From Faecalibacterium sp. An121 (GTDB taxonomy: Bacteria > Bacillota > Clostridia > Oscillospirales > Ruminococcaceae), in the NCBI RefSeq assembly GCF_002160915.1, contig NZ_NFLM01000001.1, forward strand, positions 62,001-126,000: 64,000 nucleotides of DNA, written 5' to 3'. How positions within the stretch are numbered: the first letter of the stretch is position 1; every line of letters starts with the position of its first letter. Shown one piece after another: positions 1-64,000 of the stretch. Position numbers and translations under genes: made by a program. Under the pieces are notes generated by a model, which was not told the DNA's origin, made no database searches, and saw nothing but the letters and a program-made list of their open reading frames with translations.

Positions 1-1912
1 CGGCCAGATGGGCGACGGCGTCGCTCATGGCGTCGGCGTCTTTGGACAGCTGCTCCAGGGTGGAAGTCTCGCTGCGGGTGCTCAGGCTCTGGCTGACCGC
101 ACGCTTGGCGTTGATGGTGGCGGCCAGCTGGCCCATATAGGCGTTGATGGCGGGCAGCAGCTGCTTGCGGGCCATCTCCAGCATGGTCAGCGCCTCGATG
201 TTGATGATCTTGGCGTAGTGCTCCATCTCCACCTCGTAGCGGCTGAACATCTCGGTGCGGGTCATCACCCCGAACTCCTCCATCAGCTGGATGTTCTTGG
301 GGGCGATCAGCGCGGGCAGGGCCGCGGGGGTGTACTTCTTGTTGGGCAGGCCGCGGCGCTCAGCCTCGATCTCCCACTCGGCCGAATAGCCGTCCCCGTT
401 GAAGATGACCCGGCGGTGATCCCGGATGGTCCGCTTGACCAGGGCGATGACGGCGCTGGTGAAGTCCTCGGCGCCCTCCAGCTCGTCGGCGTAGCCCTTC
501 AGCTCCTTGGCCACGGCGGTGTTCAGGATGGTGTTGGCGTCGCTCAGGTTCTCATGGGAACCGGGCATACGGAACTCGAACTTGTTGCCGGTGAAGGCGA
601 AGGGGGAGGTGCGGTTGCGGTCGGTGGTGTCCTTGCTGAACTTGGGCAGCACGTCCACGCCCAGGTCCATCTTCATCCGCATAGGGCCGGCGTAGGGGGA
701 ATCGGAGGCGATGGCGTCGATGACGGCCTCCAGCTCCTCGCCCACAAAGATGGAGATGATGGCGGGAGGCGCCTCATTGGCGCCCAGACGGTGGTCGTTG
801 CCGGGGGTGGCCACCGAGGTCCGCAGCAGGTCGGCGTATTCATCCACCGCCTTGATCACCGCCGCCAGGAACACCAGGAACTGCAGGTTTTCCATGGGGG
901 TGTCGCCGGGGTCCAGCAGGTTCTCTTTGCTGGTGCTCATGGACCAGTTGTTGTGCTTGCCGCTGCCGTTCACCCCTTCAAAGGGCTTTTCGTGCAGCAG
1001 GCAGACCAGGCCGTACTTGGGGGCCAGCTTCTGCATCATCTCCATGGTCAGCAGGTTGTGGTCGATGGCCACGTTGGAGGTGTCGAAGATGGGGGCCAGC
1101 TCATGCTGGCAGGGGGCCACCTCATTGTGCTTGGTCTTGGCGGGGACGCCCAGCTCCCACAGCACATCGTCCAGCTCCTTCATAAAGGCGGACACCCGGG
1201 GACGGATGGTGCCGAAGTAGTGCTCCTCCAGCTCCTGGCCCTTGGCTGCGGGGGCGCCAAACAGGGTGCGGCCGGTCAGGATCAGGTCCTGGCGCTTCTC
1301 ATAGTCCTCTTTGGGGATGAGGAAATACTCCTGCTCGGGGCCCACGGTGGTGGAAACGTAGTCGGTGTCCTTGCCGAACAGCTTGAGGATGCGCCGTGCC
1401 TGGATGGACAGGGCCTTCATCGAGCGCAGCAGAGGGGTCTTTTTGTCCAGGGCCTCGCCGGTGTAGCTGACAAAGGCGGTGGGGATGCACAGCACGTCAT
1501 CCTTGACGAAGGCGTAGCTGGTGGGGTCCCATGCGGTGTAGCCCCGGGCCTCACAGGTGGCGCGCAGGCCGCCGGAAGGGAAGGAGGAGGCGTCGGGCTC
1601 GCCCCGGACCAGCTCCTTGCCGCTGAATTCCATGATGGCGGTGCCGTCCCCCACCGGGCTGACAAAGCCGTCGTGCTTTTCGCTGGTGATGCCGGTCAGC
1701 GGCTGGAACCAGTGGGTGTAGTGGGTGGCGCCCAGCTCCATGGCCCAGCGCTTCATGACGCTGGCCACTACGTTGGCCACTTCGATGTCCAGAGGGGCGC
1801 CCTTGTGCAGGGTGTCCTTCAGGCTCTTATAGGTAGCACTGGGCAGACGCTCCTTCATCACATGCTCGTTGAAGACCTTGCTGCCGTAGATTTCCATAAC
1901 GTTGGCTGCCAT
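1..1912 (-). CDS. glnN: Glutamine synthetase type III (C-terminus beyond window)
   Basis: ATP-dependent condensation of glutamate and ammonia to glutamine, the main cytoplasmic ammonia-assimilation step. The reverse-strand frame from ATG 1912 runs open to the window edge, giving about 637 residues beginning [23 protein letters not shown] hallmarks are visible: [32 protein letters not shown], and the nucleotide/metal-binding stretch around [17 protein letters not shown]. Family members are about 700 residues, so roughly 60 are missing here. An AAGGAG site lies 9 bases before the ATG. It has its own promoter and a hairpin-bearing leader, suggesting nitrogen-responsive control. The long opposite-strand ORF over this gene is a shadow. 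GSIII identity is very likely; the regulation is inferred. Confidence 0.95.
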
Positions 1913-1988
1913 AAATCCTACTCCTTACTCAACATTGTCCATTCTTGTGCATCTCACCGCCCCCGGGCAGGGACGGGGCCGCAAACAC

Positions 1989-2024
1989 AAAAGGCGCTGC
2001 GAGTCGGAGGTGACTCACAGCGCC
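1989..2024 (-). promoter_or_regulatory. Attenuator-like hairpin in the glnN leader
   Basis: Arms at 2012-2024 and 1993-2005 form a 13-bp stem (one G-T pair) with the hexaloop ACCTCC on the transcript strand, followed directly by TTTTGTGTTTG. It starts about 10 nt after the predicted transcription start and looks like an early intrinsic terminator. The loop is complementary to a Shine-Dalgarno sequence. A hexaloop recalls ANTAR targets, but the conserved G at loop position 4 is absent. Confidence 0.55.
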
Positions 2025-2042
2025 GTTGCTGCTTATGTATGC

Positions 2043-2071
2043 ATTATACCGGCTGGATGTCCAAAAAACAA
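2043..2071 (-). promoter_or_regulatory. glnN promoter
   Basis: Reverse-strand -35 TTGTTT (2066-2071), 17-bp spacer, -10 TATAAT (2043-2048). The leader would be about 124 nt. Confidence 0.7.
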
Positions 2072-2171
2072 TAGACAAAACTGACGATTTTGGCTGTGGA
2101 AAGCTGCGGGATTTTCAGCCAAACGCTTTGAATCGCCGGTCCTTGGAACAAGAGTGTGACTTTTGCGGGCC

Positions 2172-2768
2172 TCAGCGCCTGCGGCGGCGGGGCCGGGCAT
2201 AGGCGCTGTAAAAGCCGAAGGCGGTGCCGCACACCCCGCCTACGATGTGCATGAAGTTGGCCACGTTGTCCTGTACGAACAGGATGGCGTAGATCTGATC
2301 CCCCAGGTAGAGGGCGGCCACCAGCAGCATGGTGACGGGGATGCCTCCGGTGCCGCCTGACAGGGAGGCCAGCATGATGAGCATGAACACGATGCCCGAC
2401 GCCCCCAGCAGCGCCACCCCGGGGAACAGGATGCACTGCAGCACCCCCGACACAAAAGCGGTGAGGACGATGGCCTGCAAAAGGGGAACGCTGCCGTACT
2501 TTTCCTCCATGGGCGGGCCTACCACCAAAAACAGCAGCATATTGCTCAAAAAGTGTTCCAGGTCGGCGTGGCCCAGCACATGGCCGAACAGCCGCAGATA
2601 GAACAAAGGATCTTTCAGGGAGGAACGGTAGACGCAGAACAGGTGGGTGGTGGTCCAGCCACCGGTGGCGCCGTCCAGGGCCAGGGCCCCCAGAGACAGC
2701 AGGAAAAAGGTGAGGACCACAGGGGAATTGTACTGGAAGCTGATGCGGAATTTGGCGTGTTTCGTAAG
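2172..2768 (-). CDS. Rhomboid-family intramembrane serine protease
   Basis: Membrane protease that cleaves transmembrane substrates within the bilayer. The frame shows several hydrophobic helices and the rhomboid signatures HFLSNM (HxxxN), GASGIVF (catalytic Ser) and NFMHIVGG (catalytic His with GxxxG-type glycines), in family order. A basic C-terminal tail ends in RRRRR. The start is odd: the homology-like N-terminus reads LTKHAKFRISF and an AAAGGAG site lies 6 bases before the Leu codon CTT at 2768, where an ATG would be expected. The nearest in-frame ATG is at 2966, far upstream and overlapping the carD promoter. Coordinates use the CTT codon as the best-spaced position (198 residues). Family call is firm; the start is uncertain. 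Confidence 0.8.
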   Translation of the reverse strand, partial: LTKHAKFRISFQYNSPVVLTFFLLSLGALALDGATGGWTTTHLFCVYRSSLKDPLFYLRLFGHVLGHADLEHFLSNMLLFLVVGPPMEEKYGSVPLLQAIVLTAFVSGVLQCILFPGVALLGASGIVFMLIMLASLSGGTGGIPVTMLLVAALYLGDQIYAILFVQDNVANFMHIVGGVCGTAFGFYSAYARPRRRRR

Positions 2769-2903
2769 AGCCAGCTCCTTTCGGGGGCGGTGAGGTGCAG
2801 TCGTACATTTTATTTTAACACAAAGCGGCGGCACTTTCCAGTACAGAGGACATTCCTCACTGTATAAGACACGTAAAGAGGGCGAAAATTCGACATTTTG
2901 CCC

Positions 2904-2933
2904 TTGAACAGAAAAGACGGTTTGTGGTATAAT
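2904..2933 (+). promoter_or_regulatory. carD-like gene promoter
   Basis: TTGAAC (2904-2909), 18-bp spacer, TATAAT (2928-2933). Transcript leader about 125 nt to the ATG at 3064. Confidence 0.75.
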
Positions 2934-3063
2934 GATCGTATATACGAAGAACAGGATCGCCCGCACTGCCGCCCGTCCCGCTGTCTGCCGCCGGCATGGG
3001 GTGCTGTTCTCCAGTGCGTATAGGATGTTTTCCTGCGGCCGGCGGGGTGAGGAGGGATGCAGT

Positions 3064-3585
3064 ATGTTCCGGAAAGAGGATTATGTGGTGTATGGGGATC
3101 TGGGCGTGTGCCAGGTGCAGGACATCGTGGAGCGCAAATTTGACGGGCTGGACAAGGCCCATCTGTACTATGTGCTGGCCCCGGTGTACCAGGACGGGGT
3201 GCTGTATGTCCCGGCGGACAACCCCCGCATCTTCCTGCGGGCGGTGATCTCGGCGGAGGAAGCCAACCGCCTGATCGACCAGATCCCCACGATGGAGGGG
3301 AAGGCGTTCCACAGCCGCAGCTCCCAGGAGCTGAGCGCCCACTATGAGGAGGCCATGCGCACCCACAGCTGCGCCGATTTGATCCGGCTGACCATGTCCA
3401 TCCACACCAAAAAGAGGGATCTGGCCAGCCAGAAAAAGAAATTCGGCCGGGTGGACGAGCATTTTATGAAGCGGGCCGAGGACAGCCTGAACGGGGAGTT
3501 TGCCATCGCGCTGGGCATCCCCCGGGAGGAAGTGCCGGGGTATATTTCCCGGCGGATCGCCGCCCTCGCCCTCGCCAAAAGCTGA
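3064..3585 (+). CDS. CarD/CdnL-type RNA polymerase-binding regulator
   Basis: CarD-like proteins bind the RNA polymerase beta subunit through an N-terminal Tudor-like RNAP-interaction domain and stabilise open promoter complexes. The 173-residue protein begins MFRKEDYVVYGDLGVCQVQDI, the typical start of this domain (residues about 1-65, with YVLAPVYQDGVLYVP). An alpha-helical, charged C-terminal half (70-173) follows, as in CdnL DNA-binding domains. The ATG at 3064 was chosen over the upstream in-frame ATG at 2932 because GGAGG lies 8-10 bases upstream and the longer N-terminus lacks family character. Single-gene unit with its own promoter and terminator. A general, possibly stress-linked, transcription role is inferred. 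Confidence 0.88.
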   Translation: MFRKEDYVVYGDLGVCQVQDIVERKFDGLDKAHLYYVLAPVYQDGVLYVPADNPRIFLRAVISAEEANRLIDQIPTMEGKAFHSRSSQELSAHYEEAMRTHSCADLIRLTMSIHTKKRDLASQKKKFGRVDEHFMKRAEDSLNGEFAIALGIPREEVPGYISRRIAALALAKS

Positions 3586-3590
3586 CCCAA

Positions 3591-3619
3591 AAAAAGCCCG
3601 CCTCAATGGCGGGTTTTTC
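3591..3619 (+). terminator. Bidirectional terminator after carD-like gene
   Basis: GCCCGCC-TCAAT-GGCGGGT hairpin preceded by A-run and followed by TTTTT; can serve both the carD side and the convergent membrane-protein gene. Confidence 0.85.
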
Positions 3620-3621
3620 TG

Positions 3622-3775
3622 AGCGTGTCGAAAAACGACACGCTTTAGGGGGAACCCATTTCTGCCTGCTGCGCAGGTCAGAAATTCTTTCCCCCTAATA
3701 TCCCCCTGGGGACAAAATTTAGCGCTGAACCGCGCACTCAGCCTTACGGCCTCGCACACTCTCAGCGCTAAATTT
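3622..3775. repeat. Cluster of intergenic palindromes
   Basis: Three perfect or near-perfect inverted repeats sit side by side. (a) AGCGTGTCG/CGACACGCT, 3622-3630 and 3636-3644. (b) A compound cruciform 3646-3697 with outer arms TAGGGGGAA/TTCCCCCTA, middle arms ATTTCTG/CAGAAAT and inner arms CCTGC/GCAGG. (c) AAATTTAGCGCTGA (3715-3728) with TCAGCGCTAAATTT (3762-3775), 33-nt loop. A small TCCCC/GGGGA palindrome lies at 3701-3712. No coding signal. Resembles REP/BIME-like elements; origin unknown. Confidence 0.7.
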
Positions 3776-3780
3776 CCCTG

Positions 3781-3826
3781 TATGTGTCCTGTCCATCCGC
3801 ACATGTCGGCTGGACAGGACTTTTTT
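3781..3826 (+). repeat. 46-nt hairpin repeat, copy 1
   Basis: Stem GTCCTGTCCA/TGGACAGGAC with an inner CCG/CGG pair and loop CACATGT, followed by T6. The same 46 nt with one substitution recurs at 32006-32051. Both copies lie between convergent genes, next to another terminator. Confidence 0.85.
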
Positions 3827-3856
3827 ACAGTCTGGGGCGGCTTTCATGGCAGGCTG

Positions 3857-4549
3857 TCACAGCAGCTGGGGGCCGCCGTACCAGATCAGCGCGGCGCCGG
3901 CCAGGCTGACGGCTCCCGGTATGATGTAGGAGGAGACTTTGCTCAGGACCTGCTCCAGCTTGTGGATGGCGGCAGTGCCGTGCAGCCGGTTGTAGCCGAA
4001 ATAGAGCAGCATCAGGGGCAGGCAATAGATAAAGGTGTAGAGAAGGATGAACAGCAGCACCAGCAAAAAGGGCAGGTGATACCCGGCCAGCAGGGCCAGG
4101 AAGCCGAAGTAGGGCAGGGCGCTGGTCAGTTCCAGCAGGCAGAACACCACGCCCATCACAAAGAGGGAGAAGGGGTTCAGCTGGGCGGGCTGTTTGGGGC
4201 TGTCCGCCTCTGCCTCGGGAGCGGCTCCGGCCAGGGAGAGCCGGCGGGTGCGGATGATGAGGCGCAGGCCGACGGTCAGGCACCCCAGCCCCAGCAGCAG
4301 GGCCGAGCCATACAGCTGGGTGGGCCAGTTGCCGGCGGCCCAATCCAGCAGGCGGGCCAGCTGGGCGGCGATGCCGTAGTAGACGGCCAGGCCCAGCAGG
4401 GTGTTGGTCAGGAATCCGCCCATGGTAAAGAACCAGGTATCGCTCTTTTTGCGGGCGGAAGCGAGCAGCAGCATATACTGGGCGATGGCGGTGGGGTTCA
4501 GGCTGTCAAAAAAGCTGGCGGTCAGGGTGGTGCCGATCAAAAGCCACAT
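3857..4549 (-). CDS. Polytopic membrane protein, LysE/GAP (SfLAP)-like
   Basis: A 230-residue protein with about six hydrophobic segments and a charged central loop (RTRRLSLAG...DSPKQPAQ, about residues 105-130). The N-terminal helix TTLTASFFDSLNPTAIAQYML, with a conserved-looking NP, is the feature of GAP/LysE/cytochrome-c-biogenesis-like transporters, which export small molecules or electrons. The start at ATG 4549 is supported by AAGGAGGAGAACT directly upstream; the longer frame to 4639 would run through the leader terminator. It has its own strong promoter and an attenuator-like leader, so expression is probably ligand- or stress-dependent. Substrate unknown. Confidence 0.6.
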   Translation of the reverse strand: MWLLIGTTLTASFFDSLNPTAIAQYMLLLASARKKSDTWFFTMGGFLTNTLLGLAVYYGIAAQLARLLDWAAGNWPTQLYGSALLLGLGCLTVGLRLIIRTRRLSLAGAAPEAEADSPKQPAQLNPFSLFVMGVVFCLLELTSALPYFGFLALLAGYHLPFLLVLLFILLYTFIYCLPLMLLYFGYNRLHGTAAIHKLEQVLSKVSSYIIPGAVSLAGAALIWYGGPQLL

Positions 4550-4608
4550 AGTTCTCCTCCTTGCAGGTGCTGTGGTCGGGGCCTTGGTGTACAACCGAAA
4601 AAGGGCAG

Positions 4609-4665
4609 AAAAAAACGCCTTGGACCATCCCTCCTTCAAAGGCCTACAGAGGGCGGCAAGGCGTT
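4609..4665 (-). terminator. Terminator-like hairpin in the leader of the GAP-like gene
   Basis: On the transcript strand AACGCCTTG (4665-4657) pairs with CAAGGCGTT (4622-4614), followed by a T7 run. The 34-nt loop holds CCCTC/GAGGG, and the preceding TTTACC/GGTAAA hairpin could pair alternatively. It sits between the promoter and the gene it must regulate, so it is an attenuator candidate. No known riboswitch class is recognisable. Confidence 0.6.
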
Positions 4666-4696
4666 TACCCGGCGGTAAATCATTCAGAACGGGGTC

Positions 4697-4725
4697 AGTA
4701 TAGCAAACCGTGCGGGAAAAGTCAA
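4697..4725 (-). promoter_or_regulatory. Promoter of the GAP-like gene
   Basis: Reverse-strand TTGACT (4720-4725), 17-bp spacer, TATACT (4697-4702), giving a leader of about 140 nt. Confidence 0.8.
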
Positions 4726-4736
4726 GGGGAGATCGC

Positions 4737-5225
4737 TCAGGTGCGGGTGCGCTCCCAATAGGCGCCCATGCTCTGGCCCGGCTGGCCGGTCACCTCGTCG
4801 GACAGGTAGCCGGACAGGCCGCAGGGAGCGGGGTCCCACTGCCGGGCGGCGGTCACGGTGGGGTATTCGATCTCGGCGTACCAGAAGGCGCCGGGCTGGC
4901 CGGCATCCACATGGTTCACCTCCAGGTGGCAGCCATCGGGCAAAAGATAGGTGCGGCGCAGCTTTTCGATCAGGGGCTTTGCGATGATCCGGGCGGCCAG
5001 CTGGTCAAACAGTTTCTTTTCGATGGGCTGTTCGATCTCCTCCCGGGCCAGGCCCCCCGCCGACTTGAAGCAGAGGATATAGCGGGTGGGGCCGCCGGTC
5101 TTGGCCTCCTCCCGGATCCGGACGGTGGGCTGTACGCTGATATAGCCCTGCCGCATCCGGAACTCCTCTACCAGGGGCAGGCCGTCGGGCCAGCCCTCCA
5201 CCATCCATTTGCGTTCGATCTCCAT
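4737..5225 (-). CDS. CYTH-domain triphosphate-tunnel protein
   Basis: CYTH proteins are beta-tunnel enzymes acting on inorganic or nucleoside triphosphates. The 162-residue protein begins MEIERKW, carrying the ExExK signature at residues 2-6. Alternating basic and acidic strands follow (RMRQGYIS, RIRE, CFKSAG, EIEQPIEKK, RRTYLL, HLEVNH, YAEIEY), as expected for the tunnel wall. ATG 5225 is preceded by AAAGGAGGACCTGCGCT. The gene starts 22 bp after the mscS stop, so the two are probably one transcript. Exact substrate cannot be told; triphosphatase is more likely than adenylate cyclase for a stand-alone CYTH in Firmicutes. Confidence 0.82.
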   Translation of the reverse strand: MEIERKWMVEGWPDGLPLVEEFRMRQGYISVQPTVRIREEAKTGGPTRYILCFKSAGGLAREEIEQPIEKKLFDQLAARIIAKPLIEKLRRTYLLPDGCHLEVNHVDAGQPGAFWYAEIEYPTVTAARQWDPAPCGLSGYLSDEVTGQPGQSMGAYWERTRT

Positions 5226-5247
5226 AGCGCAGGTCCTCCTTTCAGGT

Positions 5248-6345
5248 TCAGTTTTTGTTTTCCACCGGCTTGATATACACGCTGGTGGAGGGGAAAGCGA
5301 AATCCAGCCCGTCGGCCCGCACCACATCCATCAGATCCAGGTTCAGGTCGTTGCGCATCCGGTAGAAGGTGCCGGCGTCGGGGGTGCGCACATAGGCCGA
5401 GACCAACAGGTCGATGCTGGAGGCCCCGAACCCGCTGACCTCCACGATCACCGAATCCTCGTAGGTGTAGGGGCTGGCCTTGAGCATGGCCCGCAGGTCC
5501 TCCATCAGCTTTTCCAGCTGGGCGCGGGTGGCGCTGTACTCCACCCCCAAAGTGAAGCGGTACAGCCGCTTGGTCCGCTCGGTGCCGTTGTTGACGGTGG
5601 AGCCGCAGACGTTGCTGTTGGTGAGGATATAGAGGGAGTTGTCCAGGGCTCGCACCCGGGTGGAGCGGAAACTGATGTCCTCCACCGTGCCCTCGATGTC
5701 CCCCACGACGATCCAGTCGCCGATCTGGAAGGGGCGCTCGATGAGGATCATCAGCCCGCCGAACAGGTTGCTGGCGGTGTCCTGGGCGGCCAGGGAGATG
5801 GTCAGGCCAAAGAGGCCGGCGCTGGTGATGATGCCCGACACCGGCAGGCCCAGCTCCTGGGCAGCCATCAGGATGCCCAAAAGGATGATCACTACTTTGT
5901 AGACTTTCACCAGGACGTTCTGCAGCGTCTTGCTGGTGCGGATCTCATCCCGGGAGGTGGTGAGCAGCAGGCTGGTCAGCTCGGAGGCACCGTACAGGCC
6001 CCAGCTCAGCAGCAGGATGCAGAAAAACCGGTAAAGCGTCAAAAACAGCGGGCGGGCGGGCACCGTGCCCCAGGGCAGGGAGACAAGGCCCAGATACAGC
6101 CCGGTGAGGAGGGCGGTATAGGCCGCAGGCCGGACGAAGCTGCCCAGCAGGATGCTCACGGCCCGGGAGGGCCAGTGGATGTGGAGCAGCCGGGGGAACA
6201 GCCACCGGGACAGCCAGCGGCTGACCAGCCATCCCGCCAGCGCCAGCAGGACGGCGCAGGCGCACCGGGCCGCAAAGGCGGGAAGGCCTTCCAGCAAAAG
6301 GGCGCCCCCCAGGGAAAAGCTCAGGTCTTGTATCTGAAAAAGCAT
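5248..6345 (-). CDS. MscS-family mechanosensitive channel
   Basis: Small-conductance mechanosensitive channel that opens under membrane tension to release osmolytes. The 365-residue protein has about four to five N-terminal hydrophobic helices (to about residue 160). The pore-lining TM3 region follows (GIITSAGLFGLTISLAAQDTA), then the beta-rich cytoplasmic vestibule (PFQIGDWIVVGDIEGTVEDISFRSTRVRALDNSLYILTNS), the diagnostic MscS core. AAGGAACC precedes the ATG. It has its own promoter and is first in an operon with the CYTH gene. Larger than E. coli MscS (286 residues) because of extra N-terminal helices, common in YnaI/YbdG-like members. Confidence 0.93.
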   Translation of the reverse strand: MLFQIQDLSFSLGGALLLEGLPAFAARCACAVLLALAGWLVSRWLSRWLFPRLLHIHWPSRAVSILLGSFVRPAAYTALLTGLYLGLVSLPWGTVPARPLFLTLYRFFCILLLSWGLYGASELTSLLLTTSRDEIRTSKTLQNVLVKVYKVVIILLGILMAAQELGLPVSGIITSAGLFGLTISLAAQDTASNLFGGLMILIERPFQIGDWIVVGDIEGTVEDISFRSTRVRALDNSLYILTNSNVCGSTVNNGTERTKRLYRFTLGVEYSATRAQLEKLMEDLRAMLKASPYTYEDSVIVEVSGFGASSIDLLVSAYVRTPDAGTFYRMRNDLNLDLMDVVRADGLDFAFPSTSVYIKPVENKN

Positions 6346-6401
6346 GATGGTTCCTTTCTTTGAGGGTTGATTCGGGCGGATGGGACAAATTCAGCCCTTT
6401 T

Positions 6402-6430
6402 ATTCTAGCATAGATCGGCCCCGCAGGCAA
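6402..6430 (-). promoter_or_regulatory. mscS promoter
   Basis: Reverse-strand TTGCCT (6425-6430), 17 bp, TAGAAT (6402-6407). Confidence 0.65.
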
Positions 6431-6468
6431 ACCCTTGCCGGGGAAAAGTGTGACTTCCGTTTTCCCTC

Positions 6469-6496
6469 TTGCTTTTTCCCAGCTTTATGCTATACT
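6469..6496 (+). promoter_or_regulatory. ribU promoter
   Basis: TTGCTT (6469-6474), 16 bp, TATACT (6491-6496), immediately upstream of the FMN riboswitch. Confidence 0.7.
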
Positions 6497-6507
6497 ATGG
6501 GCAGAAA

Positions 6508-6631
6508 GTTCGTTTCGGGGCGGGGTGAGATTCCCCACCGGCGGTAGAGCCCGCGACCACTTTGCTGCAAAGTGCTGACCCGGTGTGATTCCGGGGCCGA
6601 CAGTATAGTCTGGATGGAAGAGACGATGAAC
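6508..6631 (+). promoter_or_regulatory. FMN riboswitch (RFN element)
   Basis: The conserved RFN core is directly readable: GGGGCGGGGTGAGATTCCCC, ACCGGCGGTAGAGCCCGCGA, CCGGTGTGATTCCGG, GCCGACAGTATAGTC and GGATGGAAGAGAC, enclosed by a P1 helix between about 6508 and 6631. It binds FMN cotranscriptionally and, with the terminator at 6654-6690, should switch off the riboflavin importer downstream when flavin is plentiful. Confidence 0.97.
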
Positions 6632-6653
6632 AGTTGATTTTTGACTTGTCATT

Positions 6654-6690
6654 GCGCCCTGTTGTACCATTTTGGTAGGACAGGGCGTTT
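6654..6690 (+). terminator. Riboswitch-controlled terminator before ribU
   Basis: CGCCCTG (6655-6661) pairs with CAGGGCG (6681-6687), with inner TACC/GGTA, followed by TTTTCTGTTT. Expression platform of the FMN riboswitch. Confidence 0.88.
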
Positions 6691-6762
6691 TCTGTTTATC
6701 TTCCGGAAAGGAGCTTTCCCCACTATTTTTGATCGGGGCGCTGCCCCGGGGAGGTAACGACA

Positions 6763-7395
6763 ATGCAAGCAAACACACAGACCACACCCATCCGCACCGG
6801 CGACCGGGACCGCATCCGCAAGCTGACGGTGACAGCCATGCTGTCCGCCGTGGCTTTCGTGCTGATGTTTTTGGATTTCCCCATCCCCATGATCATGCCC
6901 TCTTTTGTGCAGATGGACTTTTCCGACCTGCCTGAGCTGCTGGGCGCCTTTGCCCTGGGCCCGGTGTACGGCGTGCTGATCAGCCTGCTGAAGAACCTGA
7001 TCCACCTGCTGCTGGCTTCCTCCACCAATGGCGTGGGCGAGCTGTGCAACTTCCTGTTCGGCGCCGTGTTCGCCTTTGTGGCCGGCTTTGTGTACCAGCG
7101 CCGCAAGACCCGCGCCGGCGCCGTGCTGGGCGCCGTACTCGGCTCGCTGGCCATGGCGGTGATCAGCGTCCCCCTGAACTATTTCCTGACCTACCCTGCC
7201 TATGTGGTGCTGTACGGTATGCCGATGGAGACCATCCTGGGGATGTACCAGGCCATCCTGCCCTCGGCGGACAGCCTGATCAAGTGCCTGGTCATCTTCA
7301 ATATGCCCTGGACCCTGGCCAAGGGCCTGCTGGATGCAGCGCTGTGCATGCTGATCTACAAGCCCCTGTCTCCCATCCTGCACGGCCGCCGCTGA
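6763..7395 (+). CDS. ribU: Riboflavin ECF-transporter substrate-binding component
   Basis: S-component that captures riboflavin and docks onto the energy-coupling-factor module (EcfAA'T, not encoded here). The 210-residue protein has about six hydrophobic helices after a short cytoplasmic N-terminus. It shows the RibU-like stretch RKLTVTAMLSAVAFVLMF with FPIPMIMPSFVQMDFSDLPELLGAFALGPVYGV. GGGAGGTAACGAC precedes the ATG. The upstream FMN riboswitch makes riboflavin the specific substrate with high confidence. Single-gene unit ended by a strong terminator at 7430-7467. Implies partial dependence on external riboflavin, relevant to the flavoprotein reductase at 13-15 kb. Confidence 0.96.
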   Translation: MQANTQTTPIRTGDRDRIRKLTVTAMLSAVAFVLMFLDFPIPMIMPSFVQMDFSDLPELLGAFALGPVYGVLISLLKNLIHLLLASSTNGVGELCNFLFGAVFAFVAGFVYQRRKTRAGAVLGAVLGSLAMAVISVPLNYFLTYPAYVVLYGMPMETILGMYQAILPSADSLIKCLVIFNMPWTLAKGLLDAALCMLIYKPLSPILHGRR

Positions 7396-7429
7396 GCCGG
7401 CCTGGCCGTTCCGTTTTGAACCAAAGCGC

Positions 7430-7467
7430 CCCGCCGGTCTTAGGGCCGGCGGGACTTTTTTGTTTTT
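7430..7467 (+). terminator. Terminator after ribU
   Basis: CCCGCCGG/CCGGCGGG hairpin (7430-7437, 7446-7453) followed by a T-rich tract. Confidence 0.9.
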
Positions 7468-7586
7468 TGAGAAATGATAAAACTTTCGTTACATTTTTGC
7501 GCTATACTGCGCTTGGATGGGCAGTGCGCCTGTCTGTGTGGGAAAGAGTTGCCATGCCAAGCATGGCGGAAAGGAGCGTGATCGGG

Positions 7587-8150
7587 ATGGCGCAGACAAC
7601 AAAGCGGGCCCTGGCGGCGTCGCTCAAAGAACTGCTGCTGCAAAAACCCTTCCATAAAATCACCATCAGTGACATCACCCAGCACTGCGGGGTCAACCGG
7701 ATGACCTTTTACTATCATTTCCATGATATCTATGACCTGGCCAACTGGACCTTTGAAGAGGATGCGGCGCGCCTGCTGAGCGGCAGGATGTCCGCCCAGG
7801 ACTGGCGGGACGGTTTTCTGGCCATTTTGCAGGAGCTGCGCAAAAACCGGCAGATGATCCTGAATGTCTGCCGGTCGGTGGACCGGCAGACGCTGGACCG
7901 GTATCTGTGCAAGGCCATGTGCCGGCTGCTGAACGGGGTGCTGGACGAGATGCCTGGCGGCAGGGATCTGAGCCAGGAGGACCGGGACTTCATCGTGAGC
8001 TTTTATGCCCATGCCATCACCGGCATCATCCTGGAGTGGGCCGACAGCGGCCTGAAGGAAGAGCCGGAGGCCCTGGCCCGCCGCACCGACAGGCTGTGCC
8101 TGTGCAGCATCGATCGGGTGATCGAAACATTTCTTCGGGAAGAAGGGTGA
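7587..8150 (+). CDS. TetR/AcrR-family transcriptional regulator (DhaS-like)
   Basis: A 187-residue one-domain-plus-ligand-domain repressor. Residues about 5-55 (TKRALAASLKELLLQKPFHKITISDITQHCGVNRMTFYYHFHDIYDLANW) are a textbook TetR helix-turn-helix. The C-terminal half resembles the TetR_C_8/DhaS group, which includes activators and repressors. ATG 7587 is chosen because AAAGGAG lies 10 bases upstream; a GTG at 7578 is too close to it. The neighbour is a radical SAM gene on the same strand but after a strong terminator. The two genes share a similar -10 region (TGCGC-TATACTG), which may be a common operator. Ligand unknown. Confidence 0.88.
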   Translation: MAQTTKRALAASLKELLLQKPFHKITISDITQHCGVNRMTFYYHFHDIYDLANWTFEEDAARLLSGRMSAQDWRDGFLAILQELRKNRQMILNVCRSVDRQTLDRYLCKAMCRLLNGVLDEMPGGRDLSQEDRDFIVSFYAHAITGIILEWADSGLKEEPEALARRTDRLCLCSIDRVIETFLREEG

Positions 8151-8168
8151 ACCGGTTTGAATCAAGTA

Positions 8169-8206
8169 GGCCGCCGTGATGCAAAAAGCATCACGGCGGC
8201 CTTTTT
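8169..8206 (+). terminator. Terminator after tetR-like gene
   Basis: Perfect 14-bp stem, GGCCGCCGTGATGC/GCATCACGGCGGCC, loop A5, then TTTTT. Confidence 0.95.
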
Positions 8207-8299
8207 GTTCATGGAAGTTCCCGACCCTCTGCGCCTATACTGTGTGCATCCCCGTTACGCATAAAAATGGAGTAGAAAACAGACAGAGGAGGCAGTAGG

Positions 8300-9715
8300 A
8301 TGACTACCGCGATCAACACACTTTCCCACAAGATGCAGCGCGCCGCCGCCGGGACCCTCATCGACATGGCCCTGGGCTATGCCGCCAAAGACAGGCAGAA
8401 AGCCTACCTGCAGATGGTGGACTGGGCCCGCCAGTTCTGGGGGGACGGTCTGCCGGAAGAAAGTTACGACAAGGCCCGGGCCGCCCTCAGCGACCCGGAC
8501 AACAAATGGGTGCGCTACATCGACCGAGTGCTGGACGAGACGGACCCCCATGTGGCCCGGGTGACCGCTCTCAACCTGGGGTTCGAAGCCTTTCTGCGGG
8601 GAACTAGGAGCATCCGCAAAAACCGGGAACTGTACCAGTGCAACATTCCCTGGCTGATCCTGTTCGACCCCACGTCGGCCTGCAATATGCACTGCGAGGG
8701 CTGCTGGGCCGGCACCTACGGCGGACGCAGCAACCTTTCGTTTGAGGATATGGACAAGATCCTCACCCAGGGCAAAGAGCTGGGCGTCTATCTGTATATG
8801 CTCACAGGGGGAGAGCCTCTGGTGCGCAAGGCGGACATCATACGGCTGGCGGAAAAGCACAGCGACGCCGAGTTTGCCATCTACACCAACTCCACCCTGA
8901 TCGATGAGGCCTTCTGCAACCAGCTGACCAGGCTGGGCAACATCATCCCCATGCTCTCCATCGAGGGCACCCCCGAGACCAACGACGCCCGCCGGGGCGG
9001 CGGCCACTACGCCGCCGTCATGCGGGCCATGGATCTGCTCAAGCAGCACGGCATCCCCTTTGGCACCTCCATCTGCTACACCCGCGCCAATGTGGAGGCG
9101 GTGACCAGCGACAGTTTTCTGGAGATGATCGCCGAAAAGGGGGCCAGGTTCGGCTTTTATTTCCACTATATGCCGGTGGGCAGCGATGCTGCGCCCGGCC
9201 TGCTGCCCACGGTGGAGCAGCGGGAATACATGATCCGCCGCATCCGCTACCTGCGCTCGAAGGACAGCCCCATCGCGTTTTTCCCCATGGACTTCCAGAA
9301 CGACGGCCAGTATGTGGGCGGATGCATCGCCGGCGGCAGGAACTACTTCCACATCAACTCGGCGGGGGACGCGGAGCCCTGCGTCTTTATCCATTATTCC
9401 AACGCCAACATCCACGACAGCTCCCTCCTGGAGATCCTGCGCAGCCCCCTGTTCATGGCCTACCGGGAGGGCCAGCCTTTCAACCAAAACCACCTGCGCC
9501 CCTGCCCCATGCTGGAGAATCCCCAGCTGCTGGAGGAGATGGTCCACAGGACCGGCGCCCATAACACCGACCTGGCCTCCCCGGAAAGCGTGGAGCATCT
9601 GTGCGCCAAATGCCGGCAGTATGCCGCCGACTGGCAGGAAGCGGCAGACCGGCTCTGGCCCACCCTGGAAAAACCCGCCAGGGGCTATCAGAATTACAAG
9701 CAGGCCGACGCCTGA
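8300..9715 (+). CDS. Radical SAM protein with SPASM-like C-terminus
   Basis: A 471-residue radical S-adenosylmethionine enzyme. CNMHCEGC at residues 128-135 is the CxxxCxxC motif for the SAM-binding [4Fe-4S] cluster, and LTGGEPLVRKADI is the usual GGEP strand. An N-terminal helical region of about 115 residues precedes the barrel. Cysteines near the C-terminus (GGCIAGG, AEPCVF, RPCPML, HLCAKCRQ) suggest auxiliary cluster ligands of the SPASM/twitch kind. GAGGAGGCAGTAGG precedes the ATG. No peptide precursor or other partner gene is adjacent, so neither a peptide-modifying nor a metabolite-modifying role can be assigned. Lies after a TetR gene that may regulate it. Confidence 0.85.
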   Translation: MTTAINTLSHKMQRAAAGTLIDMALGYAAKDRQKAYLQMVDWARQFWGDGLPEESYDKARAALSDPDNKWVRYIDRVLDETDPHVARVTALNLGFEAFLRGTRSIRKNRELYQCNIPWLILFDPTSACNMHCEGCWAGTYGGRSNLSFEDMDKILTQGKELGVYLYMLTGGEPLVRKADIIRLAEKHSDAEFAIYTNSTLIDEAFCNQLTRLGNIIPMLSIEGTPETNDARRGGGHYAAVMRAMDLLKQHGIPFGTSICYTRANVEAVTSDSFLEMIAEKGARFGFYFHYMPVGSDAAPGLLPTVEQREYMIRRIRYLRSKDSPIAFFPMDFQNDGQYVGGCIAGGRNYFHINSAGDAEPCVFIHYSNANIHDSSLLEILRSPLFMAYREGQPFNQNHLRPCPMLENPQLLEEMVHRTGAHNTDLASPESVEHLCAKCRQYAADWQEAADRLWPTLEKPARGYQNYKQADA

Positions 9716-9730
9716 ACTCCCTTTCCAAAA

Positions 9731-9780
9731 ACGGGACGCCGCCCCCGGTATCATGCCGGAGACGGCGTCCCGTCTGTTTT
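9731..9780. terminator. Convergent terminator
   Basis: ACGGGACGCCG (9731-9741) pairs with CGGCGTCCCGT (9763-9773), then a T-rich stretch; lies between the radical SAM gene and the convergent kinase-like gene. Confidence 0.85.
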
Positions 9781-9786
9781 GGCTGT

Positions 9787-10377
9787 TCAGCGGCTCCAGC
9801 GGACGGCCCACTCCAGGGCGGCCGCCCCCACCTGCTCGGGGGTCATGTTGGCAGTCTGGAGAACGTCCACATTGTCCTTTTGGGCAAACCAGGCCCGCTT
9901 GAGGGGCAAAAGTTCCTGCAAATAGTGCTCGAAGAAACCCCGGTCCCGGGCGGCGTCCCCCTCTTTGCGGCGGCGCAGCACCGGGTCGGGCGCGTCCAAA
10001 AAGAGGATGCGCCGGGGCATACAGCGGCGCACCGCCGCCAGTTCCCGGGCCAGGGGGCCTTCCACATCCCAGTCCTGCCCGATGGTGCGGGGATAGTGCA
10101 GGGTGTAGAATTCGATCTCCTCCGCCCCGAAGTCCATCACGGTGCAGGGCCACGGCCGGGCCTGCTGCCAGCGGTCCACCTCATGCTGCAGCCAGAGGCG
10201 CTGGATCCGGATGTAGTCGTCGCAGCGGGTCTTGTCCAGACCCAGCCGCTGCACCTGGCCGATCACGGCGCGGTTGTCCTCCAGACAGACGTGCAGGTCG
10301 GGGGCGTGCCGGGCCAGATACCGGGCGGCGGTGGTCTTGCCCACCGCCATGCCCCCCTGCAGGGAAAGAACGATCAT
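9787..10377 (-). CDS. P-loop nucleoside/nucleotide kinase-like protein
   Basis: A 196-residue protein starting MIVLSLQGGMAVGKTTAARYL, with a Walker A loop at about residues 8-16. The layout resembles deoxynucleoside kinase or AAA-type ATPase families: LEDNRAVIG (lid or substrate helix), VMDFGAEEIEFYTL (Walker-B-like Asp), and RRILFLDAPDPVLRRRKEGDAARDRG (an LID-like RxxxR segment). An AAGGTGATGTC site precedes the ATG, and the gene starts 9 bp after the hisS-type stop, so the two are cotranscribed. Substrate not identifiable; it could also act in tRNA or cofactor phosphorylation. Confidence 0.65.
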   Translation of the reverse strand: MIVLSLQGGMAVGKTTAARYLARHAPDLHVCLEDNRAVIGQVQRLGLDKTRCDDYIRIQRLWLQHEVDRWQQARPWPCTVMDFGAEEIEFYTLHYPRTIGQDWDVEGPLARELAAVRRCMPRRILFLDAPDPVLRRRKEGDAARDRGFFEHYLQELLPLKRAWFAQKDNVDVLQTANMTPEQVGAAALEWAVRWSR

Positions 10378-10386
10378 GACATCACC

Positions 10387-11631
10387 TTACGCGCGGTCAG
10401 CAAACCACTTGATCTCGTCCTTGCCGAAGAAGGCGGCCCCTGCAAAGCCTGCGGCCTCCAGGGAAGCCAGCTGCTTGCCCAGCTTTTTGCCCTGGGCCAG
10501 CACCGTGACGCTGTGTTCGGCCCGCAGGGCTTCGGCCTGGGCCAGCACGGCGGCAAAATCGTCCCCGGCCCTGTACAGCAGGGCCAGCTTCTGCCGGGCC
10601 CCGGGGATCCGGTAGCCCTGCTCCAGCAGGATGCCGCACACCCGCTCGAATCCGATGGAAAAGCCCACCGCCGGCACCTGCTGGCCCAGGAACTTGCCCA
10701 CCATGTTGTCATAGCGGCCGCCGCCGGCCACCGCCCCTGCAAACTGGGGGCAGACCACCTCGAACACCATGCCGGTGTAGTAGCCCTGGCCGCGCACCAG
10801 GCTGGGGCAGTAGGCCACCTGGTACTTGCCCTGGGCCAGACGGCCCGCCGTCGCAAGGACGTACCGCAGGCCGTCGGCGATGGAGGGGTCGGCGCAGCGG
10901 GCGGCCACCGCCTCCAGGGAGACGTCTCCCTGGGCCAGGAAAGAGGCCAGGGCGTCCACGGCGGCGGCAGGCATCTGCTTTTCCAGCAGCTCGGCCCGGA
11001 CCCCTTCGGGGCCTACCTTGTCCATCTTGTCAAAGGTGATGCACACCGAATCCAAAGTGTCGGGGGCAAAGCCCATGCTCTCCAGCATCCCCCGGAGGAT
11101 GCGCCGGTCGTTGACGTTGACGGTGAAGTCCGCAAAGCCGATCCGGAGCAGGGCCCGGGCGGTGACGTCGATCAGCTCCACCTCGGCGTTGGGGCTCTCG
11201 TCCCCCAGGATGTCGATATCGCACTGGACGAACTCCCGCAGGCGGCCCTTCTGGGGGCGCTCGGCCCGGAAGACCCGGTCGGTCTGGATCACCTTGAAGG
11301 GGGCGGGCAGCACGCTGCGGTTGGCCGCGTAGTAGCGGGACAAGGGCAGCGTCAGGTCGTAGCGCAGGCCCATGTCGGCCAGCTGGTCGTATCGGCCTTC
11401 CTCCAGGGCGGCGGAGAGCTTTTCGCCCCGCTTGAGCACCTTGAAGATCAGGTTCAGATTTTCGCCGCCCTCGGATTTGTCCAGGTTCTCCATGTCTTCC
11501 AGCATGGGGGTGGAGATCCGCTCAAAGCCAGCTTCCCGGTAGACCTGGAGGATCTGGCCCTGGATGTGGTCCCGCAGGGCCTGCTCGGCGGGCAGAAGGT
11601 CCCGCATCCCTTTTAAAGGTTGAATTTTCAT
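10387..11631 (-). CDS. hisS: Histidyl-tRNA synthetase (or close HisS paralogue)
   Basis: Class II synthetase that charges tRNA-His. The 414-residue protein begins MKIQPLKGMRDLLPAEQ. It has motif-2-type FRAERPQKGRLREFVQCDIDILGD, the histidine loop LVRGQGYYTGMVFEV, and motif-3-type AVAGGGRYDNMV with GFSIGFERV. A short anticodon-binding-like domain (LALLYRAGDDF to the end) follows. It is nearest in style to the actinobacterial-type HisRS. The usual RG[LM]DYYT loop reads RGQGYYT here: the Arg is kept, the Asp is lost. A HisZ-like or amino-acid-ligase paralogue is therefore possible. ATG 11631 follows GAGAGGG. It leads an operon with the kinase-like gene. Confidence 0.82.
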   Translation of the reverse strand: MKIQPLKGMRDLLPAEQALRDHIQGQILQVYREAGFERISTPMLEDMENLDKSEGGENLNLIFKVLKRGEKLSAALEEGRYDQLADMGLRYDLTLPLSRYYAANRSVLPAPFKVIQTDRVFRAERPQKGRLREFVQCDIDILGDESPNAEVELIDVTARALLRIGFADFTVNVNDRRILRGMLESMGFAPDTLDSVCITFDKMDKVGPEGVRAELLEKQMPAAAVDALASFLAQGDVSLEAVAARCADPSIADGLRYVLATAGRLAQGKYQVAYCPSLVRGQGYYTGMVFEVVCPQFAGAVAGGGRYDNMVGKFLGQQVPAVGFSIGFERVCGILLEQGYRIPGARQKLALLYRAGDDFAAVLAQAEALRAEHSVTVLAQGKKLGKQLASLEAAGFAGAAFFGKDEIKWFADRA

Positions 11632-11698
11632 CTGTTGAATCCCTCTCTTTTCCACACGAAGGGCGGTAAAATGCAGCCCCGGTTCGGTCGTAGCTCTC

Positions 11699-11728
11699 AT
11701 TATATAGAATAACAGGCCGGCTTGTCAA
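11699..11728 (-). promoter_or_regulatory. hisS promoter
   Basis: Reverse-strand TTGACA (11723-11728), 18 bp, TATAAT (11699-11704): full consensus hexamers. Confidence 0.85.
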
Positions 11729-11750
11729 CCAGAATACGTGTATCCGATAT
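11722..11750 (+). promoter_or_regulatory. Possible divergent MFS-gene promoter
   Basis: TTGTCA (11722-11727), 17 bp, CGATAT (11745-11750). Its -35 overlaps the hisS -35 on the other strand. The weak -10 makes this tentative. Confidence 0.4.
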
Positions 11751-11818
11751 GCCCTGGAAAACAGGCGGGCGCCCCGTGCGGGGCCGCCGGCCCCACAAGA
11801 GAAGGGAGCGTGGCACAG

Positions 11819-13057
11819 ATGCAGAAAAAGGCAGGATCTTCCGCCCGGCCGGGCGCCATCCTGGCGGCAGGGGCGGCTGTCCAGCTGCTGACAGGCCTGC
11901 CGGCGGCCTGGGGGATATTCCAGCAGCCGGTGATGGAGGAATACGCGCTGGGGGAGGCGGGGGCCACCGCCGCCTTCAGCATCCTGATCGCCGCCTACGG
12001 GGTGGGGTGCGTGGTGGGCGGCTTTTTGCAGGACCGGCACGGCCCCCGGTGCGGAGCCCTCTGGGGAACCGCCCTGCTGTGCGGGGGACTGGCAGGGGCG
12101 GCGCTTCTGCCTGCAAAGGCGGGCTGGGCCATGGGGCTGGCCTTCAGCATCCCGGCGGGGCTGGGGACCGCGTTCCTCTACCCGTCCATCCAGTCCTGCG
12201 TCCAGAAGTGGTATCAGGGGCGCAAGGGGTTTGCCACCGGGATCACCGGGGCGGCAGCGGGGCTGTCGGGGGCTTTCCTGACCCTGCTGGTGCGGCTGAC
12301 TGTGCCCCGCTGGGGAATCCGCGGGGCCTTCTGGACCCTGGCGGGGGCGGCGCTGCCGGTATGTCTGGCCGGCGCCGCCCTCCTGACCGACCCGCCCGGC
12401 GCCGCGAAACAGGGGCAGAAGGCCCAGGGCCCCGACTACACGCCCGGCCAGATGCTGCGCACCCGGCAGTATTGGCTGTGTACGGCGGCCGTCTGTCTGT
12501 CCACGCCGGCTGTGCTGCTGTTCAGCCCCATCATCCTGCGGCTGGGTCAGGCCCGGGGTCTCAGCGAAGGGGAAGCGGTGTGGGCGGTGGTGCTGGGCAG
12601 CGTGGGCAGCACGGCGGGCCGTCTGCTGATGCCCCTGCTCAGCGACCGGATCGGGCGCCGCCCCACCGACCTGGTGCTGTTCGGGGCGTCGGCAGCCCTG
12701 TCGGCCGGCTTCGCCTTTGCCCGGGGATGGGCGGTGGCGGCGGTCTATGCGGGGCTGACCTTCTGCTATTCGGCTCTGGCGGCGGTGCTGCCCGCCTTTT
12801 CCACCGACCTGTTCGGGCTGCCCCACGCCGGGGTGAACTACGGCTTTCTGGCCCTGGGACAGAGCGTGGGAAGTCTGCTGTTCCCCCTGGGGGCCGGGGC
12901 TCTGGGGCTGGAGGCGGGCCGCCACTGGGCCGCCGCCGCAGCGGCCATGGGGGGATTTTTGTGCATCTGGCTGGTCAAGCCCACCGCCCCGGCGGCCCCC
13001 GGCCAACCGCGCGGCCCAAAAGCTACAAAACAAAATCAAAAGCGCGGCCTTGCTTGA
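11819..13057 (+). CDS. MFS transporter, oxalate/formate-antiporter (OFA) type
   Basis: A 412-residue carrier with about 12 hydrophobic helices. The N-terminal half shows AAWGIFQQPVMEEYALGEAGATAAFSI and GGFLQDRHGPR (the loop 2-3 motif), and QSCVQKWYQGRKGFATGITGAAAG is typical of the OxlT/OFA subfamily, which exchanges small carboxylates. LSDRIGRRPTDL repeats the motif in the second half. ATG 11819 follows AAGGGAG; the GTG 9 bases upstream abuts that site. The promoter of the following reductase overlaps this gene's stop codon. Together with that enzyme it may exchange the organic acid that is reduced outside the cell, an inference from adjacency. Confidence 0.85.
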   Translation: MQKKAGSSARPGAILAAGAAVQLLTGLPAAWGIFQQPVMEEYALGEAGATAAFSILIAAYGVGCVVGGFLQDRHGPRCGALWGTALLCGGLAGAALLPAKAGWAMGLAFSIPAGLGTAFLYPSIQSCVQKWYQGRKGFATGITGAAAGLSGAFLTLLVRLTVPRWGIRGAFWTLAGAALPVCLAGAALLTDPPGAAKQGQKAQGPDYTPGQMLRTRQYWLCTAAVCLSTPAVLLFSPIILRLGQARGLSEGEAVWAVVLGSVGSTAGRLLMPLLSDRIGRRPTDLVLFGASAALSAGFAFARGWAVAAVYAGLTFCYSALAAVLPAFSTDLFGLPHAGVNYGFLALGQSVGSLLFPLGAGALGLEAGRHWAAAAAAMGGFLCIWLVKPTAPAAPGQPRGPKATKQNQKRGLA

Positions 13058-13082
13058 CAAACAGGTAACGATCCTGTACAAT
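13054..13082 (+). promoter_or_regulatory. Promoter of the flavoprotein reductase operon
   Basis: TTGACA (13054-13059), 17 bp, TACAAT (13077-13082). It overlaps the stop codon of the MFS gene. Confidence 0.85.
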
Positions 13083-13144
13083 CAAGCTGGATGTGTCTGC
13101 GGAGAACAGACACCGTTCAAGGTAAAGAAGAAAGGAAAAAAGAC

Positions 13145-15058
13145 ATGAGAAAACGCATCGCTGCGCTTGCACTGGCGGCGGTCATGGCCTTTGGGCTGGC
13201 CGGCTGCGGTGGAAGCAGTTCCTCGACTGCCGGCTCGGCACAGTCCGGCGCGACAGGGGTGTCGGGTGAGTTCACCGGCACCGCCCAGGGCATGGGGGAG
13301 GTCACCGTTACCGTTACCCTGACCGACGGCGCCATCACCGGCTGCGTCATCGAGGGCCCCGACGAGACAGAGGGCATCGGCTCGGTGGTGCTGGAGAACG
13401 CCCCCGACGAGATCGTCTCGGCCAATAAGGGCTCCATCGACGTGGTGGCAGGCGCCACCATCACTTCCAACGCAGTCAACGAGGCTCTGGCCGCAGCTCT
13501 GGCTGCCGCCGGCCTGGACGCTGCCGACTTCACCGGCAGTGCCGCCGAAGGCCAGACCGCCGAGGACAAGGTCATTGACACCGACGTGGTGGTCGTGGGC
13601 GCCGGCGGCGCCGGCATGACCGCCGCCATCACCGCCGCCCAGGCCGGCCGGAACGTGGTCGTTCTGGAGAGCCAGGCCATGGTGGGCGGCAACTCGGTGC
13701 GGGCCACCGGCGGCCTGAATGCCACCAAGACCCCCGCCCAGGACAAGAACGAGTTCAATGAGGCGGCCGGCGTGGAGGCCACCCTGGCCGCTGCCGCTGC
13801 CGACTACGCCGACAATGAGACCATCACCGCCCTGGCCGAGACGGTGGCCCAGCAGTGGGCCGACTACCAGGCCAACCCTGTGGGCTACTTTGATTCGGTG
13901 GAGCTGATGGAGCTGGACACCATGATCGGCGGCCACGGCGTCAACGATCCCGCCCTGGTGGAGACGCTGTGCTCCAACTCGGCGGACGCCATCGCCTGGC
14001 TGGCAGAGCAGGGCATCGATATGCCCAGTGTCTCCAGCTTCGGCGGCGCATCGGTCAAGCGGATCCACCGCCCCCTGGACGACGAGGGCAAGGTGATCTC
14101 GGTGGGCAGCTACATGATCCCCCGCCTGGAGGACAAGTGCGAGGAGGAGGGCGTTGAGATCCTGCTCAACACCACCGCCACCAAGATCCTCACCGATGCC
14201 GAGGGCGCAGCCGTGGGCATCGAGGCCACCGACAACAAGACCGGCGGCACCGTCACCGTCAACGCCAAGGCGGTCATCCTGGCCACCGGCGGCTTTGGCG
14301 CCAACCTGGATATGGTCGTGGAGTACAAGCCCGACCTGGCCGGCTTCATGACCACCAACGCAGCCGGCGCCCAGGGCCAGGGCATCGACATGGCCGTGGC
14401 CATCGGCGCAGGCACGGTGGATATGGACCAGATCCAGATCCACCCCACTGTGGAAGCCAACACCGCCGCCCTGATCACCGAGGGCCTGCGCGGCGACGGC
14501 GCCATCCTGGTCAACGCCGAGGGCAACCGCTTCACCGATGAGGTGGGCACCCGCGACGTGGTCTCGGCCGCCGAGATCGCCCAGACCGGCAGCTACAGCT
14601 GGCTGATCATCGACCAGGCCATGGCAGACGCCTCCAGCGTCATCCAGGGCTACATCAACAACGGCTACACCGTCACCGGCGAGACCTATGAGGAGCTGGC
14701 CGGCGCCATGGGCGTCGATCCCGCCGCTTTCACCGCCACCATGGAGAAGTGGAACGCCGCCGTTGCAGCCGGCGTGGACGAGGAATTTGGCCGCACCAGC
14801 TTTGCCAACCCCCTCGACACCGCGCCCTACTACGCCATTAAGGTCACCGCCGGCATCCATCATACCATGGGCGGCCTGACCATCAATCCCCAGACCCAGG
14901 TGCTGGCAGGGGACGGCAGCGTCATCGCCGGCCTGTATGCGGCAGGCGAAGTGACCGGCGGCGTCCATGGCGCCAACCGCCTGGGCGGCAACGCCGTGGC
15001 TGACTTCACCGTCTTTGGCCGGATCGCAGGCCAGCAGGCTGCCGACTATGCTGCATGA
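13145..15058 (+). CDS. Extracellular FMN/FAD lipoprotein reductase (fumarate/urocanate reductase-like)
   Basis: A 637-residue secreted flavoenzyme. A lipoprotein signal ends at FGLAGC, then a Ser-rich linker. An FMN-binding domain (about 40-120) carries DVVAGAT (acceptor Thr105), the ApbE flavinylation motif. A FAD_binding_2 domain (about 145-637) follows, starting VIDTDVVVVGAGGAGMTAA. Residues matching fumarate-reductase catalytic positions from Shewanella flavocytochrome c3 are kept: His433 (QIHPT), Thr445/Glu446 and Arg449 (ITEGLRG), Arg470 (GTRD), His572/573 (GIHHTMGG), Arg612 (GANRLGG). It probably reduces an unsaturated carboxylate outside the membrane with electrons from a membrane donor. 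The stop overlaps the NusG-II start (ATGA). Substrate unresolved; no ApbE in view. Confidence 0.88.
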   Translation: MRKRIAALALAAVMAFGLAGCGGSSSSTAGSAQSGATGVSGEFTGTAQGMGEVTVTVTLTDGAITGCVIEGPDETEGIGSVVLENAPDEIVSANKGSIDVVAGATITSNAVNEALAAALAAAGLDAADFTGSAAEGQTAEDKVIDTDVVVVGAGGAGMTAAITAAQAGRNVVVLESQAMVGGNSVRATGGLNATKTPAQDKNEFNEAAGVEATLAAAAADYADNETITALAETVAQQWADYQANPVGYFDSVELMELDTMIGGHGVNDPALVETLCSNSADAIAWLAEQGIDMPSVSSFGGASVKRIHRPLDDEGKVISVGSYMIPRLEDKCEEEGVEILLNTTATKILTDAEGAAVGIEATDNKTGGTVTVNAKAVILATGGFGANLDMVVEYKPDLAGFMTTNAAGAQGQGIDMAVAIGAGTVDMDQIQIHPTVEANTAALITEGLRGDGAILVNAEGNRFTDEVGTRDVVSAAEIAQTGSYSWLIIDQAMADASSVIQGYINNGYTVTGETYEELAGAMGVDPAAFTATMEKWNAAVAAGVDEEFGRTSFANPLDTAPYYAIKVTAGIHHTMGGLTINPQTQVLAGDGSVIAGLYAAGEVTGGVHGANRLGGNAVADFTVFGRIAGQQAADYAA

Positions 15059-15411
15059 AGCGACCCGCTGACAGGCCCCGCCGCCGCTGGCTGATCAACG
15101 CGGTGTTTGCCGCAGTGGTCCTGCTGGCAGCCGGTGGGTTGTGGCTGGCTCTGGGCCCTGACAAAACCGGGGCCAGCCGGGCTGTGGTGGATTTCGGCAT
15201 GGGGATCACCGAACAGATCCCTCTGGACGCCGACCACGACTATTACTACGAGGTGGGCGGCTACGTCGTCCACCTGCAGGTCAGCCAGGGGGCGATCGCC
15301 TTCCTGGACAGCCAGTGTCCGGACCACGTCTGCGAGGACTTCGGCTGGCTGGACCAGCCCGGCCAGTGGGCCTGCTGTGTGCCCGCAGGGGTATACGTCA
15401 CGGTGGAATAG
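15055..15411 (+). CDS. NusG domain II membrane-anchored protein
   Basis: A 118-residue protein with a basic N-terminus, one transmembrane helix (about 12-32) and an extracellular NusG-II (PF07009-like) domain. The signature SQCPDHVCEDFGWLDQPGQWACCVP includes CPDHxC and a downstream CC. It is translationally coupled to the reductase by a 4-bp ATGA overlap. Such proteins are often encoded next to flavin-based extracellular electron-transfer enzymes in Firmicutes. The cysteines may be redox-active or bind a metal or haem-like cofactor. A role as electron relay or anchor for the reductase is inference; the domain name does not imply transcription function. Confidence 0.82.
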   Translation: MKRPADRPRRRWLINAVFAAVVLLAAGGLWLALGPDKTGASRAVVDFGMGITEQIPLDADHDYYYEVGGYVVHLQVSQGAIAFLDSQCPDHVCEDFGWLDQPGQWACCVPAGVYVTVE

Positions 15412-15437
15412 GCCCGGCCGGCGCAAGCAGACAGACA

Positions 15438-15471
15438 GGGGCTGCCGCATGGAAATGCGGCGGCCCCTTTT
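15438..15471 (+). terminator. Terminator after the reductase/NusG-II pair
   Basis: GGGGC-T-GCCGCAT / ATGCGGC-G-GCCCC hairpin followed by TTTT. Confidence 0.88.
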
Positions 15472-15579
15472 GGCGCGCACAGCTGAACAGAATGCAGTCA
15501 AAGTGTGAAAATAGGGCGAAAAAATTGCGATGTAAAAGGATGTCTTTTTAAAAATTTTATGAAAGAAAAGTGGTTTTGC

Positions 15580-15607
15580 TTGTCTGGATTCGCCGGTGTG
15601 CTATAAT
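15580..15607 (+). promoter_or_regulatory. Promoter of the exporter operon
   Basis: TTGTCT (15580-15585), 16 bp, TATAAT (15602-15607). Confidence 0.7.
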
Positions 15608-15687
15608 AAGAAAGCGATCCTTCGGCGCAAAAGGGGCCTGTGCGCCCTGCCGGAGGGACAGACAGCAGATCAGGAGGAAAGATTTAC

Positions 15688-17379
15688 ATGACCTGGAAAA
15701 AGAACAAAGGCGCGCCTGCCGGCCAGCAGCCCCGGGCGGATGACGCGGCAGCCGCCGAGTCCGGCCTGAACAAGTATAAAAAGTATCTCAAGTGGATCAT
15801 TCCGCTTGTTGTTGTAGTCCTGCTGGTGGTGGTGATTGCACTCCGCAACGCCAGCACCGCCAAGACCGCCGAGGTGGCCCCCGAGTATACCCAGGCCTCC
15901 GTGACGAGGCGCACCATCTCCCAGACCCTGAGCACCACCGGTACCCTGAATGCCGCCAACAGCTACAAGGTCAAGACGCTGGTGCAGGGCGAGATCCTTT
16001 CCTCGGATTTTGAAGAGGGCGACCAGGTGAGCAGCGGCCAGCAGCTGTACCAGATCGAGAACAGCGATGCTTCCACCAATGTGGAGCAGGCCCAGATCAA
16101 CCTGGAGCAGGCCCAGCGCAACTACGATCAGATCGCGGATTACCGCTATGTGCGCTCGCCGGTGGCGGGCACCATCTACACCCTCAGCGTCAAGGTGGGG
16201 GATGAGGTCACCAGCGGCCAGGAAGTGGCCGTGGTGCAGGATGCCAGCCAGATGGTCCTGCAGCTGACCTTCCCCTCCGCCGACGCTGCCCATTTTGCGG
16301 TGGGCCAGAGCGCCCAGATCACCCTGGACGGCACCTTTGAGGTGCTGCAGGGCACCGTCACCGAGGTGTCGGGCAGCGACGTGCTCAGCACCGGCAATGT
16401 GCTGGTGCGCAACGTGACCATCTCCACCGCCAACAACGGCGCGCTGAACACCGCCCAGTCGGCTACCGCCACCATCAACGGCATCAGCTCCACCAACAGC
16501 GCCACCTTCAATTACCGTGAGCAGCGGACCCTGACCGCTTCCACGGCGGGCACGGTGGCCAAGATCTACATCAGCGAGGGCGGCCAGGTGCCCGAGAACG
16601 GCATCGTGCTGGAACTGTCGGGCGACGACCTGGAGGAGACCATCCAGAGCGCCTATGAGAGCCTGCGCAGCCGCGAGATCTCGATGCGCAACGCGGAGGA
16701 CACCCTGGCCAACTACACCATCACCGCGCCCATCAACGGCACCGTGATCCAGAAGAACCGCCAGGCCGGCGAGTCGGTGGAGAGCGGCAGCGACCTGTGC
16801 ATCATCTACGACATGAGCTACCTGGAAATGACCATCAACATCGACGAGCTGGACATCAACCAGATCAACGTGGGTCAGCCCGTCACCGTCACCGCCGACT
16901 CGGTCAACGGCACCTTTGACGGCGTGGTGACCCGTGTGTCGATGGTGGGCACCACCCAGGGCGGCACCACCACCTATCCCGTCACCGTCCAGGTGGATGA
17001 GTACGGCGACCTGCGCCCCGGCATGAACGTCAATGCCGATATCGTGGTGGAGCAGGCCTCCAGCGTCATCGCGGTGCCCAACGCCGCCGTGGAGCGGGGC
17101 GACATCGTGCTGGTGACCACCGAGTCCCCCAGCGCCGCCAACGCCCTGGCCGATACCCCGGCCCCCGAGGGCTACGTTTATGTGCAGGTGGAGACCGGCG
17201 TCAGCGACCAGAACTACACCGAGATCGTCAGCGGCCTGCAGGAAGGGGACATCATCGGCTATGTCTCCAGCAGCACCTTCAGCTATGACGATTACAGTAC
17301 ATCCACGGATGCGGCCACCGGCAGCATCCTGATCGCGGGCGTGGTCAACCCTGTCCCCGCCCTGGGAGGGCGTAAATGA
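15688..17379 (+). CDS. HlyD/MacA-type efflux adaptor (membrane fusion protein)
   Basis: A 563-residue adaptor that links an inner-membrane ABC exporter to the outside. One N-terminal transmembrane helix (about 34-52, WIIPLVVVVLLVVVIAL) is followed by two biotinyl-lipoyl-like halves (YKVKTLVQGEILSSDFEEGDQVSSGQQLYQI, and TASTAGTVAKIYISEGGQVPENG). A short coiled-coil hairpin, beta-barrel (MTINIDELDINQINVGQPVTVTAD) and C-terminal membrane-proximal domain follow. ATG 15688 follows AGGAGG. Longer than MacA (about 370), suggesting a duplicated lipoyl region. The stop overlaps the ATPase start, so adaptor and ABC genes are coupled. Confidence 0.9.
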   Translation: MTWKKNKGAPAGQQPRADDAAAAESGLNKYKKYLKWIIPLVVVVLLVVVIALRNASTAKTAEVAPEYTQASVTRRTISQTLSTTGTLNAANSYKVKTLVQGEILSSDFEEGDQVSSGQQLYQIENSDASTNVEQAQINLEQAQRNYDQIADYRYVRSPVAGTIYTLSVKVGDEVTSGQEVAVVQDASQMVLQLTFPSADAAHFAVGQSAQITLDGTFEVLQGTVTEVSGSDVLSTGNVLVRNVTISTANNGALNTAQSATATINGISSTNSATFNYREQRTLTASTAGTVAKIYISEGGQVPENGIVLELSGDDLEETIQSAYESLRSREISMRNAEDTLANYTITAPINGTVIQKNRQAGESVESGSDLCIIYDMSYLEMTINIDELDINQINVGQPVTVTADSVNGTFDGVVTRVSMVGTTQGGTTTYPVTVQVDEYGDLRPGMNVNADIVVEQASSVIAVPNAAVERGDIVLVTTESPSAANALADTPAPEGYVYVQVETGVSDQNYTEIVSGLQEGDIIGYVSSSTFSYDDYSTSTDAATGSILIAGVVNPVPALGGRK

Positions 17380-18170
17380 GCGCATTGATCGAATTCAACG
17401 AGGTGTGCAAGTTCTACCAGATGGGCGATACCACCGTCAAGGCCCTGGACCACGTCACCATGCGGATCGAAAAAGGGGAGTTCGTGGCCATCGTGGGCCA
17501 GTCCGGTTCGGGCAAGTCCACCTGCATGAACATCATCGGCTGCCTGGACGTGCCCACAGCCGGCACCTATCAACTGAACGGCCGGGACGTGGGCAAGATG
17601 AAGCGCAGCGAACTGGCCGCCATCCGCAACGAGATGCTGGGATTCGTGTTCCAGCAGTACAATCTGCTGCCCAAGCTGAACCTTTTGGGCAACGTGGAAG
17701 TGCCCATGATCTACGCCCGGGTGCCCCGGGCCCAGCGCCATGCCCGCGCCAAAGCGGTGCTGGAGCAGGTGGGGCTGGGGGATAAGCTGAAAAGCAAGCC
17801 CAACCAGCTGTCGGGTGGCCAGCAGCAGCGGGTGTCCATTGCGCGGGCCCTGGTGCGCAATCCGCCCCTGATCCTGGCGGACGAGCCCACCGGCGCTCTG
17901 GATACCCATACCGGCCGGGAAGTGCTGGGGATGCTGCAGGAGCTGAACCGGCAGGGGCACACCGTCATCCTGATCACCCATGACAACTCCATCGCGGTGC
18001 AGGCCCCCCGGATCATCCGGCTGGAGGATGGCCGCATCGTCTACGACGGCGACGCCCATTCGCCCGACGCTTTTGTCGTCAGCCCCATCCTGGAGACGGT
18101 GCTGGAGAGCAGCCAGAAGAAAGCCCCGGCCCCCCAGGGTCAGGAAGGAGGCGAGAGCCCGTGCTCTTGA
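17376..18170 (+). CDS. MacB/LolD-type ABC exporter ATPase
   Basis: A 264-residue nucleotide-binding subunit. Walker A is GQSGSGKST, followed by Q-loop FQQYNLLPKLNLLGNVEVPMIY, signature LSGGQQQR, Walker B LILADEPTGALD and switch His THD. The MacB-like DEPTGALDT and NLLPKL motifs place it in the lipoprotein/antimicrobial-peptide/macrolide export group. It overlaps the adaptor by 4 bp and the permease by 10 bp. A low-complexity tail (SSQKKAPAPQGQEGGESPCS) follows the fold. It powers the MacB-like permease, probably for extrusion of a surface molecule, peptide or drug. Confidence 0.95.
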   Translation: MSALIEFNEVCKFYQMGDTTVKALDHVTMRIEKGEFVAIVGQSGSGKSTCMNIIGCLDVPTAGTYQLNGRDVGKMKRSELAAIRNEMLGFVFQQYNLLPKLNLLGNVEVPMIYARVPRAQRHARAKAVLEQVGLGDKLKSKPNQLSGGQQQRVSIARALVRNPPLILADEPTGALDTHTGREVLGMLQELNRQGHTVILITHDNSIAVQAPRIIRLEDGRIVYDGDAHSPDAFVVSPILETVLESSQKKAPAPQGQEGGESPCS

Positions 18171-19372
18171 TGGATACCTTTATTCTGGCGCTCAAGAACA
18201 TCTGGAGCAACAAGATGCGCACCATCCTGACCATGCTGGGCATCATCATCGGCGTGACGGCCGTGATCGTCATTGTGGGTCTGGGCAACGGCATGACCCA
18301 GTCGGTGCGGGACAGCTTCTCGGCCATGGGCATCAACAGTATGTCGGTGTCCATCTGGGGCCGCGGCTCCTCCCGCAACGCCAGCGTGGACTATATGTAC
18401 CAGGTGGTGCAGGACAATCCCCTCTATCTGCAGGATATCTCCCCGTACATCCAGGTCTCCGGCGGCCAGACCGTCAAGGAGGGCCGGGATACCTACCGCT
18501 ACACCGGCGTCTACGGGGTCAATGAGGACTACACCTCCATGGCCAACTACACCATCGCGGACGGCCGCGGCCTGCAGTACATGGATATCAAGGAAAACCG
18601 CTATGTCTGCGTCATCGGCGACTATCTGTCCCGGGAGGCGTTCAACGGCAACGCCATCGGACAGGACATCAAGGTAGGCCCCTACCGCTTCCAGATCGTG
18701 GGGGTACTGGCCGCCAAGGGCAACGACCCCGAACTGCAGGAGGGCGGCGAGGATGACCGCATCTACGTGCCCTATACGGTGGCCATGAAGATCAACCAGC
18801 AGAGCACGGTGGACACCTACACCGTCATCATGGCGGACGAGAATTACGCCAACCAGGCCAAAGCAGCCGTGGAACAGGCCCTGTATGCAATTTATGAGGA
18901 TGAAGACGCGTATTATGTATACAGCATGAGCGAGCTGCTTGCCCAGATGAACCAGACCATCAGCATGGTGGTCATGGTCCTGACCCTGATCGCGGGCATC
19001 TCCCTGCTGGTGGGCGGCATCGGCATCATGAACATCATGCTGGTGTCTGTCAGCGAGCGCACGCGGGAGATCGGCATCCGCAAGGCGATGGGCGCCCGGG
19101 AGCGCACCATCCTGTTCCAGTTCGTTGTGGAAGCGGGCACCACCTCGGCCCTGGGCGGCGTCATCGGCATCCTGCTGGGGTACGCCCTGTCGGCGGCAGC
19201 CACGGCGGCTGTGCCCCTGATCATGCCGGGGGAATCGGTGGCCATTACCCCGGGCAGCAGCGCAGTGCTGGTCTCCTTTGGCATCTCGGTGGGCATCGGT
19301 GTGATCTTCGGCTATCTGCCGGCCCGCCGTGCCGCCCGGCTCAACCCCATCGAGGCGCTGCGCTATGAATAA
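18161..19372 (+). CDS. MacB/FtsX-type ABC exporter permease
   Basis: A 403-residue permease with the MacB topology: one N-terminal helix (MRTILTMLGIIIGVTAVIVIVGLGNG), a large extracytoplasmic domain (about 50-275), then three helices (LTLIAGISLLVGGIGIMNIMLVSVSERTREIGIRKAMGA, the diagnostic FtsX-domain loop, and a C-terminal pair). GTG 18161 is used because AGGAGG is 9 bases upstream; an ATG at 18170 is in frame but badly spaced. It forms a tripartite unit with the adaptor and ATPase. No outer-membrane TolC partner is expected in a monoderm; the next gene encodes a cell-surface SLH protein. Confidence 0.94.
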   Translation: MLLMDTFILALKNIWSNKMRTILTMLGIIIGVTAVIVIVGLGNGMTQSVRDSFSAMGINSMSVSIWGRGSSRNASVDYMYQVVQDNPLYLQDISPYIQVSGGQTVKEGRDTYRYTGVYGVNEDYTSMANYTIADGRGLQYMDIKENRYVCVIGDYLSREAFNGNAIGQDIKVGPYRFQIVGVLAAKGNDPELQEGGEDDRIYVPYTVAMKINQQSTVDTYTVIMADENYANQAKAAVEQALYAIYEDEDAYYVYSMSELLAQMNQTISMVVMVLTLIAGISLLVGGIGIMNIMLVSVSERTREIGIRKAMGARERTILFQFVVEAGTTSALGGVIGILLGYALSAAATAAVPLIMPGESVAITPGSSAVLVSFGISVGIGVIFGYLPARRAARLNPIEALRYE

Positions 19373-19409
19373 GCGCCCCGCCTTGAGTGAAACATGAGGA
19401 GAAGCGAAA

Positions 19410-21452
19410 ATGAAGAAACGACTTTTGTCCCTTCTGCTGGCAGTCTGCATCCTGATCCCCATTCTGACGCTGCCGGCCGCGGCCGTCAACAGCAATGTGG
19501 CCATCCAGACCGCCCGCACCATGGGCGTGCTGGATGTGCAGACCGCCGAGGAGCTGGCCGCCCCCGTCACCCGGGGAGAGTTCGCCCGGATGCTGACCAT
19601 GGTCTCGTCCTACCGTGAAACCGTGAATGAGCAGATCCTGGTGGGCAGCCTGTTCACCGACGTGAACAGCTCCACCGCATACGCTCCCTACATCCGCATC
19701 GCGGTGCAGCAGGGCTGGCTGACCGGCTACACCGACGGCACCTTCCGCCCCGAGGGCACCGTCAGCCTGGAGGCCGCCTGCGCGTCCGCTCTGCGGCTGC
19801 TGGGCTTCACCCCCACCGACCTGGCGGGCGCTTTCCCGGCAGCACAGCTGAGCAAGGCCACCGAGCTGGGCCTGCGCAGCGGCCTGACCCGCAGCCAGGG
19901 CGAGGCCATGACCCGCACCGACTGCGCCGTGCTGCTGTACAACACCCTGACCGCCACCAACAAGAGCGGCTCGACCTACGGCAACACCATCGGCCTGACC
20001 GTCTCGGACGGACAGGTGGACACCTCCACCATCCTGGCCAGCAGCCTGAAGGGACCTTTCGTGGCCCAGGCCGGCGAAGTGCTGCCCATCGTGCCCACCA
20101 CCGTCTACCGCAACGATGAGGTGAGCAGCTCGGCCCAGCTGAACATCAACGACGTCTACTATTACAGCGAGAGCCTGAATTCCCTGTGGATCTACACCAA
20201 CAAGGCTTCGGGCCGGATCACTTCCGTCTCCCCCAACGCCGCCGCCCCCACCTCGGTGACGGTGGCCGGCGTGACCTACCAGATCGGCAGCACCGATGTG
20301 GCCTACCGCATTTCCTCCCTGTCGGGCGGCGGCGTGGGCCAGGTGGTGACCCTGCTGCTGGGAATGGAAGATGTAGCCGTGGGGATCCTCACCGGCGAGG
20401 AGGTGGACCAAAGCTACTACGGCGTAGTGCAGTCCTCCAGCAAATCCCTCATCACCGATAACGGCGCCGACGTCATGCAGACCGTCCGTGTGCTGTGCAC
20501 CGACGGCACCGTGCGCAGCGTCCGGGTGGACAAGAACCTCCGCTACCCCACCGGGTGGCTGGTGTCCATCACCGCCACCCCCGAAGGGGAGAGCGTGGCC
20601 TCCCTGAGCGAGCGGGGGGTCAGCGGGCTGTTCAGCGCCGCGGGCCGCAGCCTGGGCAATTACAGGCTGGCCAACGACGTGGAGATCCTGGACACCACCG
20701 CCGACGGCACCGGCAAGACCATCCGCCTGGACCGTCTGGACGGGGTGAACCTGTCCGAAAACGATATCCGCTACTATGCCCTCAACGACGCGGGGGAGAT
20801 CTCCCGCCTGGTGCTGGACGATGTGACCGGCGATGTCTGGACCTATGGCTGCCTGACCGGCTGGAGCATCAACAACAACAATTCCGTCCTGGATGACCTG
20901 ACCAACCTCCAGCCCAACGATGTGCTGATGCAGATCGTCACCGGCCTGGCCTCGGGCGTGGTGACCGGTTCGCTGCTGAACGATATCTGGAGCGAAGTGA
21001 CCGGCAACACCGGCTACCTGACCAGCCTGGTGCTGAACCTGCTGGCCAACAACACCAGCGGCCTGCTGAGCACCGTGCTGGGCACCATTGCAGGGGGCGC
21101 CAACTACACCTATATGACCGGAACCTCTGCCACCACCTCCACCACCGATGTGCTGTACCCCGTTGTGGCGGGCGGCATCGGCGTGCGCTATGAGGTGAAC
21201 GGCTCGGTGCGTGGGATGGTGCAGCTGCAGCCCATCCTGATCCAGGACCTGGGGGCTGCCTCGGTGACTGCCACCGGCGGCGCCCGCTATGAGACCGCCG
21301 ACGATATGCAGGTCTATCTGTGGCACATGGGCGTCTACTATCCCACCACCCTGTCCACCATCAACTCCCAGGACTACTTCCTGGTGGGGTGGGTGGATTC
21401 CTGCACCGCAGGCCATCAGGTCCGCGTGCTGACCGCCCTGCGGAAGAACTGA
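19410..21452 (+). CDS. Secreted SLH-domain surface protein
   Basis: A 680-residue exported protein. A signal peptide (MKKRLLSLLLAVCILIPILTLPAAA) precedes S-layer-homology-like repeats (about 27-190), including LFTDVNSSTAYAPYIRIAVQQGWLTGYTDGTFRPEGTVSLEAACASALRLLG. SLH repeats bind pyruvylated secondary wall polymers. The remaining approximately 490 residues are Thr/Ser/Asn-rich, beta-strand-like and unrecognised. It follows the permease by 37 bp and has its own AGGAG-like site, so it likely belongs to the exporter operon. It could be the wall-side partner of the exporter or an exported cargo; the sequence does not decide. Confidence 0.82.
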   Translation: MKKRLLSLLLAVCILIPILTLPAAAVNSNVAIQTARTMGVLDVQTAEELAAPVTRGEFARMLTMVSSYRETVNEQILVGSLFTDVNSSTAYAPYIRIAVQQGWLTGYTDGTFRPEGTVSLEAACASALRLLGFTPTDLAGAFPAAQLSKATELGLRSGLTRSQGEAMTRTDCAVLLYNTLTATNKSGSTYGNTIGLTVSDGQVDTSTILASSLKGPFVAQAGEVLPIVPTTVYRNDEVSSSAQLNINDVYYYSESLNSLWIYTNKASGRITSVSPNAAAPTSVTVAGVTYQIGSTDVAYRISSLSGGGVGQVVTLLLGMEDVAVGILTGEEVDQSYYGVVQSSSKSLITDNGADVMQTVRVLCTDGTVRSVRVDKNLRYPTGWLVSITATPEGESVASLSERGVSGLFSAAGRSLGNYRLANDVEILDTTADGTGKTIRLDRLDGVNLSENDIRYYALNDAGEISRLVLDDVTGDVWTYGCLTGWSINNNNSVLDDLTNLQPNDVLMQIVTGLASGVVTGSLLNDIWSEVTGNTGYLTSLVLNLLANNTSGLLSTVLGTIAGGANYTYMTGTSATTSTTDVLYPVVAGGIGVRYEVNGSVRGMVQLQPILIQDLGAASVTATGGARYETADDMQVYLWHMGVYYPTTLSTINSQDYFLVGWVDSCTAGHQVRVLTALRKN

Positions 21453-21453
21453 G

Positions 21454-22293
21454 ATGCGGGCGGGACTGGGCGGCTACACCAGGCCGGAGATCCTGCTGCG
21501 GCAGGCGCTCGGGCTTGTACTGCCCCGCCGGTGCCCTTTCTGCGGGCAGGTGTTGGGCTGGATGCCCCAATGCCCCGATTGTGCCGGTATGCTGAAAAAC
21601 CGCGCACGGCATCCCCAGGGCCGGAACCTGCCTCTTTCGGGCATCCAGCCCGGGATCCTCGCCTGGGCTGCGTCCGCTTTCTGGTATGAGGGCACTGTGC
21701 GCAGCGCCATCCGCCAGGCAAAGTACGACCGCAAACCCTGGATCGCGGTGCAGCTGGGCTGTCTGCTGGCCCAGCAGATGTTTGGGGTCCGGGTGGATGT
21801 GCGGGGCGGGGTGGAGATCCCGCGGCCTGCGGCAGACCCGGTCACCGACTGTGACCTGATCGTGCCCATGGCCTCCTCGGGGCGGGGCAGGGCTTATAAT
21901 GTCCCGGCCCTGATGGCCTACCCGCTGGGTCATGGCCTGGGGATCCCGGTGGACGAGGCTGCCCTGCTGCGCACCCGCCGCGGGACGGCGCAGGCCGGGC
22001 TTTCGGGCCAGGAACGGGTGATCAACGCCATGGGGTTGTTCCGGGCAGACGCCGACCGGGTAGCCGGACGACGGGTGCTTTTGCTGGACGATGTGATCAC
22101 CACCGGCTCAACGGTGTCCGCCGCGGCCCAGGCCCTGCTGTATGCAGGGGCCGAGTGGGTGGGCGCTGTGAGCTTTGCCGTCCCCTGGGAAAATCAGACG
22201 CTGCCCGCGTATCCCGGTGTCCCCTTTGAGGGGAGAGGGGAGGGCCAGTGGGAGGACGCCGGTCCGGAAGAAGACGAAGAGATCCCATTCTGA
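21454..22293 (+). CDS. comF: ComF-family phosphoribosyltransferase-like protein
   Basis: A 279-residue ComF/GntX homologue. The N-terminal zinc finger CPFC...CPDC (about 26-47) is followed by a PRTase fold with the PRPP loop RVLLLDDVITTGSTVSAA. In Firmicutes ComF helps DNA uptake during competence and may work with PriA and DprA. It begins one base after the SLH stop without a strong SD, so it is probably translationally coupled. An acidic tail (EDAGPEEDEEIPF) is present. Competence genes are not otherwise seen here, and a housekeeping role is possible. Confidence 0.9.
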   Translation: MRAGLGGYTRPEILLRQALGLVLPRRCPFCGQVLGWMPQCPDCAGMLKNRARHPQGRNLPLSGIQPGILAWAASAFWYEGTVRSAIRQAKYDRKPWIAVQLGCLLAQQMFGVRVDVRGGVEIPRPAADPVTDCDLIVPMASSGRGRAYNVPALMAYPLGHGLGIPVDEAALLRTRRGTAQAGLSGQERVINAMGLFRADADRVAGRRVLLLDDVITTGSTVSAAAQALLYAGAEWVGAVSFAVPWENQTLPAYPGVPFEGRGEGQWEDAGPEEDEEIPF

Positions 22294-22306
22294 AAACGGG
22301 AACCGA

Positions 22307-22335
22307 TTTGCCGCAGCGCTCCTGCGGCAAATTTT
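22307..22335 (+). terminator. Terminator after comF
   Basis: TTTGCCGCAG (22307-22316) pairs with CTGCGGCAAA (22322-22331), followed by TTTT; sits before the next SD, so it may be leaky. Confidence 0.7.
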
Positions 22336-22361
22336 CCTGTCCATAAAGGAGGAGCTGCATC

Positions 22362-22829
22362 ATGAACCCGAGAAAACAGAGATTTTATATTGCGGCGGCC
22401 GCTGTGCTGGCCCTGGTGGCCCTGGCCTGGTCTTTGCTGGGCAGCCCGGTGGTGCTGTGGCACAACCACCAGCTGAAATCGGCCCTGACCGGCCTCACCG
22501 ACACCACCATCACCCTGGAGCAGGCGGTGCCTTTCAGCTGGGACGAGGTGTATACGTTTGCGCCTTATACCCCGGTGGAGGAGATCCAGCAGGTGATCGG
22601 CGCCCAGAGCTACAACCTGCGGGAGGCACAGAGCGAGGGGATGCTGCAGCTGGTCTTTCTGGACGAGGGCGCAGTGACCGCCGCGATCTGCGGCTTTCCC
22701 GCCGAGCTGGGCTATGAGATCGTGTTCCCCGACGCGGCCGGCACAGACCCCGGTCCTATCACCCACGGCGAGGACATCTCTTTCACGGTGGAACGCACAG
22801 AAAGCGTGGTGCGGCTGACCGCCGCATAA
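22362..22829 (+). CDS. Small membrane-anchored protein of unknown function
   Basis: A 155-residue protein with a basic N-terminus, one transmembrane helix (about 9-30) and an extracytoplasmic domain of about 120 residues. The domain has alternating short strands (TITLEQAVPFSWDEVYTFAPYTPVEEIQQVIG) resembling small secreted or lipoprotein-like domains of clostridia. AGGAGGAGCTGCATC precedes the ATG. It follows the comF terminator and precedes the tRNA-Pro promoter. I do not recognise a catalytic motif. The AAYTPxEEIxxxIG segment is common in uncharacterised Oscillospiraceae proteins; function unknown. Confidence 0.7.
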   Translation: MNPRKQRFYIAAAAVLALVALAWSLLGSPVVLWHNHQLKSALTGLTDTTITLEQAVPFSWDEVYTFAPYTPVEEIQQVIGAQSYNLREAQSEGMLQLVFLDEGAVTAAICGFPAELGYEIVFPDAAGTDPGPITHGEDISFTVERTESVVRLTAA

Positions 22830-22845
22830 AAGCGGGAAAAAACCC

Positions 22846-22874
22846 TTGACAAAACCAGCCCGGTCCGGTATAAT
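22846..22874 (+). promoter_or_regulatory. tRNA-Pro promoter
   Basis: TTGACA (22846-22851), 17 bp, TATAAT (22869-22874): perfect consensus hexamers. Confidence 0.9.
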
Positions 22875-22909
22875 AATGAAGCTGTGAGCCGCAAGGCGCA
22901 CAGCAATAT

Positions 22910-22987
22910 CCGGGTGTAGCGCAGTTTTGGTAGCGCGCTTGAATGGGGTTCAAGAGGCCGTGAGTTCGATTCTCGCCACTCGGACCA
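22910..22987 (+). tRNA. tRNA-Pro (anticodon GGG)
   Basis: Cloverleaf readable: acceptor CCGGGTG/CACTCGG (one G-T), anticodon stem CTTGA/TCAAG around loop ATGGGGT (anticodon GGG), T-loop GTTCGATTC, encoded CCA. Own promoter and terminator. Confidence 0.95.
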
Positions 22988-22990
22988 AAA

Positions 22991-23020
22991 GACCGTCAGC
23001 ATGAGCTGGCGGTCTTTTTT
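22991..23020 (+). terminator. tRNA-Pro terminator
   Basis: GACCGTCAGC-ATGA-GCTGGCGGTC hairpin followed by T6. Confidence 0.93.
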
Positions 23021-23121
23021 GCGTGCAGAGGCTTTTCCTGTCTTGCCCCGCAGGACGTAGTGTGATATTCTTCTTATAGAATGGCCGGCGCAGGCCGGCT
23101 CAAATAAAAGGAGTGGGAAAA

Positions 23122-24339
23122 ATGAAGGATCGTGTGGGCCCGATGGTCAGCGGCTGGCTGAAACGGGCGAGGCAGGAGGCGCTGCTGGTGGTGCTGGCAG
23201 CGGCAGCCGGCGGGATCGCCGGGGTGCTGACGGCGGTGTTTGGCCGGGGTGTGCTGGCGGTGACTGCGCTGCGGGAAGCGCAGCCCTGGCTGCTGGTGCT
23301 GCTGCCCGCAGGCGGTGCGGTGATCTGGCTGGTATACGCCCGCTGGGGCAAGGAGTGCAGCCGGGGCATGGCCCTGGTCTTTGATGCGGAAGAAGGCCGC
23401 CGGGAGGACGTGCCCCTGCTGCTGGTGCCTCTGGCGGTAGGGGCTACCTGGCTGGGCCACCTGCTGGGGGCCAGCGTGGGCCGTGAAGGGGTGGCCGTCC
23501 AGATCGCGTCGGCGGGGGCCAGCCTTCTGACGCCGGCCCTGCAAAGGCAGCAGGACCGGCGCCGCCTGCTGGTGGCGGGGGTGGCGGCCGGTTTTGCGGG
23601 GCTGTTCTGCACCCCGTTGGCGGCGGTATTTTTCGCACTGGAACTGTTCCGCGCGGGGGTGGCGGTATACGACGCTCTGCTGCCGGCTTTGGTGGCCGCA
23701 TGGACCGCGTCGGCGGTCAGCGGGCTGCTGGGGATGGCCCCGTCGGCGGTGGATCTGGGGATTGCAGCCCCGGCCCTGACAGGACCGGTCCTGCTGCGGC
23801 TGGCGGTGCTGGGCGCCGCCTGCGGTTTGGCGGGCTGGCTGTTTGTGGCCCTGCTGCACGGCCTGAAAGACCGTCTGGGCCGCTGGCTGCCCAATCCATG
23901 CCTGCGCATCGTGCTGGTGGGAGCGCTGGTGGCGGTCATAGGCTTTGCCACAGGCAGCCGCTACAACGGCCTGAGCGAGGGCCTGTCGGCGGCGGCCATG
24001 GCAGGGGGCAGCCTGTATGCCTGGGACTGGCTGGCCAAGCTCTGCCTGACGGCGGTGTGCCTGGCGGCGGGGTTCCAGGGCGGCGAGGTAGCCCCACTGT
24101 TTACCATTGGCGCGGCGCTGGGCGCGGTCCTGGCTCTGCCTCTGGGCCTGCCGGTGCCCCTTGCTGCGGCCCTGGCTTATGCGGCCGTGTTTGCGGCGGG
24201 GACCAACACCCTGGCCGCCCCCATCCTGGTGGGGCTGGAGCTGTTCGGCGGGGAGTATTTCGGCTGCTTTGTGCTGGTGTGCGCGGCGTCCTATCTGTGC
24301 AACGGGGGCCACTCCATCTATCCTCAGGCCAAAAGTTAA
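23122..24339 (+). CDS. CLC-family anion transporter, fluoride/proton antiporter (CLC-F) type
   Basis: A 405-residue CLC protein with about ten or more hydrophobic segments. The gating-glutamate loop reads GREGVAVQ, unlike GREGP of chloride CLCs. The N-terminal selectivity region reads GKECSRGMALV in place of GSGIP, followed by VPLLLVPLAVGATWLGHLLGASVGREG. This pattern matches the fluoride-exporting CLC-F subfamily (EriC-F), from recall. GFQGGEVAPLFTIGA and the C-terminal LAAPILVGLELFGGEYF fit the CLC core. ATG 23122 follows AAAGGAG; the GTG at 23113 is too close to it. No fluoride riboswitch is visible upstream. A chloride transporter remains the alternative. Confidence 0.8.
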   Translation: MKDRVGPMVSGWLKRARQEALLVVLAAAAGGIAGVLTAVFGRGVLAVTALREAQPWLLVLLPAGGAVIWLVYARWGKECSRGMALVFDAEEGRREDVPLLLVPLAVGATWLGHLLGASVGREGVAVQIASAGASLLTPALQRQQDRRRLLVAGVAAGFAGLFCTPLAAVFFALELFRAGVAVYDALLPALVAAWTASAVSGLLGMAPSAVDLGIAAPALTGPVLLRLAVLGAACGLAGWLFVALLHGLKDRLGRWLPNPCLRIVLVGALVAVIGFATGSRYNGLSEGLSAAAMAGGSLYAWDWLAKLCLTAVCLAAGFQGGEVAPLFTIGAALGAVLALPLGLPVPLAAALAYAAVFAAGTNTLAAPILVGLELFGGEYFGCFVLVCAASYLCNGGHSIYPQAKS

Positions 24340-24412
24340 AATTCAGCCTTGCCCCGCGGGGCGGGTTTATGGTACACTTTACCAAAATAAACATAGCAGG
24401 AGGATGAATGGT

Positions 24413-25519
24413 TTGAAGATCACAAAGCACATCGCAAGACGGCTGGCGGCTCTGGCCCTGGCCGGGGTCATGACTCTGGCGGCGGCGCCGCAGGCTTTGG
24501 CGGCGGACACCATCGGCGGGGCGGATACCGCACAGGTGCCCGTCAGCCGGGAACTGGAACAGGAAAACTGCATCCAGTGGTTGCTGGACCTGTTTGGCCT
24601 GGGAGGCAGCGACAAGATCACGGTGGATTATCTGAACGTCCGGGGCCAGGGGCTGCGCCGCAACGTGCGGATGGACCTGGTGGACTGCCTGGTGGGCATC
24701 ACCTACACCGAGCTGGGTTCGATCGGCAGCTATGCTGAGATCTCGGACCGGGCCGCCGCCGAGGCATGGAAGGCCCAGGCCATTGCCATCCACTCCTATC
24801 TGGAGTACCAGAACCAGTATGGCTCCTCGGCCAACGCTCTGACCTACACGCCGGTGGACCAGATCCCTTCTGCCACCCGCCGCAAGATGGAAAACGCCAT
24901 CCGGGATGTGGCCGATCTGGTGCTGGTCTATGACAACGGCAGCGGCTGGTCGGTGTGCGACGCGGTGTTCTCCTGCAGCGCCGGCTACAACACCCAGACC
25001 GGGGTGTACGGCACCTGCTCGGCTCTGGATGCCTGGGGCACCGATGTGCCCTACCTGCAAAGCGTCGAAAGCCCCTATGAGGAGCAGTACCACAACATCC
25101 TGCGCCGGGTGATCGGCAAAGATTACCGGATGCTGGAGTACAACGACAGCCGCCACCCGGACGAGCCCTACCGGAGCGCCGACACCAGCCACAAGAGCCT
25201 GGGCGGCTTTGTGCAGTACGATACCCTGGTGGTGAATGGCCGCAGCTACCGCTACCTGAACCAGTTTGTCAGCTCCCGGTACTGCTTCGACTTCACCGCC
25301 GACCAGGACGGCACCCCGGCCATGGCGTACTATGGCTATGGCCACGGTGTGGGGATGAGCCAGTGCGGCGCAGTGGGCTTTGCCCAGGAGCGGGGGTATA
25401 ACTACCGTCAGATCCTGTCCACCTACTACACCGGCACCCGCCTGATGGACAGCAGCGACGGCAGCGTGAGCTCGGGTGGCTGGAATCTGTTCGACTGGCT
25501 GTTCGGCTGGCTGTTCTGA
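24413..25519 (+). CDS. SpoIID/LytB-domain secreted protein
   Basis: A 368-residue exported protein: signal peptide MKITKHIARRLAALALAGVMTLAAAPQALA, then a SpoIID-type domain. Family landmarks are AAAEAWKAQAIAIHSYLEYQ (the KAQAVAARTY-like helix) and YGHGVGMSQCGAVGFAQERGYNYRQILSTYYTGT near the C-terminus. SpoIID proteins are glycan-strand lytic transglycosylases of sporulation or the vegetative wall. AGGAGG (24398-24403) directly abuts the in-frame ATG 24404, so TTG 24413, at 9-base spacing, is the better start. The final codons GCTGGCTGTTC form part of the 69-bp direct repeat that brackets the following GT2 island. Confidence 0.85.
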   Translation: MKITKHIARRLAALALAGVMTLAAAPQALAADTIGGADTAQVPVSRELEQENCIQWLLDLFGLGGSDKITVDYLNVRGQGLRRNVRMDLVDCLVGITYTELGSIGSYAEISDRAAAEAWKAQAIAIHSYLEYQNQYGSSANALTYTPVDQIPSATRRKMENAIRDVADLVLVYDNGSGWSVCDAVFSCSAGYNTQTGVYGTCSALDAWGTDVPYLQSVESPYEEQYHNILRRVIGKDYRMLEYNDSRHPDEPYRSADTSHKSLGGFVQYDTLVVNGRSYRYLNQFVSSRYCFDFTADQDGTPAMAYYGYGHGVGMSQCGAVGFAQERGYNYRQILSTYYTGTRLMDSSDGSVSSGGWNLFDWLFGWLF

Positions 25520-25575
25520 ACAGACCCTCTATAGACTATAAAAAGGCCCGCCCCTGGAAGATGGGGGCGGGCTTT
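25507..25575. repeat. 69-bp direct repeat, copy 1 (flank of GT2 island)
   Basis: Covers the last codons of the SpoIID-like gene, its stop and its terminator. Matches 26823-26891 at 68 of 69 positions (one G/A difference). Repeat period 1,316 bp. Confidence 0.95.
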
Positions 25576-25576
25576 T
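25546..25576 (+). terminator. Terminator after the SpoIID-like gene
   Basis: GCCCGCCCC (25546-25554) with GGGGGCGGGC (25563-25572), then TTTT. A duplicate of this hairpin lies at 26862-26888 within repeat copy 2. Confidence 0.92.
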
Positions 25577-25599
25577 AGCTTGGTCAATTGAGGGAGGCA

Positions 25600-26550
25600 T
25601 TAAATACAGATAGAAATGAAGTACTGTAAAATGTATTTTAAATCGATGAATTTCTTGTTTGAGGTTAGAAGAAAATCTTTAAAGGCAAACAACGACACTT
25701 TTCGATGATTTTTGATAAGCTTTTTCCAGTTGGATGGCTTTATTTTATAGAGCTGCCAAAAGATACTGTTGTATGTTTTAAAAATAAAATAATTTGAACC
25801 AGCAATGATCTCTTTTGAAGCATTATGCGCTATAAAGTAGTCTTTTATTTGATAGGAAGTTTCAATCGTTTTTATTTTTCTTTCAAAGTCATTGCTTTTA
25901 CTTGAAGAACCAATTCGATAATAATAGTGATACATTGGCAGATTGCAGAAGTAAATATCAGGTTCTGCGAAAAAAAGCTGCAATGAAATTACATAATCCT
26001 CGTAATTTCTTAATGAGGGAAAGCGGAACGTATCAAATAATTCTCTTTTAAATAGCTTACAGCACATAGAACCCAAATCGTCTTCTGTTTGATATAAAAC
26101 ATTCAGAATACATTTTTTCCCACTTATTATACCACTTTTTGAATCAGAAAATTGGTTCTTGGAAGTGCCATCTGCAAAATCAATCGAATACGCACATCCG
26201 GTGATATCTCTCTTATATGTATTACAAAGGCTCATAAGCTTTTCACACATACGAGGATCTATCCAATCATCGCTGTCAACAAACATAATATATTCGCCTT
26301 TGCTGCGGTCAATACCGTAATTTCGTGCAATGCCCTGACCCTCGTTTCTTTTGTGGTATGCAATGACTCTTCTGTCTTTTTCTTGGTAAAAGTCGCAGAT
26401 TTTTGAACTTGAATCGGTGCTCCCATCATCTATAAGGATAATTTCTAAGTTTTTGTATGTCTGAGATAATACGGAGTCAATGCATCTATTCAGATAATTT
26501 TCCACATTGTAGACAGGGATAATGATAGAAATCATCGCATTGGTTTCCAT
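25600..26550 (-). CDS. GT2-family glycosyltransferase (AT-rich, probably acquired)
   Basis: A 316-residue inverting glycosyltransferase of the GT-A fold. MISIIIPVYNVENYLNRCIDSVLSQTYKNLEIILIDDGSTDSS (about 6-48) holds the nucleotide-sugar-binding Asp. YIMFVDSDDWIDPRM (about 88-104) holds the DxD-type metal site, and NYEDYVISLQLFF supplies a catalytic-base-like acidic motif (ED). It probably adds a sugar to a surface polysaccharide or teichoic acid. GAGGAGGCAATCC precedes the ATG. Base and codon use are strikingly AT-rich against the GC-rich neighbours, and the gene sits alone between 69-bp direct repeats, so acquisition is very likely. A MITE separates it from its promoter. Confidence 0.9.
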   Translation of the reverse strand: METNAMISIIIPVYNVENYLNRCIDSVLSQTYKNLEIILIDDGSTDSSSKICDFYQEKDRRVIAYHKRNEGQGIARNYGIDRSKGEYIMFVDSDDWIDPRMCEKLMSLCNTYKRDITGCAYSIDFADGTSKNQFSDSKSGIISGKKCILNVLYQTEDDLGSMCCKLFKRELFDTFRFPSLRNYEDYVISLQLFFAEPDIYFCNLPMYHYYYRIGSSSKSNDFERKIKTIETSYQIKDYFIAHNASKEIIAGSNYFIFKTYNSIFWQLYKIKPSNWKKLIKNHRKVSLFAFKDFLLTSNKKFIDLKYILQYFISICI

Positions 26551-26572
26551 GGATTGCCTCCTCTATGCCTAG

Positions 26573-26732
26573 GGTGTATCTGAGAAGTCAAACATGCTGA
26601 GATATTCGCCAAAAAGTGCCAGCTGCAAGGCGCATGAGCGCTGCACTCCTCCATGGAATGCAAGCGAATGCAACGCAGCAGATGGGGCTTTTTGGTAGAA
26701 TAGAACAGCGTGGGGGAGTTTTCAGATACACC
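26573..26732. mobile_element. 160-bp MITE with GGTGTATCTGA terminal inverted repeats
   Basis: Ends GGTGTATCTGA and its inverted copy TCAGATACACC, each flanked by CTAG (26569-26572 and 26733-26736), fitting a 4-bp YTAR-type target duplication as made by IS5-group transposases. No transposase is encoded. The left 73 bp match 48682-48754 (inverted) at 69 of 73 positions. Confidence 0.8.
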
Positions 26733-26771
26733 CTAGTGAACTTAAAGTATATGGCAGAAGTTGGTATAAGA

Positions 26772-26800
26772 ATTATATCAAAAAACCTATTTATTGGCAA
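26772..26800 (-). promoter_or_regulatory. GT2 gene promoter
   Basis: Reverse-strand TTGCCA (26795-26800), 17 bp, TATAAT (26772-26777). The MITE lies between it and the GT2 ATG, in the 5' leader. Confidence 0.8.
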
Positions 26801-26822
26801 GTTTTTTTATAATCCGAAAGAA

Positions 26823-26891
26823 CTGGCTGTTCTGAACAGACCCTCTATAAACTATAAAAAGGCCCGCCCCTGGAAGATGGGGGCGGGCTTT
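26823..26891. repeat. 69-bp direct repeat, copy 2 (flank of GT2 island)
   Basis: Second copy of 25507-25575, including the duplicated terminator hairpin. It now lies just downstream of hflX on the other strand. Confidence 0.95.
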
Positions 26892-26906
26892 GGTCGTATC
26901 CGGAGG

Positions 26907-28169
26907 TCAGACCAGGTAGGGCTGGTAAAGATGCAGGTCCTCCCGCTTGACGATGCCCTCGAGATAGAGGCCGTCGGGGCGGTATTCCTCGGTCAGGACG
27001 CTGCCCCGCTGGCGCATGGGGCCTGCCAGGGACAGGGCATCGTAGGGCAGCAGCACCTGGATGGTGCGCACCCGGTCGGCCAGAAGCTGGTCCAGCCGCT
27101 GCAAAAGGCGGTCCAGGCCCAGGCCGGTCTTGGCGCTGGTCAGCAGGATGTCGGGGTCGAAGGGGGCGGCCCCGGGTTTGTCGCACTTGTTGTAGAGAGT
27201 GATGCGGGGGATATCGGCGCAGTCCAGGCTGTCCAGCACCTGGGCGGTGACGGCCAGCTGCTCCTCCCGCAGCGGATCGGAGGCGTCCGCCACCTGAAGG
27301 ATGACATCCGACCAGGCGGCTTCCTCCAGGGTGCTCTTGAAGGCTTCCACCAGATTATGGGGCAGCCGGGACACAAAGCCGACCGTGTCCACCAGCAGCA
27401 CCGCCATGCCGCTGGGCAGCACCAGCTTGCGGCTGGTGGGGTCCAGGGTGGCGAACAGCATATCCGCTTCGGCCACGCTGGGGCCGCACAAAGCGTTCAT
27501 CAGGCTGGATTTGCCCACGTTGGTGTAACCCACCAGGCTGACCACCGGCATACCGGTCTTGGCCCGGGCCCGGCGGCTCTCCCCGCGGCGCTTTTCCATT
27601 TCGGCCAGACGGGCGGCCAGGGTATCGATGCGGGCGTGGATGTGGCGGCGGTCCAGCTCCAGCTTGGTTTCGCCGGCGCCTCGTCGTGCGCCTGCTCCGC
27701 CGCCCCCGCCGCCGCCCTGGCGGCTGAGGCTTTCGCCCATCCCCTGGAGCCGGGGCAGACGGTACTTCAAAAGGGCCAGCTCGGTCTGCAATTTGCCTTC
27801 CCCGGTCACGGCGCGGCTGCGGAAGATCTCCAGGATCAGCATGGTGCGGTCGATCACTTCCACCCCCACCGCCGTCGAGATGTTGCGGATCTGGCTGCCG
27901 GTCAGCTCACCGTCAAAGACGGCGCACTGGGCCCCCAGCTGCTGGGCGGCGAGGCGCGCTTCCTCCAGCTTGCCGCTGCCCAGAACGGTGCCCGTCTCAG
28001 GAGTGGAGCGCTTTTGCACCACCTCGCCCACCGCTTCCATGTGGTTGGCCTCGCACAGGGCGGCCAGTTCTTTCAGACTGCGCTCGCAGTCAAAGGCCCC
28101 CTGGTCCAGCGCCAGCAGCAGGGTGGGGGTAGGGGGCGTTTCCACCAAAATATCGTATAATTCGCTCAA
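26907..28169 (-). CDS. hflX: GTPase HflX
   Basis: A 420-residue ribosome-binding GTPase that splits or rescues stalled 70S ribosomes under stress. The N-terminal HflX domain (about 10-170) ends in the Gly-rich linker RQGGGGGGGAGARRGAGETKLE. A helical arm follows, then the G domain with G1 GYTNVGKSS (near residue 215), G3 DTVGF and G4 NKCDK. The start TTG 28169 is chosen because AAAGGA lies 6 bases upstream and it overlaps the GNAT stop (TTGA), indicating translational coupling. The terminator-bearing repeat copy 2 lies just downstream. Confidence 0.95.
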   Translation of the reverse strand: MSELYDILVETPPTPTLLLALDQGAFDCERSLKELAALCEANHMEAVGEVVQKRSTPETGTVLGSGKLEEARLAAQQLGAQCAVFDGELTGSQIRNISTAVGVEVIDRTMLILEIFRSRAVTGEGKLQTELALLKYRLPRLQGMGESLSRQGGGGGGGAGARRGAGETKLELDRRHIHARIDTLAARLAEMEKRRGESRRARAKTGMPVVSLVGYTNVGKSSLMNALCGPSVAEADMLFATLDPTSRKLVLPSGMAVLLVDTVGFVSRLPHNLVEAFKSTLEEAAWSDVILQVADASDPLREEQLAVTAQVLDSLDCADIPRITLYNKCDKPGAAPFDPDILLTSAKTGLGLDRLLQRLDQLLADRVRTIQVLLPYDALSLAGPMRQRGSVLTEEYRPDGLYLEGIVKREDLHLYQPYLV

Positions 28170-28780
28170 AGTGTGTCCTTTCTCGTCTGCCAGGCGTCCC
28201 GCGTCAAAAGATAGGTATGGCAGGGCACCGGCGTGCCGTCGAATTTGTGGTAGGTGTCGTCGTGGTGCCAGACAAAGCCCGCCTTCTGCATCACCCGGCC
28301 GCTGGCGGGGTTTTCCACCGCGTGGCAGCAGGCCAGCCACCGGCTGTCCGTCCGGGTGAACCAGTAGTCCACCGCAGCCCGCAATGCCTCGGTGGTATAG
28401 CCTTTGCCCCACCAGGCGCGGCCGATGCAGTAGCCCGGTTCCCACACCCCCTGGGAGGTATCGAAGCCCAGACTGCGCCAGGTTTCGGCGGCCCCGGGCT
28501 CGCCCATCCGGTCGTCGCAAAAGCTCATCGTGCCGAACACCTCGCCGGTGGCCTTGTCCACCAGGCACCAGTGGTAGTAGTCGGAGTTTTGGTACAGCTC
28601 GTCCCAGGCCGTCAGCAGGGCGAAGGTCTCGGTTTCGTCTTTGTGGGGCTCCCACCGCGTATAACGGGTGACGGCCGGGTCGCTGGCCCAGTTGCGGTAC
28701 ATGGCCGGGGCGTCCGCCGGGGCAATGCGGCGGAGAAGCAGCCGGGGCGTTTCGATCTCTTGTGTGCCGGCATGGCGCAT
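28166..28780 (-). CDS. GNAT N-acetyltransferase, RimJ/RimL type
   Basis: A 204-residue acetyl-CoA-dependent acetyltransferase. It opens IETPRLLLRRIAPADAPAMYRNWASDPAVTRYTRWEPH, the usual RimJ/RimL beginning. The pantetheine-binding stretch is EPGYCIGRAWWGKGYTTEALRAAVDYWF, followed by VENPASGRVMQKAGF. These enzymes acetylate protein N-termini or small amines. GGGAGGAATGCACC precedes ATG 28780. It is the first gene of a two-gene operon with hflX (4-bp overlap), and has its own promoter facing away from the methyltransferase gene. Confidence 0.88.
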   Translation of the reverse strand: MRHAGTQEIETPRLLLRRIAPADAPAMYRNWASDPAVTRYTRWEPHKDETETFALLTAWDELYQNSDYYHWCLVDKATGEVFGTMSFCDDRMGEPGAAETWRSLGFDTSQGVWEPGYCIGRAWWGKGYTTEALRAAVDYWFTRTDSRWLACCHAVENPASGRVMQKAGFVWHHDDTYHKFDGTPVPCHTYLLTRDAWQTRKDTL

Positions 28781-28812
28781 GGTGCATTCCTCCCTTGGTT
28801 CATGTGGAGACA

Positions 28813-28841
28813 AATATAGCATATATGCGCCCTTTATGCAA
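28813..28841 (-). promoter_or_regulatory. GNAT-hflX promoter
   Basis: Reverse-strand TTGCAT (28836-28841), 17 bp containing the palindrome GCATATATGC, TATATT (28813-28818). Confidence 0.65.
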
Positions 28842-28848
28842 GAGGCGC

Positions 28849-28876
28849 TTGACAATTTGGCCCGGACCGTTACACT
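28849..28876 (+). promoter_or_regulatory. Promoter of the homocysteine methyltransferase/MTHFR gene
   Basis: TTGACA (28849-28854), 16 bp, TACACT (28871-28876); back-to-back with the GNAT-hflX promoter. No SAM riboswitch fits in the 33-nt leader. Confidence 0.75.
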
Positions 28877-28909
28877 GGTAGCATAAACCACCGAAAGAGA
28901 GACGGAACT

Positions 28910-30691
28910 ATGAAAAATGCGCGTGAGATCCTGAAAGACCGCGTCCTGTTGTTTGACGGGGGGATGGGCACCTATTACAAGGCCCGGCCGGGGCTGGAGT
29001 GCGAACAGGCCAACCTGGAGGACCCGGCGGGCATCCTGGCGGTGCACCGGGAATACCTGGCGGCAGGGGCTCAGGCCCTCAAGACCAATACCTTCGGCCT
29101 GCCCCGGATGGCGGCAGCCCATGTTCCCGGCTGGCAGCAGCTGGCCCGGGCCGGCTGGGAGCTGGGAGCCCAGGCTCTGGCAGAGGCAGGGGGAGAGGGC
29201 GCCCTGTTCGCGGACATGGGGCCCGCCCCCGACACCGAAGCCGACCCCGCTGCCCAGAGCTACAAGGCGGTAGCGGAAGTGTTTTTGGAGCTGGGTGCGG
29301 AAAATTTCCTGTTTGAGACCCTCAGCAGCGACGCCGGCCTGGCCGAAGCTGCGGCCTATATCAAGAGCCGGCGGCCGGACGCCTTTGTGCTGGTATCCTT
29401 TGCGGCGCTGCCCGACGGCTACACCCGGGAGGGCCTGTCCTGCCGGGAGATGGCGGCCCGGATGGCGGCCTGCGGCCAGGTGGACGCCGTGGGCCTGAAC
29501 TGCCTGCTGCCCCCCGGCGCCATGGCCCCGGTGCTGCAAGGGGTGGCGGGCTGCGGGCTGCCGGTATCCGCCATGCCCAACGGAGGCTACCCCCTGGTGA
29601 CCCGCAGCCGTGTGGTCTACCGGGGCAGGCCCGACTACTTTGCCCGGGAGATGTGCCGCATCCGGGCCGGGGGCGCGGTCATCCTGGGAGGGTGCTGCGG
29701 CACGGCTCCCGCCCACATCGCGGCGCTGCGGCAGGCCCTGGAGGAAACGCCCATGCCCATTTGCGGGACCGAAGCTCCGGCCCCGCAGCCCGAGGCCCAG
29801 ATCCTGCCGGCGGTCTCCGACCCCTTCCTGCGCAAGCTGGCCCGGGGGGAGCGGGTGATCGCAGTGGAGCTGGACAGCCCCCGGGACGCCGACCTGACCG
29901 GCTATATGGCCAGCGCCCGGCGGCTGCAGCAGGCCGGGGTGGACGCATTGACCATTGCCGACTGCCCCATTGCCCGGGCCCGTGTGGACGCCAGCCTGAC
30001 CGCCTGCAAGCTGCGGCGGGAGCTGGGGTTGGTGGCCATGCCCCACATGACCTGCCGGGACCGCAACCTGAACGCCATCAAAGCCCTCCTGCTGGGCCTG
30101 TACGCCGAGGGGGTGCGGGAGGTGCTGGCCATCACCGGGGACCCCATCCCCACCGCCGAGCGGGACGAGGTAAAAAGCGTCTACCAGTTCAACTCCCGCA
30201 AGCTGGCGCGGTACATCCACGCGCTGGCGGGGCCGGGGGAGGCCCTGCCGGGGATGACGGTGTTCGGGGCGCTGAACCTCAACGCCCGCAACTTCGACGT
30301 AGAACTGCGCCGCGCCCAAGAAAAACAGGACAGCGGGATGGCGGGCTTTTTGACCCAGCCGGTGCTGTCGGCCCGGGCGGTGGATAACCTGCGCGCCGCC
30401 CGCGCCGCCCTGCCGGGGGCCAAACTGCTGGCCGGCATCATGCCGGTGGTCAGCCACCGCAACGCCCTGTACATGGAAAATGAGATCAACGGCATCCACG
30501 TGGAGGACAGCATCATCCGCCGGTACGAAGGGGCCGACCGGGCCCGGGGCGAGGAGCTGGGCCTGGAGATCTCGCTGGAGATGGCGCGGGCCGCCGGGCC
30601 CTGGGCCGACGGCTTTTACCTGATGACTCCCTTGGGCCGGGTGGGGCTGATGGAAAAGCTGGTGCAGGCCATCCGCCGGGAGGGACTGTGA
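28910..30691 (+). CDS. Bifunctional homocysteine S-methyltransferase / methylenetetrahydrofolate reductase
   Basis: A 593-residue YitJ-type fusion for the methionine/one-carbon cycle. The N-terminal homocysteine methyltransferase domain (about 1-290) shows FDGGMGTYYKA, ALKTNTFG and the zinc ligands in VGLNC and LGGCCGTAPAHI. The C-terminal MTHFR domain (about 310-593) shows VIAVELDSPRDAD, MPHMTCRDRN (FAD/folate site), VLAITGDPIP and GFLTQPVLSARAVDNL. The protein could both make 5-methyl-THF and pass its methyl to homocysteine, although these dual enzymes may depend on other Met synthases. It is monocistronic. Confidence 0.94.
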   Translation: MKNAREILKDRVLLFDGGMGTYYKARPGLECEQANLEDPAGILAVHREYLAAGAQALKTNTFGLPRMAAAHVPGWQQLARAGWELGAQALAEAGGEGALFADMGPAPDTEADPAAQSYKAVAEVFLELGAENFLFETLSSDAGLAEAAAYIKSRRPDAFVLVSFAALPDGYTREGLSCREMAARMAACGQVDAVGLNCLLPPGAMAPVLQGVAGCGLPVSAMPNGGYPLVTRSRVVYRGRPDYFAREMCRIRAGGAVILGGCCGTAPAHIAALRQALEETPMPICGTEAPAPQPEAQILPAVSDPFLRKLARGERVIAVELDSPRDADLTGYMASARRLQQAGVDALTIADCPIARARVDASLTACKLRRELGLVAMPHMTCRDRNLNAIKALLLGLYAEGVREVLAITGDPIPTAERDEVKSVYQFNSRKLARYIHALAGPGEALPGMTVFGALNLNARNFDVELRRAQEKQDSGMAGFLTQPVLSARAVDNLRAARAALPGAKLLAGIMPVVSHRNALYMENEINGIHVEDSIIRRYEGADRARGEELGLEISLEMARAAGPWADGFYLMTPLGRVGLMEKLVQAIRREGL

Positions 30692-30698
30692 ACCGGCC

Positions 30699-30727
30699 TT
30701 GACAAGCGGGCCGCCGCACACTATAAT
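30699..30727 (+). promoter_or_regulatory. Promoter of the ZIP transporter gene
   Basis: TTGACA (30699-30704), 17 bp, TATAAT (30722-30727). The leader is about 165 nt, with a GGCCGC/GCGGCC hairpin followed by TTT. Confidence 0.88.
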
Positions 30728-30853
30728 GGAGCCAGAGGGCCGCTCGCAAAGCTGGGGCGGCCTTTGGCTGGACTTTCTGGTTTGCTGCAACAAACTAGAA
30801 ACCTAGAAGATTGTGTGCCCGACTCACGGACAGGGCGTGGAAAGGAGAATAGA

Positions 30854-30874
30854 ATGGAGGGAAGAAGCAACTGA
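30854..30874 (+). CDS. Possible 6-codon leader ORF upstream of the ZIP gene
   Basis: ATG-GAG-GGA-AGA-AGC-AAC-TGA (MEGRSN) preceded by a strong AAAGGAG six bases upstream and ending 21 bases before the ZIP start. Could be a leader peptide; may also be chance. Confidence 0.3.
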   Translation: MEGRSN

Positions 30875-30895
30875 ATAGAAACGAGGTAACGATTT

Positions 30896-31684
30896 ATGCT
30901 GAGCAAAGTCATGTGGGGGATACTGATCCCCTTTTTGGGCACTTCTTTGGGGGCGGGATGCGTCTTTTTGATGCGGCGGCAGCTGCATGAGCTGGTGCGG
31001 CGGGGGCTGACCGGGTTTGCCGCCGGCGTGATGGTGGCGGCGTCGGTGTGGAGCCTGCTGATCCCCGCGCTGGAGGAAGCCGGAGCCGCCGGCATGGGGG
31101 TATGGTCCTTCGTGCCTGCCGCCGGTGGATTCTGGGCGGGCGTGCTGTTTTTGCTGGCGCTGGATCATCTGATCCCCCACCTGCACCAGAATGCCCGCCG
31201 GCCCGAGGGGCCGCCCGCCCGGCTGCCCCGCATCACCATGATGATGCTGGCGGTGACGCTCCACAACATCCCCGAGGGGATGGCGGTAGGGGTGGTGTAC
31301 GCGGGATATCTCACCGGTGCGGCGGATATCTCGGCGGCGGGGGCCCTGGCTTTGTCGCTGGGCATTGCCATCCAGAACTTCCCCGAGGGTGCCATCGTAT
31401 CCATGCCCCTGCGGGCTGAGGGCGCGTCCCGGCGGCGTGCCTTTGCGGATGGGGTGCTGTCCGGCATCGTGGAGCCGTTGGCCGCGGTGTTCACTATCCT
31501 GGCCGCCGAACTGGTCCTGCCCGCCCTGCCCTGGCTGCTGGCCTTTGCAGCGGGAGCCATGCTGTATGTGGTGGTGGAGGAACTGGTGCCCGAGATGGCC
31601 AGCGGACAGCATTCGGACATTGGCCCGATGGCTTTTGCGGCGGGCTTCACCCTTATGATGGCCCTGGACGTGGCTCTGGGATGA
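30896..31684 (+). CDS. ZIP-family divalent metal transporter
   Basis: A 262-residue importer with eight hydrophobic helices. The TM4 and TM5 metal-site motifs are readable: TLHNIPEGMAVGVVY (HNxPEG) and AIQNFPEGAIVSMPLR (xNxPEG). A His-containing loop lies at HLHQN. ZIP proteins move zinc (or iron/manganese) into the cytoplasm. The start at ATG 30896 has CGAGGTAACGATTT upstream. An HMA protein follows 21 bp downstream in the same operon, and the znu ABC operon lies nearby, convergent. So zinc or another transition metal is the likely cargo. Confidence 0.92.
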   Translation: MLSKVMWGILIPFLGTSLGAGCVFLMRRQLHELVRRGLTGFAAGVMVAASVWSLLIPALEEAGAAGMGVWSFVPAAGGFWAGVLFLLALDHLIPHLHQNARRPEGPPARLPRITMMMLAVTLHNIPEGMAVGVVYAGYLTGAADISAAGALALSLGIAIQNFPEGAIVSMPLRAEGASRRRAFADGVLSGIVEPLAAVFTILAAELVLPALPWLLAFAAGAMLYVVVEELVPEMASGQHSDIGPMAFAAGFTLMMALDVALG

Positions 31685-31705
31685 GACAACAAGGAGGACG
31701 GAACG

Positions 31706-31960
31706 ATGTACAAGACGACCGCGAAGATCGACGGGATGGCCTGCGGGATGTGCGAGGCCCATGTGAACGAGACGGTGCGCAAAGCTTTTGCGGTGGAGAA
31801 GGTCACCTCCTCCCACCGGCAGGGCACCTGCACCATCCTGTCCCGGCAGCCCATTGAGGAGCAGGCCCTGGCCGCCGCCCTGGAGCCCACCGGCTACCGT
31901 GTGGTATCGGCCCAGTGCCAGCCCTATGAGAAGAAGGGCCTGTTCGGCTTTGGACGCTGA
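31706..31960 (+). CDS. HMA (heavy-metal-associated) domain protein
   Basis: An 84-residue single-domain protein with the ferredoxin-like HMA fold. It starts MYKTTAKIDGMACGMCEAHVNETVRK, where GMxCxxC is the metal-binding loop (Cys at about 13 and 16). The C-terminal strand FGFGR tail is short. It is probably a copper- or zinc-binding chaperone or regulator. It lies 21 bp after the ZIP gene and shares its transcript. Directly after it is a 47-nt perfect palindrome terminator. CopZ-like sequences usually have MxCxxC with different flanks, so zinc binding here is not excluded. Confidence 0.88.
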   Translation: MYKTTAKIDGMACGMCEAHVNETVRKAFAVEKVTSSHRQGTCTILSRQPIEEQALAAALEPTGYRVVSAQCQPYEKKGLFGFGR

Positions 31961-32007
31961 TACGCTGCAAAAAAGACCGCCGATCAGGCGGTCTTTTTTG
32001 CAGCGTA
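31961..32007. terminator. Perfect 47-nt palindromic bidirectional terminator
   Basis: Arms of 21 nt (31961-31981 and 31987-32007) are exact inverted copies around GATCA, with A6/T6 blocks inside the arms, so it can end transcripts from both strands (HMA gene and znu operon). Confidence 0.92.
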
Positions 32008-32051
32008 TGTGTCCCGTCCATCCGCACATGTCGGCTGGACAGGACTTTTTT
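32006..32051 (+). repeat. 46-nt hairpin repeat, copy 2
   Basis: Matches 3781-3826 at 45 of 46 positions (T to C in the stem). Overlaps the end of the preceding palindrome by 2 nt and sits just beyond the stop of the znu-operon lipoprotein. Confidence 0.85.
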
Positions 32052-32053
32052 GC

Positions 32054-32578
32054 TCATTCAAATACGGCGTCGGTCAGGTGGAGATAGCGGAAGCCGTTTT
32101 CTTCGTACAGCTCCACCGTGCCCACCACCCGCACCTGGCTGCCCTCGGCGGGGTAGTCCTGGGGATAGGCGGCGGACGGGTCCGCCAGCTCAAACTCCAG
32201 CCCCTGGGCGCAGCAGGCCAGGGCGTCCTCGATGACGCAGTAGAAGAAGTTCTGGCTCAGGTCCTCTTCTCCGTCCATGGTGTAGCCGTGCTCCACCGAG
32301 AACTCTCCCTCCATCCGCACCGTCTTGCCCAGATAGGGGATGGGGTCGTACATCAGATTGCTCACCTCGGCAAATACCATGGTGCTGCTGAGGGTGGTCA
32401 GATCCACGTCCACAGGGGCCGGCTGGCTGACGGCCTGGGGCTGGCTGGCCGGAGCAGAGGAGACAGGGGGCGGGGCCGGCTGGCTGGCCGGGGACTCCGG
32501 CGTGCCGGCCTGCCTGCCGCATCCGGTCAGGACAGCGGCGGCCAGCAGCAGGGCTGCACAGCGGGCAAAGGGGTGCAT
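32054..32578 (-). CDS. Small lipoprotein in the znu operon
   Basis: A 174-residue lipoprotein with signal MHPFARCAALLLAAAVLTGC and Cys at about residue 20. A Pro/Ser/Gln/Ala linker (about 21-55) is followed by an extracytoplasmic domain with OB-fold-like strands: KTVRMEGEFSVEH, YCVIEDALACCAQGLEFEL, SQVRVVGTVELYEENGFRYLHLTDA. Such domains resemble small nucleic-acid- or metal-binding OB modules, but no fold can be proven. AAAGGAGGTCCTT precedes the ATG. It is last in the znuA-znuC-znuB order, 12 bp after znuB, so it is probably a zinc-uptake accessory. Confidence 0.75.
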   Translation of the reverse strand: MHPFARCAALLLAAAVLTGCGRQAGTPESPASQPAPPPVSSAPASQPQAVSQPAPVDVDLTTLSSTMVFAEVSNLMYDPIPYLGKTVRMEGEFSVEHGYTMDGEEDLSQNFFYCVIEDALACCAQGLEFELADPSAAYPQDYPAEGSQVRVVGTVELYEENGFRYLHLTDAVFE

Positions 32579-32590
32579 AAGGACCTCCTT

Positions 32591-33439
32591 TCAGGCGGCG
32601 CGGCCGGTGACGGCCCCCGCCAGCGCGAACAGCGCGAACACGCCCAGGTCCACCGCCACGATGGTGGAGCCCACCGGGGTGCCCGCCAGGATCGAGATGA
32701 GGATGCCGGCGGCGGCGCAGACCACCGATACCACGGCGGCACACACCGTCACCGCGCGGAAGCTCTTGAACAGCCGCATGGCCGACAGGGCGGGGAAGAT
32801 GATGAGGGCCGAGATGAGCAGCGAGCCCACCAGGTTCATGGCCAGCACGATGATCACCGCGATGACCACCGCGATCAGCAGGCTGTAACGGCCCGCAGGC
32901 AGGCCGGTGGCCGCCGCAAAGACTTCGTCGAAGGTGACCGCGAAGATACGGTCATAGAACACCACGAACAGGGCGATGACCACCACCGACAGCACCACAC
33001 ACAGCCACACCTCGGCCCGGGTGAGGGTGAGGATGGAGGTGGAGCCGAACAGGGTGCTGCACACATCCCCCGACAGGTTGGTGCTGGTGGAAAAGAGGTT
33101 CATCAGCAGATAGCCCACCGCCAGGGTGCCCACCGACAGCACCGCGATGGCCGCATCCCCCTGGAGTTTGGCGCCCCGGCCCCCCCGCAGCAGCAGGATG
33201 GCCGCCGCGATCGTCACCGGCAGCACCAGCAGCATCTCGTCGGTCAGGTTGAACACCGCCGCCACCGCCAGGGCGCCGAAGGCCACATGGCTCAGCCCGT
33301 CCCCGATGAAGGAGAACCGCTTGAGCACCAGCGTCACCCCGAACAGGGAGGCGCACAGGGCGATCAGCACCCCCACCACCAGGGCATAGCGCACAAAGGG
33401 GAAGGTGAAATAGTATTGCAGCGTCTCAAATGCTGTCAC
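32591..33439 (-). CDS. znuB: Zinc/manganese ABC transporter permease ZnuB
   Basis: A 282-residue permease of the ABC-3 family with eight or nine hydrophobic helices. FSFIGDGLSHVAFGALAVA is the signature sequence around helix 2, and FDEVFAAATGLPAGRYS is the coupling region. It carries zinc through the membrane, powered by ZnuC. The start ATG overlaps the ZnuC stop (ATGA), and RBS and start are embedded in the ATPase gene. The operon order is znuA, znuC, znuB, lipoprotein. Zn versus Mn cannot be told from the permease alone, but ZnuA has a His/Asp/Glu-rich loop. Confidence 0.94.
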   Translation of the reverse strand: MTAFETLQYYFTFPFVRYALVVGVLIALCASLFGVTLVLKRFSFIGDGLSHVAFGALAVAAVFNLTDEMLLVLPVTIAAAILLLRGGRGAKLQGDAAIAVLSVGTLAVGYLLMNLFSTSTNLSGDVCSTLFGSTSILTLTRAEVWLCVVLSVVVIALFVVFYDRIFAVTFDEVFAAATGLPAGRYSLLIAVVIAVIIVLAMNLVGSLLISALIIFPALSAMRLFKSFRAVTVCAAVVSVVCAAAGILISILAGTPVGSTIVAVDLGVFALFALAGAVTGRAA

Positions 33440-34170
33440 TGGGGGTCACCGCCTTTCGGAAAGTCCTGGGAGCAGGGGGCGAACATCCGGCCCGCCCCGC
33501 TGGCCGCGTAGGCGGCCGCCGTGCCAAAGAACAGCCGCTGGCCCTCCCCGATGTGAAGGATATGGCTGGCATATCCCACCGCCGCAGAGATGTCGTGGGA
33601 GATCATGATGACGGTGATGCCGTCCTGCCGGTTCAGCCCGGCGATCAGCTCGTACAGCTCGGCGGTCACCTTGGGGTCCAGGCCGGCCACCGGCTCGTCC
33701 AGCAAAAGCAGCTTGCGGGTGGCGCACAGGGCCCGGGCCAGCAGGACGCGCTGCTGCTGGCCGCCCGACAGCTCCCGGTAGCACCGCCGCGCAATGGGGG
33801 TGATGCCCAGCCGCTCCATGTTGCGGGCGGCCAGGGCCTTTTCCTCCTTGCCGTAGAAGGGGCGCAGGCCGCACCGGTTCAGGCAGCCCGACAGCACCAC
33901 CTCCTGCACGCTGGCCGGGAAGTCCCGCTGGATGGGAGTCTGCTGGGGCAGGTAGCCGATCTCGTTTTTGTGCAGGCCGTCCCCAAAGACGATCTGTCCC
34001 GACAGAGGGGACCGAAGGCCCAGCAGGGTCTTCATCAGGGTGCTCTTGCCCGAGCCGTTTTCCCCCACGATGCACAGGTAGTCCCCCTGCTCCACCGTAA
34101 AGGACAGGTCCTCCACCACCCGGGTGTTCTCATAGCCCAGGTCCAGATGCTTACAAGTGATCAGTGCCAT
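33436..34170 (-). CDS. znuC: Zinc/manganese ABC transporter ATPase ZnuC
   Basis: A 244-residue ATPase. It has Walker A GENGSGKST, a Q-loop near YLPQQTPIQRDFPASVQEVVLSG, signature LSGGQQQR, Walker B LLLLDEPVAGLD and switch SHD, with the metal-family sequence IGYLPQQ typical of ZnuC/MntB. AAAGGAGATACGCT precedes ATG 34170. It drives the ZnuA-ZnuB high-affinity uptake system. It is separated from the znuA stop by 12 bp and overlaps znuB by 4 bp, giving tight coupling. Confidence 0.95.
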   Translation of the reverse strand: MALITCKHLDLGYENTRVVEDLSFTVEQGDYLCIVGENGSGKSTLMKTLLGLRSPLSGQIVFGDGLHKNEIGYLPQQTPIQRDFPASVQEVVLSGCLNRCGLRPFYGKEEKALAARNMERLGITPIARRCYRELSGGQQQRVLLARALCATRKLLLLDEPVAGLDPKVTAELYELIAGLNRQDGITVIMISHDISAAVGYASHILHIGEGQRLFFGTAAAYAASGAGRMFAPCSQDFPKGGDPQ

Positions 34171-34182
34171 AGCGTATCTCCT

Positions 34183-35193
34183 TTATGCGGCGCAGCCCAG
34201 TGCCTGCCGCAGAACGTCCAGATTCTGCTCCATCAAAGACAGATAGCTGACCCCCGCTTCCACATCGCCGGCGTTCACCGCCTGCATCGAGTCGATGGTC
34301 AGGATGGCCGCGCTGCGGTCTGCGGTGTTCTGTACGATGGTCTGGGCCACCCGCTGGTCCGAGTTCTCAATGGTCAGCACGGCGGGCAGACCCAGCTGGT
34401 CCACCTTGCCGGCCAGAAAAGCGATGGTCTCAAAGCTGGCCTCGGTCTCAGCCGAGCAGCCGGGGAAGGCGGCGTAATAGTCCAGGCCGTAATCCTCCAC
34501 CAGATACCGGAAGGGGAACCGGTCCCCGAACAGCAAGGTATCCACCGTCCCGGCGTCCACCGCCGCCTGGTAATCGGCGTCCAGGGCTTCCAGCTGCCGG
34601 CAGTAGGCAGCCGCATGGTCGGCATAGGCCTGGGCATGGTCGGGGTCCAGCTGGCCCAGAGCATCGGCAATGGCGCCGACCAGCAGCTGGGCGTTGCGGA
34701 GGGAAAGCCAGATGTGCTCGTCGTATTCGGCCTCCTCGTCATGGCTGTGGCCCTCGTGGTCCTCGGCCTGCATCCCTTCGGCCAGCTCCTCCAGCCGGGC
34801 CTGGCTGCCCAGCTGCTCCAGCATGGACACCGTCTGCATGGCGGGGTTGACCGCCTCGGCCAAAGCGTCCTCCACCCAGCTGTCCGAGGTGCCTCCGATA
34901 TACAGGAACAGATCGCAGGAGGACACCCGCAGCATATCCTGGGCGGTGGGCTGGTAGCTGTGCATATCCACGCCGGTGTCCTGCAGCCAGGTCAGTTCCA
35001 CACCGGGAACCTCCCCGATCACCTGCCTGGCCCAGTCATACAGGGGGAAGATGGTGGCCACCACCTGTATGGTGTCCTCCTGGGGGGCGGCATCCGGACG
35101 GCTGCCCGAAGGGCTCTGGCCGCAGCCCGCCAGCAGCCCGAGGGCCAAAACAGCAGCCGACAGGGCAGAAATAAGACGTTTGGGTTTGAACAT
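34183..35193 (-). CDS. znuA: Zinc-binding lipoprotein ZnuA
   Basis: A 336-residue substrate-binding lipoprotein (cluster A-I). The signal peptide ends at LLAGC. Metal ligands are expected in VDMHSYQPTAQDM (His), YDEHIWLSLRN (His), and further downstream the acidic LTIENSDQR region. A loop EDHEGHSHDEEAEYDEH between them, rich in His, Asp and Glu, is the zinc-specific hallmark separating ZnuA from MntA/PsaA. GGAGGAACGCTTTT precedes ATG 35193, chosen over the far upstream ATG at 35265. It leads the znu operon under a promoter with a palindromic operator. Confidence 0.95.
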   Translation of the reverse strand: MFKPKRLISALSAAVLALGLLAGCGQSPSGSRPDAAPQEDTIQVVATIFPLYDWARQVIGEVPGVELTWLQDTGVDMHSYQPTAQDMLRVSSCDLFLYIGGTSDSWVEDALAEAVNPAMQTVSMLEQLGSQARLEELAEGMQAEDHEGHSHDEEAEYDEHIWLSLRNAQLLVGAIADALGQLDPDHAQAYADHAAAYCRQLEALDADYQAAVDAGTVDTLLFGDRFPFRYLVEDYGLDYYAAFPGCSAETEASFETIAFLAGKVDQLGLPAVLTIENSDQRVAQTIVQNTADRSAAILTIDSMQAVNAGDVEAGVSYLSLMEQNLDVLRQALGCAA

Positions 35194-35233
35194 AAAAGCG
35201 TTCCTCCGATAAAAGCAAGCCCGCGTTGGGGCG

Positions 35234-35285
35234 AATTTGCAACTTGACTGCAAATTATTATACACAGGGCCGGGGCGGTTGTCAA
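35234..35285 (-). promoter_or_regulatory. znuA promoter with palindromic operator
   Basis: Reverse-strand TTGACA (35280-35285), 17 bp, TATAAT (35257-35262). Immediately beyond the -10, AATTTGCA/TGCAAATT arms (35234-35241, 35249-35256) form an interrupted palindrome that covers the likely start site. Placement suits a zinc-responsive repressor (Zur/Fur-type), an inference. Confidence 0.75.
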
Positions 35286-35355
35286 TCGGGTTTTGGTGAT
35301 TTTCCTACAAAACAGCCCGGTATTTTCTGTGCAGGATGGCAACAGCCTTGCCCGC

Positions 35356-35384
35356 TCGACAAAGAATGGGGAATGATGTATACT
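35356..35384 (+). promoter_or_regulatory. MATE gene promoter
   Basis: TCGACA (35356-35361), 17 bp, TATACT (35379-35384). Confidence 0.65.
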
Positions 35385-35416
35385 ATTGTAAAAGACAGGT
35401 ACAGGGAGCGTGCAGC

Positions 35417-36808
35417 ATGATGTCCCAGCAGGAAAACGCCCAGAAGGCGCAGTTTATCAAAATGACCCAGACCCCCATCCCCAGGCTGGTGATGGGGCTG
35501 GCGGTCCCCACCATCCTCAGTATGCTGATCACCAGCATCTACAATCTGGCGGACACCTTTTTTGTAGGACAGCTGTCCACCAGCGCTTCGGGAGCGGTGG
35601 GGGTGGTGTCCAGCCTGATGGCGGTGATCCAGGCCATCGGGTTCATGCTGGGGCATGGGGCGGGCAGCGTCATCAGCCGGAGCCTGGGCAGCGGGGATAC
35701 CCACAAGGCGTCCCGGTTCGCCTCCACCAGTTTTTTCACCGCCATAGGGGCGGGAGCGGTGCTGGGTGTGTGCGGCATTGCGGGGCTGACAGGACTGGTG
35801 CGGCTGCTGGGCAGCACCGAGACCATCCTGCCCCACGCCCGGGCCTATGCCTTTTACATTTTGCTGGCGGCTCCTTTTATGATGTCCAGCCTGGTGATGA
35901 ACAACATCCTGCGCTATGAGGGCAAGGCCAGCTTTGCCATGGTGGGCCTGGTGACAGGCGGCCTGCTGAATATCCTGCTGGACCCTCTGTTCATCTTTGG
36001 GCTGGGGCTGGGCACCGGGGGCGCGGGGCTGGCCACCGGCCTGAGCCAGATGGTCAGTTTCGGCATCCTGCTGTCCATGTATCTGCGGGGCAAGACGGTC
36101 AGCAAGCTGGCCCTGAAAAATTATACCCGCGCCCCGGCGGACCTGGTCCTGATCCTGACCACCGGCCTGCCCAGCTTTGGACGGCAGGGCCTGGCCAGCT
36201 TTGCCAGCATGATGCTCAATGTGGCGGCCCGCCCCTATGGAGACGCGGCGGTGGCCGCCATGAGCATCGTCAGCCGGATCTTCCAGTTTTTGCAGTCGGT
36301 GGCCCTGGGGGTGGGGCAGGGATTCCAGCCGGTGGCGTCCTATAATTATGGCGCCCAGAAGTTCCACCGGGTGCGGGCGGCCTGCATCTTTACCATGGAA
36401 GCGGGGATGGTGCTGCTGACCGTCCTGGCAGGACTGAGCCTTGCCGGAGGGGATACTCTGGTGCGCCTGTTCCGGGATGACGACGCGGTCACCGCCATCG
36501 CGCTGCCCGCCTTCCAGTGGCAGTGCGCCGCCACCCTGCTGCAGCCGGTGCTGGTGTGCAGCAATATGCTGTTCCAGAGCGTGGGTAAGTCGGTGCGGGC
36601 CACCTTCCTGTCCTGCTGCCGGCAGGGGATCTTCTTTATCCCGCTGATCCTGGTGCTGCCCCGGGTGTGGGGGCTGGCGGGGGTGCAGTACAGCCAGCCC
36701 ATTGCCGATCTGCTCAGTTTCTTCGTGGCGGTGCCCTTTATGGCGCAGTTTTTGGCCGAACTGGACCGGATGGAAGCCCGGGTGCAGGCCGGCCAGGCCC
36801 CGGAATGA
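35417..36808 (+). CDS. MATE-family multidrug/metabolite exporter
   Basis: A 463-residue secondary exporter with 12 predicted helices. It contains PTILSMLITSIYNLADTFFVGQLS, GAGSVISRSLGSGDTHKASRFAS and VGQGFQPVASYNYGAQKFHRVR, the classical MATE motifs of each six-helix half. It belongs to the prokaryotic NorM/MepA/DinF-like group and likely exports cationic drugs or metabolites using a Na+ or H+ gradient. ATG 35417 is 8 bases after GGGAG; a second ATG follows at 35420. Single-gene unit near a zinc operon, with no evident functional relation. Confidence 0.92.
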   Translation: MMSQQENAQKAQFIKMTQTPIPRLVMGLAVPTILSMLITSIYNLADTFFVGQLSTSASGAVGVVSSLMAVIQAIGFMLGHGAGSVISRSLGSGDTHKASRFASTSFFTAIGAGAVLGVCGIAGLTGLVRLLGSTETILPHARAYAFYILLAAPFMMSSLVMNNILRYEGKASFAMVGLVTGGLLNILLDPLFIFGLGLGTGGAGLATGLSQMVSFGILLSMYLRGKTVSKLALKNYTRAPADLVLILTTGLPSFGRQGLASFASMMLNVAARPYGDAAVAAMSIVSRIFQFLQSVALGVGQGFQPVASYNYGAQKFHRVRAACIFTMEAGMVLLTVLAGLSLAGGDTLVRLFRDDDAVTAIALPAFQWQCAATLLQPVLVCSNMLFQSVGKSVRATFLSCCRQGIFFIPLILVLPRVWGLAGVQYSQPIADLLSFFVAVPFMAQFLAELDRMEARVQAGQAPE

Positions 36809-36893
36809 CCCAAAACGCGCCGGCCTGTGTCTCTAAAAATTTTGAGGTAAGAGCCTGGGTTTTGTGCAAGTTGATGAAAGAACGCCCACATAC

Positions 36894-36922
36894 TTGTGAA
36901 AAATTACGACGGGTGGTATAAT
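36894..36922 (+). promoter_or_regulatory. Promoter of the ricin-fold gene
   Basis: TTGTGA (36894-36899), 17 bp, TATAAT (36917-36922). Confidence 0.75.
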
Positions 36923-36994
36923 TCCACCAAGAACTCGAATGCCCGGGCCCGGCAGGGCGGGGCCAACCTGATAATCTGCGTGGAGGGATAGACC

Positions 36995-37834
36995 ATGAAA
37001 ACCATCGAACAGACCTCGATCAAGGCCGGCAGCTACTACACCATCGCCGCCGCATCCGGCTGTGTCATCGAGTATGTGGGACAGGCGGCTGACGGCGCCC
37101 AGCTGCGTCTGGGCAAGTACCAGCACAAGCCTGAGCAGGAGTGGTCCTTCGTGCGGGTAGGGGACAACGCCTACCGCATCCACTGCCGTGCCAACAACAA
37201 GGTGGTGGACCTGGTGGCCGCCGGCACCGGCCGGGGCACCTGGCTGCACCTGTGGGACGATGTGATGGGCAGCTCGCAGGTGTGGGTGCTCACCCGCAAC
37301 AACGACGGCACCGTGCAGATCAGCAGCCCCTGGGCCAGCGGCAAGTGCGTGGATACCGTGGGGATGGGCAGCCCTGAGGGGGCCATCCTGCAGATCTGGG
37401 ACAAGACCCCCGGCGACGACCAGCATTGGCTGATCGCTCCGGTCCGGGAGCGCAAGGGCACGGCCAAGGCAGAGGAGGCCGAAAAGACCCAGACCGCCGC
37501 CGTGGAGGCCGCCCCCGCAGAGCAGGCACAAACTGCCGGGGCACAAACTGCCGAGGCACAGCCTGCTGAGGCGCAGCCGGCTGAAGCGGAGCCTGCTCCC
37601 GCACAGGCTGTGGAGGAGAAGGCCGCCGAACCGGCTGCCGCGGAAAAGCCCAAGCGCCGTGCCTGCCGCACCAAGAAAGCGGCGGAGGCTCCGGCTGCCG
37701 AGGCCGAAAAGGCCGGGACTGCCGCTGAAAAAGCTCCGGCTCCCAAGAAGGCTGCTTCCCGCAAGAAGGCTGCCGGGACGGAAGCTGCGCCCAAAAAGCG
37801 CGCCGCCCGCACCAAAAAGACGGCCGACAAATAA
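36995..37834 (+). CDS. Ricin-type beta-trefoil protein with Lys/Ala-rich tail
   Basis: A 279-residue protein in two parts. Residues about 8-152 form a beta-trefoil lectin-like domain with three QxW motifs (EQEWSFV, SQVWVL, DQHWLI). The rest is a low-complexity tail of Ala/Glu/Gln/Pro that becomes Lys/Arg-rich (KPKRRACRTKKAAEAP, APKKAASRKKAAG, APKKRAARTKKTADK), like histone H1 or HU-type tails. No signal peptide is visible, so the protein is probably cytoplasmic and could bind nucleic acid or a glycan polymer. GGAGGGATAGACC precedes the ATG; its own promoter and terminator bracket it. Function unknown. Confidence 0.8.
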   Translation: MKTIEQTSIKAGSYYTIAAASGCVIEYVGQAADGAQLRLGKYQHKPEQEWSFVRVGDNAYRIHCRANNKVVDLVAAGTGRGTWLHLWDDVMGSSQVWVLTRNNDGTVQISSPWASGKCVDTVGMGSPEGAILQIWDKTPGDDQHWLIAPVRERKGTAKAEEAEKTQTAAVEAAPAEQAQTAGAQTAEAQPAEAQPAEAEPAPAQAVEEKAAEPAAAEKPKRRACRTKKAAEAPAAEAEKAGTAAEKAPAPKKAASRKKAAGTEAAPKKRAARTKKTADK

Positions 37835-37853
37835 GTAAGACGTGCAGAATGAT

Positions 37854-37888
37854 GCCCCCGCTGTCCGAAACAGGATGGCGGGGGCTTT
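37854..37888 (+). terminator. Terminator after the ricin-fold gene
   Basis: GCCCCCGC (37854-37861) with GCGGGGGC (37878-37885), then TTT. Confidence 0.75.
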
Positions 37889-37942
37889 CTGCTGCGGCCG
37901 GCAGAACAACAAAAAAGACGAATGCCATCAAGCACTCGTCTT

Positions 37943-38018
37943 TGGTCGGAGCAGCGGGATTTGAACCCACGGCCTCCTAGTCCCGAACCAGGCGCGCTAC
38001 CAGCTGCGCTATGCCCCG
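37943..38018 (-). tRNA. tRNA-Pro (anticodon CGG)
   Basis: Reverse strand: acceptor CGGGGCA/TGCTCCG, anticodon stem CCTGG/CTAGG around TTCGGGA (anticodon CGG), T-loop GTTCAAATC, encoded CCA at 37943-37945. Confidence 0.95.
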
Positions 38019-38052
38019 AAAATACCGCAGCCTTTTGTGCTGCGGTTAGGTT

Positions 38053-38126
38053 TGGTTGGGGATGAGAGAATCGAACTCCCACAAGTAGAGTCAGAGTCTA
38101 CCGCACTACCACTATGCAAATCCCCA
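38053..38126 (-). tRNA. tRNA-Gln (anticodon CTG)
   Basis: Reverse strand: acceptor TGGGGAT/ATCCCCA, anticodon stem GTAGA/TCTAC around CTCTGAC (anticodon CTG), T-loop GTTCGATTC, encoded CCA at 38053-38055. Cotranscribed with tRNA-Pro(CGG). Confidence 0.94.
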
Positions 38127-38183
38127 TCATTCAGTTTGGGCCAGGTGCCGCGCCCTGCCGGGCCGCCGCCGCTGACAAGGGAT

Positions 38184-38212
38184 ATTATACCTGAACAGGC
38201 CGCCTTTGTCAA
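38184..38212 (-). promoter_or_regulatory. Promoter of the tRNA-Gln/tRNA-Pro pair
   Basis: Reverse-strand TTGACA (38207-38212), 17 bp, TATAAT (38184-38189). Confidence 0.92.
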
Positions 38213-38269
38213 CACCTTTTTTTACTTTTTTGCGGCGGCGCATTTTCTTATGAAATAAGGCCAAAAACC

Positions 38270-38298
38270 TTGACAGCGAGCCCCTTTCGGGCTAATCT
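38270..38298 (+). promoter_or_regulatory. Phosphofructokinase promoter
   Basis: TTGACA (38270-38275), 17-bp spacer containing an AGCCC/GGGCT inverted repeat, TAATCT (38293-38298). Confidence 0.7.
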
Positions 38299-38348
38299 TA
38301 TACATAAGATATGGGCCTGTGCCCAAGACAAGGAAAAGAGGGTTTAGA

Positions 38349-39428
38349 ATGAAGAAACGTGTTGGCATCCTGACCGCCGGCGGCGACTGCCCCGGCCTGA
38401 ACGCGACCATCCGCGGCGTGGCGAAAGCGCTGTACGTCCGCATGGGGGAGAACGTGGAGATCATCGGCATCCTGAACGGCTACCATGGGCTGATCAACGG
38501 GGACTACAAAAAGATGCAGCCCGACGATTTCCGCGGCCTGCTCACTTTGGGCGGCACCATCCTGGGCACCAAGCGCACCCCCTTCAAGATGATGCAGGTC
38601 ATCGAGGAGGACAAAATCGACAAAGTGGCCGCCATGAAAAAGACCTATAAGGATCTGAAACTGGACTGCCTGCTGTGCCTGGGCGGTAACGGCACCCACA
38701 AGACCGCAAATCTGCTGTCGCAGGAGGGCCTGAACATCATCGGCCTGCCCAAGACCATTGACAACGACATCTATGGCACCGATGTGACCTTCGGTTTCCA
38801 CACTGCGGTGGAGATCGACACCGAGGTGATCGACCGCATCCACACCACCGCCGGCAGCCACAGCCGCGTGATGTGCATTGAGATCATGGGCAACAAGGCG
38901 GGCTGGCTGACCCTGTATGCCGGCATTGCCGGCGGTGCGGACATCATCCTGATCCCCGAACTGCCCTACGATATCGACCGTGTCTGCGCCGCGGTGGAGC
39001 GCCGGGCCAAGAACGGTTCCAACTTCTCCATCATTGCGGTGGCTGAGGGCGCCATGAACGCCGAGGAAGCCCGGATGAAGCGCAAGGAATGGGCCGCCAA
39101 GCGGGCCGAGGCAGGCTTTGGCGCTACCGCCACCAACCGCATCGCCGCTGCCATCCAGAAAAAGACCGGCCTTGAGACCCGTGTGTGCATCCCGGGACAT
39201 ATGCAGCGCGGCGGCACCCCCTGCGCCTATGACCGTGTGCTGTCCACCCAGTTCGGCAGCCATGCAGCCAAGCTGGTGGAGGCCGAGCGCTATGGCGTCA
39301 CGGTGGCCATGGTGAACAACCGCGTGGTGGAGAACCGCCTGGAGGATATTGCCGGCAAGAGCCGCAATATCCCCGAGAGCTGCGATCTGCTCACCGTCGC
39401 CCGCCGCATGGGCATCAGCCTGGGCTGA
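38349..39428 (+). CDS. 6-phosphofructokinase with atypical active site
   Basis: Phosphorylates fructose-6-phosphate in glycolysis. The 359-residue protein starts MKKRVGILTAGGDCPGLNATIRG. The nucleotide/Mg loop reads GGNGTHKTA, with Asn114 where most PFKs have Asp, and PKTIDND carries Lys135. The combination of Gly at the 104-type position with Lys at the 124-type position (E. coli numbering) is the clade X pattern, not the classical ATP-PfkA (Gly/Gly) or the PPi type (Asp/Lys). FSIIAVAEGA and GHMQRGGTP are other family landmarks. ATG 38349 follows AAGAGG. Phosphoryl donor therefore uncertain (ATP more likely). Confidence 0.88.
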   Translation: MKKRVGILTAGGDCPGLNATIRGVAKALYVRMGENVEIIGILNGYHGLINGDYKKMQPDDFRGLLTLGGTILGTKRTPFKMMQVIEEDKIDKVAAMKKTYKDLKLDCLLCLGGNGTHKTANLLSQEGLNIIGLPKTIDNDIYGTDVTFGFHTAVEIDTEVIDRIHTTAGSHSRVMCIEIMGNKAGWLTLYAGIAGGADIILIPELPYDIDRVCAAVERRAKNGSNFSIIAVAEGAMNAEEARMKRKEWAAKRAEAGFGATATNRIAAAIQKKTGLETRVCIPGHMQRGGTPCAYDRVLSTQFGSHAAKLVEAERYGVTVAMVNNRVVENRLEDIAGKSRNIPESCDLLTVARRMGISLG

Positions 39429-39432
39429 CATG

Positions 39433-39727
39433 CTTTGCCGCGTCCTGTGGCTGCGTAGCCGAGCCGCGTCCTGCGGACGAAGCAGGCGAGGCGGAGCAGG
39501 GGCCGCGGTCTGAATTTTCAAGCGCATTGCATGCGCGCCGGAAATTCAGGGTACCGCAACCCGGACGAAGCAGGCAAAGCATGTCAGGCGCAGCGCTCCG
39601 ATTTTTACAAGCATCATCCTGGATGCGCAGGAAAAATCGGCCAAGCGCAAGAGAGCAGACTTCTTTGCCGCGTCCTGCCCTTCGCAAGCCGGACGCAGCA
39701 AAAGCAGGGGACCGCAACCCGGACGAA
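39433..39727. repeat. Structured non-coding stretch with compound hairpins and broken direct repeats
   Basis: No convincing gene in 39429-40014. Two nested hairpins: CTGAATTT/AAATTCAG (39510-39517, 39542-39549) enclosing GCGCAT/ATGCGC; and CCGATTTTT/AAAAATCGG (39598-39606, 39632-39640) enclosing GCATC/GATGC. CTTTGCCGCGTCCTG occurs at 39433 and 39663, and ACCGCAACCCGGACGAA at 39553 and 39711, in the same order. Looks like degenerate copies of a palindromic repeat family. Confidence 0.6.
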
Positions 39728-39756
39728 ACATCCCAAACCCAACAGCACATCAGCCT

Positions 39757-39792
39757 CCGCCGCCCTGTCAAAAGGACGGCGGGGGTTTTTTT
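39757..39792 (+). terminator. Terminator downstream of phosphofructokinase
   Basis: CCGCCG (39757-39762) with CGGCGG (39777-39782), inner CCT/AGG, followed by a T7 run. Confidence 0.82.
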
Positions 39793-39894
39793 GTATGGCC
39801 GGCTTCTTGACTGCGCACCAATGCATAAAACTGGCAAAAACCGGACTTGTTTTGTATAAAACGCCAAAAATGTCCTGCGGCGGGCTTTGCCCCC

Positions 39895-39923
39895 TTTACA
39901 ACCGGGAGCGGGTGGGGTATAAT
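39895..39923 (+). promoter_or_regulatory. Promoter of the polar amino-acid ABC operon
   Basis: TTTACA (39895-39900), 17 bp, TATAAT (39918-39923). Confidence 0.8.
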
Positions 39924-40014
39924 CCAATACGTTATCACTGCATCGCTTTACCACGGTAGAATGATAGCGCGGAGGGGCCGCGCCCGGCGTGCAGCGCATA
40001 GGGAGGAGATCACG

Positions 40015-40887
40015 ATGAGAAAGTTGAAAAAGGCAGTTTCCCTGATGATGACGGCGGCCATGTGCCTGTCCTTTGCAGCCTGCGGCGGCTCCGCCAGCTC
40101 TGCTTCGTCCGCTTCGTCTGCGGCGGCTTCGTCCGGCGCGGCAAGCCAGGAGGCAGCTTCGGCCGCTTCGAGCGAAGCGGAGAGCGATCTGGCCTATGTG
40201 CAGGACAAGGGCACCCTGGTGGTGGGCATGACCGACTTCGCCCCCATGGATTACCGGGACGAGAACGGCGAGTGGATCGGCTTTGACGCCGACATGGCCA
40301 AGGCGTTTGCCGAGTACCTGGGCGTGGACGTGGAATTTCTGGAGATCAACTGGGACAACAAGCTGATGGAGCTGGACACCAAGGGCGTGGACGCCATCTG
40401 GAACGGCATGACCATCACCGACGAGGTGACCAACGGCGCGTCGGTGTCCCAGCCTTACTGCAACAACGGCCAGGTGGTGGTGGTGCCTGCTGAGAAGGCC
40501 GCCGACTACCAGACCACCGACAGTCTGTCCGACCTCGCCTTTGCGGTGGAGAACGGCTCGGCGGGCGCCGAGCAGCTGGACGCCCTGGGCATCCCCTATG
40601 TGGCCAAGACCACCCAGGCCGACGCCCTGATGGAGGTGGCCTCGGGTGCTTCGGACGCCTGCGTCATCGATCTGCTGATGGCGGGCGCCATGATCGGCGA
40701 GGGCACCAGCTACCCCGACCTGACCTACACCGTCCAGCTGAACAGCGAGGAGTACGGCGTGGGCTTCCGCAAGGGCTCGGATCTGGTGGACGCCTTCAAC
40801 ACCTTCTGGCAGGAGGCCTATGCGGACGGTACCGTCACCGAAGTGGCCACCACCTACGGCGTGCAGGAATCCCTGATCGCCTACTGA
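40015..40887 (+). CDS. Polar amino-acid ABC transporter substrate-binding lipoprotein
   Basis: A 290-residue lipoprotein (cluster F, SBP_bac_3). The signal peptide ends LSFAAC, followed by a long Ser/Ala/Glu linker (about 24-58). The domain starts LAYVQDKGTLVVGMTDFAPMDYRDENGEWIGFDADMAKAFAEYLGVDVEFLEINWDNKLMELDTKGVDAIWNGMTITDE, matching the glutamine/arginine/cystine-binding family. GGGAGGAGATCACG precedes ATG 40015. It delivers the ligand to the permease and ATPase in the same operon. Ligand identity cannot be fixed; acidic/polar amino acids or cystine are plausible. Confidence 0.92.
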   Translation: MRKLKKAVSLMMTAAMCLSFAACGGSASSASSASSAAASSGAASQEAASAASSEAESDLAYVQDKGTLVVGMTDFAPMDYRDENGEWIGFDADMAKAFAEYLGVDVEFLEINWDNKLMELDTKGVDAIWNGMTITDEVTNGASVSQPYCNNGQVVVVPAEKAADYQTTDSLSDLAFAVENGSAGAEQLDALGIPYVAKTTQADALMEVASGASDACVIDLLMAGAMIGEGTSYPDLTYTVQLNSEEYGVGFRKGSDLVDAFNTFWQEAYADGTVTEVATTYGVQESLIAY

Positions 40888-40904
40888 ATCGAAGCATGAC
40901 GATG

Positions 40905-40939
40905 GCAGCGGCCTGGCCCCCCGGGGGCGGGCCTGCTGC
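40905..40939 (+). other. Intercistronic stem-loop between binding protein and permease
   Basis: GCAGCGGCC (40905-40913) pairs with GGCCTGCTGC (40930-40939) around CCCC/GGGG, no T-run. Likely mRNA-stabilising, producing more binding protein than permease. Confidence 0.65.
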
Positions 40940-40961
40940 TGTGTAAAAGGAGAGGAAGTTT

Positions 40962-41600
40962 ATGCTGCTGACCGTTACCCTGAGCTTGCTGGAGGGCCTG
41001 GGCATCACCATGGAACTGTTCGCCCTGACCCTGCTGCTGGCGCTGCCTTTGGGCCTTGTGATCGCCCTGGGGGCCATGAGCCGGCTGCGGCCTCTGCGGT
41101 GGCTGGTCAGCACGGTGGTGTGGGTGGTGCGCGGCACCCCCCTGATGATCCAGATCCTGATCATCTTTTACGGCCCGGGCCTGCTGTTCGACCTGCCCCT
41201 GCTGCCCCGGTTCGGGGCGGCGCTGCTGAGCTTTGTCATCAACTACGCCTGCTATTTTTCCGAGATCTACCGGGGCGGCATCCAGTCCATCCCCCGGGGC
41301 CAGTATGAGGCGGGCGAGGTGCTGGGCATGACCCGCAGCCAGATCTTCTTCAAGGTGACGCTGCTGCAGGTGGTCAAGCGGATCGTGCCGCCCATGGGCA
41401 ACGAGTTCATCACCCTGGTCAAGGACACCGCCCTGGTGCGGGTCATCTCGGTGTACGAGATCATCTGGATGGGGGAATCCTACATTAAAAAAGGGATGAT
41501 CTGGCCTCTGTTCTATACCGCCGTGTTCTATCTGGCGGTCAACGGCATTTTGACGCTGCTGTTCCGCTGGGCTGAGAAGAAGCTGGATTATTTCCGCTGA
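40962..41600 (+). CDS. Polar amino-acid ABC transporter permease
   Basis: A 212-residue HisM/GlnP-type permease with about five transmembrane helices. VWVVRGTPLMIQILIIFYGPG is the classical permease motif after helix 2. The EAA-loop SEIYRGGIQSIPRGQYEAGEVLGMTRSQIFFKVTLLQ, with its Gly, docks the ATPase. AGGAGAGGAAGTTT precedes the ATG. It dimerises in the membrane with itself. It lies 13 bp before the ATPase gene and 74 bp after the binding protein, forming a three-gene operon. Confidence 0.94.
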   Translation: MLLTVTLSLLEGLGITMELFALTLLLALPLGLVIALGAMSRLRPLRWLVSTVVWVVRGTPLMIQILIIFYGPGLLFDLPLLPRFGAALLSFVINYACYFSEIYRGGIQSIPRGQYEAGEVLGMTRSQIFFKVTLLQVVKRIVPPMGNEFITLVKDTALVRVISVYEIIWMGESYIKKGMIWPLFYTAVFYLAVNGILTLLFRWAEKKLDYFR

Positions 41601-41613
41601 GGAGGGGGACGCC

Positions 41614-42399
41614 ATGGCCATTCTGGAAGTCAAGAACATCGAAAAGCACTTTGGCGCCACCCGGGTGCTGGAGGACATCAGCTTTGAGCTGGAACAGGGC
41701 CAGGCCCTGGCCATCATCGGCTCGTCGGGGTCGGGCAAGACCACCCTGCTGCGCTGCCTGAATTTTTTGGAGGCCCCCGACCGGGGGCAGATCGTGGTGA
41801 ACGGGGAGACCCTGTTCGACGCGGCCGATCCCGCCACCCAGCGGGAAGGGGAGGTGCGGCGCAAGCGGCTGCACTTCGGGCTGGTGTTCCAGTCCTTCAA
41901 CCTGTTCCCCCAGTACACGGCCCTGCAGAACGTCATGCTGGCCAAGCAGCTGCTGGCCAAAGAGCAGCCCGGCTACAAAGAGAACAAGGCGCAGGTGAAC
42001 GCCGCCATCGAGCAGGAAGCCCGCGAGCTGCTGAGCCGGATGGGCCTGGCCGACCGCGCCAACCACTACCCCCACCAGCTGTCGGGCGGCCAGCAGCAGC
42101 GCGTGGCCATTGCCCGGGCGCTGGCCCTCCACCCCGATATCCTCTGCTTTGACGAGCCCACCAGCGCCCTGGACCCCGAACTGACCGGGGAGGTGCTGAA
42201 GGTGATCCGCAGCCTGGCCGAGCAAAAGACCACCATGATCATCGTCACCCACGAGATGGCCTTTGCCCGCGATGTGGCAGACCGGATCATCTTTATGGAC
42301 GGCGGCGTGATCGTGGAGCAGGGAGACGCCCGCCAGGTGATCGAACGCCCCCGCCAGGAGCGCACCAAGCAGTTCCTGGCCCGCTATTCGGAAAACTGA
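41614..42399 (+). CDS. Polar amino-acid ABC transporter ATPase (GlnQ type)
   Basis: A 261-residue ATPase with Walker A GSSGSGKTT, Q-loop VFQSFNLFPQYTALQNVMLA, signature LSGGQQQR, Walker B ILCFDEPTSALD, and switch THEM. DEPTSALDPELTGEVLKVIRSLAEQK is a GlnQ/ArtP hallmark. A short insertion (AKEQPGYKENKAQVNAAIEQEA) lies between the Q-loop and signature. GAGGAGGGGGACGCC precedes the ATG. It energises uptake through the preceding permease, and its stop is followed by a terminator at 42406. Confidence 0.95.
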   Translation: MAILEVKNIEKHFGATRVLEDISFELEQGQALAIIGSSGSGKTTLLRCLNFLEAPDRGQIVVNGETLFDAADPATQREGEVRRKRLHFGLVFQSFNLFPQYTALQNVMLAKQLLAKEQPGYKENKAQVNAAIEQEARELLSRMGLADRANHYPHQLSGGQQQRVAIARALALHPDILCFDEPTSALDPELTGEVLKVIRSLAEQKTTMIIVTHEMAFARDVADRIIFMDGGVIVEQGDARQVIERPRQERTKQFLARYSEN

Positions 42400-42405
42400 A
42401 TCCCG

Positions 42406-42441
42406 GCCCCCGCTGCCCGTATCCGGACGGCGGGGGCTTTT
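42406..42441 (+). terminator. Terminator of the amino-acid ABC operon
   Basis: GCCCCCGC (42406-42413) with GCGGGGGC (42430-42437), then TTTT. Confidence 0.85.
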
Positions 42442-42476
42442 GCTGTCTGCTGCGCCCCAAAGAGGGCCCGCCGGCC

Positions 42477-42505
42477 TTGCCCCGGCGGGGCGGAAGGTGT
42501 ATACT
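42477..42505 (+). promoter_or_regulatory. Promoter of the epimerase gene
   Basis: TTGCCC (42477-42482), 17 bp, TATACT (42500-42505). Confidence 0.7.
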
Positions 42506-42543
42506 GAAACTATCTCGACCTGACTTCATAAGGAGGTATATCC

Positions 42544-43431
42544 ATGCAGGCAACCATTCGCAACGACTTTCTTACCTTGACCGTGGATACCCATGGGGCG
42601 GAGGCGGTCAGCGTCCAAAACGCCCAGGGCCAGGAGATGCTTTGGCAGGGGGATAAATCGGTGTGGGGCCGCCATGCCCCCATCCTGTTCCCCTGGACCG
42701 GCAAGCTGGCCGGGGGCATCCTGACCCACGCAGGCAAGAGCTATAAGGGCGGCCAGCACGGCTTTGCCCGGGATCTGGAGCACACGCTGCTGTCCGACGG
42801 ACCCGACGCCATCCGTCTGGAGCTGCGCTCGGACGAGCAGACCAAAACCAATCGCTTCCCCTATGACTTTGTGCTGGAGAGCACCTTCCGGCTGGACGGC
42901 AAGACGGTCTGCCACACCCTGACCGTCACCTGCCCCGAGACGGCGGCCGAACCCTTGCCCTTTGGTATCGGGTATCATCCGGCTTTTGCGGTGCCTTTTG
43001 ACAGCCAGCACACCACCACCGACTACGAGTTCCGGTTCGACCGGCCCGAGAGCCCGGTGATCCTGGATGCCCGGCCCAACGGGCTTTTGTCGGGGCGGTG
43101 CTACTACCAGTGGAAGAACGCACAGTCCATCCAGCTCACCGACGAGCTGTTTGCCAACGACAGTTTCTGCATGGCGGGGCTGCGCAGCGAAACGCTGGGC
43201 ATCTATGAGAAGGACACCGGCCGCAGTGTCACCTGCCGGATCGCCGGCTTCCCCTATACCCTGATCTGGAGCGCCAAGACCGACAAGGTGCGCTTTGTGT
43301 GCATCGAGCCCTGGCACAGCCTGCCCGCCGCCGAGGCGGACGGCCCCTCCTGGTCCAAGCGGGCGGCGGCCGCCATCCTGGAGCCGGGCCAGCAGTGGCA
43401 GACCACCCTGTTCACCACCTTCGACCGGTGA
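42544..43431 (+). CDS. Aldose 1-epimerase-like protein (LacX type)
   Basis: A 295-residue galactose-mutarotase-like beta-sandwich protein that interconverts alpha and beta anomers of aldoses or hexose-6-phosphates. Family features are GGQHGFARDLEHTLLS (a catalytic His), EPLPFGIGYHPAFAVPF (second His), and CIEPWHSLPA (a Glu). AAGGAGGTATATCC precedes the ATG. The stop codon overlaps the GTG start of the next gene (GTGA). The substrate sugar cannot be read from the sequence; LacX/YeaD relatives act on hexose-6-phosphates. Confidence 0.9.
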   Translation: MQATIRNDFLTLTVDTHGAEAVSVQNAQGQEMLWQGDKSVWGRHAPILFPWTGKLAGGILTHAGKSYKGGQHGFARDLEHTLLSDGPDAIRLELRSDEQTKTNRFPYDFVLESTFRLDGKTVCHTLTVTCPETAAEPLPFGIGYHPAFAVPFDSQHTTTDYEFRFDRPESPVILDARPNGLLSGRCYYQWKNAQSIQLTDELFANDSFCMAGLRSETLGIYEKDTGRSVTCRIAGFPYTLIWSAKTDKVRFVCIEPWHSLPAAEADGPSWSKRAAAAILEPGQQWQTTLFTTFDR

Positions 43432-44534
43432 GGGCACTGGGCTGCTGGGCACTGGCCCATCGCGGGGCTCTGGCGGCTCTGGCCGGCGCCCTGGGGGCTG
43501 TGGGCCTGTTCTTGGTATTCCGCTCGGACCGCGCCGCCATGGACTGGTGGGTGGCGCGGGTATCCATGCCGGTCAAGCGGTTTTTGGGCGCCGTGTGCGA
43601 TCCGCTGCCCTTCAGCGTCTGCGAGGCGGGGGCCACGATGCTGATCCTGGCGGCCTTCCTGCTGCTGGCCCGGGCCCTGTGGCAGACGGCCCACGGCAGC
43701 CCCGGGGCCTTAGGGACCTGGACGCTGCACCTGGCAGTGGTGGTGCTGTGGGGCTATGCGGCGGTGTGCGGGCTGTGGGGCACCCAATATTATGCGGCTT
43801 CCTTTGCCCAGCAGGCGGGGATGGCCGCCAGCCCGGTCACGGCCGCCCAGCTGGAGGCGGTCACCCGGTACTTTGGACAGCAGGTGGCGGCCTGCGCCGG
43901 CACGGTCCCCCGGGATGGGGAGGGCCGGTTTGCGGTGGCCCGCAGCGCCATCCTGGAGGACACGGAGGGCCTCTACGACGGCTTGACCGGGGACTGGCCC
44001 TTTCTGAAGGGGCCGGCCCGGAGGCCCAAGCCCGCCTTCTATTCCCGGCTGATGAGCGCCTGGGGCTTCACCGGGTATCTGTGCCCCCTTACAGGGGAGA
44101 GCACCCTCAACGTGGACTGCCCGGCGGTGTTCCTGCCGGTGACGGTGGCCCATGAATTTGCCCATCAGCGCGGGGTAGCCGCCGAGCAGGAGGCAAACTT
44201 TGTGGGGATCCTGGCATCCATCACCAGCGGCAAGCCCGCCTATATTTATTCGGGGTGGCTGTATGGCTACCTGCATCTGTCCAACGCCCTTTACCGCGCC
44301 GACCCCCAGGCCGCAGCGGCCCTGTCGGCCCGGCTGCCTGCGGGGGCTGCGGCCGACTTTGCAGACAACAACGCCTACTGGGCCGGCTGGGAGGGCCCGG
44401 TGCGCACCGTCGGGGAGTCGGTGTACGACAGCTTCCTGCGCAGCTATGGCCAGGATCTGGGGATGCAGAGCTACGGCGCCTGTGTGGACCTGCTGGTGGA
44501 ACACTTCCTGCCCCTGTGCGGCCCGACCGAATAA
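43428..44534 (+). CDS. DUF3810-type membrane protein with HExxH-like motif
   Basis: A 368-residue protein. Two or three N-terminal hydrophobic helices (about 12-35, 63-83, 98-118) are followed by an extracytoplasmic domain of about 250 residues. VAHEFAHQRGVAAEQEANFVG contains HEFAH, an HExxH zinc-metallopeptidase-like motif, with a downstream Glu that could be the third ligand. Start GTG 43428 overlaps the epimerase stop, with no clear SD, indicating translational coupling. It resembles the DUF3810 family from recall. Proteolytic activity is inferred from the motif alone; a shared function with the epimerase is unknown. Confidence 0.8.
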   Translation: MRALGCWALAHRGALAALAGALGAVGLFLVFRSDRAAMDWWVARVSMPVKRFLGAVCDPLPFSVCEAGATMLILAAFLLLARALWQTAHGSPGALGTWTLHLAVVVLWGYAAVCGLWGTQYYAASFAQQAGMAASPVTAAQLEAVTRYFGQQVAACAGTVPRDGEGRFAVARSAILEDTEGLYDGLTGDWPFLKGPARRPKPAFYSRLMSAWGFTGYLCPLTGESTLNVDCPAVFLPVTVAHEFAHQRGVAAEQEANFVGILASITSGKPAYIYSGWLYGYLHLSNALYRADPQAAAALSARLPAGAAADFADNNAYWAGWEGPVRTVGESVYDSFLRSYGQDLGMQSYGACVDLLVEHFLPLCGPTE

Positions 44535-44538
44535 AACG

Positions 44539-44579
44539 ACCCCCGCTGTTCCTTTCGGAAACAGCGGGGGTTGTTTTTA
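44539..44579. terminator. Convergent terminator between DUF3810 gene and proS
   Basis: ACCCCCGCTGTTCC with GGAAACAGCGGGGGT, then a T-rich run. Confidence 0.9.
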
Positions 44580-44601
44580 TCTTACAAAGAGAGCAGGGGC
44601 C

Positions 44602-46041
44602 TTAGTACGCTACGCCCCAATAGACCATCGCCTTGGCGGGTTTGCCGCAGCAGGGGCATACGTCGCTCAGATGCTCCTGGACAAAGGGCATACAGCGGCT
44701 GGACAGTCCGGCTTCCTCTTTCATCTTCAGCTCGCAGGCCAGGTCGCCGCACCACATGGTCTTGATGTAGCCGGTGTTTGCGGCGGCCAGCTCCTTCACC
44801 TGGTCCATGGTGGTGGCGGCCCAGGTGCGCTTTTCGCGGTTTTCCAGGGCGCGCTGGTACAGATCGTGGGTCAGCTGCTCCAGCAGGGCGGGGATGGCGG
44901 TCTCCAGCTCATCCAGGCTGACAAAGATCTTTTCCCGGGTATCCCGGCGCACCAGGACGCACTGGTTCTTCTCCAGGTCCTTGGGGCCCAGCTCCAGACG
45001 CAGGGGCACGCCCTTCATCTCCCACTGGCTGAACTTCCAGCCGGGGGCGTTGTCGCTGTCGTCCAGCTTCACCCGGGCGTAGCGGGCGATGCCGGCGGCC
45101 ACTTCGGCAGCCTTTTCGGCCACGCCGGGCTTGTGGGGAGCGATGGGCACCACGACCACCTGCCAGGGTGCAATGGCGGGGGGCAGGATCAAGCCGTCGT
45201 CATCCCCGTGGGTCATGATGATGGCGCCCACCAGACGGGTGGAAACGCCCCAGCTGGTCTGGTAGGGATGGTGCAGCTGGTTGTCCCGGCCGGTGAAGGT
45301 AACGTCGTAGGCCCGGCTGAACTTGTCGCCAAAGTAGTGGCTGGTGCCGCTCTGCAGGGCCTTGCCGTCCTTCATCATGGCCTCGATGGTGTAGGTGGCC
45401 TCCGCCCCGGCAAACTTCTCCTTGTCCGTCTTGCGGCCCTTCACCACGGGGATGGCCAGGTCGTCCTCGCAGAAGCTGGCGTAGCAGTTCAGCTGGGCCA
45501 TGGTCTCTGCTTCGGCCTCGGCGGCGGTCTCATGGATGGTGTGGCCTTCCTGCCACCAGAATTCCCGGCTGCGCAGGAAGGGGCGGGTGGTCTTTTCCCA
45601 CCGGATGACGCTGCACCACTGGTTGTACTTCATGGGCAGCTCCCGGTAGCTGTGCAGCACGCGGGACCAGTGGTCGCAGAACATGGTCTCACTGGTGGGG
45701 CGCACGGCCATCCGCTCTTCCAGCTCCTCGCTGCCGCCCATGGTCACCCAGGCCGCCTCGGGGGCAAAGCCCTCCACCAGCTCCCCTTCCTTTTTCAGCA
45801 GGCTCTCGGGGATCAGCACCGGCATGGCCACGTTCTCGTGGCCGCTGGCCTTGAAGCGGGCGTCCAGATTCTTCTGGATGTTTTCCCAGATGGCCTGGCC
45901 GTAGGGCCGCAGGATGATGAAGCCCTTCATGCTGGAATATTCCACCAGCTCCGCCTTCAGGCAGATGTCGGTGTACCACTGCGCAAAGTTCTCTTCCTGA
46001 CTGGTGATGGCCTGAACCAGTTTTTTCGTCTCTTTTGCCAT
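44602..46041 (-). CDS. proS: Prolyl-tRNA synthetase (archaeal/eukaryotic-like type)
   Basis: Charges tRNA-Pro. The 479-residue protein lacks the bacterial INS editing insertion and carries the type-3 C-terminal zinc-binding-like domain (MWCGDLACELK...VCPCCGKPAKAMVYWGVAY). Motif 2 is seen in YNQWCSVIRWEKTTRPFLRSREFWWQEGHT, motif 3 in the MTHGDDDGLILPPAIAP region. AGGAGGATAACA precedes ATG 46041. The gap to acpP (93 bp) contains a GGCCCC/GGGGCC hairpin at 46102-46125. Cotranscription with acpP is likely. Two proline tRNA genes are present in this window. Confidence 0.96.
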   Translation of the reverse strand: MAKETKKLVQAITSQEENFAQWYTDICLKAELVEYSSMKGFIILRPYGQAIWENIQKNLDARFKASGHENVAMPVLIPESLLKKEGELVEGFAPEAAWVTMGGSEELEERMAVRPTSETMFCDHWSRVLHSYRELPMKYNQWCSVIRWEKTTRPFLRSREFWWQEGHTIHETAAEAEAETMAQLNCYASFCEDDLAIPVVKGRKTDKEKFAGAEATYTIEAMMKDGKALQSGTSHYFGDKFSRAYDVTFTGRDNQLHHPYQTSWGVSTRLVGAIIMTHGDDDGLILPPAIAPWQVVVVPIAPHKPGVAEKAAEVAAGIARYARVKLDDSDNAPGWKFSQWEMKGVPLRLELGPKDLEKNQCVLVRRDTREKIFVSLDELETAIPALLEQLTHDLYQRALENREKRTWAATTMDQVKELAAANTGYIKTMWCGDLACELKMKEEAGLSSRCMPFVQEHLSDVCPCCGKPAKAMVYWGVAY

Positions 46042-46134
46042 TGTTATCCTCCTCATGGCCGTGCGCCAAACGCTCTGCGTTCCGCACGAGCCGTCAGTAA
46101 AGGCCCCGCCGGGGCGGCTGGGGCCGTCAGAGCA

Positions 46135-46374
46135 TCAGTTGTCCAGATGGCTGTCCACAAAGCGCACCACGTCGCCCACGGTGTGCAGGGACTCGATGGC
46201 GTCATCGGGCACCTCGATGCCGAATTCGTCCTCCAGGGTCATCACCATGTCCACGATGTCCAGGCTGTCTGCGTCAAAATCGTTCAGCAGGTCGCTGTCC
46301 ATGGTGATGGTCTGGGGCTCGACGCCCAGCTGCTCGGCCAGAAAGCCGCGGATCTTCTCAAATGTACTGTCCAT
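46135..46374 (-). CDS. acpP: Acyl carrier protein
   Basis: A 79-residue acidic carrier that shuttles fatty-acyl chains on a phosphopantetheine arm. The DADSLDIVDMVM sequence puts the modified Ser at about residue 37. Four-helix-bundle composition and length are typical. The start ATG 46374 has AGGAGAGTAACCAAG upstream. It is first in the acpP-proS unit under the promoter at 46448-46476, divergent from dapF. No other fatty-acid genes are nearby, so this may be a second ACP or a dispersed main copy. Confidence 0.94.
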   Translation of the reverse strand: MDSTFEKIRGFLAEQLGVEPQTITMDSDLLNDFDADSLDIVDMVMTLEDEFGIEVPDDAIESLHTVGDVVRFVDSHLDN

Positions 46375-46447
46375 ACTCTTGGTTACTCTCCTTTGGTTTT
46401 TGAAATCGGGCGGCCCGGGACCGTCCTTTTACGAAATGCCTTATTAA

Positions 46448-46476
46448 GATATATCGTAAGCCATGGCCGTTGTCAA
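46448..46476 (-). promoter_or_regulatory. acpP promoter
   Basis: Reverse-strand TTGACA (46471-46476), 17 bp, TATATC (46448-46453). Confidence 0.8.
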
Positions 46477-46497
46477 GCCCTGATTTGCGAAAAGCGG

Positions 46498-46526
46498 TTG
46501 CCAGAACGGCCTTTGCCCATTATAAT
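46498..46526 (+). promoter_or_regulatory. dapF promoter
   Basis: TTGCCA (46498-46503), 17 bp, TATAAT (46521-46526). Divergent from the acpP promoter. Confidence 0.8.
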
Positions 46527-46557
46527 AAGAGGCAGGACACCGAAAGGGGATGAGGCC

Positions 46558-47424
46558 ATGAGACTGAGTTTCACCAAAATGCAGGGCTGCGCCAACGATT
46601 ATATCTACCTGGACTGCCGCACCGGGGGCCCCCCGGCGGACATTGCGTCGCTGGCCCGGCAGCTGTCGGCCCGGCATGTTTCGGTAGGTGCGGACGGCGT
46701 GATCTGCATCTGCGCCCCACAGACCCCCGGCGCTGCGGCCACCATGCGCATTTACAATGCCGACGGCAGCGAGGGGATGATGTGCGGCAACGGCATCCGC
46801 TGCGTGGCCCAGTGGCTGCGCACCCACGATCCCGACCTGGCCGGGGCGGATACCCTGCTCATTGACACCCGCAGCGGGCCCAAGACCCTGCGCTGGCAGG
46901 GACAGGGGAACGATGCCCGGGAGGGGCTGTGGCAGGTGGAGATGGGCCGGTACAGCCTGCTGGCCGACAGCCTGCCCGCTGTGAACATGGGGCCCGGCCC
47001 GCTGGTGGACTGTACGCTTCATGCCGCGGGGCGCGACTGGCGCGTCACCTGTGTCAGCGTGGGCAACCCCCACTGTGTGGTGGTGGTGCCCGACGTGGAC
47101 AGCCTGGACCTTGCGGCCATCGGCCCCGCCTTTGAGAAGCATCCCAATTTCCCCCGGCAGGTCAACACCGAGTTTATCCAGCCCCTTGGACCGGACCGGC
47201 TCAAGATGCGGGTATGGGAACGGGGCAGCGGAGAGACCTGGGCCTGCGGCACCGGCGCCTGCGCCAGTGTGGCGGCCGCCACCCAGCTGGGCTTGTGCGA
47301 TCCCGGGCAGGATATCCGGGTGCAGCTGCGGGGCGGCGTGCTGACCATCCGGGTGCTGCCCGGCCAGGACCTGCGGATGACGGGCCCCGCCTTCACCGTG
47401 TGTGAGGGAGAGGCTTTGCTATGA
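46558..47424 (+). CDS. dapF: Diaminopimelate epimerase
   Basis: Converts LL- to meso-diaminopimelate for lysine and peptidoglycan. The 288-residue protein shows two pseudo-symmetric halves with one catalytic cysteine each: GMMCGNGIRC and TWACGTGACAS. FTKMQGCANDYIYLD is the N-terminal signature (usually GxGNDF), and SVGNPHCVVVV is another landmark. AAAGGGG precedes ATG 46558. It is followed by dapL at 52 bp, making a two-step lysine-branch operon. Confidence 0.97.
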   Translation: MRLSFTKMQGCANDYIYLDCRTGGPPADIASLARQLSARHVSVGADGVICICAPQTPGAAATMRIYNADGSEGMMCGNGIRCVAQWLRTHDPDLAGADTLLIDTRSGPKTLRWQGQGNDAREGLWQVEMGRYSLLADSLPAVNMGPGPLVDCTLHAAGRDWRVTCVSVGNPHCVVVVPDVDSLDLAAIGPAFEKHPNFPRQVNTEFIQPLGPDRLKMRVWERGSGETWACGTGACASVAAATQLGLCDPGQDIRVQLRGGVLTIRVLPGQDLRMTGPAFTVCEGEALL

Positions 47425-47476
47425 ACGCGTCCGATCCATCGTTGAACCACCAAATGGCAGAAAGGACCCTTTGACT

Positions 47477-48670
47477 ATGAAGATGAACCATCATTACAGC
47501 GAACTGAAGGAAAGCTATCTCTTTGTGGAGATCAACCGCCGGGTGACCGAGTACCAGAAGGCCCATCCCGGCTGCGACATCATCCGCATGGGCATCGGGG
47601 ACGTCACCCGTCCCCTGGCCAAAAGCGTAGTGGAGGCCATGACCGCCGCCGTCCAGGAGATGGGCACCACCGAAGGCTTCCACGGCTACGGCCCCGAGCA
47701 GGGCTACGATTTCCTGCGCCAGGCCATCCAGAGCTATTATGCGGGCCGGGGCGTCCAGCTGGAGGCCAGCGAGATCTTTGTCAGCGACGGCGCCAAGAGT
47801 GACCTGGCCAACATCCTGGGCCTGTTCGATGCGGACAACACCGTCCTGGTGCCCGACCCCGTCTACCCCACCTATGTGGATGACAACATCACCGACGGCC
47901 GCAAGGTGATCTATGCCCCCACCAGCCGGGAGAATGACTTCCTGGCCATGCCCGATCCCGCGGTGCACGCCGATATCATCTACATTTGCAGCCCCAACAA
48001 TCCCACCGGCGCCGCCTACGATCGCGCCCAGCTCAAGCAGTGGGTGGACTATGCCCTGGCCAACGACGCCGTCATCCTCTACGACGCAGCCTATGAGTGC
48101 TTTGTCTCGGAGGAGGGCCTGGCCCGCAGCATCTTTGAAGTGGAGGGGGCGCGCCGGTGCGCCATCGAGATCTGCTCCTTCTCCAAGATCGCGGGCTTCA
48201 CCGGCACCCGCTGCGGCTACACCGTGGTGCCCCACCAGCTGCAGCGGGAAGGGCTGGAGCTGAACAAGCTCTGGCTCCGCCGCCAGACCACCAAGTTCAA
48301 CGGGGTGCCCTACATCGTGCAGCGGGGCGCAGCCGCTATCTTTACCCCCGAGGGAATGGCCGAGATCCAGGCAAACCTCGACTATTACCGCCGGAACGCC
48401 AAAGTGCTGGCCCAGGCGCTGGACCAGGCCGGCATCTGGTACTGCGGCGGCCACAACAGCCCCTATATCTGGATGCGCTGCCCCGGCGGGATGGACAGCT
48501 GGACCTTCTTTGGCTGGCTGCTGGAGAAGGCCAATGTGGTGGGCACCCCCGGCGTGGGCTTTGGCCCCTGCGGGGAAGGCTATTTCCGCCTGACCGCCTT
48601 TGGCGACGCCGAAAAGACCAAAGAAGCCGCCCGCCGCATCCAGGAGGCCGTGCGCTCTCTGGAGGGCTAA
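47477..48670 (+). CDS. dapL: LL-diaminopimelate aminotransferase
   Basis: PLP enzyme that makes LL-diaminopimelate directly from tetrahydrodipicolinate, bypassing the succinyl and acetyl routes. The 397-residue protein has the DapL-type IIRMGIGDVTRPL, GFHGYGPEQGYDFLR, ICSPNNPTGAAYD and the PLP-lysine in SFSKIAGFTGTRCGY, plus QTTKFNGVPYIVQR. AAAGGA lies 10 bases before ATG 47477. It pairs with dapF to give meso-DAP. A MITE remnant begins immediately after its stop codon. Confidence 0.96.
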   Translation: MKMNHHYSELKESYLFVEINRRVTEYQKAHPGCDIIRMGIGDVTRPLAKSVVEAMTAAVQEMGTTEGFHGYGPEQGYDFLRQAIQSYYAGRGVQLEASEIFVSDGAKSDLANILGLFDADNTVLVPDPVYPTYVDDNITDGRKVIYAPTSRENDFLAMPDPAVHADIIYICSPNNPTGAAYDRAQLKQWVDYALANDAVILYDAAYECFVSEEGLARSIFEVEGARRCAIEICSFSKIAGFTGTRCGYTVVPHQLQREGLELNKLWLRRQTTKFNGVPYIVQRGAAAIFTPEGMAEIQANLDYYRRNAKVLAQALDQAGIWYCGGHNSPYIWMRCPGGMDSWTFFGWLLEKANVVGTPGVGFGPCGEGYFRLTAFGDAEKTKEAARRIQEAVRSLEG

Positions 48671-48681
48671 GGCGCAAGAGT

Positions 48682-48754
48682 TGCAGCGCTCATGCGCCTT
48701 GCATCTGGCGTTTTTTGGCGAATATCGCAGCATGTTTGACTTCTCAGATACACC
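48682..48754. mobile_element. MITE end fragment (related to 26573-26732)
   Basis: Inverted copy of the first 73 bp of the MITE, including the terminal GGTGTATCTGA; 69 of 73 positions agree. Only one terminal repeat is present and the flanking CTAG is changed to CTGA, so this is a decayed or truncated copy, 11 bp after dapL. Confidence 0.85.
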
Positions 48755-48775
48755 CTGACGGACGGGGATTCGTCC

Positions 48776-48804
48776 TTGCAAAACAGGGCGAAATATGCTA
48801 TACT
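48776..48804 (+). promoter_or_regulatory. Promoter of the YhcH gene
   Basis: TTGCAA (48776-48781), 17 bp, TATACT (48799-48804); starts 22 bp after the MITE end. Confidence 0.75.
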
Positions 48805-48929
48805 GCACACAGGCTTCCGCCTGACCGGACGTACAAAACAGTCCGCCGCTCCCGCAGAGAAAGGAGCGTGCGGCTGTGGTTTTGGACGCCCCCACAACAG
48901 GCGGGCAGGCCCTTTTGGAGAATGACTCT

Positions 48930-49394
48930 ATGATATTTGATACACTGAACAACCTCCCCAACTATCTGGGGCTGGCCCCCGGTCTGGATGCCGTCATCGA
49001 GTATATCATGGCCCGTGACATCGGCACCCTGCCCGATGGCCGCACCCCTGTGCCCGGCTCGGACGCCTGGGCAGAAGTGACCGCCCTGACTCCCCAGCCG
49101 GGGGAAAAGCTGAGCTTTTCCTGCCGGGAGGGGCATCTGGCCCTGGTCACCGATCTGACGGGCAGCGAGATGTTCGAAGTCTCCCTGGGGGACTTCGCCC
49201 TCCAAAAGCCCGCCGCAGGGGCGGCGCCCGCCCAGGGCAGCGCTCCCACCAGTGCCGCAGGGATGCTCAGCGAGGGACGGTTTGCCCTGTTTCTGGCAGG
49301 GGAGCCCTATAAGACCGGCATCAAGGCCCAGGGCTGCGGCAAAGTGCGGCAGGCGGTGTTCCTGATCCCGGTGGAGCAGCCCGCCCGGGACTGA
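48930..49394 (+). CDS. YhcH/YjgK/YiaL-family protein
   Basis: A 154-residue cupin-like protein (DUF386 family). It begins MIFDTLNNLPNYLGLAPGLDAVIEYI, the typical start. The middle has EVSLGDFAL, and the end has GMLSEGRFALFLAGEPYKTGIKAQGCGKVRQAVFLIPV, where relatives show FPxxxHxP metal-binding residues. Here that stretch reads GEPYKTGIK, so a canonical His seems absent. Relatives are linked to sialic acid or sugar-epimer handling (NanQ-like). GGAG lies 9 bases before ATG 48930. The upstream in-frame extension from 48876 lacks a start site. Confidence 0.8.
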   Translation: MIFDTLNNLPNYLGLAPGLDAVIEYIMARDIGTLPDGRTPVPGSDAWAEVTALTPQPGEKLSFSCREGHLALVTDLTGSEMFEVSLGDFALQKPAAGAAPAQGSAPTSAAGMLSEGRFALFLAGEPYKTGIKAQGCGKVRQAVFLIPVEQPARD

Positions 49395-49433
49395 CCCCGT
49401 CCTGTACACAACGCTCATGAGGAGGGGATTTGC

Positions 49434-49955
49434 ATGAGGATCGAGACGCTTGAGACACCCCGGCTGCTGCTGCGCGGCTTCCAGCCTGAGGATGCGGATT
49501 TTGCCATTGGTATGTGGAATGACGCCGAGATCGGGCGCTGGCTGTCGGACCCGCGGCTGGAGGATATCCCGGACCAGGCGGCCTACCGCAAGGACATCGA
49601 AAACCTGGGGGAGGCCATGGACTGCTGCCACATGGTGGCGGTGGACAAAGCCGATGGGCAGCGGATCGGCACCTGCAGCTTTGTGCCGGAGAACAACGGC
49701 CGCAGCTACGATATCGCCTATGCGGTCCATCCCAGCCAGCAGTGCAGGGGATACGGCACCGAGATGGTGCAGGCCCTGATCGACTATGCCCGGGCCCGGG
49801 GGGTGGGTGCGGTGACCATCCGCATCGCCCAGGAAAACGCCGCGTCCAACGCCCTGGCCCGCAAGGTGGGCGCACAGGTCATCGCCTCGGGCTCTTACAC
49901 CAAGGGCGGCACCAATGAGGTCATCCCGGACTTCCTCTATGAGCTCAAGCTGTGA
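49434..49955 (+). CDS. GNAT N-acetyltransferase, RimJ/RimL type
   Basis: A 173-residue acetyltransferase beginning MRIETLETPRLLLRGFQPEDADFAIGMWNDAEIGRWLSDPR, with pantetheine-binding YAVHPSQQCRGYGTEMVQALIDYARARG and C-terminal strand IRIAQENAASNALARKVGAQ. GAGGAGGGGATTTGC precedes the ATG. It is the second gene after YhcH and is probably in the same transcript, ended by the terminator at 49987-50030. Its N-terminal signature closely parallels the other GNAT at 28.2 kb, so they may be distant paralogues. Substrate unknown. Confidence 0.88.
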   Translation: MRIETLETPRLLLRGFQPEDADFAIGMWNDAEIGRWLSDPRLEDIPDQAAYRKDIENLGEAMDCCHMVAVDKADGQRIGTCSFVPENNGRSYDIAYAVHPSQQCRGYGTEMVQALIDYARARGVGAVTIRIAQENAASNALARKVGAQVIASGSYTKGGTNEVIPDFLYELKL

Positions 49956-49986
49956 GCTCCGGCCCATCTGTTTCCGATCGCCTTTT

Positions 49987-50030
49987 GGCTCCCGCGCCTG
50001 TTTTGGCAGGCTGCGGGGGCCTTTTATTTT
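49987..50030 (+). terminator. Terminator after the GNAT gene
   Basis: GGCTCCCGC (49987-49995) with GCGGGGGCC (50013-50021), followed by TTTTATTTT. Confidence 0.75.
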
Positions 50031-50044
50031 GGGCGGCACAACAG

Positions 50045-50080
50045 AGAACCCCCTGCGCCCGTTAAGGCACAGGGGGTTCT
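50045..50080. terminator. Second hairpin between convergent genes
   Basis: AGAACCCCCTG (50045-50055) with CAGGGGGTTCT (50070-50080); just beyond the qmcA stop, likely the terminator for that side. Confidence 0.7.
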
Positions 50081-50093
50081 TTCGATCAGCGTG

Positions 50094-51026
50094 TCACTGC
50101 TGGGGTGCATCGGCGTCGGCGCCGGCAGGGTCGGTCAGCAGTTCTTTGATGGCGGGCACTACGGCCCCCAGATTCTGCAGCTCGGAGGGGATGATGATCT
50201 TGGTGGCTTTGCCATTGGCTACCTTGGCCAGGGCTTCCAGGCTGCGCAGGGCGATCACCTTGTCGGCCGGGGCGGCCTCGTTCAGCAGGCGGATGGCGTC
50301 GGCGTTGGCCTTCTGCACCGCCAGGATGGCCTGTGCTTCGCCCTCGGCCTCCAGGATGCGCTGCTGCTTGATGGCGTCGGCCCGCAGGATGGCGGCTTCC
50401 TTCTCGCCCTCGGCGATGGTGATGGCGGCCTGCTTTTCACCCTCAGCCTTGAAGATGACGGCCCGTTTTTCACGCTCGGCCTTCATCTGCTTTTCCATGG
50501 CGTCCCGGATGTCGGCGGGCGGAGTGATGTTCTTGACTTCCACCCGGTTGACCTTGATGCCCCACTTGTCGGTGGCTTCGTCCAGGATGGCGGTGATCTT
50601 GGAGTTGATGGTGTCGCGGCTGGAGAGGGTGTGGTCCAGCTCCATCTCACCGATGATGTTGCGCAGGGTGGTGGCGGACAGGCTCTCCAGAGCCGCGATG
50701 GGCTGGTTGACGCCGTATGTGTACAGCTTGGCGTCCATCACCTGGAAGAACACCACGGTATCGATCTGGATGGTGACGTTGTCCCGCGTGATGACAGGCT
50801 GGGGCGGGAAGTCGCCCACCTGCTCTTTCAGGCTGACCTTCTTGGCTACACGCTCAATGAAGGGGATCTTGACATGGAGGCCGGCCTCCCATGTGTCGGA
50901 ATAGACGCCCAGCCGCTCGATGACGTACACGGTGGACTGGGGGACGATGACAATGTTGGTCACCACGATGAGGATGACCACAAGGACCAGCGCCAGGATC
51001 AGAAAAAACAGAATTGCGCTTTGCAT
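50094..51026 (-). CDS. qmcA: SPFH/band-7 protein (QmcA/HflC-like)
   Basis: A 310-residue membrane-anchored scaffold of the stomatin-prohibitin-flotillin-HflKC family. One N-terminal helix (about 5-28) is followed by the SPFH domain (YVIERLGVYSDTWEAGLHVKIPFIERV, KVSLKEQVGDFPPQPVITRDNVTIQIDTVVFFQVMD) and a coiled-coil Ala/Glu-rich segment (about 190-255, EKRAVIFKAEGEKQAAITIAEGEKEAA). AAGGAG lies 10 bases before ATG 51026. It follows nfeD; the NfeD-QmcA pair typically forms a membrane microdomain. The C-terminus lacks the proline-rich tail of some members. Confidence 0.93.
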   Translation of the reverse strand: MQSAILFFLILALVLVVILIVVTNIVIVPQSTVYVIERLGVYSDTWEAGLHVKIPFIERVAKKVSLKEQVGDFPPQPVITRDNVTIQIDTVVFFQVMDAKLYTYGVNQPIAALESLSATTLRNIIGEMELDHTLSSRDTINSKITAILDEATDKWGIKVNRVEVKNITPPADIRDAMEKQMKAEREKRAVIFKAEGEKQAAITIAEGEKEAAILRADAIKQQRILEAEGEAQAILAVQKANADAIRLLNEAAPADKVIALRSLEALAKVANGKATKIIIPSELQNLGAVVPAIKELLTDPAGADADAPQQ

Positions 51027-51051
51027 AGCTCATACGCTCCTTTCTTGGCAG

Positions 51052-51501
51052 TCAGTTGGGCTGGAGAGGCGTTTCGATGGGGGCGGGCTCGACGATCAGG
51101 GTGGTGCTGTGGATGGCGGTCACCCGGCACTTGTCGCCGGGCACAAAAGAGGCGCCGGGCACGGCCTGGGCGTTCCAGTCCACGCCGTCCAGACGGACGC
51201 GGCCGGGGGTGCCGTCCGAGACCGGGGTCAGGATGGTGGCGGTACGGCCGATGTTCAGATCCCCGTTGGTGGGGGTGGGAGGCCGGCGGAGCCGGGCTGC
51301 CAGCGGCCGCAGGGCCAGCAGGCAGAGGATGCTCACCGCCACAAAGATCGCCGACTGGACCTGCATACTGTCGGTAAAAAGACAGCTGATGAGGGCAGCG
51401 GCCCCGCCTACCGCGAACCATACCGACACCAGGTTGAAGGTGGTGGCCTCGATGAACACGAGGACGATGGTGGCGATCAGCCACCCAATGGCTTGCAGCA
51501 T
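51052..51501 (-). CDS. NfeD-family membrane protein
   Basis: A 149-residue short-form NfeD: three or four hydrophobic helices (about 4-70) then an OB-fold domain (about 82-149: NIGRTATILTPVSDGTPGRVRLDGVDWNAQAVPGASFVPGDKCRVTAIHSTTLIVE). Short NfeD proteins pair with SPFH partners, here QmcA encoded directly downstream. ATG 51501 follows AAGGAAGGAGTACCT and was chosen because the longer frame to 51648 lacks any family character. It lies 25 bp before qmcA and shares its transcript. Confidence 0.92.
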   Translation of the reverse strand: MLQAIGWLIATIVLVFIEATTFNLVSVWFAVGGAAALISCLFTDSMQVQSAIFVAVSILCLLALRPLAARLRRPPTPTNGDLNIGRTATILTPVSDGTPGRVRLDGVDWNAQAVPGASFVPGDKCRVTAIHSTTLIVEPAPIETPLQPN

Positions 51502-51553
51502 AGGTACTCCTTCCTTATGACGGGCGCGGCAGAAAGGACCGCGCCTTACCTCT

Positions 51554-51582
51554 ACTATATTCATTTCCGGGGGCCAGGTCAA
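51554..51582 (-). promoter_or_regulatory. nfeD-qmcA promoter
   Basis: Reverse-strand TTGACC (51577-51582), 17 bp, TATAGT (51554-51559). Confidence 0.75.
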
Positions 51583-51633
51583 GCTTTTTTGGCTGGAAGG
51601 GACACACTGCCCCGGAAGTTTGGCGGAAACCAC

Positions 51634-51665
51634 AAAAAAGCCCGGCACATTTTGGCGTGCCGGGC
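51634..51665 (-). terminator. Terminator after the GH13 gene
   Basis: GCCCGGCAC (51640-51648) with GTGCCGGGC (51657-51665); the reverse strand then carries T6 at 51639-51634. Confidence 0.88.
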
Positions 51666-51749
51666 AAAAATTGCGTGCAATTTTTTGAAAGATGCTGAAA
51701 ACGGGCGGAAAATCTCTGTCAAAATACAGCGCTTTTCCGGGCCGGAAGG

Positions 51750-53606
51750 TCAGCGGTAATCGTAGTAGCTGTGGTTGGGATTGTGGCCCACTTCCTCCAC
51801 CGTGATGGTGAAGCCCATGGGGTTGACCTCGGTGTATTTGCCGCTGGCCAGTTTCTCCACGATCAGGTGGTCGGTGCGGTTGGCGATGATCTCGGCGGTC
51901 TCCATGGCGCCCACCCGCTGGTAGTGCAGGATGCCGCCCTCTGCCCGCAGCACCCGCAGCTCTCCCTCCCGGAAAGCCTCGCAGCTCTGGCGCAGCTGGG
52001 CCAGCTGGGCGATCACCGGGCGCAGCCGGTCCTCATGGCTGTCCCACAGGTAGTATCCCCGGTTGAAGGGGTCCCGGTAGCCCTGCATCCCGATCTCGTC
52101 CCCATAGTACACGCAGGGGACCCCCGGCAGGGTGAAGATGATGGCATAGGCCATTTTGAGCAGGATCAGGCCCTCCTCATAGGCCTCGCCGGTGACGCTG
52201 CGTCCGCTCTGCCACTCCCGGCCGCGGTCGCCTGCGGGCTCGTCGGCAATGACGGTCAGGGCCCGCTCGGTGTCGTGGGTGGAGAGGAAATTCAGGGCGG
52301 TGTGCAGCGCCGGGGCAGGGTAATGCTCGCAGATGGACAGGATCTGATCGGCGGCGTCGGCGGCATCCCCGCCGCAGACAAAGCCCAGCACCGCGTTTTT
52401 GAAGGGGTAGTTCATCACGCTGTCCAGTCCGTTGCCCAGCAGATAGGTGCGGCGGTGTCCATAGCCGAATTTGGTGGTGGCGTCCTCCCACACCTCGCCC
52501 AGCAGGAACTTGTCGGGGCTGACCCGTTTGACCGCCGTGCGGATCTGCTGGATGAAGCTGTCAGGCAGTTCGTCGGCCACGTCCAGCCGGAAGCCCGCTG
52601 CCCCCCGGCGCAGCCAGGTGTCGATGACGCCGCCTTCTCCGGTGATGAACCGGGCGTAAGAGGGGTCCTCCTCGTTTACTTCGGGCAGGGTCTCGAAGCC
52701 CCACCAGCTGCGGTAGCCGCCCTTGTAGTAGGGGGCGAAATCGTACCAGGAGCGGTAGGGGGAATGGGGGTCCCGCCAGGCCCCCTTGCAGCCATAGCGC
52801 CCTTCCTTGTTGAAGTAGATGCTGTCCGAGCCGGTGTGGCTGAACACCCCGTCCAGCACGATGCCGATGCCATAGCGGGCAGCGGCCTGGCACAGCTCCT
52901 CAAAATCCTGGTTGGAGCCCAGCAGCGGGTCCACGTTGAGATAGTTGGCGGTGTTGTACCGGTGGTTGGAGTGAGCCTCAAAGATGGGGTTGAGGTAGAT
53001 ATAGTTCACCCCGAGGTGATGCAGGTAGGGGAGCTTGGACTGGATGCCCTTGAGGTCGCCGCCAAAGTAATCGTGGTTGAGATGGCCGCCGTCCTCATTG
53101 GGCTGCCAGAAAGGCTCCGCGTGCTTGTCAGCCCGGTAGATCCGGTCCGAGAAGGGCATATGCTTGTTCTCCACCCCCTCGCAGAACCGGTCGGGGAAGA
53201 TCTGGTAGAACACGCTCCCCTTGATGCACGCCGGCGTCTGGAAGCTGGGGTCGTAGACGGTCAGCTGCCAGCGCTCCCCCTCCTGCCAGGACAGCACCCC
53301 GCGGCCCATCTTGCCCCGGTAGATCTTGCGGAAGTCGGTGTACAGATCGAAATAATAAAAGTACAGTCCCACGTCAAAGACCTGCACGTCCACCGAAAAG
53401 TGGTTGACACCGGGGGTCTGGCCGTCGAAGCGCATCCGGTAGTACACAGGCTGGTCCCTGGGCCCTTCCTTTTGCAGGACCAGGTGGGGGTCCACATAGC
53501 CCATCTGCTCGGGGATGCACAGGGCCATATGCACCGTCTGTCCGGCGGGCAGGGCGCCGAAGGGGCGCTTGTAATAGGTGTCACAGCTGTTGAACAGGCA
53601 ATCCAA
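51750..53606 (-). CDS. GH13 alpha-glycosidase (neopullulanase/cyclomaltodextrinase-like)
   Basis: A 618-residue glycoside hydrolase that cleaves alpha-1,4 (and perhaps alpha-1,6) glucans. An N-terminal CBM34-like beta domain (about 1-125) is followed by the (beta/alpha)8 barrel: Region I LDGVFSHTG, II GFRLDVADE (nucleophile Asp), III LLGEVWED (acid/base Glu), IV NFLSTHDTER. A C-terminal beta domain ends the protein. The start is TTG 53606, 10 bases after AAAGGA. No signal peptide is visible, so it probably acts on intracellular maltodextrins. It is preceded by the glgP gene on the same strand but after a terminator. Confidence 0.92.
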   Translation of the reverse strand: MDCLFNSCDTYYKRPFGALPAGQTVHMALCIPEQMGYVDPHLVLQKEGPRDQPVYYRMRFDGQTPGVNHFSVDVQVFDVGLYFYYFDLYTDFRKIYRGKMGRGVLSWQEGERWQLTVYDPSFQTPACIKGSVFYQIFPDRFCEGVENKHMPFSDRIYRADKHAEPFWQPNEDGGHLNHDYFGGDLKGIQSKLPYLHHLGVNYIYLNPIFEAHSNHRYNTANYLNVDPLLGSNQDFEELCQAAARYGIGIVLDGVFSHTGSDSIYFNKEGRYGCKGAWRDPHSPYRSWYDFAPYYKGGYRSWWGFETLPEVNEEDPSYARFITGEGGVIDTWLRRGAAGFRLDVADELPDSFIQQIRTAVKRVSPDKFLLGEVWEDATTKFGYGHRRTYLLGNGLDSVMNYPFKNAVLGFVCGGDAADAADQILSICEHYPAPALHTALNFLSTHDTERALTVIADEPAGDRGREWQSGRSVTGEAYEEGLILLKMAYAIIFTLPGVPCVYYGDEIGMQGYRDPFNRGYYLWDSHEDRLRPVIAQLAQLRQSCEAFREGELRVLRAEGGILHYQRVGAMETAEIIANRTDHLIVEKLASGKYTEVNPMGFTITVEEVGHNPNHSYYDYR

Positions 53607-53630
53607 GTTCGATCGTTCCTTTCAAAAGAG

Positions 53631-53680
53631 AAAAGGGGAAGCAGACCCTCTGTGCGCAGGATGCGCGGGACCACTTCCCC
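53631..53680 (-). terminator. Terminator between glgP and the GH13 gene
   Basis: On the reverse strand CTTCCCC (53641-53635) is paired by GGGGAAG (53680-53674) over a GCGCA/TGCGC inner helix, followed by TTTTCTCTTTTG. Confidence 0.75.
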
Positions 53681-53712
53681 CTTAAAAGATACAAAGAGAA
53701 TTGCAGGGCTGC

Positions 53713-56109
53713 TTATTTGACGGTGGGTGCGTGCCAGATGTCGCGGGCGTAGTCCAGCACGGCGCGGTCGGCGCTGAAGATGCCGCTGTTGGCGATGTTC
53801 TTCAGGCTCATGCGGGCCCAGCCCTCGCGGTCGGCGTACAGACGCTGCAGGTCGGCCTGGGCGCGGCGGTAATCCTTGAAGTCGGCCATGACCATATAGG
53901 GATCGCTGGTGAACAGGTTGGAGGTGACCTCGTGGAAGTTCTCGCCGTTCCAGCCGCGCTCCAGGAAGTTCAGCACCTCGTTGGCCACGTCATCCCCGGT
54001 GATGAAGGAGCTGGGATGGTAGCCCACCCGCTTGAGGTTCTCCACCTCCTGGGTCAGCATACCGAAGATGATCTCGTTCTCCTTGCCGGCGGCGTTGGCG
54101 ATCTCCACATTGGCGCCGTCCAGAGTGCCCAGGGTGATGGCGCCGTTGAGCATGAACTTCATGTTGCCGGTGCCCGAAGCCTCGGTGCCGGCCAGGGAGA
54201 TCTGCTCCGACACCTCGGAGGCGGGCATCAGGTGCTCGCTGAGGGACACGCAGTACTCCTCCAGGTAGACGATGCGCAGCTTCTGGTTGACGGCGGGATC
54301 GTTGTTGATCAGGTCGCCCAGCTTGCAGATCATCCGGATCATCTGCTTGGCCATATAGTAGCCGGGGGCAGCCTTGGCGCCGAAGATATAGGTCTTGGGG
54401 ATGAAGTTGGCGTTGGGGTTGGCCTTCAGGTACAGGTACTGGGCGGCGATGTTCAGGGCGTTCAGATGCTGGCGCTTGTACTCGTGCATCCGCTTGACCT
54501 GGCAGTCGAAGATGGAATCGGGGTCGATCAGCTGGCCGGTGGTCTTGGAGATATAGTTGGCAAACTCGGCCTTGTTCTCCAGCTTGATCTTGTTCAGCTC
54601 GTTCAGGACGGTCTTGTCGCCGGCGTAGGCGTTCAGCTTGGACAGCTGGGCGGCATCCTGCTTGTAGCCGGTGCCGATGGTCTGATCCAGCAGCTTGCAC
54701 AGACGGGGGTTGCCGCCCAGCAGCCAGCGGCGGTAGGCGATGCCGTTGGTGACATTCTTGAAGGCGGCGGGCTTATACAGGTAGTAGTCGTGGAAGACGC
54801 TCTGCTTGATGATCTCGCTGTGCAGCTTGGACACGCCGTTGATGCTGTTGGCGGTGTAGGCACAGATGTTGGCCATCCGCACCTGGTTGTCGCCGATCAG
54901 GGCCATATAGTCGATCTTGCCCTTGTCGCCGGGGAAAGCCTGGTTCAGCTGGATGCGGGCCCGGCGGTCCATCTCGGCCACGATCTGGTAGATGCGGGGC
55001 AGGGTCATCTTGAAGATGTCCACGTTCCACTTTTCGAGGGCCTCGGCCATGACGGTGTGGTTGGTGTAGGAGAACACCTTCTGGCAGATCTCGAAGCTCT
55101 TGTCCCAGTCAAAGCCGCACTCGTCCAGCAGGATGCGCATCATCTCGGGGATGGCCAGGGTGGGGTGGGTGTCGTTCAGCTGGATGGCCACCATGTCGGG
55201 CAGGTTCTCCAGGGTGCCGTAGGTGGACAGGTGGTTCTGGACGATGTCGCCCACCGAAGCGGCGGACAGGAAATACTGCTGGCGCAGCCGCAGGATCTTG
55301 CCCTCCACGTGGTTGTCGTTGGGGTACAGCACCTTGGAGATCAGCTCGGCCGAAGCGCTCTTGCTCATGGCGGTGCTGTAATTGCCCAGAGAGAAGCTGG
55401 ACATATCGAAGTCGGGGGCCTTGGCCTGCCACAGGCGCAGCTTGGCCACGCCGGCTCCGTCGTAGCCCTGGACGTACATATCCGAGGGCACGGCCATGAC
55501 GCTGTTGTAGTTCAGATGCTGCACATAGTGGAAACCGTGGTCCCAATTCTCGCGGATCTCGCCGTCAAAGCGCACCTCGATGGCCTGCTCGGGGTGGCTC
55601 TTGAGCCAGACCTGGCCGCCGGGCAGCCAGTTGTCGGCCCGCTCCTGCTGCCAGCCGTCCACGATCTTCTGCTTGAAGATGCCGTACTCATACAGGATGG
55701 AATAGCCGGTGCCGCCGATGCAGGTGGTGGCCATGCCGTCCAGGTAGCAGGCAGCCAGACGGCCCAGGCCGCCGTTGCCCAGACCAGCGTCGGGCTCTTC
55801 CTCATAGATGGTGTCCACGTTGATGTCGGCGGCAGCCAGGGCATCCTTGCACACCTGGTCCAGGCCCAGGTTCATCAGGCTGACCTTCAGGCTGCGGCCC
55901 ATCAGAAACTCCATGCACAGGTAATACACCTGCTTGGAACCGGTGCCGATCACCTTCGACTGGAACTTCTTGTAGTTGTCGCTCATCATCTGGCGGCAGA
56001 TCAGGGCCAGGGCCCGGTAGATCTGCTGGTTGGACGCCACCGAAAGATCGACGCCGTACTCGCTGGTGAGCTTGTTCTGCAGAAGGGTAGAGAATTCCTT
56101 GGTTGTCAT
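53713..56109 (-). CDS. glgP: Glycogen/maltodextrin phosphorylase
   Basis: Phosphorolytic release of glucose-1-phosphate from alpha-1,4-glucan. The 798-residue protein is typical in length. EASGTGNMKFMLNGAITLGTLDGANVEI carries the PLP lysine (GTGNMK). EPDAGLGNGGLGRLAACYLDGMA, VAIQLNDTHPTLAIPEM and DCQVKRMHEYKRQHLNALN are the family's catalytic-site landmarks. GGAGATTGAACGT precedes ATG 56109; upstream in-frame codons to 56304 lack family character. It has its own promoter and a 160-nt leader. Together with the GH13 enzyme it breaks down stored or imported glucans. Confidence 0.96.
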   Translation of the reverse strand: MTTKEFSTLLQNKLTSEYGVDLSVASNQQIYRALALICRQMMSDNYKKFQSKVIGTGSKQVYYLCMEFLMGRSLKVSLMNLGLDQVCKDALAAADINVDTIYEEEPDAGLGNGGLGRLAACYLDGMATTCIGGTGYSILYEYGIFKQKIVDGWQQERADNWLPGGQVWLKSHPEQAIEVRFDGEIRENWDHGFHYVQHLNYNSVMAVPSDMYVQGYDGAGVAKLRLWQAKAPDFDMSSFSLGNYSTAMSKSASAELISKVLYPNDNHVEGKILRLRQQYFLSAASVGDIVQNHLSTYGTLENLPDMVAIQLNDTHPTLAIPEMMRILLDECGFDWDKSFEICQKVFSYTNHTVMAEALEKWNVDIFKMTLPRIYQIVAEMDRRARIQLNQAFPGDKGKIDYMALIGDNQVRMANICAYTANSINGVSKLHSEIIKQSVFHDYYLYKPAAFKNVTNGIAYRRWLLGGNPRLCKLLDQTIGTGYKQDAAQLSKLNAYAGDKTVLNELNKIKLENKAEFANYISKTTGQLIDPDSIFDCQVKRMHEYKRQHLNALNIAAQYLYLKANPNANFIPKTYIFGAKAAPGYYMAKQMIRMICKLGDLINNDPAVNQKLRIVYLEEYCVSLSEHLMPASEVSEQISLAGTEASGTGNMKFMLNGAITLGTLDGANVEIANAAGKENEIIFGMLTQEVENLKRVGYHPSSFITGDDVANEVLNFLERGWNGENFHEVTSNLFTSDPYMVMADFKDYRRAQADLQRLYADREGWARMSLKNIANSGIFSADRAVLDYARDIWHAPTVK

Positions 56110-56604
56110 ACGTTCAATCTCCTGTCCAATATGGGTTGCGCAGCATAGTTTGCAAAATGTGGGGCGGCAGCGCGGGGCATCGGCCCCCGCCGCCGGCTGC
56201 TTGCCCGGATAAAAAACGGCGGAAACGTCGCGGTAACTCCTCATACTGTATCCGCGTTCATAACACAACAAAGTTATTATAATCGGTTCCACGCGGGATT
56301 GCAAGGAAGTGAGCCCATTTTTTCCGTATCCTCTATATTTTGATGGAAAAGTTTGTGCTGAAAGTGCACTAATTTCAAATTTGCTCTTTCTCTTAAGGCC
56401 CGATTATATTATAATAGGGTCAAATGGAACGCCGTCCGCACCGCCGCCCGGCCCCTGTTTTTGGGGGAAACTCGGGGAGAAATGCGGGGGGAAATGTCTG
56501 CGCCTGCATCCTGTATGAACAGGAGCAGGGAGTTTGCCCCCTCTGCGCCGCCGTTTTCGGGGGCGGACAGGCGGAAAGACGACAGGAAAGCGAGGCTGGC
56601 AGCT
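56110..56604. other. Divergent 495-bp regulatory interval between glgP and zapA
   Basis: No gene seen. It holds the glgP promoter and a GC-rich hairpin (GGCGGC/GCCGCC with inner GGGGC/GCCCC) in the glgP leader. For the other direction there is a -10-like TATAAT at 56410-56415 without a clear -35, and a 180-nt leader before zapA. Confidence 0.5.
56276..56304 (-). promoter_or_regulatory. glgP promoter
   Basis: Reverse-strand TTGCAA (56299-56304), 17 bp, TATAAT (56276-56281). Confidence 0.8.
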
Positions 56605-57006
56605 ATGGTCAACAAAGTGCGGGTCAACATTGCGGGGGCGCAGTACGCCTTCGCCACCACCGATTCAGAAAAATACATCACCTCCCTGGCCGACAAGCTG
56701 GACCGGGACATCGGCAAGCTGATGGAGGCAAACCCCAGCCTGCCGGTGACCAAGGCTGCGGTGTTCTGCGCCATGGACTACCTGGACGAATACCAGAAGA
56801 GCACCGGCAGCGCCGAAAATATGCGCAGCCAGATCCAGGATTACATCGCGGACGCAGCCCGGGCCCGCACGGCAGAGGACAAGCTGCGGGCCGAGAACGA
56901 GGCCCTGCGCCGGGAAGCCGCCGCCCTGCGGGAACAGCTGGACAAGCTGCGCCGCCACAAGGAAAAGGAAGAGAAGGAGAAAGAGCAGGAGCAGGCCGAA
57001 GGCTGA
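56605..57006 (+). CDS. zapA: Cell division protein ZapA
   Basis: A 133-residue FtsZ-ring-associated protein. VNKVRVNIAGAQYAFATTDSEKYITSLADKLDRDIGKLMEANPSLPVTKAAVFCAMDYLDEYQKS is the ZapA globular domain (about 2-70), followed by a coiled coil (DKLRAENEALRREAAALREQLDKLRRHKEKEEKEKEQEQ). ATG 56605 follows GAGG at 9-base spacing; the upstream extension to 56461 is low-complexity and unlike ZapA. It is followed by a U32 peptidase gene at 27 bp, a common clostridial pair. Confidence 0.9.
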   Translation: MVNKVRVNIAGAQYAFATTDSEKYITSLADKLDRDIGKLMEANPSLPVTKAAVFCAMDYLDEYQKSTGSAENMRSQIQDYIADAARARTAEDKLRAENEALRREAAALREQLDKLRRHKEKEEKEKEQEQAEG

Positions 57007-57033
57007 CAGGCTCCTGCGGTTGGAAGGAGAGCT

Positions 57034-59109
57034 ATGGCACAGATCGAGATCCTTGCCCCGGTGGGCAGCGAAGAAATGCTCCGTGCGGCTGTATACAGCG
57101 GCGCGGACGCGGTGTATTTGGGGTTCGCGGGGTTCAATGCCCGCAGCGGCGCCGGCAATTTTGACGCCGCCAGCCTGTGTGAGGCGGTGCGCTTCTGCCA
57201 TGGGCGGGGGGTGAGGGTCCATGTGGCCATGAACACCACCGTGTATGCCGGCGAGCTGGAGGCTTTGGCCGGCGCGGTGCGGGCCGTGGCGGCCAGCGGC
57301 GCGGATGCGGTGATCTGCCAGGACCTGGCGGTGGCCCGTCTGTGCAGGGAGATCGCGCCTCAGCTGCCCCGGCACGCTTCCACCCAGATGAGCGTCCATA
57401 CCCTGGAAGGGGCGCTGGAGATGGCCCGGCTGGGTTTTACCCGCGTCATCCTGGCCCGGGAACTGAGCCTGGAGGAGATCCGGCAGATCACGGCCCACTG
57501 CGGCATCGAGACCGAGTGCTTTGTCCATGGGGCCCTGTGCATGAGCATGAGCGGCCAATGCTATATGTCCGCTTTCCTGGGCGGGCGCAGCGGCAACCGC
57601 GGCTCCTGTGCGGGGCCCTGCCGGCTGCCCTTTGACGCCAGTCCCCTGCCCGAAGGCCGGCCCGGCACCGCCTGCCACCTGTCCCTCAAGGACAACTCGG
57701 TGATCGACCGGCTGGACCAGCTGCAGGCGGCGGGGGTGGCGTCGGCCAAGATCGAGGGCCGGCTGCGCACCCCCGAATATGTGGCGGCGGCGGTCAACGC
57801 CTGCCTGGCCGGGCGGGAGGGCCGGGCCTATGACCGGGCCCTGCTGCAGGACGTGTTCAGCCGGTCGGGGTTCACCTCGGGGTATCTGGACGGAAAAATC
57901 GACGGCACCATGTTCGGGACCCGCAGCGAGGCGGACGCCCGGCAGACCCGCCGCGCCCTGCCTGCCCTGCGGGAACTGTACCGGAGGGAGCGGTCCCGTG
58001 TACCGGTGGACTTCAGGCTGGAAGTGGAGGCCGGGGGTGAAAAGCTCACGGCCGCCGACCGGGAGGGCAACCGCGCCATCGTCTACGGGGATACCCAGCC
58101 CCAGCCCGCCCGTACCGACCCCGCCGAGGGTCTGCGCCGCAGCCTGGCCAAGACCGGCGGCACGCCCTTTGCGGCCGGGTCCATCGAGATCCGGATGGAG
58201 GATGGCCCCTGGTACCTGCCGGGCAGCGCCGTCAATGAGCTGCGCCGCGAGGCCCTGGATGCCCTGCTGGAAAAGCGGTCGGCGGTGCGGCCCTGGCCGG
58301 TGCAGCCGGTCCAGATGCCGGCCCTGGTCCGGCGCAGCGCCCCGGCCCGGCCTCAGCTGTGGGCCCGGTTTGAGGAATGGGCCCAGGTGCCCCCCGAAGC
58401 GCTGGCCCAGGACGGACCCGTCCGGCTCATCCTGCCCATCGCCCAGGCGGACCAGGTGCCCGGGGAGTGGCGGTCCAGGACCATCCTGGAGCTGCCCCGG
58501 GCCATGTTCGGCGCCCTGGAACAGGATACCCTGCGCCGGGTGCAGCAGGCGGCAGGGCAGGGCTTTGCGGGGTTTGAGGCCAACAACATCGCCCACCTGG
58601 GCATCTGCCGGGGACTGCCGCTCACCGGAGGGATCGGCCTCAACCTGACCAACCCTCTGGCGGCCCAGGCTTATGCCGATTTGGGGCTGGAGGCCATGCT
58701 GGTGCTGCCCGAAGTCAGGGACAGCGAGATCGCCTGCATCGCCCCCCTTCGGCAGGGCGTGCCGGTGCCCACCGGGGCCCTGATCTATGGCCATATGCCC
58801 CTGATGCTCACCCGGGCCTGCCCCTTGCAGAACGTCCGGGACTGCGCCCACTGCGACAGGCAGGGGGTGCTCACCGACCGCAAGGCCAGGAAATTCCCGG
58901 TGCGGTGCACAGGCGGGGTGCGCACCATCTATAATCCCGTGCCCCTCTATATGGCGGACAAGACCGGGGCCCTGGCGGTGGACTACGGGGTGGCTTACTT
59001 CACCCTGGAAAGCCGGGAAGAGGCCGTCCGGGTGCTGGCCCGGGTCGTCCGGGGAGAGCCCTTTGACGGGGAGTTCACCAGAGGGCTGTATTATAAAGGT
59101 ACGGCGTGA
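57034..59109 (+). CDS. U32-family peptidase/hydroxylase-like protein (with C-terminal DUF3656)
   Basis: A 691-residue U32 protein. The N-terminal TIM-barrel-like domain (IEILAPVGSEEMLRAAVYSGADAVYLG, QDLAVARLCREIAPQLPRHASTQMSVH, ECFVHGALCMSMSGQCYMSAFLGGRSGNRGSCAGPCR) has the cysteines that ligate an Fe-S cluster in RlhA/TrhP-type members. A middle segment (about 290-370) resembles DUF3656 and the C-terminal portion repeats the barrel fold. These proteins are now linked to tRNA/rRNA hydroxylation more than to proteolysis. It follows zapA by 27 bp; the GTGA at its stop overlaps a weak upstream start of dut. Confidence 0.9.
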   Translation: MAQIEILAPVGSEEMLRAAVYSGADAVYLGFAGFNARSGAGNFDAASLCEAVRFCHGRGVRVHVAMNTTVYAGELEALAGAVRAVAASGADAVICQDLAVARLCREIAPQLPRHASTQMSVHTLEGALEMARLGFTRVILARELSLEEIRQITAHCGIETECFVHGALCMSMSGQCYMSAFLGGRSGNRGSCAGPCRLPFDASPLPEGRPGTACHLSLKDNSVIDRLDQLQAAGVASAKIEGRLRTPEYVAAAVNACLAGREGRAYDRALLQDVFSRSGFTSGYLDGKIDGTMFGTRSEADARQTRRALPALRELYRRERSRVPVDFRLEVEAGGEKLTAADREGNRAIVYGDTQPQPARTDPAEGLRRSLAKTGGTPFAAGSIEIRMEDGPWYLPGSAVNELRREALDALLEKRSAVRPWPVQPVQMPALVRRSAPARPQLWARFEEWAQVPPEALAQDGPVRLILPIAQADQVPGEWRSRTILELPRAMFGALEQDTLRRVQQAAGQGFAGFEANNIAHLGICRGLPLTGGIGLNLTNPLAAQAYADLGLEAMLVLPEVRDSEIACIAPLRQGVPVPTGALIYGHMPLMLTRACPLQNVRDCAHCDRQGVLTDRKARKFPVRCTGGVRTIYNPVPLYMADKTGALAVDYGVAYFTLESREEAVRVLARVVRGEPFDGEFTRGLYYKGTA

Positions 59110-59189
59110 GCCGTCCCGGGTCCGCGGCGCACCTGCCGGCGGCCCTTTTGAATAAGATGAAAGAGACAAGAGAAAAGGATTGTACTGAT

Positions 59190-59636
59190 ATGCAGCAGAT
59201 CACGGTAAAATATAAGGTACTGGACCCGCGGGCCCATGTGCCGGCCTACGCCACCGAGGGTGCGGCAGCCGCCGACCTGTGCGCGGTGCTGGACGCGCCC
59301 CTCACTCTGGCCCCCATGCAGCGGGCGCTGGTGCCCACCGGCCTTGCCATCGAACTGCCGGGGCCCGGGACGGTGGCCCTGGTCTATGCCCGCAGCGGCC
59401 TATCCATCAAGCATGGGCTGTGCATGGCCAACGGGGTCGGGGTGATCGACAGCGACTACCGGGGGGAACTGCGTGTGCCCATGATCAATCTGGGGACCGA
59501 AAGCTACACCATCCAGCCGGGAGAGCGGGTGGCGCAGCTGTGCATCGCCCCGGTGTACACGGCGGCCTTTGTGCCCGCCCAGACCCTGGGGGATACCGCC
59601 CGGGGCCAGGGCGGCTTTGGCTCGACCGGTAAGTGA
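59190..59636 (+). CDS. dut: dUTP diphosphatase (trimeric)
   Basis: Hydrolyses dUTP to dUMP and pyrophosphate, keeping uracil out of DNA and feeding dTMP synthesis. The 148-residue protein carries the five trimeric motifs: EGAAAADLCAVL, ARSGLSIKHGLCMANGVGVIDSDYRGEL, ERVAQLCIAP and the C-terminal GQGGFGSTGK. ATG 59190 follows AAAGGA by 10 bases, preferred over the GTG at 59106 that overlaps the U32 stop. It lies between U32 and maf; cotranscription is likely. Confidence 0.96.
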   Translation: MQQITVKYKVLDPRAHVPAYATEGAAAADLCAVLDAPLTLAPMQRALVPTGLAIELPGPGTVALVYARSGLSIKHGLCMANGVGVIDSDYRGELRVPMINLGTESYTIQPGERVAQLCIAPVYTAAFVPAQTLGDTARGQGGFGSTGK

Positions 59637-59648
59637 GGAGGCTGCGCT

Positions 59649-60206
59649 GTGAAACTGATCTTGGCTTCCGGCAGCCCCCGCCGCAGGGAACTGCTCGGAC
59701 TGTATACTGCGGAATTTGAAGTCTGTCCCAGCGCGTTTGACGAGCGGGCGGTGCACGCCGACAACCCGGCGGCCCTGGCAGGAGCCCTGGCCCGGGGCAA
59801 GTGCCTGGCGGTGGCCGCCCAGCATCCCGGGCGCCTGGTGCTGGGCAGCGATACGGTGGTGGAGCTGGAAGGCCGGGTATTCGGCAAGCCGGCCGACGCC
59901 GCCGACGCGGCCCGGATGCTGCGGGCTTTGTCCGGGCGCACCCATCTGGTGCACACCGGGGTGTGGGTGTCGGACGGCGAGCGGGACGAAGGCTTTGTGG
60001 ACAGCTGCAAGGTGACCTTTTTCCCCATCCCGGAGGAGGAGATCCAGCGCAGCATCGCCAGCGGCGAACCCTTCGACAAGGCGGGAGCCTATGGCATCCA
60101 GGGCAGCGCCGCCCTCTGGCTGGACCGGCTGGAAGGGGATTATTACACCATCATGGGGCTGCCGGTCAGCCGCACCGTGCGGCTGCTGCACCGGTTTGGA
60201 GACTAA
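59649..60206 (+). CDS. maf: Maf-family nucleoside triphosphate pyrophosphatase
   Basis: A 185-residue house-cleaning pyrophosphatase (dTTP/UTP or modified nucleotides) and septum-associated protein. It begins MKLILASGSPRRRELLGLYTAEFEV, the Maf signature with SPRR. LVLGSDTVVELEGRVFGKPADAADAARML and GAYGIQGSAALW are the other two landmarks. Its start is GTG 59649, 7 bases after AGGAGG. It precedes the mreBCD-PBP2 cluster, a conserved bacterial arrangement, although the mreB promoter at 60254 lies between them. Confidence 0.95.
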   Translation: MKLILASGSPRRRELLGLYTAEFEVCPSAFDERAVHADNPAALAGALARGKCLAVAAQHPGRLVLGSDTVVELEGRVFGKPADAADAARMLRALSGRTHLVHTGVWVSDGERDEGFVDSCKVTFFPIPEEEIQRSIASGEPFDKAGAYGIQGSAALWLDRLEGDYYTIMGLPVSRTVRLLHRFGD

Positions 60207-60253
60207 AAGGGGCGCCCCAAAGATGAAAAAAGGGGGAAAAATTGCCAAAGGAC

Positions 60254-60282
60254 TTGTGAAAACGGGGCTTTGTGACTATAAT
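60254..60282 (+). promoter_or_regulatory. mreB promoter
   Basis: TTGTGA (60254-60259), 17 bp, TATAAT (60277-60282). Leader about 165 nt, GC-rich with no clear terminator. Confidence 0.75.
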
Positions 60283-60455
60283 AATGAAAGGACTGGCTGT
60301 GCCCGGCACACGGGTGGCCGTCTGCAAGATGCATTTTCTGCCCGGGCTGGCCGGTGGGGCCGGGCCGGGTACCGAGATAGGGGGCAGGATCGCGGGTCCG
60401 CCCTGTATGCGCGTGGCTGATTGGAGTTTAGGAGTTTAAAGGAGCTGGCTTAGCT

Positions 60456-61478
60456 ATGAATTTTCTGTCGAAGGACATCGGGATCGACCTGGGCACCGCC
60501 AACACCCTGGTCTACATGAAGGGCAAGGGCATCATCATGCGGGAACCGTCGGTGGTGGCGGTGGACACCCGCAACGACGAAGTGCGCTGTGTGGGCGCCG
60601 AGGCCAAGGCGGTCATCGGCCGCACCCCCGGCAGCATCGTGGCGGTGCGCCCTCTGAAGGATGGCGTGATCGCTGATTTTGATATCACCGCCAATATGCT
60701 GGAGAATTTCCTCAAGAAGGCCTGCGGCAACAGCCTGTTTGCCCGGCCCCGGGTGGTCATCTGCATCCCCTCGGGCGTCACCGAAGTGGAGCGCCGCGCC
60801 GTCCGTGAGGCTACCCTCAAGGCGGGGGCACGCCAGGTGTCGGTGATCGAGGAGCCCATGGCCGCCGCCATCGGCGCAGGTCTGCCCATCAGCGAGCCCA
60901 CCGGCAGCATGATCGTGGACATCGGCGGCGGCACCGCTGAGATCGCGGTCATTTCCCTGGGCGGCATCGTGGCATCCCGCAGCGTGCGGATGGCCGGCGA
61001 TATGTTCGACCAGGCCATCATCGCGTTCATCAAGCGCAAATACAACCTGCTGATCGGTGAGCGCACCGCCGAGCAGATCAAGATCGATATCGGCTCCGCC
61101 TACAAGCTGGAGGAGGAGCTGACCATGGAGATCAAGGGCCGCAACCTGGTGGACGGCCTGCCCAAGAATGTGGTGGTCCACTCGGAGGACGTCCGCGAGG
61201 CGCTGCTGGAGTGCCTGGTCAAGATCACCGACGCCATCAAGGAGACGCTGGAGCGCACGCCCCCGGAACTGAGCGCCGACATCATCGACCGGGGCATCAC
61301 CCTGACCGGCGGCGGCGCTTTGCTGCGCGGCCTGGATAAACTGATCCAGAGCGAGACCGGCATCGACGTCCATGTGGCGGAGAATCCCCTGGACTGCGTG
61401 GCCACCGGCGCCGGCGCCGTGCTGGACCATGTGGATGTGCTGCACGACGTGCTGGACACCGACGGGGACCATATGTGA
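60456..61478 (+). CDS. mreB: Rod-shape actin MreB
   Basis: A 340-residue bacterial actin that organises the elongasome. Phosphate 1 loop DIGIDLGTANTLVYMKGKGI, phosphate 2 DIGGGTAEIAVISLGG, and the adenosine motif GGGALLRGLDKLIQSET are readable, as is IEEPMAAAIGAGLPI. AAAGGAGCTGGCTTAGCT precedes the ATG. It is followed by a hairpin with T6 before mreC, so the amount of MreB may exceed that of MreC/D. The downstream order mreC-mreD-PBP2 is the standard rod-shape cluster. Confidence 0.98.
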   Translation: MNFLSKDIGIDLGTANTLVYMKGKGIIMREPSVVAVDTRNDEVRCVGAEAKAVIGRTPGSIVAVRPLKDGVIADFDITANMLENFLKKACGNSLFARPRVVICIPSGVTEVERRAVREATLKAGARQVSVIEEPMAAAIGAGLPISEPTGSMIVDIGGGTAEIAVISLGGIVASRSVRMAGDMFDQAIIAFIKRKYNLLIGERTAEQIKIDIGSAYKLEEELTMEIKGRNLVDGLPKNVVVHSEDVREALLECLVKITDAIKETLERTPPELSADIIDRGITLTGGGALLRGLDKLIQSETGIDVHVAENPLDCVATGAGAVLDHVDVLHDVLDTDGDHM

Positions 61479-61521
61479 CGGACCCGGCCCGCAGCCGGCG
61501 TGGCCGTAAGAAGCGAACAAG

Positions 61522-61551
61522 CGCGGATGGCACCGGCTGTCCGCGTTTTTT
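61522..61551 (+). terminator. Internal terminator between mreB and mreC
   Basis: CGCGGA (61522-61527) with TCCGCG (61540-61545), then T6. It lies in the 97-bp mreB-mreC gap, so part of the transcripts probably end here. Confidence 0.65.
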
Positions 61552-61575
61552 CGACCCGATGGGGGGCTTGACGCA

Positions 61576-62406
61576 GTGAAGGACTTTTTCGACACCTGGA
61601 AATTCAGGATCTTGATCGCGGTGGCGGTGTTTCTGGCGGGGCTGATGCTGTATGCAGCGGCCAATGGCCGCCTGACTGCCGCCCCTCAGGAACTGCTGAG
61701 CGTGGCGGTGGCGCCGTTCCAAAAGGTGGCCGCCGTGATCAGCGGGGGAGTGGCCTCGGTATGGGACAAGTATACCAGCATCGACGAGACGATGGCGGAA
61801 AACGAGGCCCTGCGGGAGGAGAATGCGCAGCTGCGCAGGCAGCTGGCAGACTACGACCAGCTGAAAGCCGAGAACGAAGCCTATAAGAATCTGGCCGGCA
61901 TCCAGGAGGATAACCCGGAGATGAGCTTTGTGTCGGCCTTTGTGATCGGGCGGGACGCCCTGGATGCCTTCGGCGGCTTTACCCTGGACAAGGGCACAGT
62001 CAACGGGGTGGAGCGGGGCGATACCGTCATCGACGACCAGGGCCGGCTGCTGGGCACCGTCATCGAGGCGGACCTGACCAGCTGCCGTGTGCTGACCATC
62101 CTGCACCCCAGCTTCAACGCGGCCGGGGTGGTATCCCGCACGCGGGACAACGGCATCCTGACCGGGGACGCCGCCTACGCGGCCGAAGGGCAGTGCGTCT
62201 TTACCGACCTGTCCCGGGAGTCGATGGCGTCGGTGGGGGATGAGGTGATCACCACCGGTCTGGGAGGCGTCTACCCGCCGGATATCCTGGTGGGGCGGAT
62301 CGTCAGCATCGAGCCGGAGGCCAGCGGCACTTCGGTGGTGGCGGTGATCCAGCCGGACGCCGACGTACTGGGGGCCAAACAGGCCTTCATCATCACCGAC
62401 TACTGA
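61576..62406 (+). CDS. mreC: Rod-shape protein MreC
   Basis: A 276-residue bitopic protein of the elongasome. One N-terminal transmembrane helix (about 10-28) is followed by a coiled coil (ETMAENEALREENAQLRRQLADYDQLKAENEAYKNLAGIQ, about 74-113) and the beta-domain (DKGTVNGVERGDTVIDDQGRLLGTV, VVSRTRDNGILTG, DEVITTGLGGVYPPDILVGRIVSIE), which contacts PBP2. It starts with GTG 61576; the SD is a weak GGGGGG. It couples MreB to the PBP2 encoded downstream. Confidence 0.96.
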   Translation: MKDFFDTWKFRILIAVAVFLAGLMLYAAANGRLTAAPQELLSVAVAPFQKVAAVISGGVASVWDKYTSIDETMAENEALREENAQLRRQLADYDQLKAENEAYKNLAGIQEDNPEMSFVSAFVIGRDALDAFGGFTLDKGTVNGVERGDTVIDDQGRLLGTVIEADLTSCRVLTILHPSFNAAGVVSRTRDNGILTGDAAYAAEGQCVFTDLSRESMASVGDEVITTGLGGVYPPDILVGRIVSIEPEASGTSVVAVIQPDADVLGAKQAFIITDY

Positions 62407-62425
62407 GCAAGGAAGGGCGGGGCTT

Positions 62426-62959
62426 ATGGAATCACGGCGCAAACGCAGGCGTTCCCAGCTGTACAAGTGGGGGCTGTACGTCCTTTTGCTGCTGGGATGC
62501 ACGGTGCTGCAGACCGTCCCGGGGTTTCTTCTGCTGGGGCAGGCCAAGCCTGTGCTGCTGCTCCCCCTGGCGCTGGCGGTGGCCGTCTGCGAGGATGAGT
62601 TTTCGGGGGCGCTGTTCGGGGCGGTGTGCGGCCTGATGTGGGACTACACCGCCGGCCGGACGGTGGGGCTGCTGGCCCTCACCCTGATGGGGCTCAGCTT
62701 CGCGGTATCGGTGGCCAGCCAGCTGTATCTCAAACTGAACACCCTCAACTTTGCGCTGGTCAGCGCGGGGGCGGTGTGGCTGGTGGTGTCGGGGGACTTT
62801 TTGTTCTATTACGCCATGCCCGGTTACAGCAATATGCTGGGCCGCTATCTGGGCTATGTGCCCCTCACGGTGGTGATGAGCGGGCTGCTGGCGGCGCCCC
62901 TCTACCGCGCCGCCGTCTGGATCAGCGAGACGTTCAAAATCGACAACGGTGTGATCTGA
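62426..62959 (+). CDS. mreD: Rod-shape membrane protein MreD
   Basis: A 177-residue integral membrane protein with about five hydrophobic helices after an Arg/Lys-rich N-terminus (MESRRKRRRSQLYKWG). CEDEFSGALFGAVCGLMWDYTAGRTVGLLALTLM is the typical middle loop and helix. It is part of the MreCD complex that activates PBP2/RodA. AGGAAGGGCGGGGCTT precedes the ATG, 19 bp after mreC. It lacks any charged loop outside the C-terminus. Confidence 0.93.
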   Translation: MESRRKRRRSQLYKWGLYVLLLLGCTVLQTVPGFLLLGQAKPVLLLPLALAVAVCEDEFSGALFGAVCGLMWDYTAGRTVGLLALTLMGLSFAVSVASQLYLKLNTLNFALVSAGAVWLVVSGDFLFYYAMPGYSNMLGRYLGYVPLTVVMSGLLAAPLYRAAVWISETFKIDNGVI

Positions 62960-62986
62960 TACACCCGGAAGGAGGGGCACGCGCCT

Positions 62987-64000
62987 ATGGATGAGCACAA
63001 GACAGTGGTGCGCCGCCTGGCCATGCTGATCGCCGCTGCAGTGGCTGTACTGGCACTGTATACCCTGCGGCTGATCTTTCTGCAGCTGGTGCATGGGGAG
63101 GAGTTCGCCGCCCAGGCCACCAGCACCACCGAATACCGCTTCAACGTCACGGCGGCCCGGGGGGACATCGTAGACAGCGCCGGCCGCCGCATTGCCACCA
63201 GCACCACCAGCTACAATGTGGTGCTCAGCCGGCTGCTGATCGGGGACAACGACCTCAACGAGACCATCCGCAGCGCGGTGGAGATCCTGCAGGCCAACGG
63301 CGAAAGCTGGAACGACGGGCTGCTGATCGGCCAGGCGGACGGGGCGGGGCACTATGCCTTCACCGATGACCCCGCCAGCGAGAGCCAGCAGGAGGATGTG
63401 GCCAGCCTCAAGGAGGCCCTGGGCCTCCAGCAGTATGCCACCGCCGACGATGTGATGGACCGCCTGATCCAGCGGTACGAGCTGGAAGGATATGACCCCG
63501 CCTGGCAGCGGGTTCTGGGGGGCATCCGCTACCAGATGGAGCAGGAAGCCTTTTCCAATGTGAACAACTTCACCCTGGCGGAGAACGTCTCGGACAAGAC
63601 GGTGGCCACCGTGATGGAGCACAGCCTGACGCTGCCCGGGGTGGAGATCGCAGAGACCAGTGTGCGCAGCTACACCGACGGCACCATCCTGCCCCATGTG
63701 CTGGGCCGGGTGGGCAAGATCACCGCCGAGATGTGGCGCGTTACCGACGAAAACGGCCAGGTGACCTACCCGCTGCGGGAAAAGGGCTACGCGATGAACG
63801 ACGTCATCGGCATCTCGGGGCTGGAGTCCGCCTATGAGGACCAGCTGCGGGGTCAGGACGGCGTGGAGACCATCACCCGGGACAGCGACGGGGTGATCAT
63901 CGACACCAGCATCACCACCGAGCCCCAGCCGGGCAAAACGGTGATGCTGACGGTGAACAGCGAGTTCCAGAAGGCTGTGGACGAAGCCCTGGCCCGCAAC
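62987..64000 (+). CDS. mrdA: Penicillin-binding protein 2 (transpeptidase; C-terminus beyond window)
   Basis: The first 338 residues of a class B PBP, cross-linking elongation-phase peptidoglycan. One transmembrane helix (about 11-33) is followed by the PBP dimer domain with RFNVTAARGDIVDSAGRRIATSTTSYNVVLSR, then the pedestal region and IGISGLESAYEDQLRGQDGVETITRDSDG, typical of PBP2. The SxxK, SxN and KTG catalytic motifs lie beyond the window edge. AGGAGG lies 11 bases before ATG 62987. Last visible gene of the mre cluster; a rodA may follow outside. Confidence 0.93.
   Translation, partial: MDEHKTVVRRLAMLIAAAVAVLALYTLRLIFLQLVHGEEFAAQATSTTEYRFNVTAARGDIVDSAGRRIATSTTSYNVVLSRLLIGDNDLNETIRSAVEILQANGESWNDGLLIGQADGAGHYAFTDDPASESQQEDVASLKEALGLQQYATADDVMDRLIQRYELEGYDPAWQRVLGGIRYQMEQEAFSNVNNFTLAENVSDKTVATVMEHSLTLPGVEIAETSVRSYTDGTILPHVLGRVGKITAEMWRVTDENGQVTYPLREKGYAMNDVIGISGLESAYEDQLRGQDGVETITRDSDGVIIDTSITTEPQPGKTVMLTVNSEFQKAVDEALARN

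Follow-up and report, generated by a model that had tools for sequence, protein, structure and literature searches.

The window, a 64,000-nucleotide stretch of the genome of Faecalibacterium sp. An121, contains a 162-bp MITE in the 5' leader of a GT2 glycosyltransferase gene. We consider it likely that this MITE is mobilized by the transposase of an IS5-family element with duplication of a TA dinucleotide, and that its central part is an old module, selected on one strand and probably as RNA, which has been passed between elements with different types of ends.

The features of the window MITE and of the GT2 locus are listed in Table 1. The MITE is bounded by perfect 12-bp inverted repeats (GGGTGTATCTGA), carries no transposase gene and stays below the limit of about 200-300 bp for such elements. 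A preliminary description had placed a 160-bp MITE at 26573-26732; both the sequence and an inverted-repeat search (arms 26569-26615 and 26690-26736, 47 nt, 74% complementary) support the element, but these coordinates miss the outermost base at either end. The flanks, which had been read as CTAG, indeed show these letters on both sides, but they consist of a C, the duplicated TA and the first or last base (G or C) of the element itself. Folding confirms the long hairpin that had been proposed. The folding energy of the element, with one flanking base per side, is -89.5 kcal/mol for the + strand and -74.1 kcal/mol for the - strand, with z-scores of -10.8 and -7.5, respectively, relative to 200 dinucleotide shuffles. 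The covariance model R1 (see below) gives 173.7 bits on the + strand and 79.8 bits on the - strand. No Rfam 15 model matches the window MITE at E-values up to 1.

Table 1. Coordinates of the MITE, its conserved core and the GT2 locus in the window
Feature	Position	Strand	Basis
MITE, 162 bp	26572..26733	+ (strand of the conserved core fold, antisense to GT2 mRNA)	covariance-model boundaries
Left target duplication TA	26570..26571	.	sequence and flank comparison, with empty-site logic from another copy
Right target duplication TA	26734..26735	.	sequence and flank comparison
Left end GGGTGTATCTGAGAAGTC, 18 bp	26572..26589	+	identical to the tnp-3' end of the IS of G014 (Faecalibacterium An122)
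Right end GGGTGTATCTGAAAACTC, 18 bp	26716..26733	-	identical to the tnp-5' end of the same G014 IS
Conserved structured core	26603..26705	+	as in alignment A4
Internal loop 1, 5' side C[AA]G	26626..26629	+	A4 columns 29-32
Internal loop 1, 3' side C[GCA]G	26674..26678	+	A4 columns 79-83
Internal loop 2, 5' side C[GCT]G (GCA in most members)	26639..26643	+	A4 columns 42-47
Internal loop 2, 3' side C[AA]G	26661..26664	+	A4 columns 65-68
Apical 7-bp stem GNANTNC/GNANTNC with 5-nt loop	26643..26661	+	alignments
GT2 promoter TTGCCA (26800-26795), 17 bp, TATAAT (26777-26772), TG-extended	26772..26800	-	11/12 matches
GT2 ribosome-binding site GGAGG, intact after insertion	26557..26561	-	sequence
GT2 glycosyltransferase, 316 aa, PF00535	25600..26550	-	ORF and Pfam

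The genome of An121 contains 22 matches to the MITE, six of which are full length with 90-100% identity. A DNA search of 61 genomes returned matches in eight (An121 included), all within the genus. The pattern of the terminal inverted repeats (TIRs; at most one mismatch) was searched in 31 genomes of the genus and is present in 18; the control gave no match in any of the 31. The further copies in close genomes on which the preliminary description depended are thus present. We gathered 103 TIR pairs and kept 71 with a length of 157-166 bp and at most one and two end mismatches; the other 32 were shorter, longer or decayed. The 71 full copies are dispersed and have unrelated flanks, as is expected of a multi-copy MITE, with a few representing the same insertion in two strains (e.g., L121 and L217). 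In 14 of the 71 contexts the MITE has apparently inserted in the TA of a stop codon, with the first G of the element re-forming TAG (L070, L057, L067, L079, L128, L152, L203, L233, L066, L071, L054, L061, L131, and L006).

A TA is found on both sides of 45 of the 71 full copies. The outer bases of these 45 copies read CTA/TAA (19), TTA/TAG (10), CTA/TAG (8) or otherwise (8). Only eight of the 45 therefore fit an identical CTAG on both sides and the duplication is a TA within a YTAR target, not the 4-bp YTAR duplication of the IS5 subgroup sensu stricto. In addition, the joined flanks of a copy in genome G012 match a co-linear empty site in G005 (90% identity), which reads TATTAGGAT (a TTAG site); the filled allele reads TATTA-element-TAGGAT. 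A 4-bp CTAG duplication is ruled out by this empty site together with the flanks of the 37 incompatible copies. For the window copy itself, no orthologous empty site was found among the 31 genomes of the genus (An121 included), and no match across the junction was found in the 30 other congeners searched.

The insertion sequence with the same two ends was found in congeners. In G014, several contigs end about 100-240 bp past GGGTGTATCTGAGAAGTC and encode the C-terminus of a transposase, and at a further contig end GGGTGTATCTGAAAACTC precedes the beginning of ORFA. The left and right 18 bp of the MITE are each identical to the respective end of this IS, including their asymmetry. A full relative in G013 is 886 bp long between its TAs (L118:1501-2386; 890 bp with both TAs) and has the termini TTAGGG...CCCTAA (TAs included). 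Its ORFA contains a DUF4096 domain (Pfam, 4e-27) and its ORFB a DDE_Tnp_1 domain (Pfam, 2e-18), the latter also assigned to NCBIfam IS5_3 (6e-42, 144 bits against a cut-off of 110). Since the 18-bp ends are shared with an IS that encodes an IS5-family DDE transposase, the earlier designation as an IS5-group MITE is right. Like other IS5-family elements and their MITEs, the window MITE is thus associated with such 18-bp ends, a DDE transposase with an N-terminal DUF4096 domain and a YTAR target, but its duplication comprises 2 bp (TA) instead of 4 bp, and its body is not a deleted IS because the G013 element (L118) has no match to the hairpin model R1. A TA-duplicating member of the IS5 family would presumably belong to the IS427-type subgroup.

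The C-terminus of the transposase is encoded in six of 31 genomes of the genus (E up to 0.001). A close transposase (80-100% identity) occurs in G014, G013, G004, and G002; G017, G000, and a second locus of G013 contain only fragments with 35% identity. When nine genomes were searched with the transposase of this IS, it was not found in seven of them. The preliminary description had proposed a search for a full IS with the same ends and an encoded DDE transposase; such an IS was found in congeners but not in An121 itself, whose 62-contig assembly (in which a repeat may have collapsed) yielded just a 35%-identical fragment of this transposase. A different IS5-type transposase fragment is located at a contig end of this genome (L119:4822-5142). 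For the GGAANCTCTGANTAAAT end family, TIRs are located at contig ends in G294, G340, and G187, which suggests a long repeat, of which the assembled part (about 50-120 bp) is too short to name a transposase. Another contig end (L416:1-135) carries a related terminal repeat and then an ORF start, MKQETFTDIEYSFRKKK, which resembles the start of an IS5-type transposase.

The hairpin is no arbitrary palindrome, since the central part of the MITE contains a conserved structured core, which the preliminary description had missed along with its distribution. Alignment A2 comprises 19 representatives of the full copies; 95.2% of its cells pair and 23 of its 56 pairs have changes on both sides. Alignment A4 comprises 31 members of the core with a median identity of 53% (range 32-93%), specifically the window copy and 30 of the 32 low-redundancy sequences chosen to represent a set of 94 oriented ones (local alignment; L161 and L266 are left out). 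Of its 26 pairs, 22 are changed on both sides while still paired. In comparisons with shuffled alignments, which are inflated by the kinship of the sequences and rely on structures derived from the same alignments, covariation amounts to 0.310 in A2 (0.130 shuffled, 0.031-0.055 slid) and 0.641 in A4 (0.178 shuffled, 0.122-0.175 slid), A4 having in addition 89.5% paired cells (62.4% shuffled) and 216 cells changed on both sides (75.1 shuffled), with none of 500 shuffles reaching any of the A4 measures.

The pairing also distinguishes the two strands. In A2 there are 64 G-U cells versus 10 A-C cells, the G-U excess is found in all 19 rows and the same strand is more stable in all 19. The signal in A4 is weaker but has the same direction (46 G-U versus 16 A-C cells), with 18 rows for, six against and seven tied, and with a single column accounting for 14 of the 46 G-U cells; the + strand is more stable in 29 out of 31 members. 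The better-folding strand is the one set by the ends in 61 of the 71 full copies. The ten exceptions are all of the F. prausnitzii type (L121-L127, L193, L197, and L217) and have a core that aligns on the other strand.

Two internal loops keep their letters across these divergent members (31, median identity 53%). Loop 1 has C[AA]G on its 5' side and C[GCA]G on its 3' side, and loop 2 repeats it in inverted orientation, C[GCA]G now being 5' and C[AA]G 3'. Among the 31 A4 members, the two C[AA]G sides read CAAG or CGAG in 21 and 29, respectively; CGCAG or CGAAG occurs in 19 and CGCA-G or CGAA-G in 24. The loops are 11 aligned positions apart (G32 to C42 of A4), and 11 stacked positions correspond to about one turn of an A-form helix. 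The core is capped by the 7-bp stem GNANTNC/GNANTNC with a loop of mostly 5 nt. Based on the covariation, the kept loop letters and the G-U excess, we infer selection on one strand, most likely as RNA.

Two covariance models, R1 built from A2 and R2 for the core, were used to follow the element beyond the genus; their E-values are rough due to a short calibration. In a sample of 394 genomes from the order, R1 (E up to 0.001) has matches in 83, and in 44 of 168 genera. R2 (E up to 1e-4) was applied to samples of the class, with matches in 79 of 391 genomes and 53 of 223 genera, and of the phylum, with matches in 16 of 398 genomes and 14 of 267 genera; the latter two samples include some members of the own order. 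Among 30 aligned loci of the class search most show the motif; the low-scoring L335 and L348 have no clear core. The distant members are mostly about 158-164 bp long and share the centre GATNCAAGGC-N6-ACGCAG-GAATNC-loop-GNATTNC-AAG-N7-AACGCAG, yet their terminal repeats are quite different (e.g., GGGCGTGTTCACATA, GGGGTTCTCTAAAAACC, GAACTTGTTCCAATAGGGG, GGGAACCTCTGAATAAAT, TTGCTCCACCAATTAAA, and GGTATCACCGGATAATT). Forty further copies from seven genomes tend to have their own end type per genome and are mostly flanked by TA, and several loci at the level of the phylum have the same hairpin with yet other ends. As the same module occurs in elements with different terminal repeats, it has been handed on as the ends changed.

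There are also larger forms. Three aligned copies of about 300 bp in G708 (L339, L389, and L390), with ends TACCCTCTATTGACAATG, contain two core matches on opposite strands. In several genomes a second, weaker core match is located beside the first on the other strand, and double hairpins therefore exist; such variants were also seen at L331, L344, L383, and L397. Size classes of about 265-420 bp with GGAACCTCTGAATAAAT-type ends and extra sequence inside the hairpin occur at L400, L417, L418, and L419 (G405 and G294). The 102-base core has no match in plasmids and one weak record in phages. The exact core pattern is present in three viral contigs of IMG/VR (L360, L361, and L362).

The fold can be compared with established bacterial MITEs. 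ERIC, Correia/NEMIS, and RUP belong to these, with TA ends and transcript hairpins, according to the parts of Delihas (2007) used here (PMC2229807). ERIC/IRU elements of Enterobacteria are likewise small, TA-ended, imperfectly palindromic and intergenic, with an RNA stem-loop (PMC2229807); homology is ruled out by an ERIC copy of E. coli (L379), which matches neither R1 nor R2. Correia/NEMIS elements of Neisseria are TA-ended as well, with RNase III as the proposed nuclease for their transcript hairpin, but ends and length differ, going by the published description in the same parts of that source (PMC2229807). For RUP of Streptococcus pneumoniae, a TA-ended MITE with a proposed IS mobilizer, these parts name IS630-Spn1 and not an IS5-family element (PMC2229807). 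In the parts of the sources used here, bcr1 of the Bacillus cereus group is an intergenic, MITE-like repeat of about 150-170 bp with a conserved fold (PMC3446304, PMC2267715, PMC6542083); bcr repeats occur in UTRs in B. cereus (PMC3446304), and the mobility of bcr1 is tied to a TTTAT motif and restricted to this group (PMC6542083). By this description bcr1 is set apart from the family of the window MITE, which duplicates TA and is not associated with TTTAT. Our searches of the open-licence literature returned neither a MITE of this sort nor such an RNA from Faecalibacterium, Oscillospirales, or Firmicutes, and no structured core common to MITEs with different ends across a phylum. A known Rfam RNA family is excluded, since the null result of Rfam 15 at the window MITE extends to the elements at 40 related loci (E up to 0.5), where other known RNAs were detected. 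The RNA-like core fold thus appears to be undescribed.

Several other explanations have to be weighed against a one-strand-selected module. The TA duplication alone would also suit a MITE of the IS630/Tc1 group, by analogy with RUP and IS630-Spn1, but the IS with the same two ends encodes DUF4096 and DDE proteins, and with the Pfam and NCBIfam assignment of its transposase to the IS5 family an IS630-type mobilizer is rejected, leaving this explanation highly improbable. The hairpin could further be the by-product of the inverted-repeat ends of an ordinary MITE, with its pairing kept by quasi-palindrome correction, i.e., template switching between the arms. The element is after all a perfect-ended, TA-duplicating MITE, and correction from arm to arm would likewise yield paired changes on both sides. 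However, such correction overwrites one arm with the sequence of the other, so that G-U pairs, bulges and internal loops would vanish, whereas they are kept at a median identity of 53%; nor would it be expected to produce the G-U/A-C asymmetry between the strands or to retain the loop letters while the ends change. We regard this origin of the pairing as quite unlikely.

Selection of the core as single-stranded DNA, at the replication fork or in a transposition intermediate, would account for a mobile unit and for the orientation of the MITE relative to genes. Among the 71 copies, 61 have both neighbors within 600 bp, and the orientations (called with a home-made gene finder seeded with known genes) are -,- in 22, +,+ in 19, -,+ in 12 and +,- in eight cases. 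This lack of bias (22 versus 19) is unlike what a transcript-based function predicts, and host read-through therefore fails to explain the preferred strand and is ruled out as its source. DNA also tolerates G-T pairs better than A-C pairs. On the other hand, the TA duplication and the matching IS ends fit double-strand DDE chemistry, and a strand-specific single-stranded DNA intermediate is not known for IS5-family transposition. Selection as DNA is thus unlikely, and selection as RNA is our preferred reading of the core.

The insertion might instead matter chiefly to GT2, with the leader hairpin repressing or stabilizing its expression or with the MITE providing a new promoter. The element is indeed located between a strong promoter and the ribosome-binding site. 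With the GT2 promoter at 26800-26772 (TTGCCA-17-TATAAT upstream, ATG downstream), the MITE is part of the transcribed leader, as had been stated, and the distances of about 40 bp from the -10 element and 22 bp before the start codon given earlier are close to those measured (38 bp to the -10 element, which ends at 26772, and 21 nt to the ATG at 26550). Because the leader is transcribed from the - strand, its mRNA contains the sequence complementary to the core, with a hairpin of about -72 to -74 kcal/mol. We found no promoter-like site within the MITE on the GT2 strand, which gives no support to the suggested element-borne promoter. The suggested change in translation through accessibility of the ribosome-binding site does not follow from folding predictions either. 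In the predicted folds most of the site pairs with a segment farther upstream in the leader, whether the element is present or the flanks are joined, and its pairing together with that of the start codon is about the same with and without the MITE; occlusion by the insertion is thus rejected and little effect on initiation is expected. The insertion is probably nearly neutral for the initiation of GT2 translation in these predictions, and mRNA processing or stability would be a likelier target. As the family is also scattered beside many unrelated genes, an effect on GT2 as the main significance of the insertion seems doubtful.

The locus has a further peculiarity. A 69-bp direct repeat (99%; 25507-25575 and 26823-26891), spanning the end and the terminator of a SpoIID-like gene, encloses the MITE and the A+T-rich GT2 gene with its promoter. 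It looks as though a GT2 cassette of about 1.3 kb had inserted with duplication of the terminator. The cassette locus has no match across it in the 30 other congeners searched.

Taken as a mobile element with an RNA-like core, the MITE would work as follows. A two-ORF IS5-family transposase (DUF4096 and DDE) would move the non-autonomous element in trans; insertion takes place at the TA of YTAR sites with duplication of the TA, as the ends, the flanks and one empty site show. The element forms an imperfect hairpin of 162 nt, the central 100 nt or so of which would be the old module, conserved on one strand and most likely as RNA, and passed on while the end sequences, and presumably also the mobilizing transposases, changed. 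The inverted pair of loops, about one A-form turn apart, would suit a dimeric protein that binds double-stranded RNA. By analogy with other bacterial MITE transcripts, RNase III is our best guess for such a partner, and the core may bind it or a similar dimeric protein. The window copy inserted into the GT2 leader with the core strand antisense to GT2, and the GT2 transcript would carry a weaker but still very stable complementary hairpin, with promoter, ribosome-binding site and start codon intact.

Bacterial MITEs are usually viewed as deleted IS copies with an incidental hairpin, in families that end at the genus or species group. A single core that recurs with differing ends in an order, in its class and in part of the phylum is unlike such a deletion derivative and closer to a small selfish RNA module whose transposon ends can be exchanged. 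A bolder reading, rather less probable than not, is that this structured RNA, conserved across Bacillota, is the real replicating unit, which would ride in minimal transposons, swap its ends so as to exploit many transposases, exist as single and double hairpins and engage a conserved dimeric host protein such as RNase III through its two-fold-symmetric pair of loops. If true, it would be an RNA unit with single forms of about 160 bp and head-to-head double forms of about 300 bp that contacts a host protein to its own benefit. If confirmed, this would offer a testable handle on why bacterial MITEs retain RNA folds, enrich the annotation of gut Clostridia by a new RNA family and account for a frequent, so far unannotated type of hairpin in leaders and intergenic regions.
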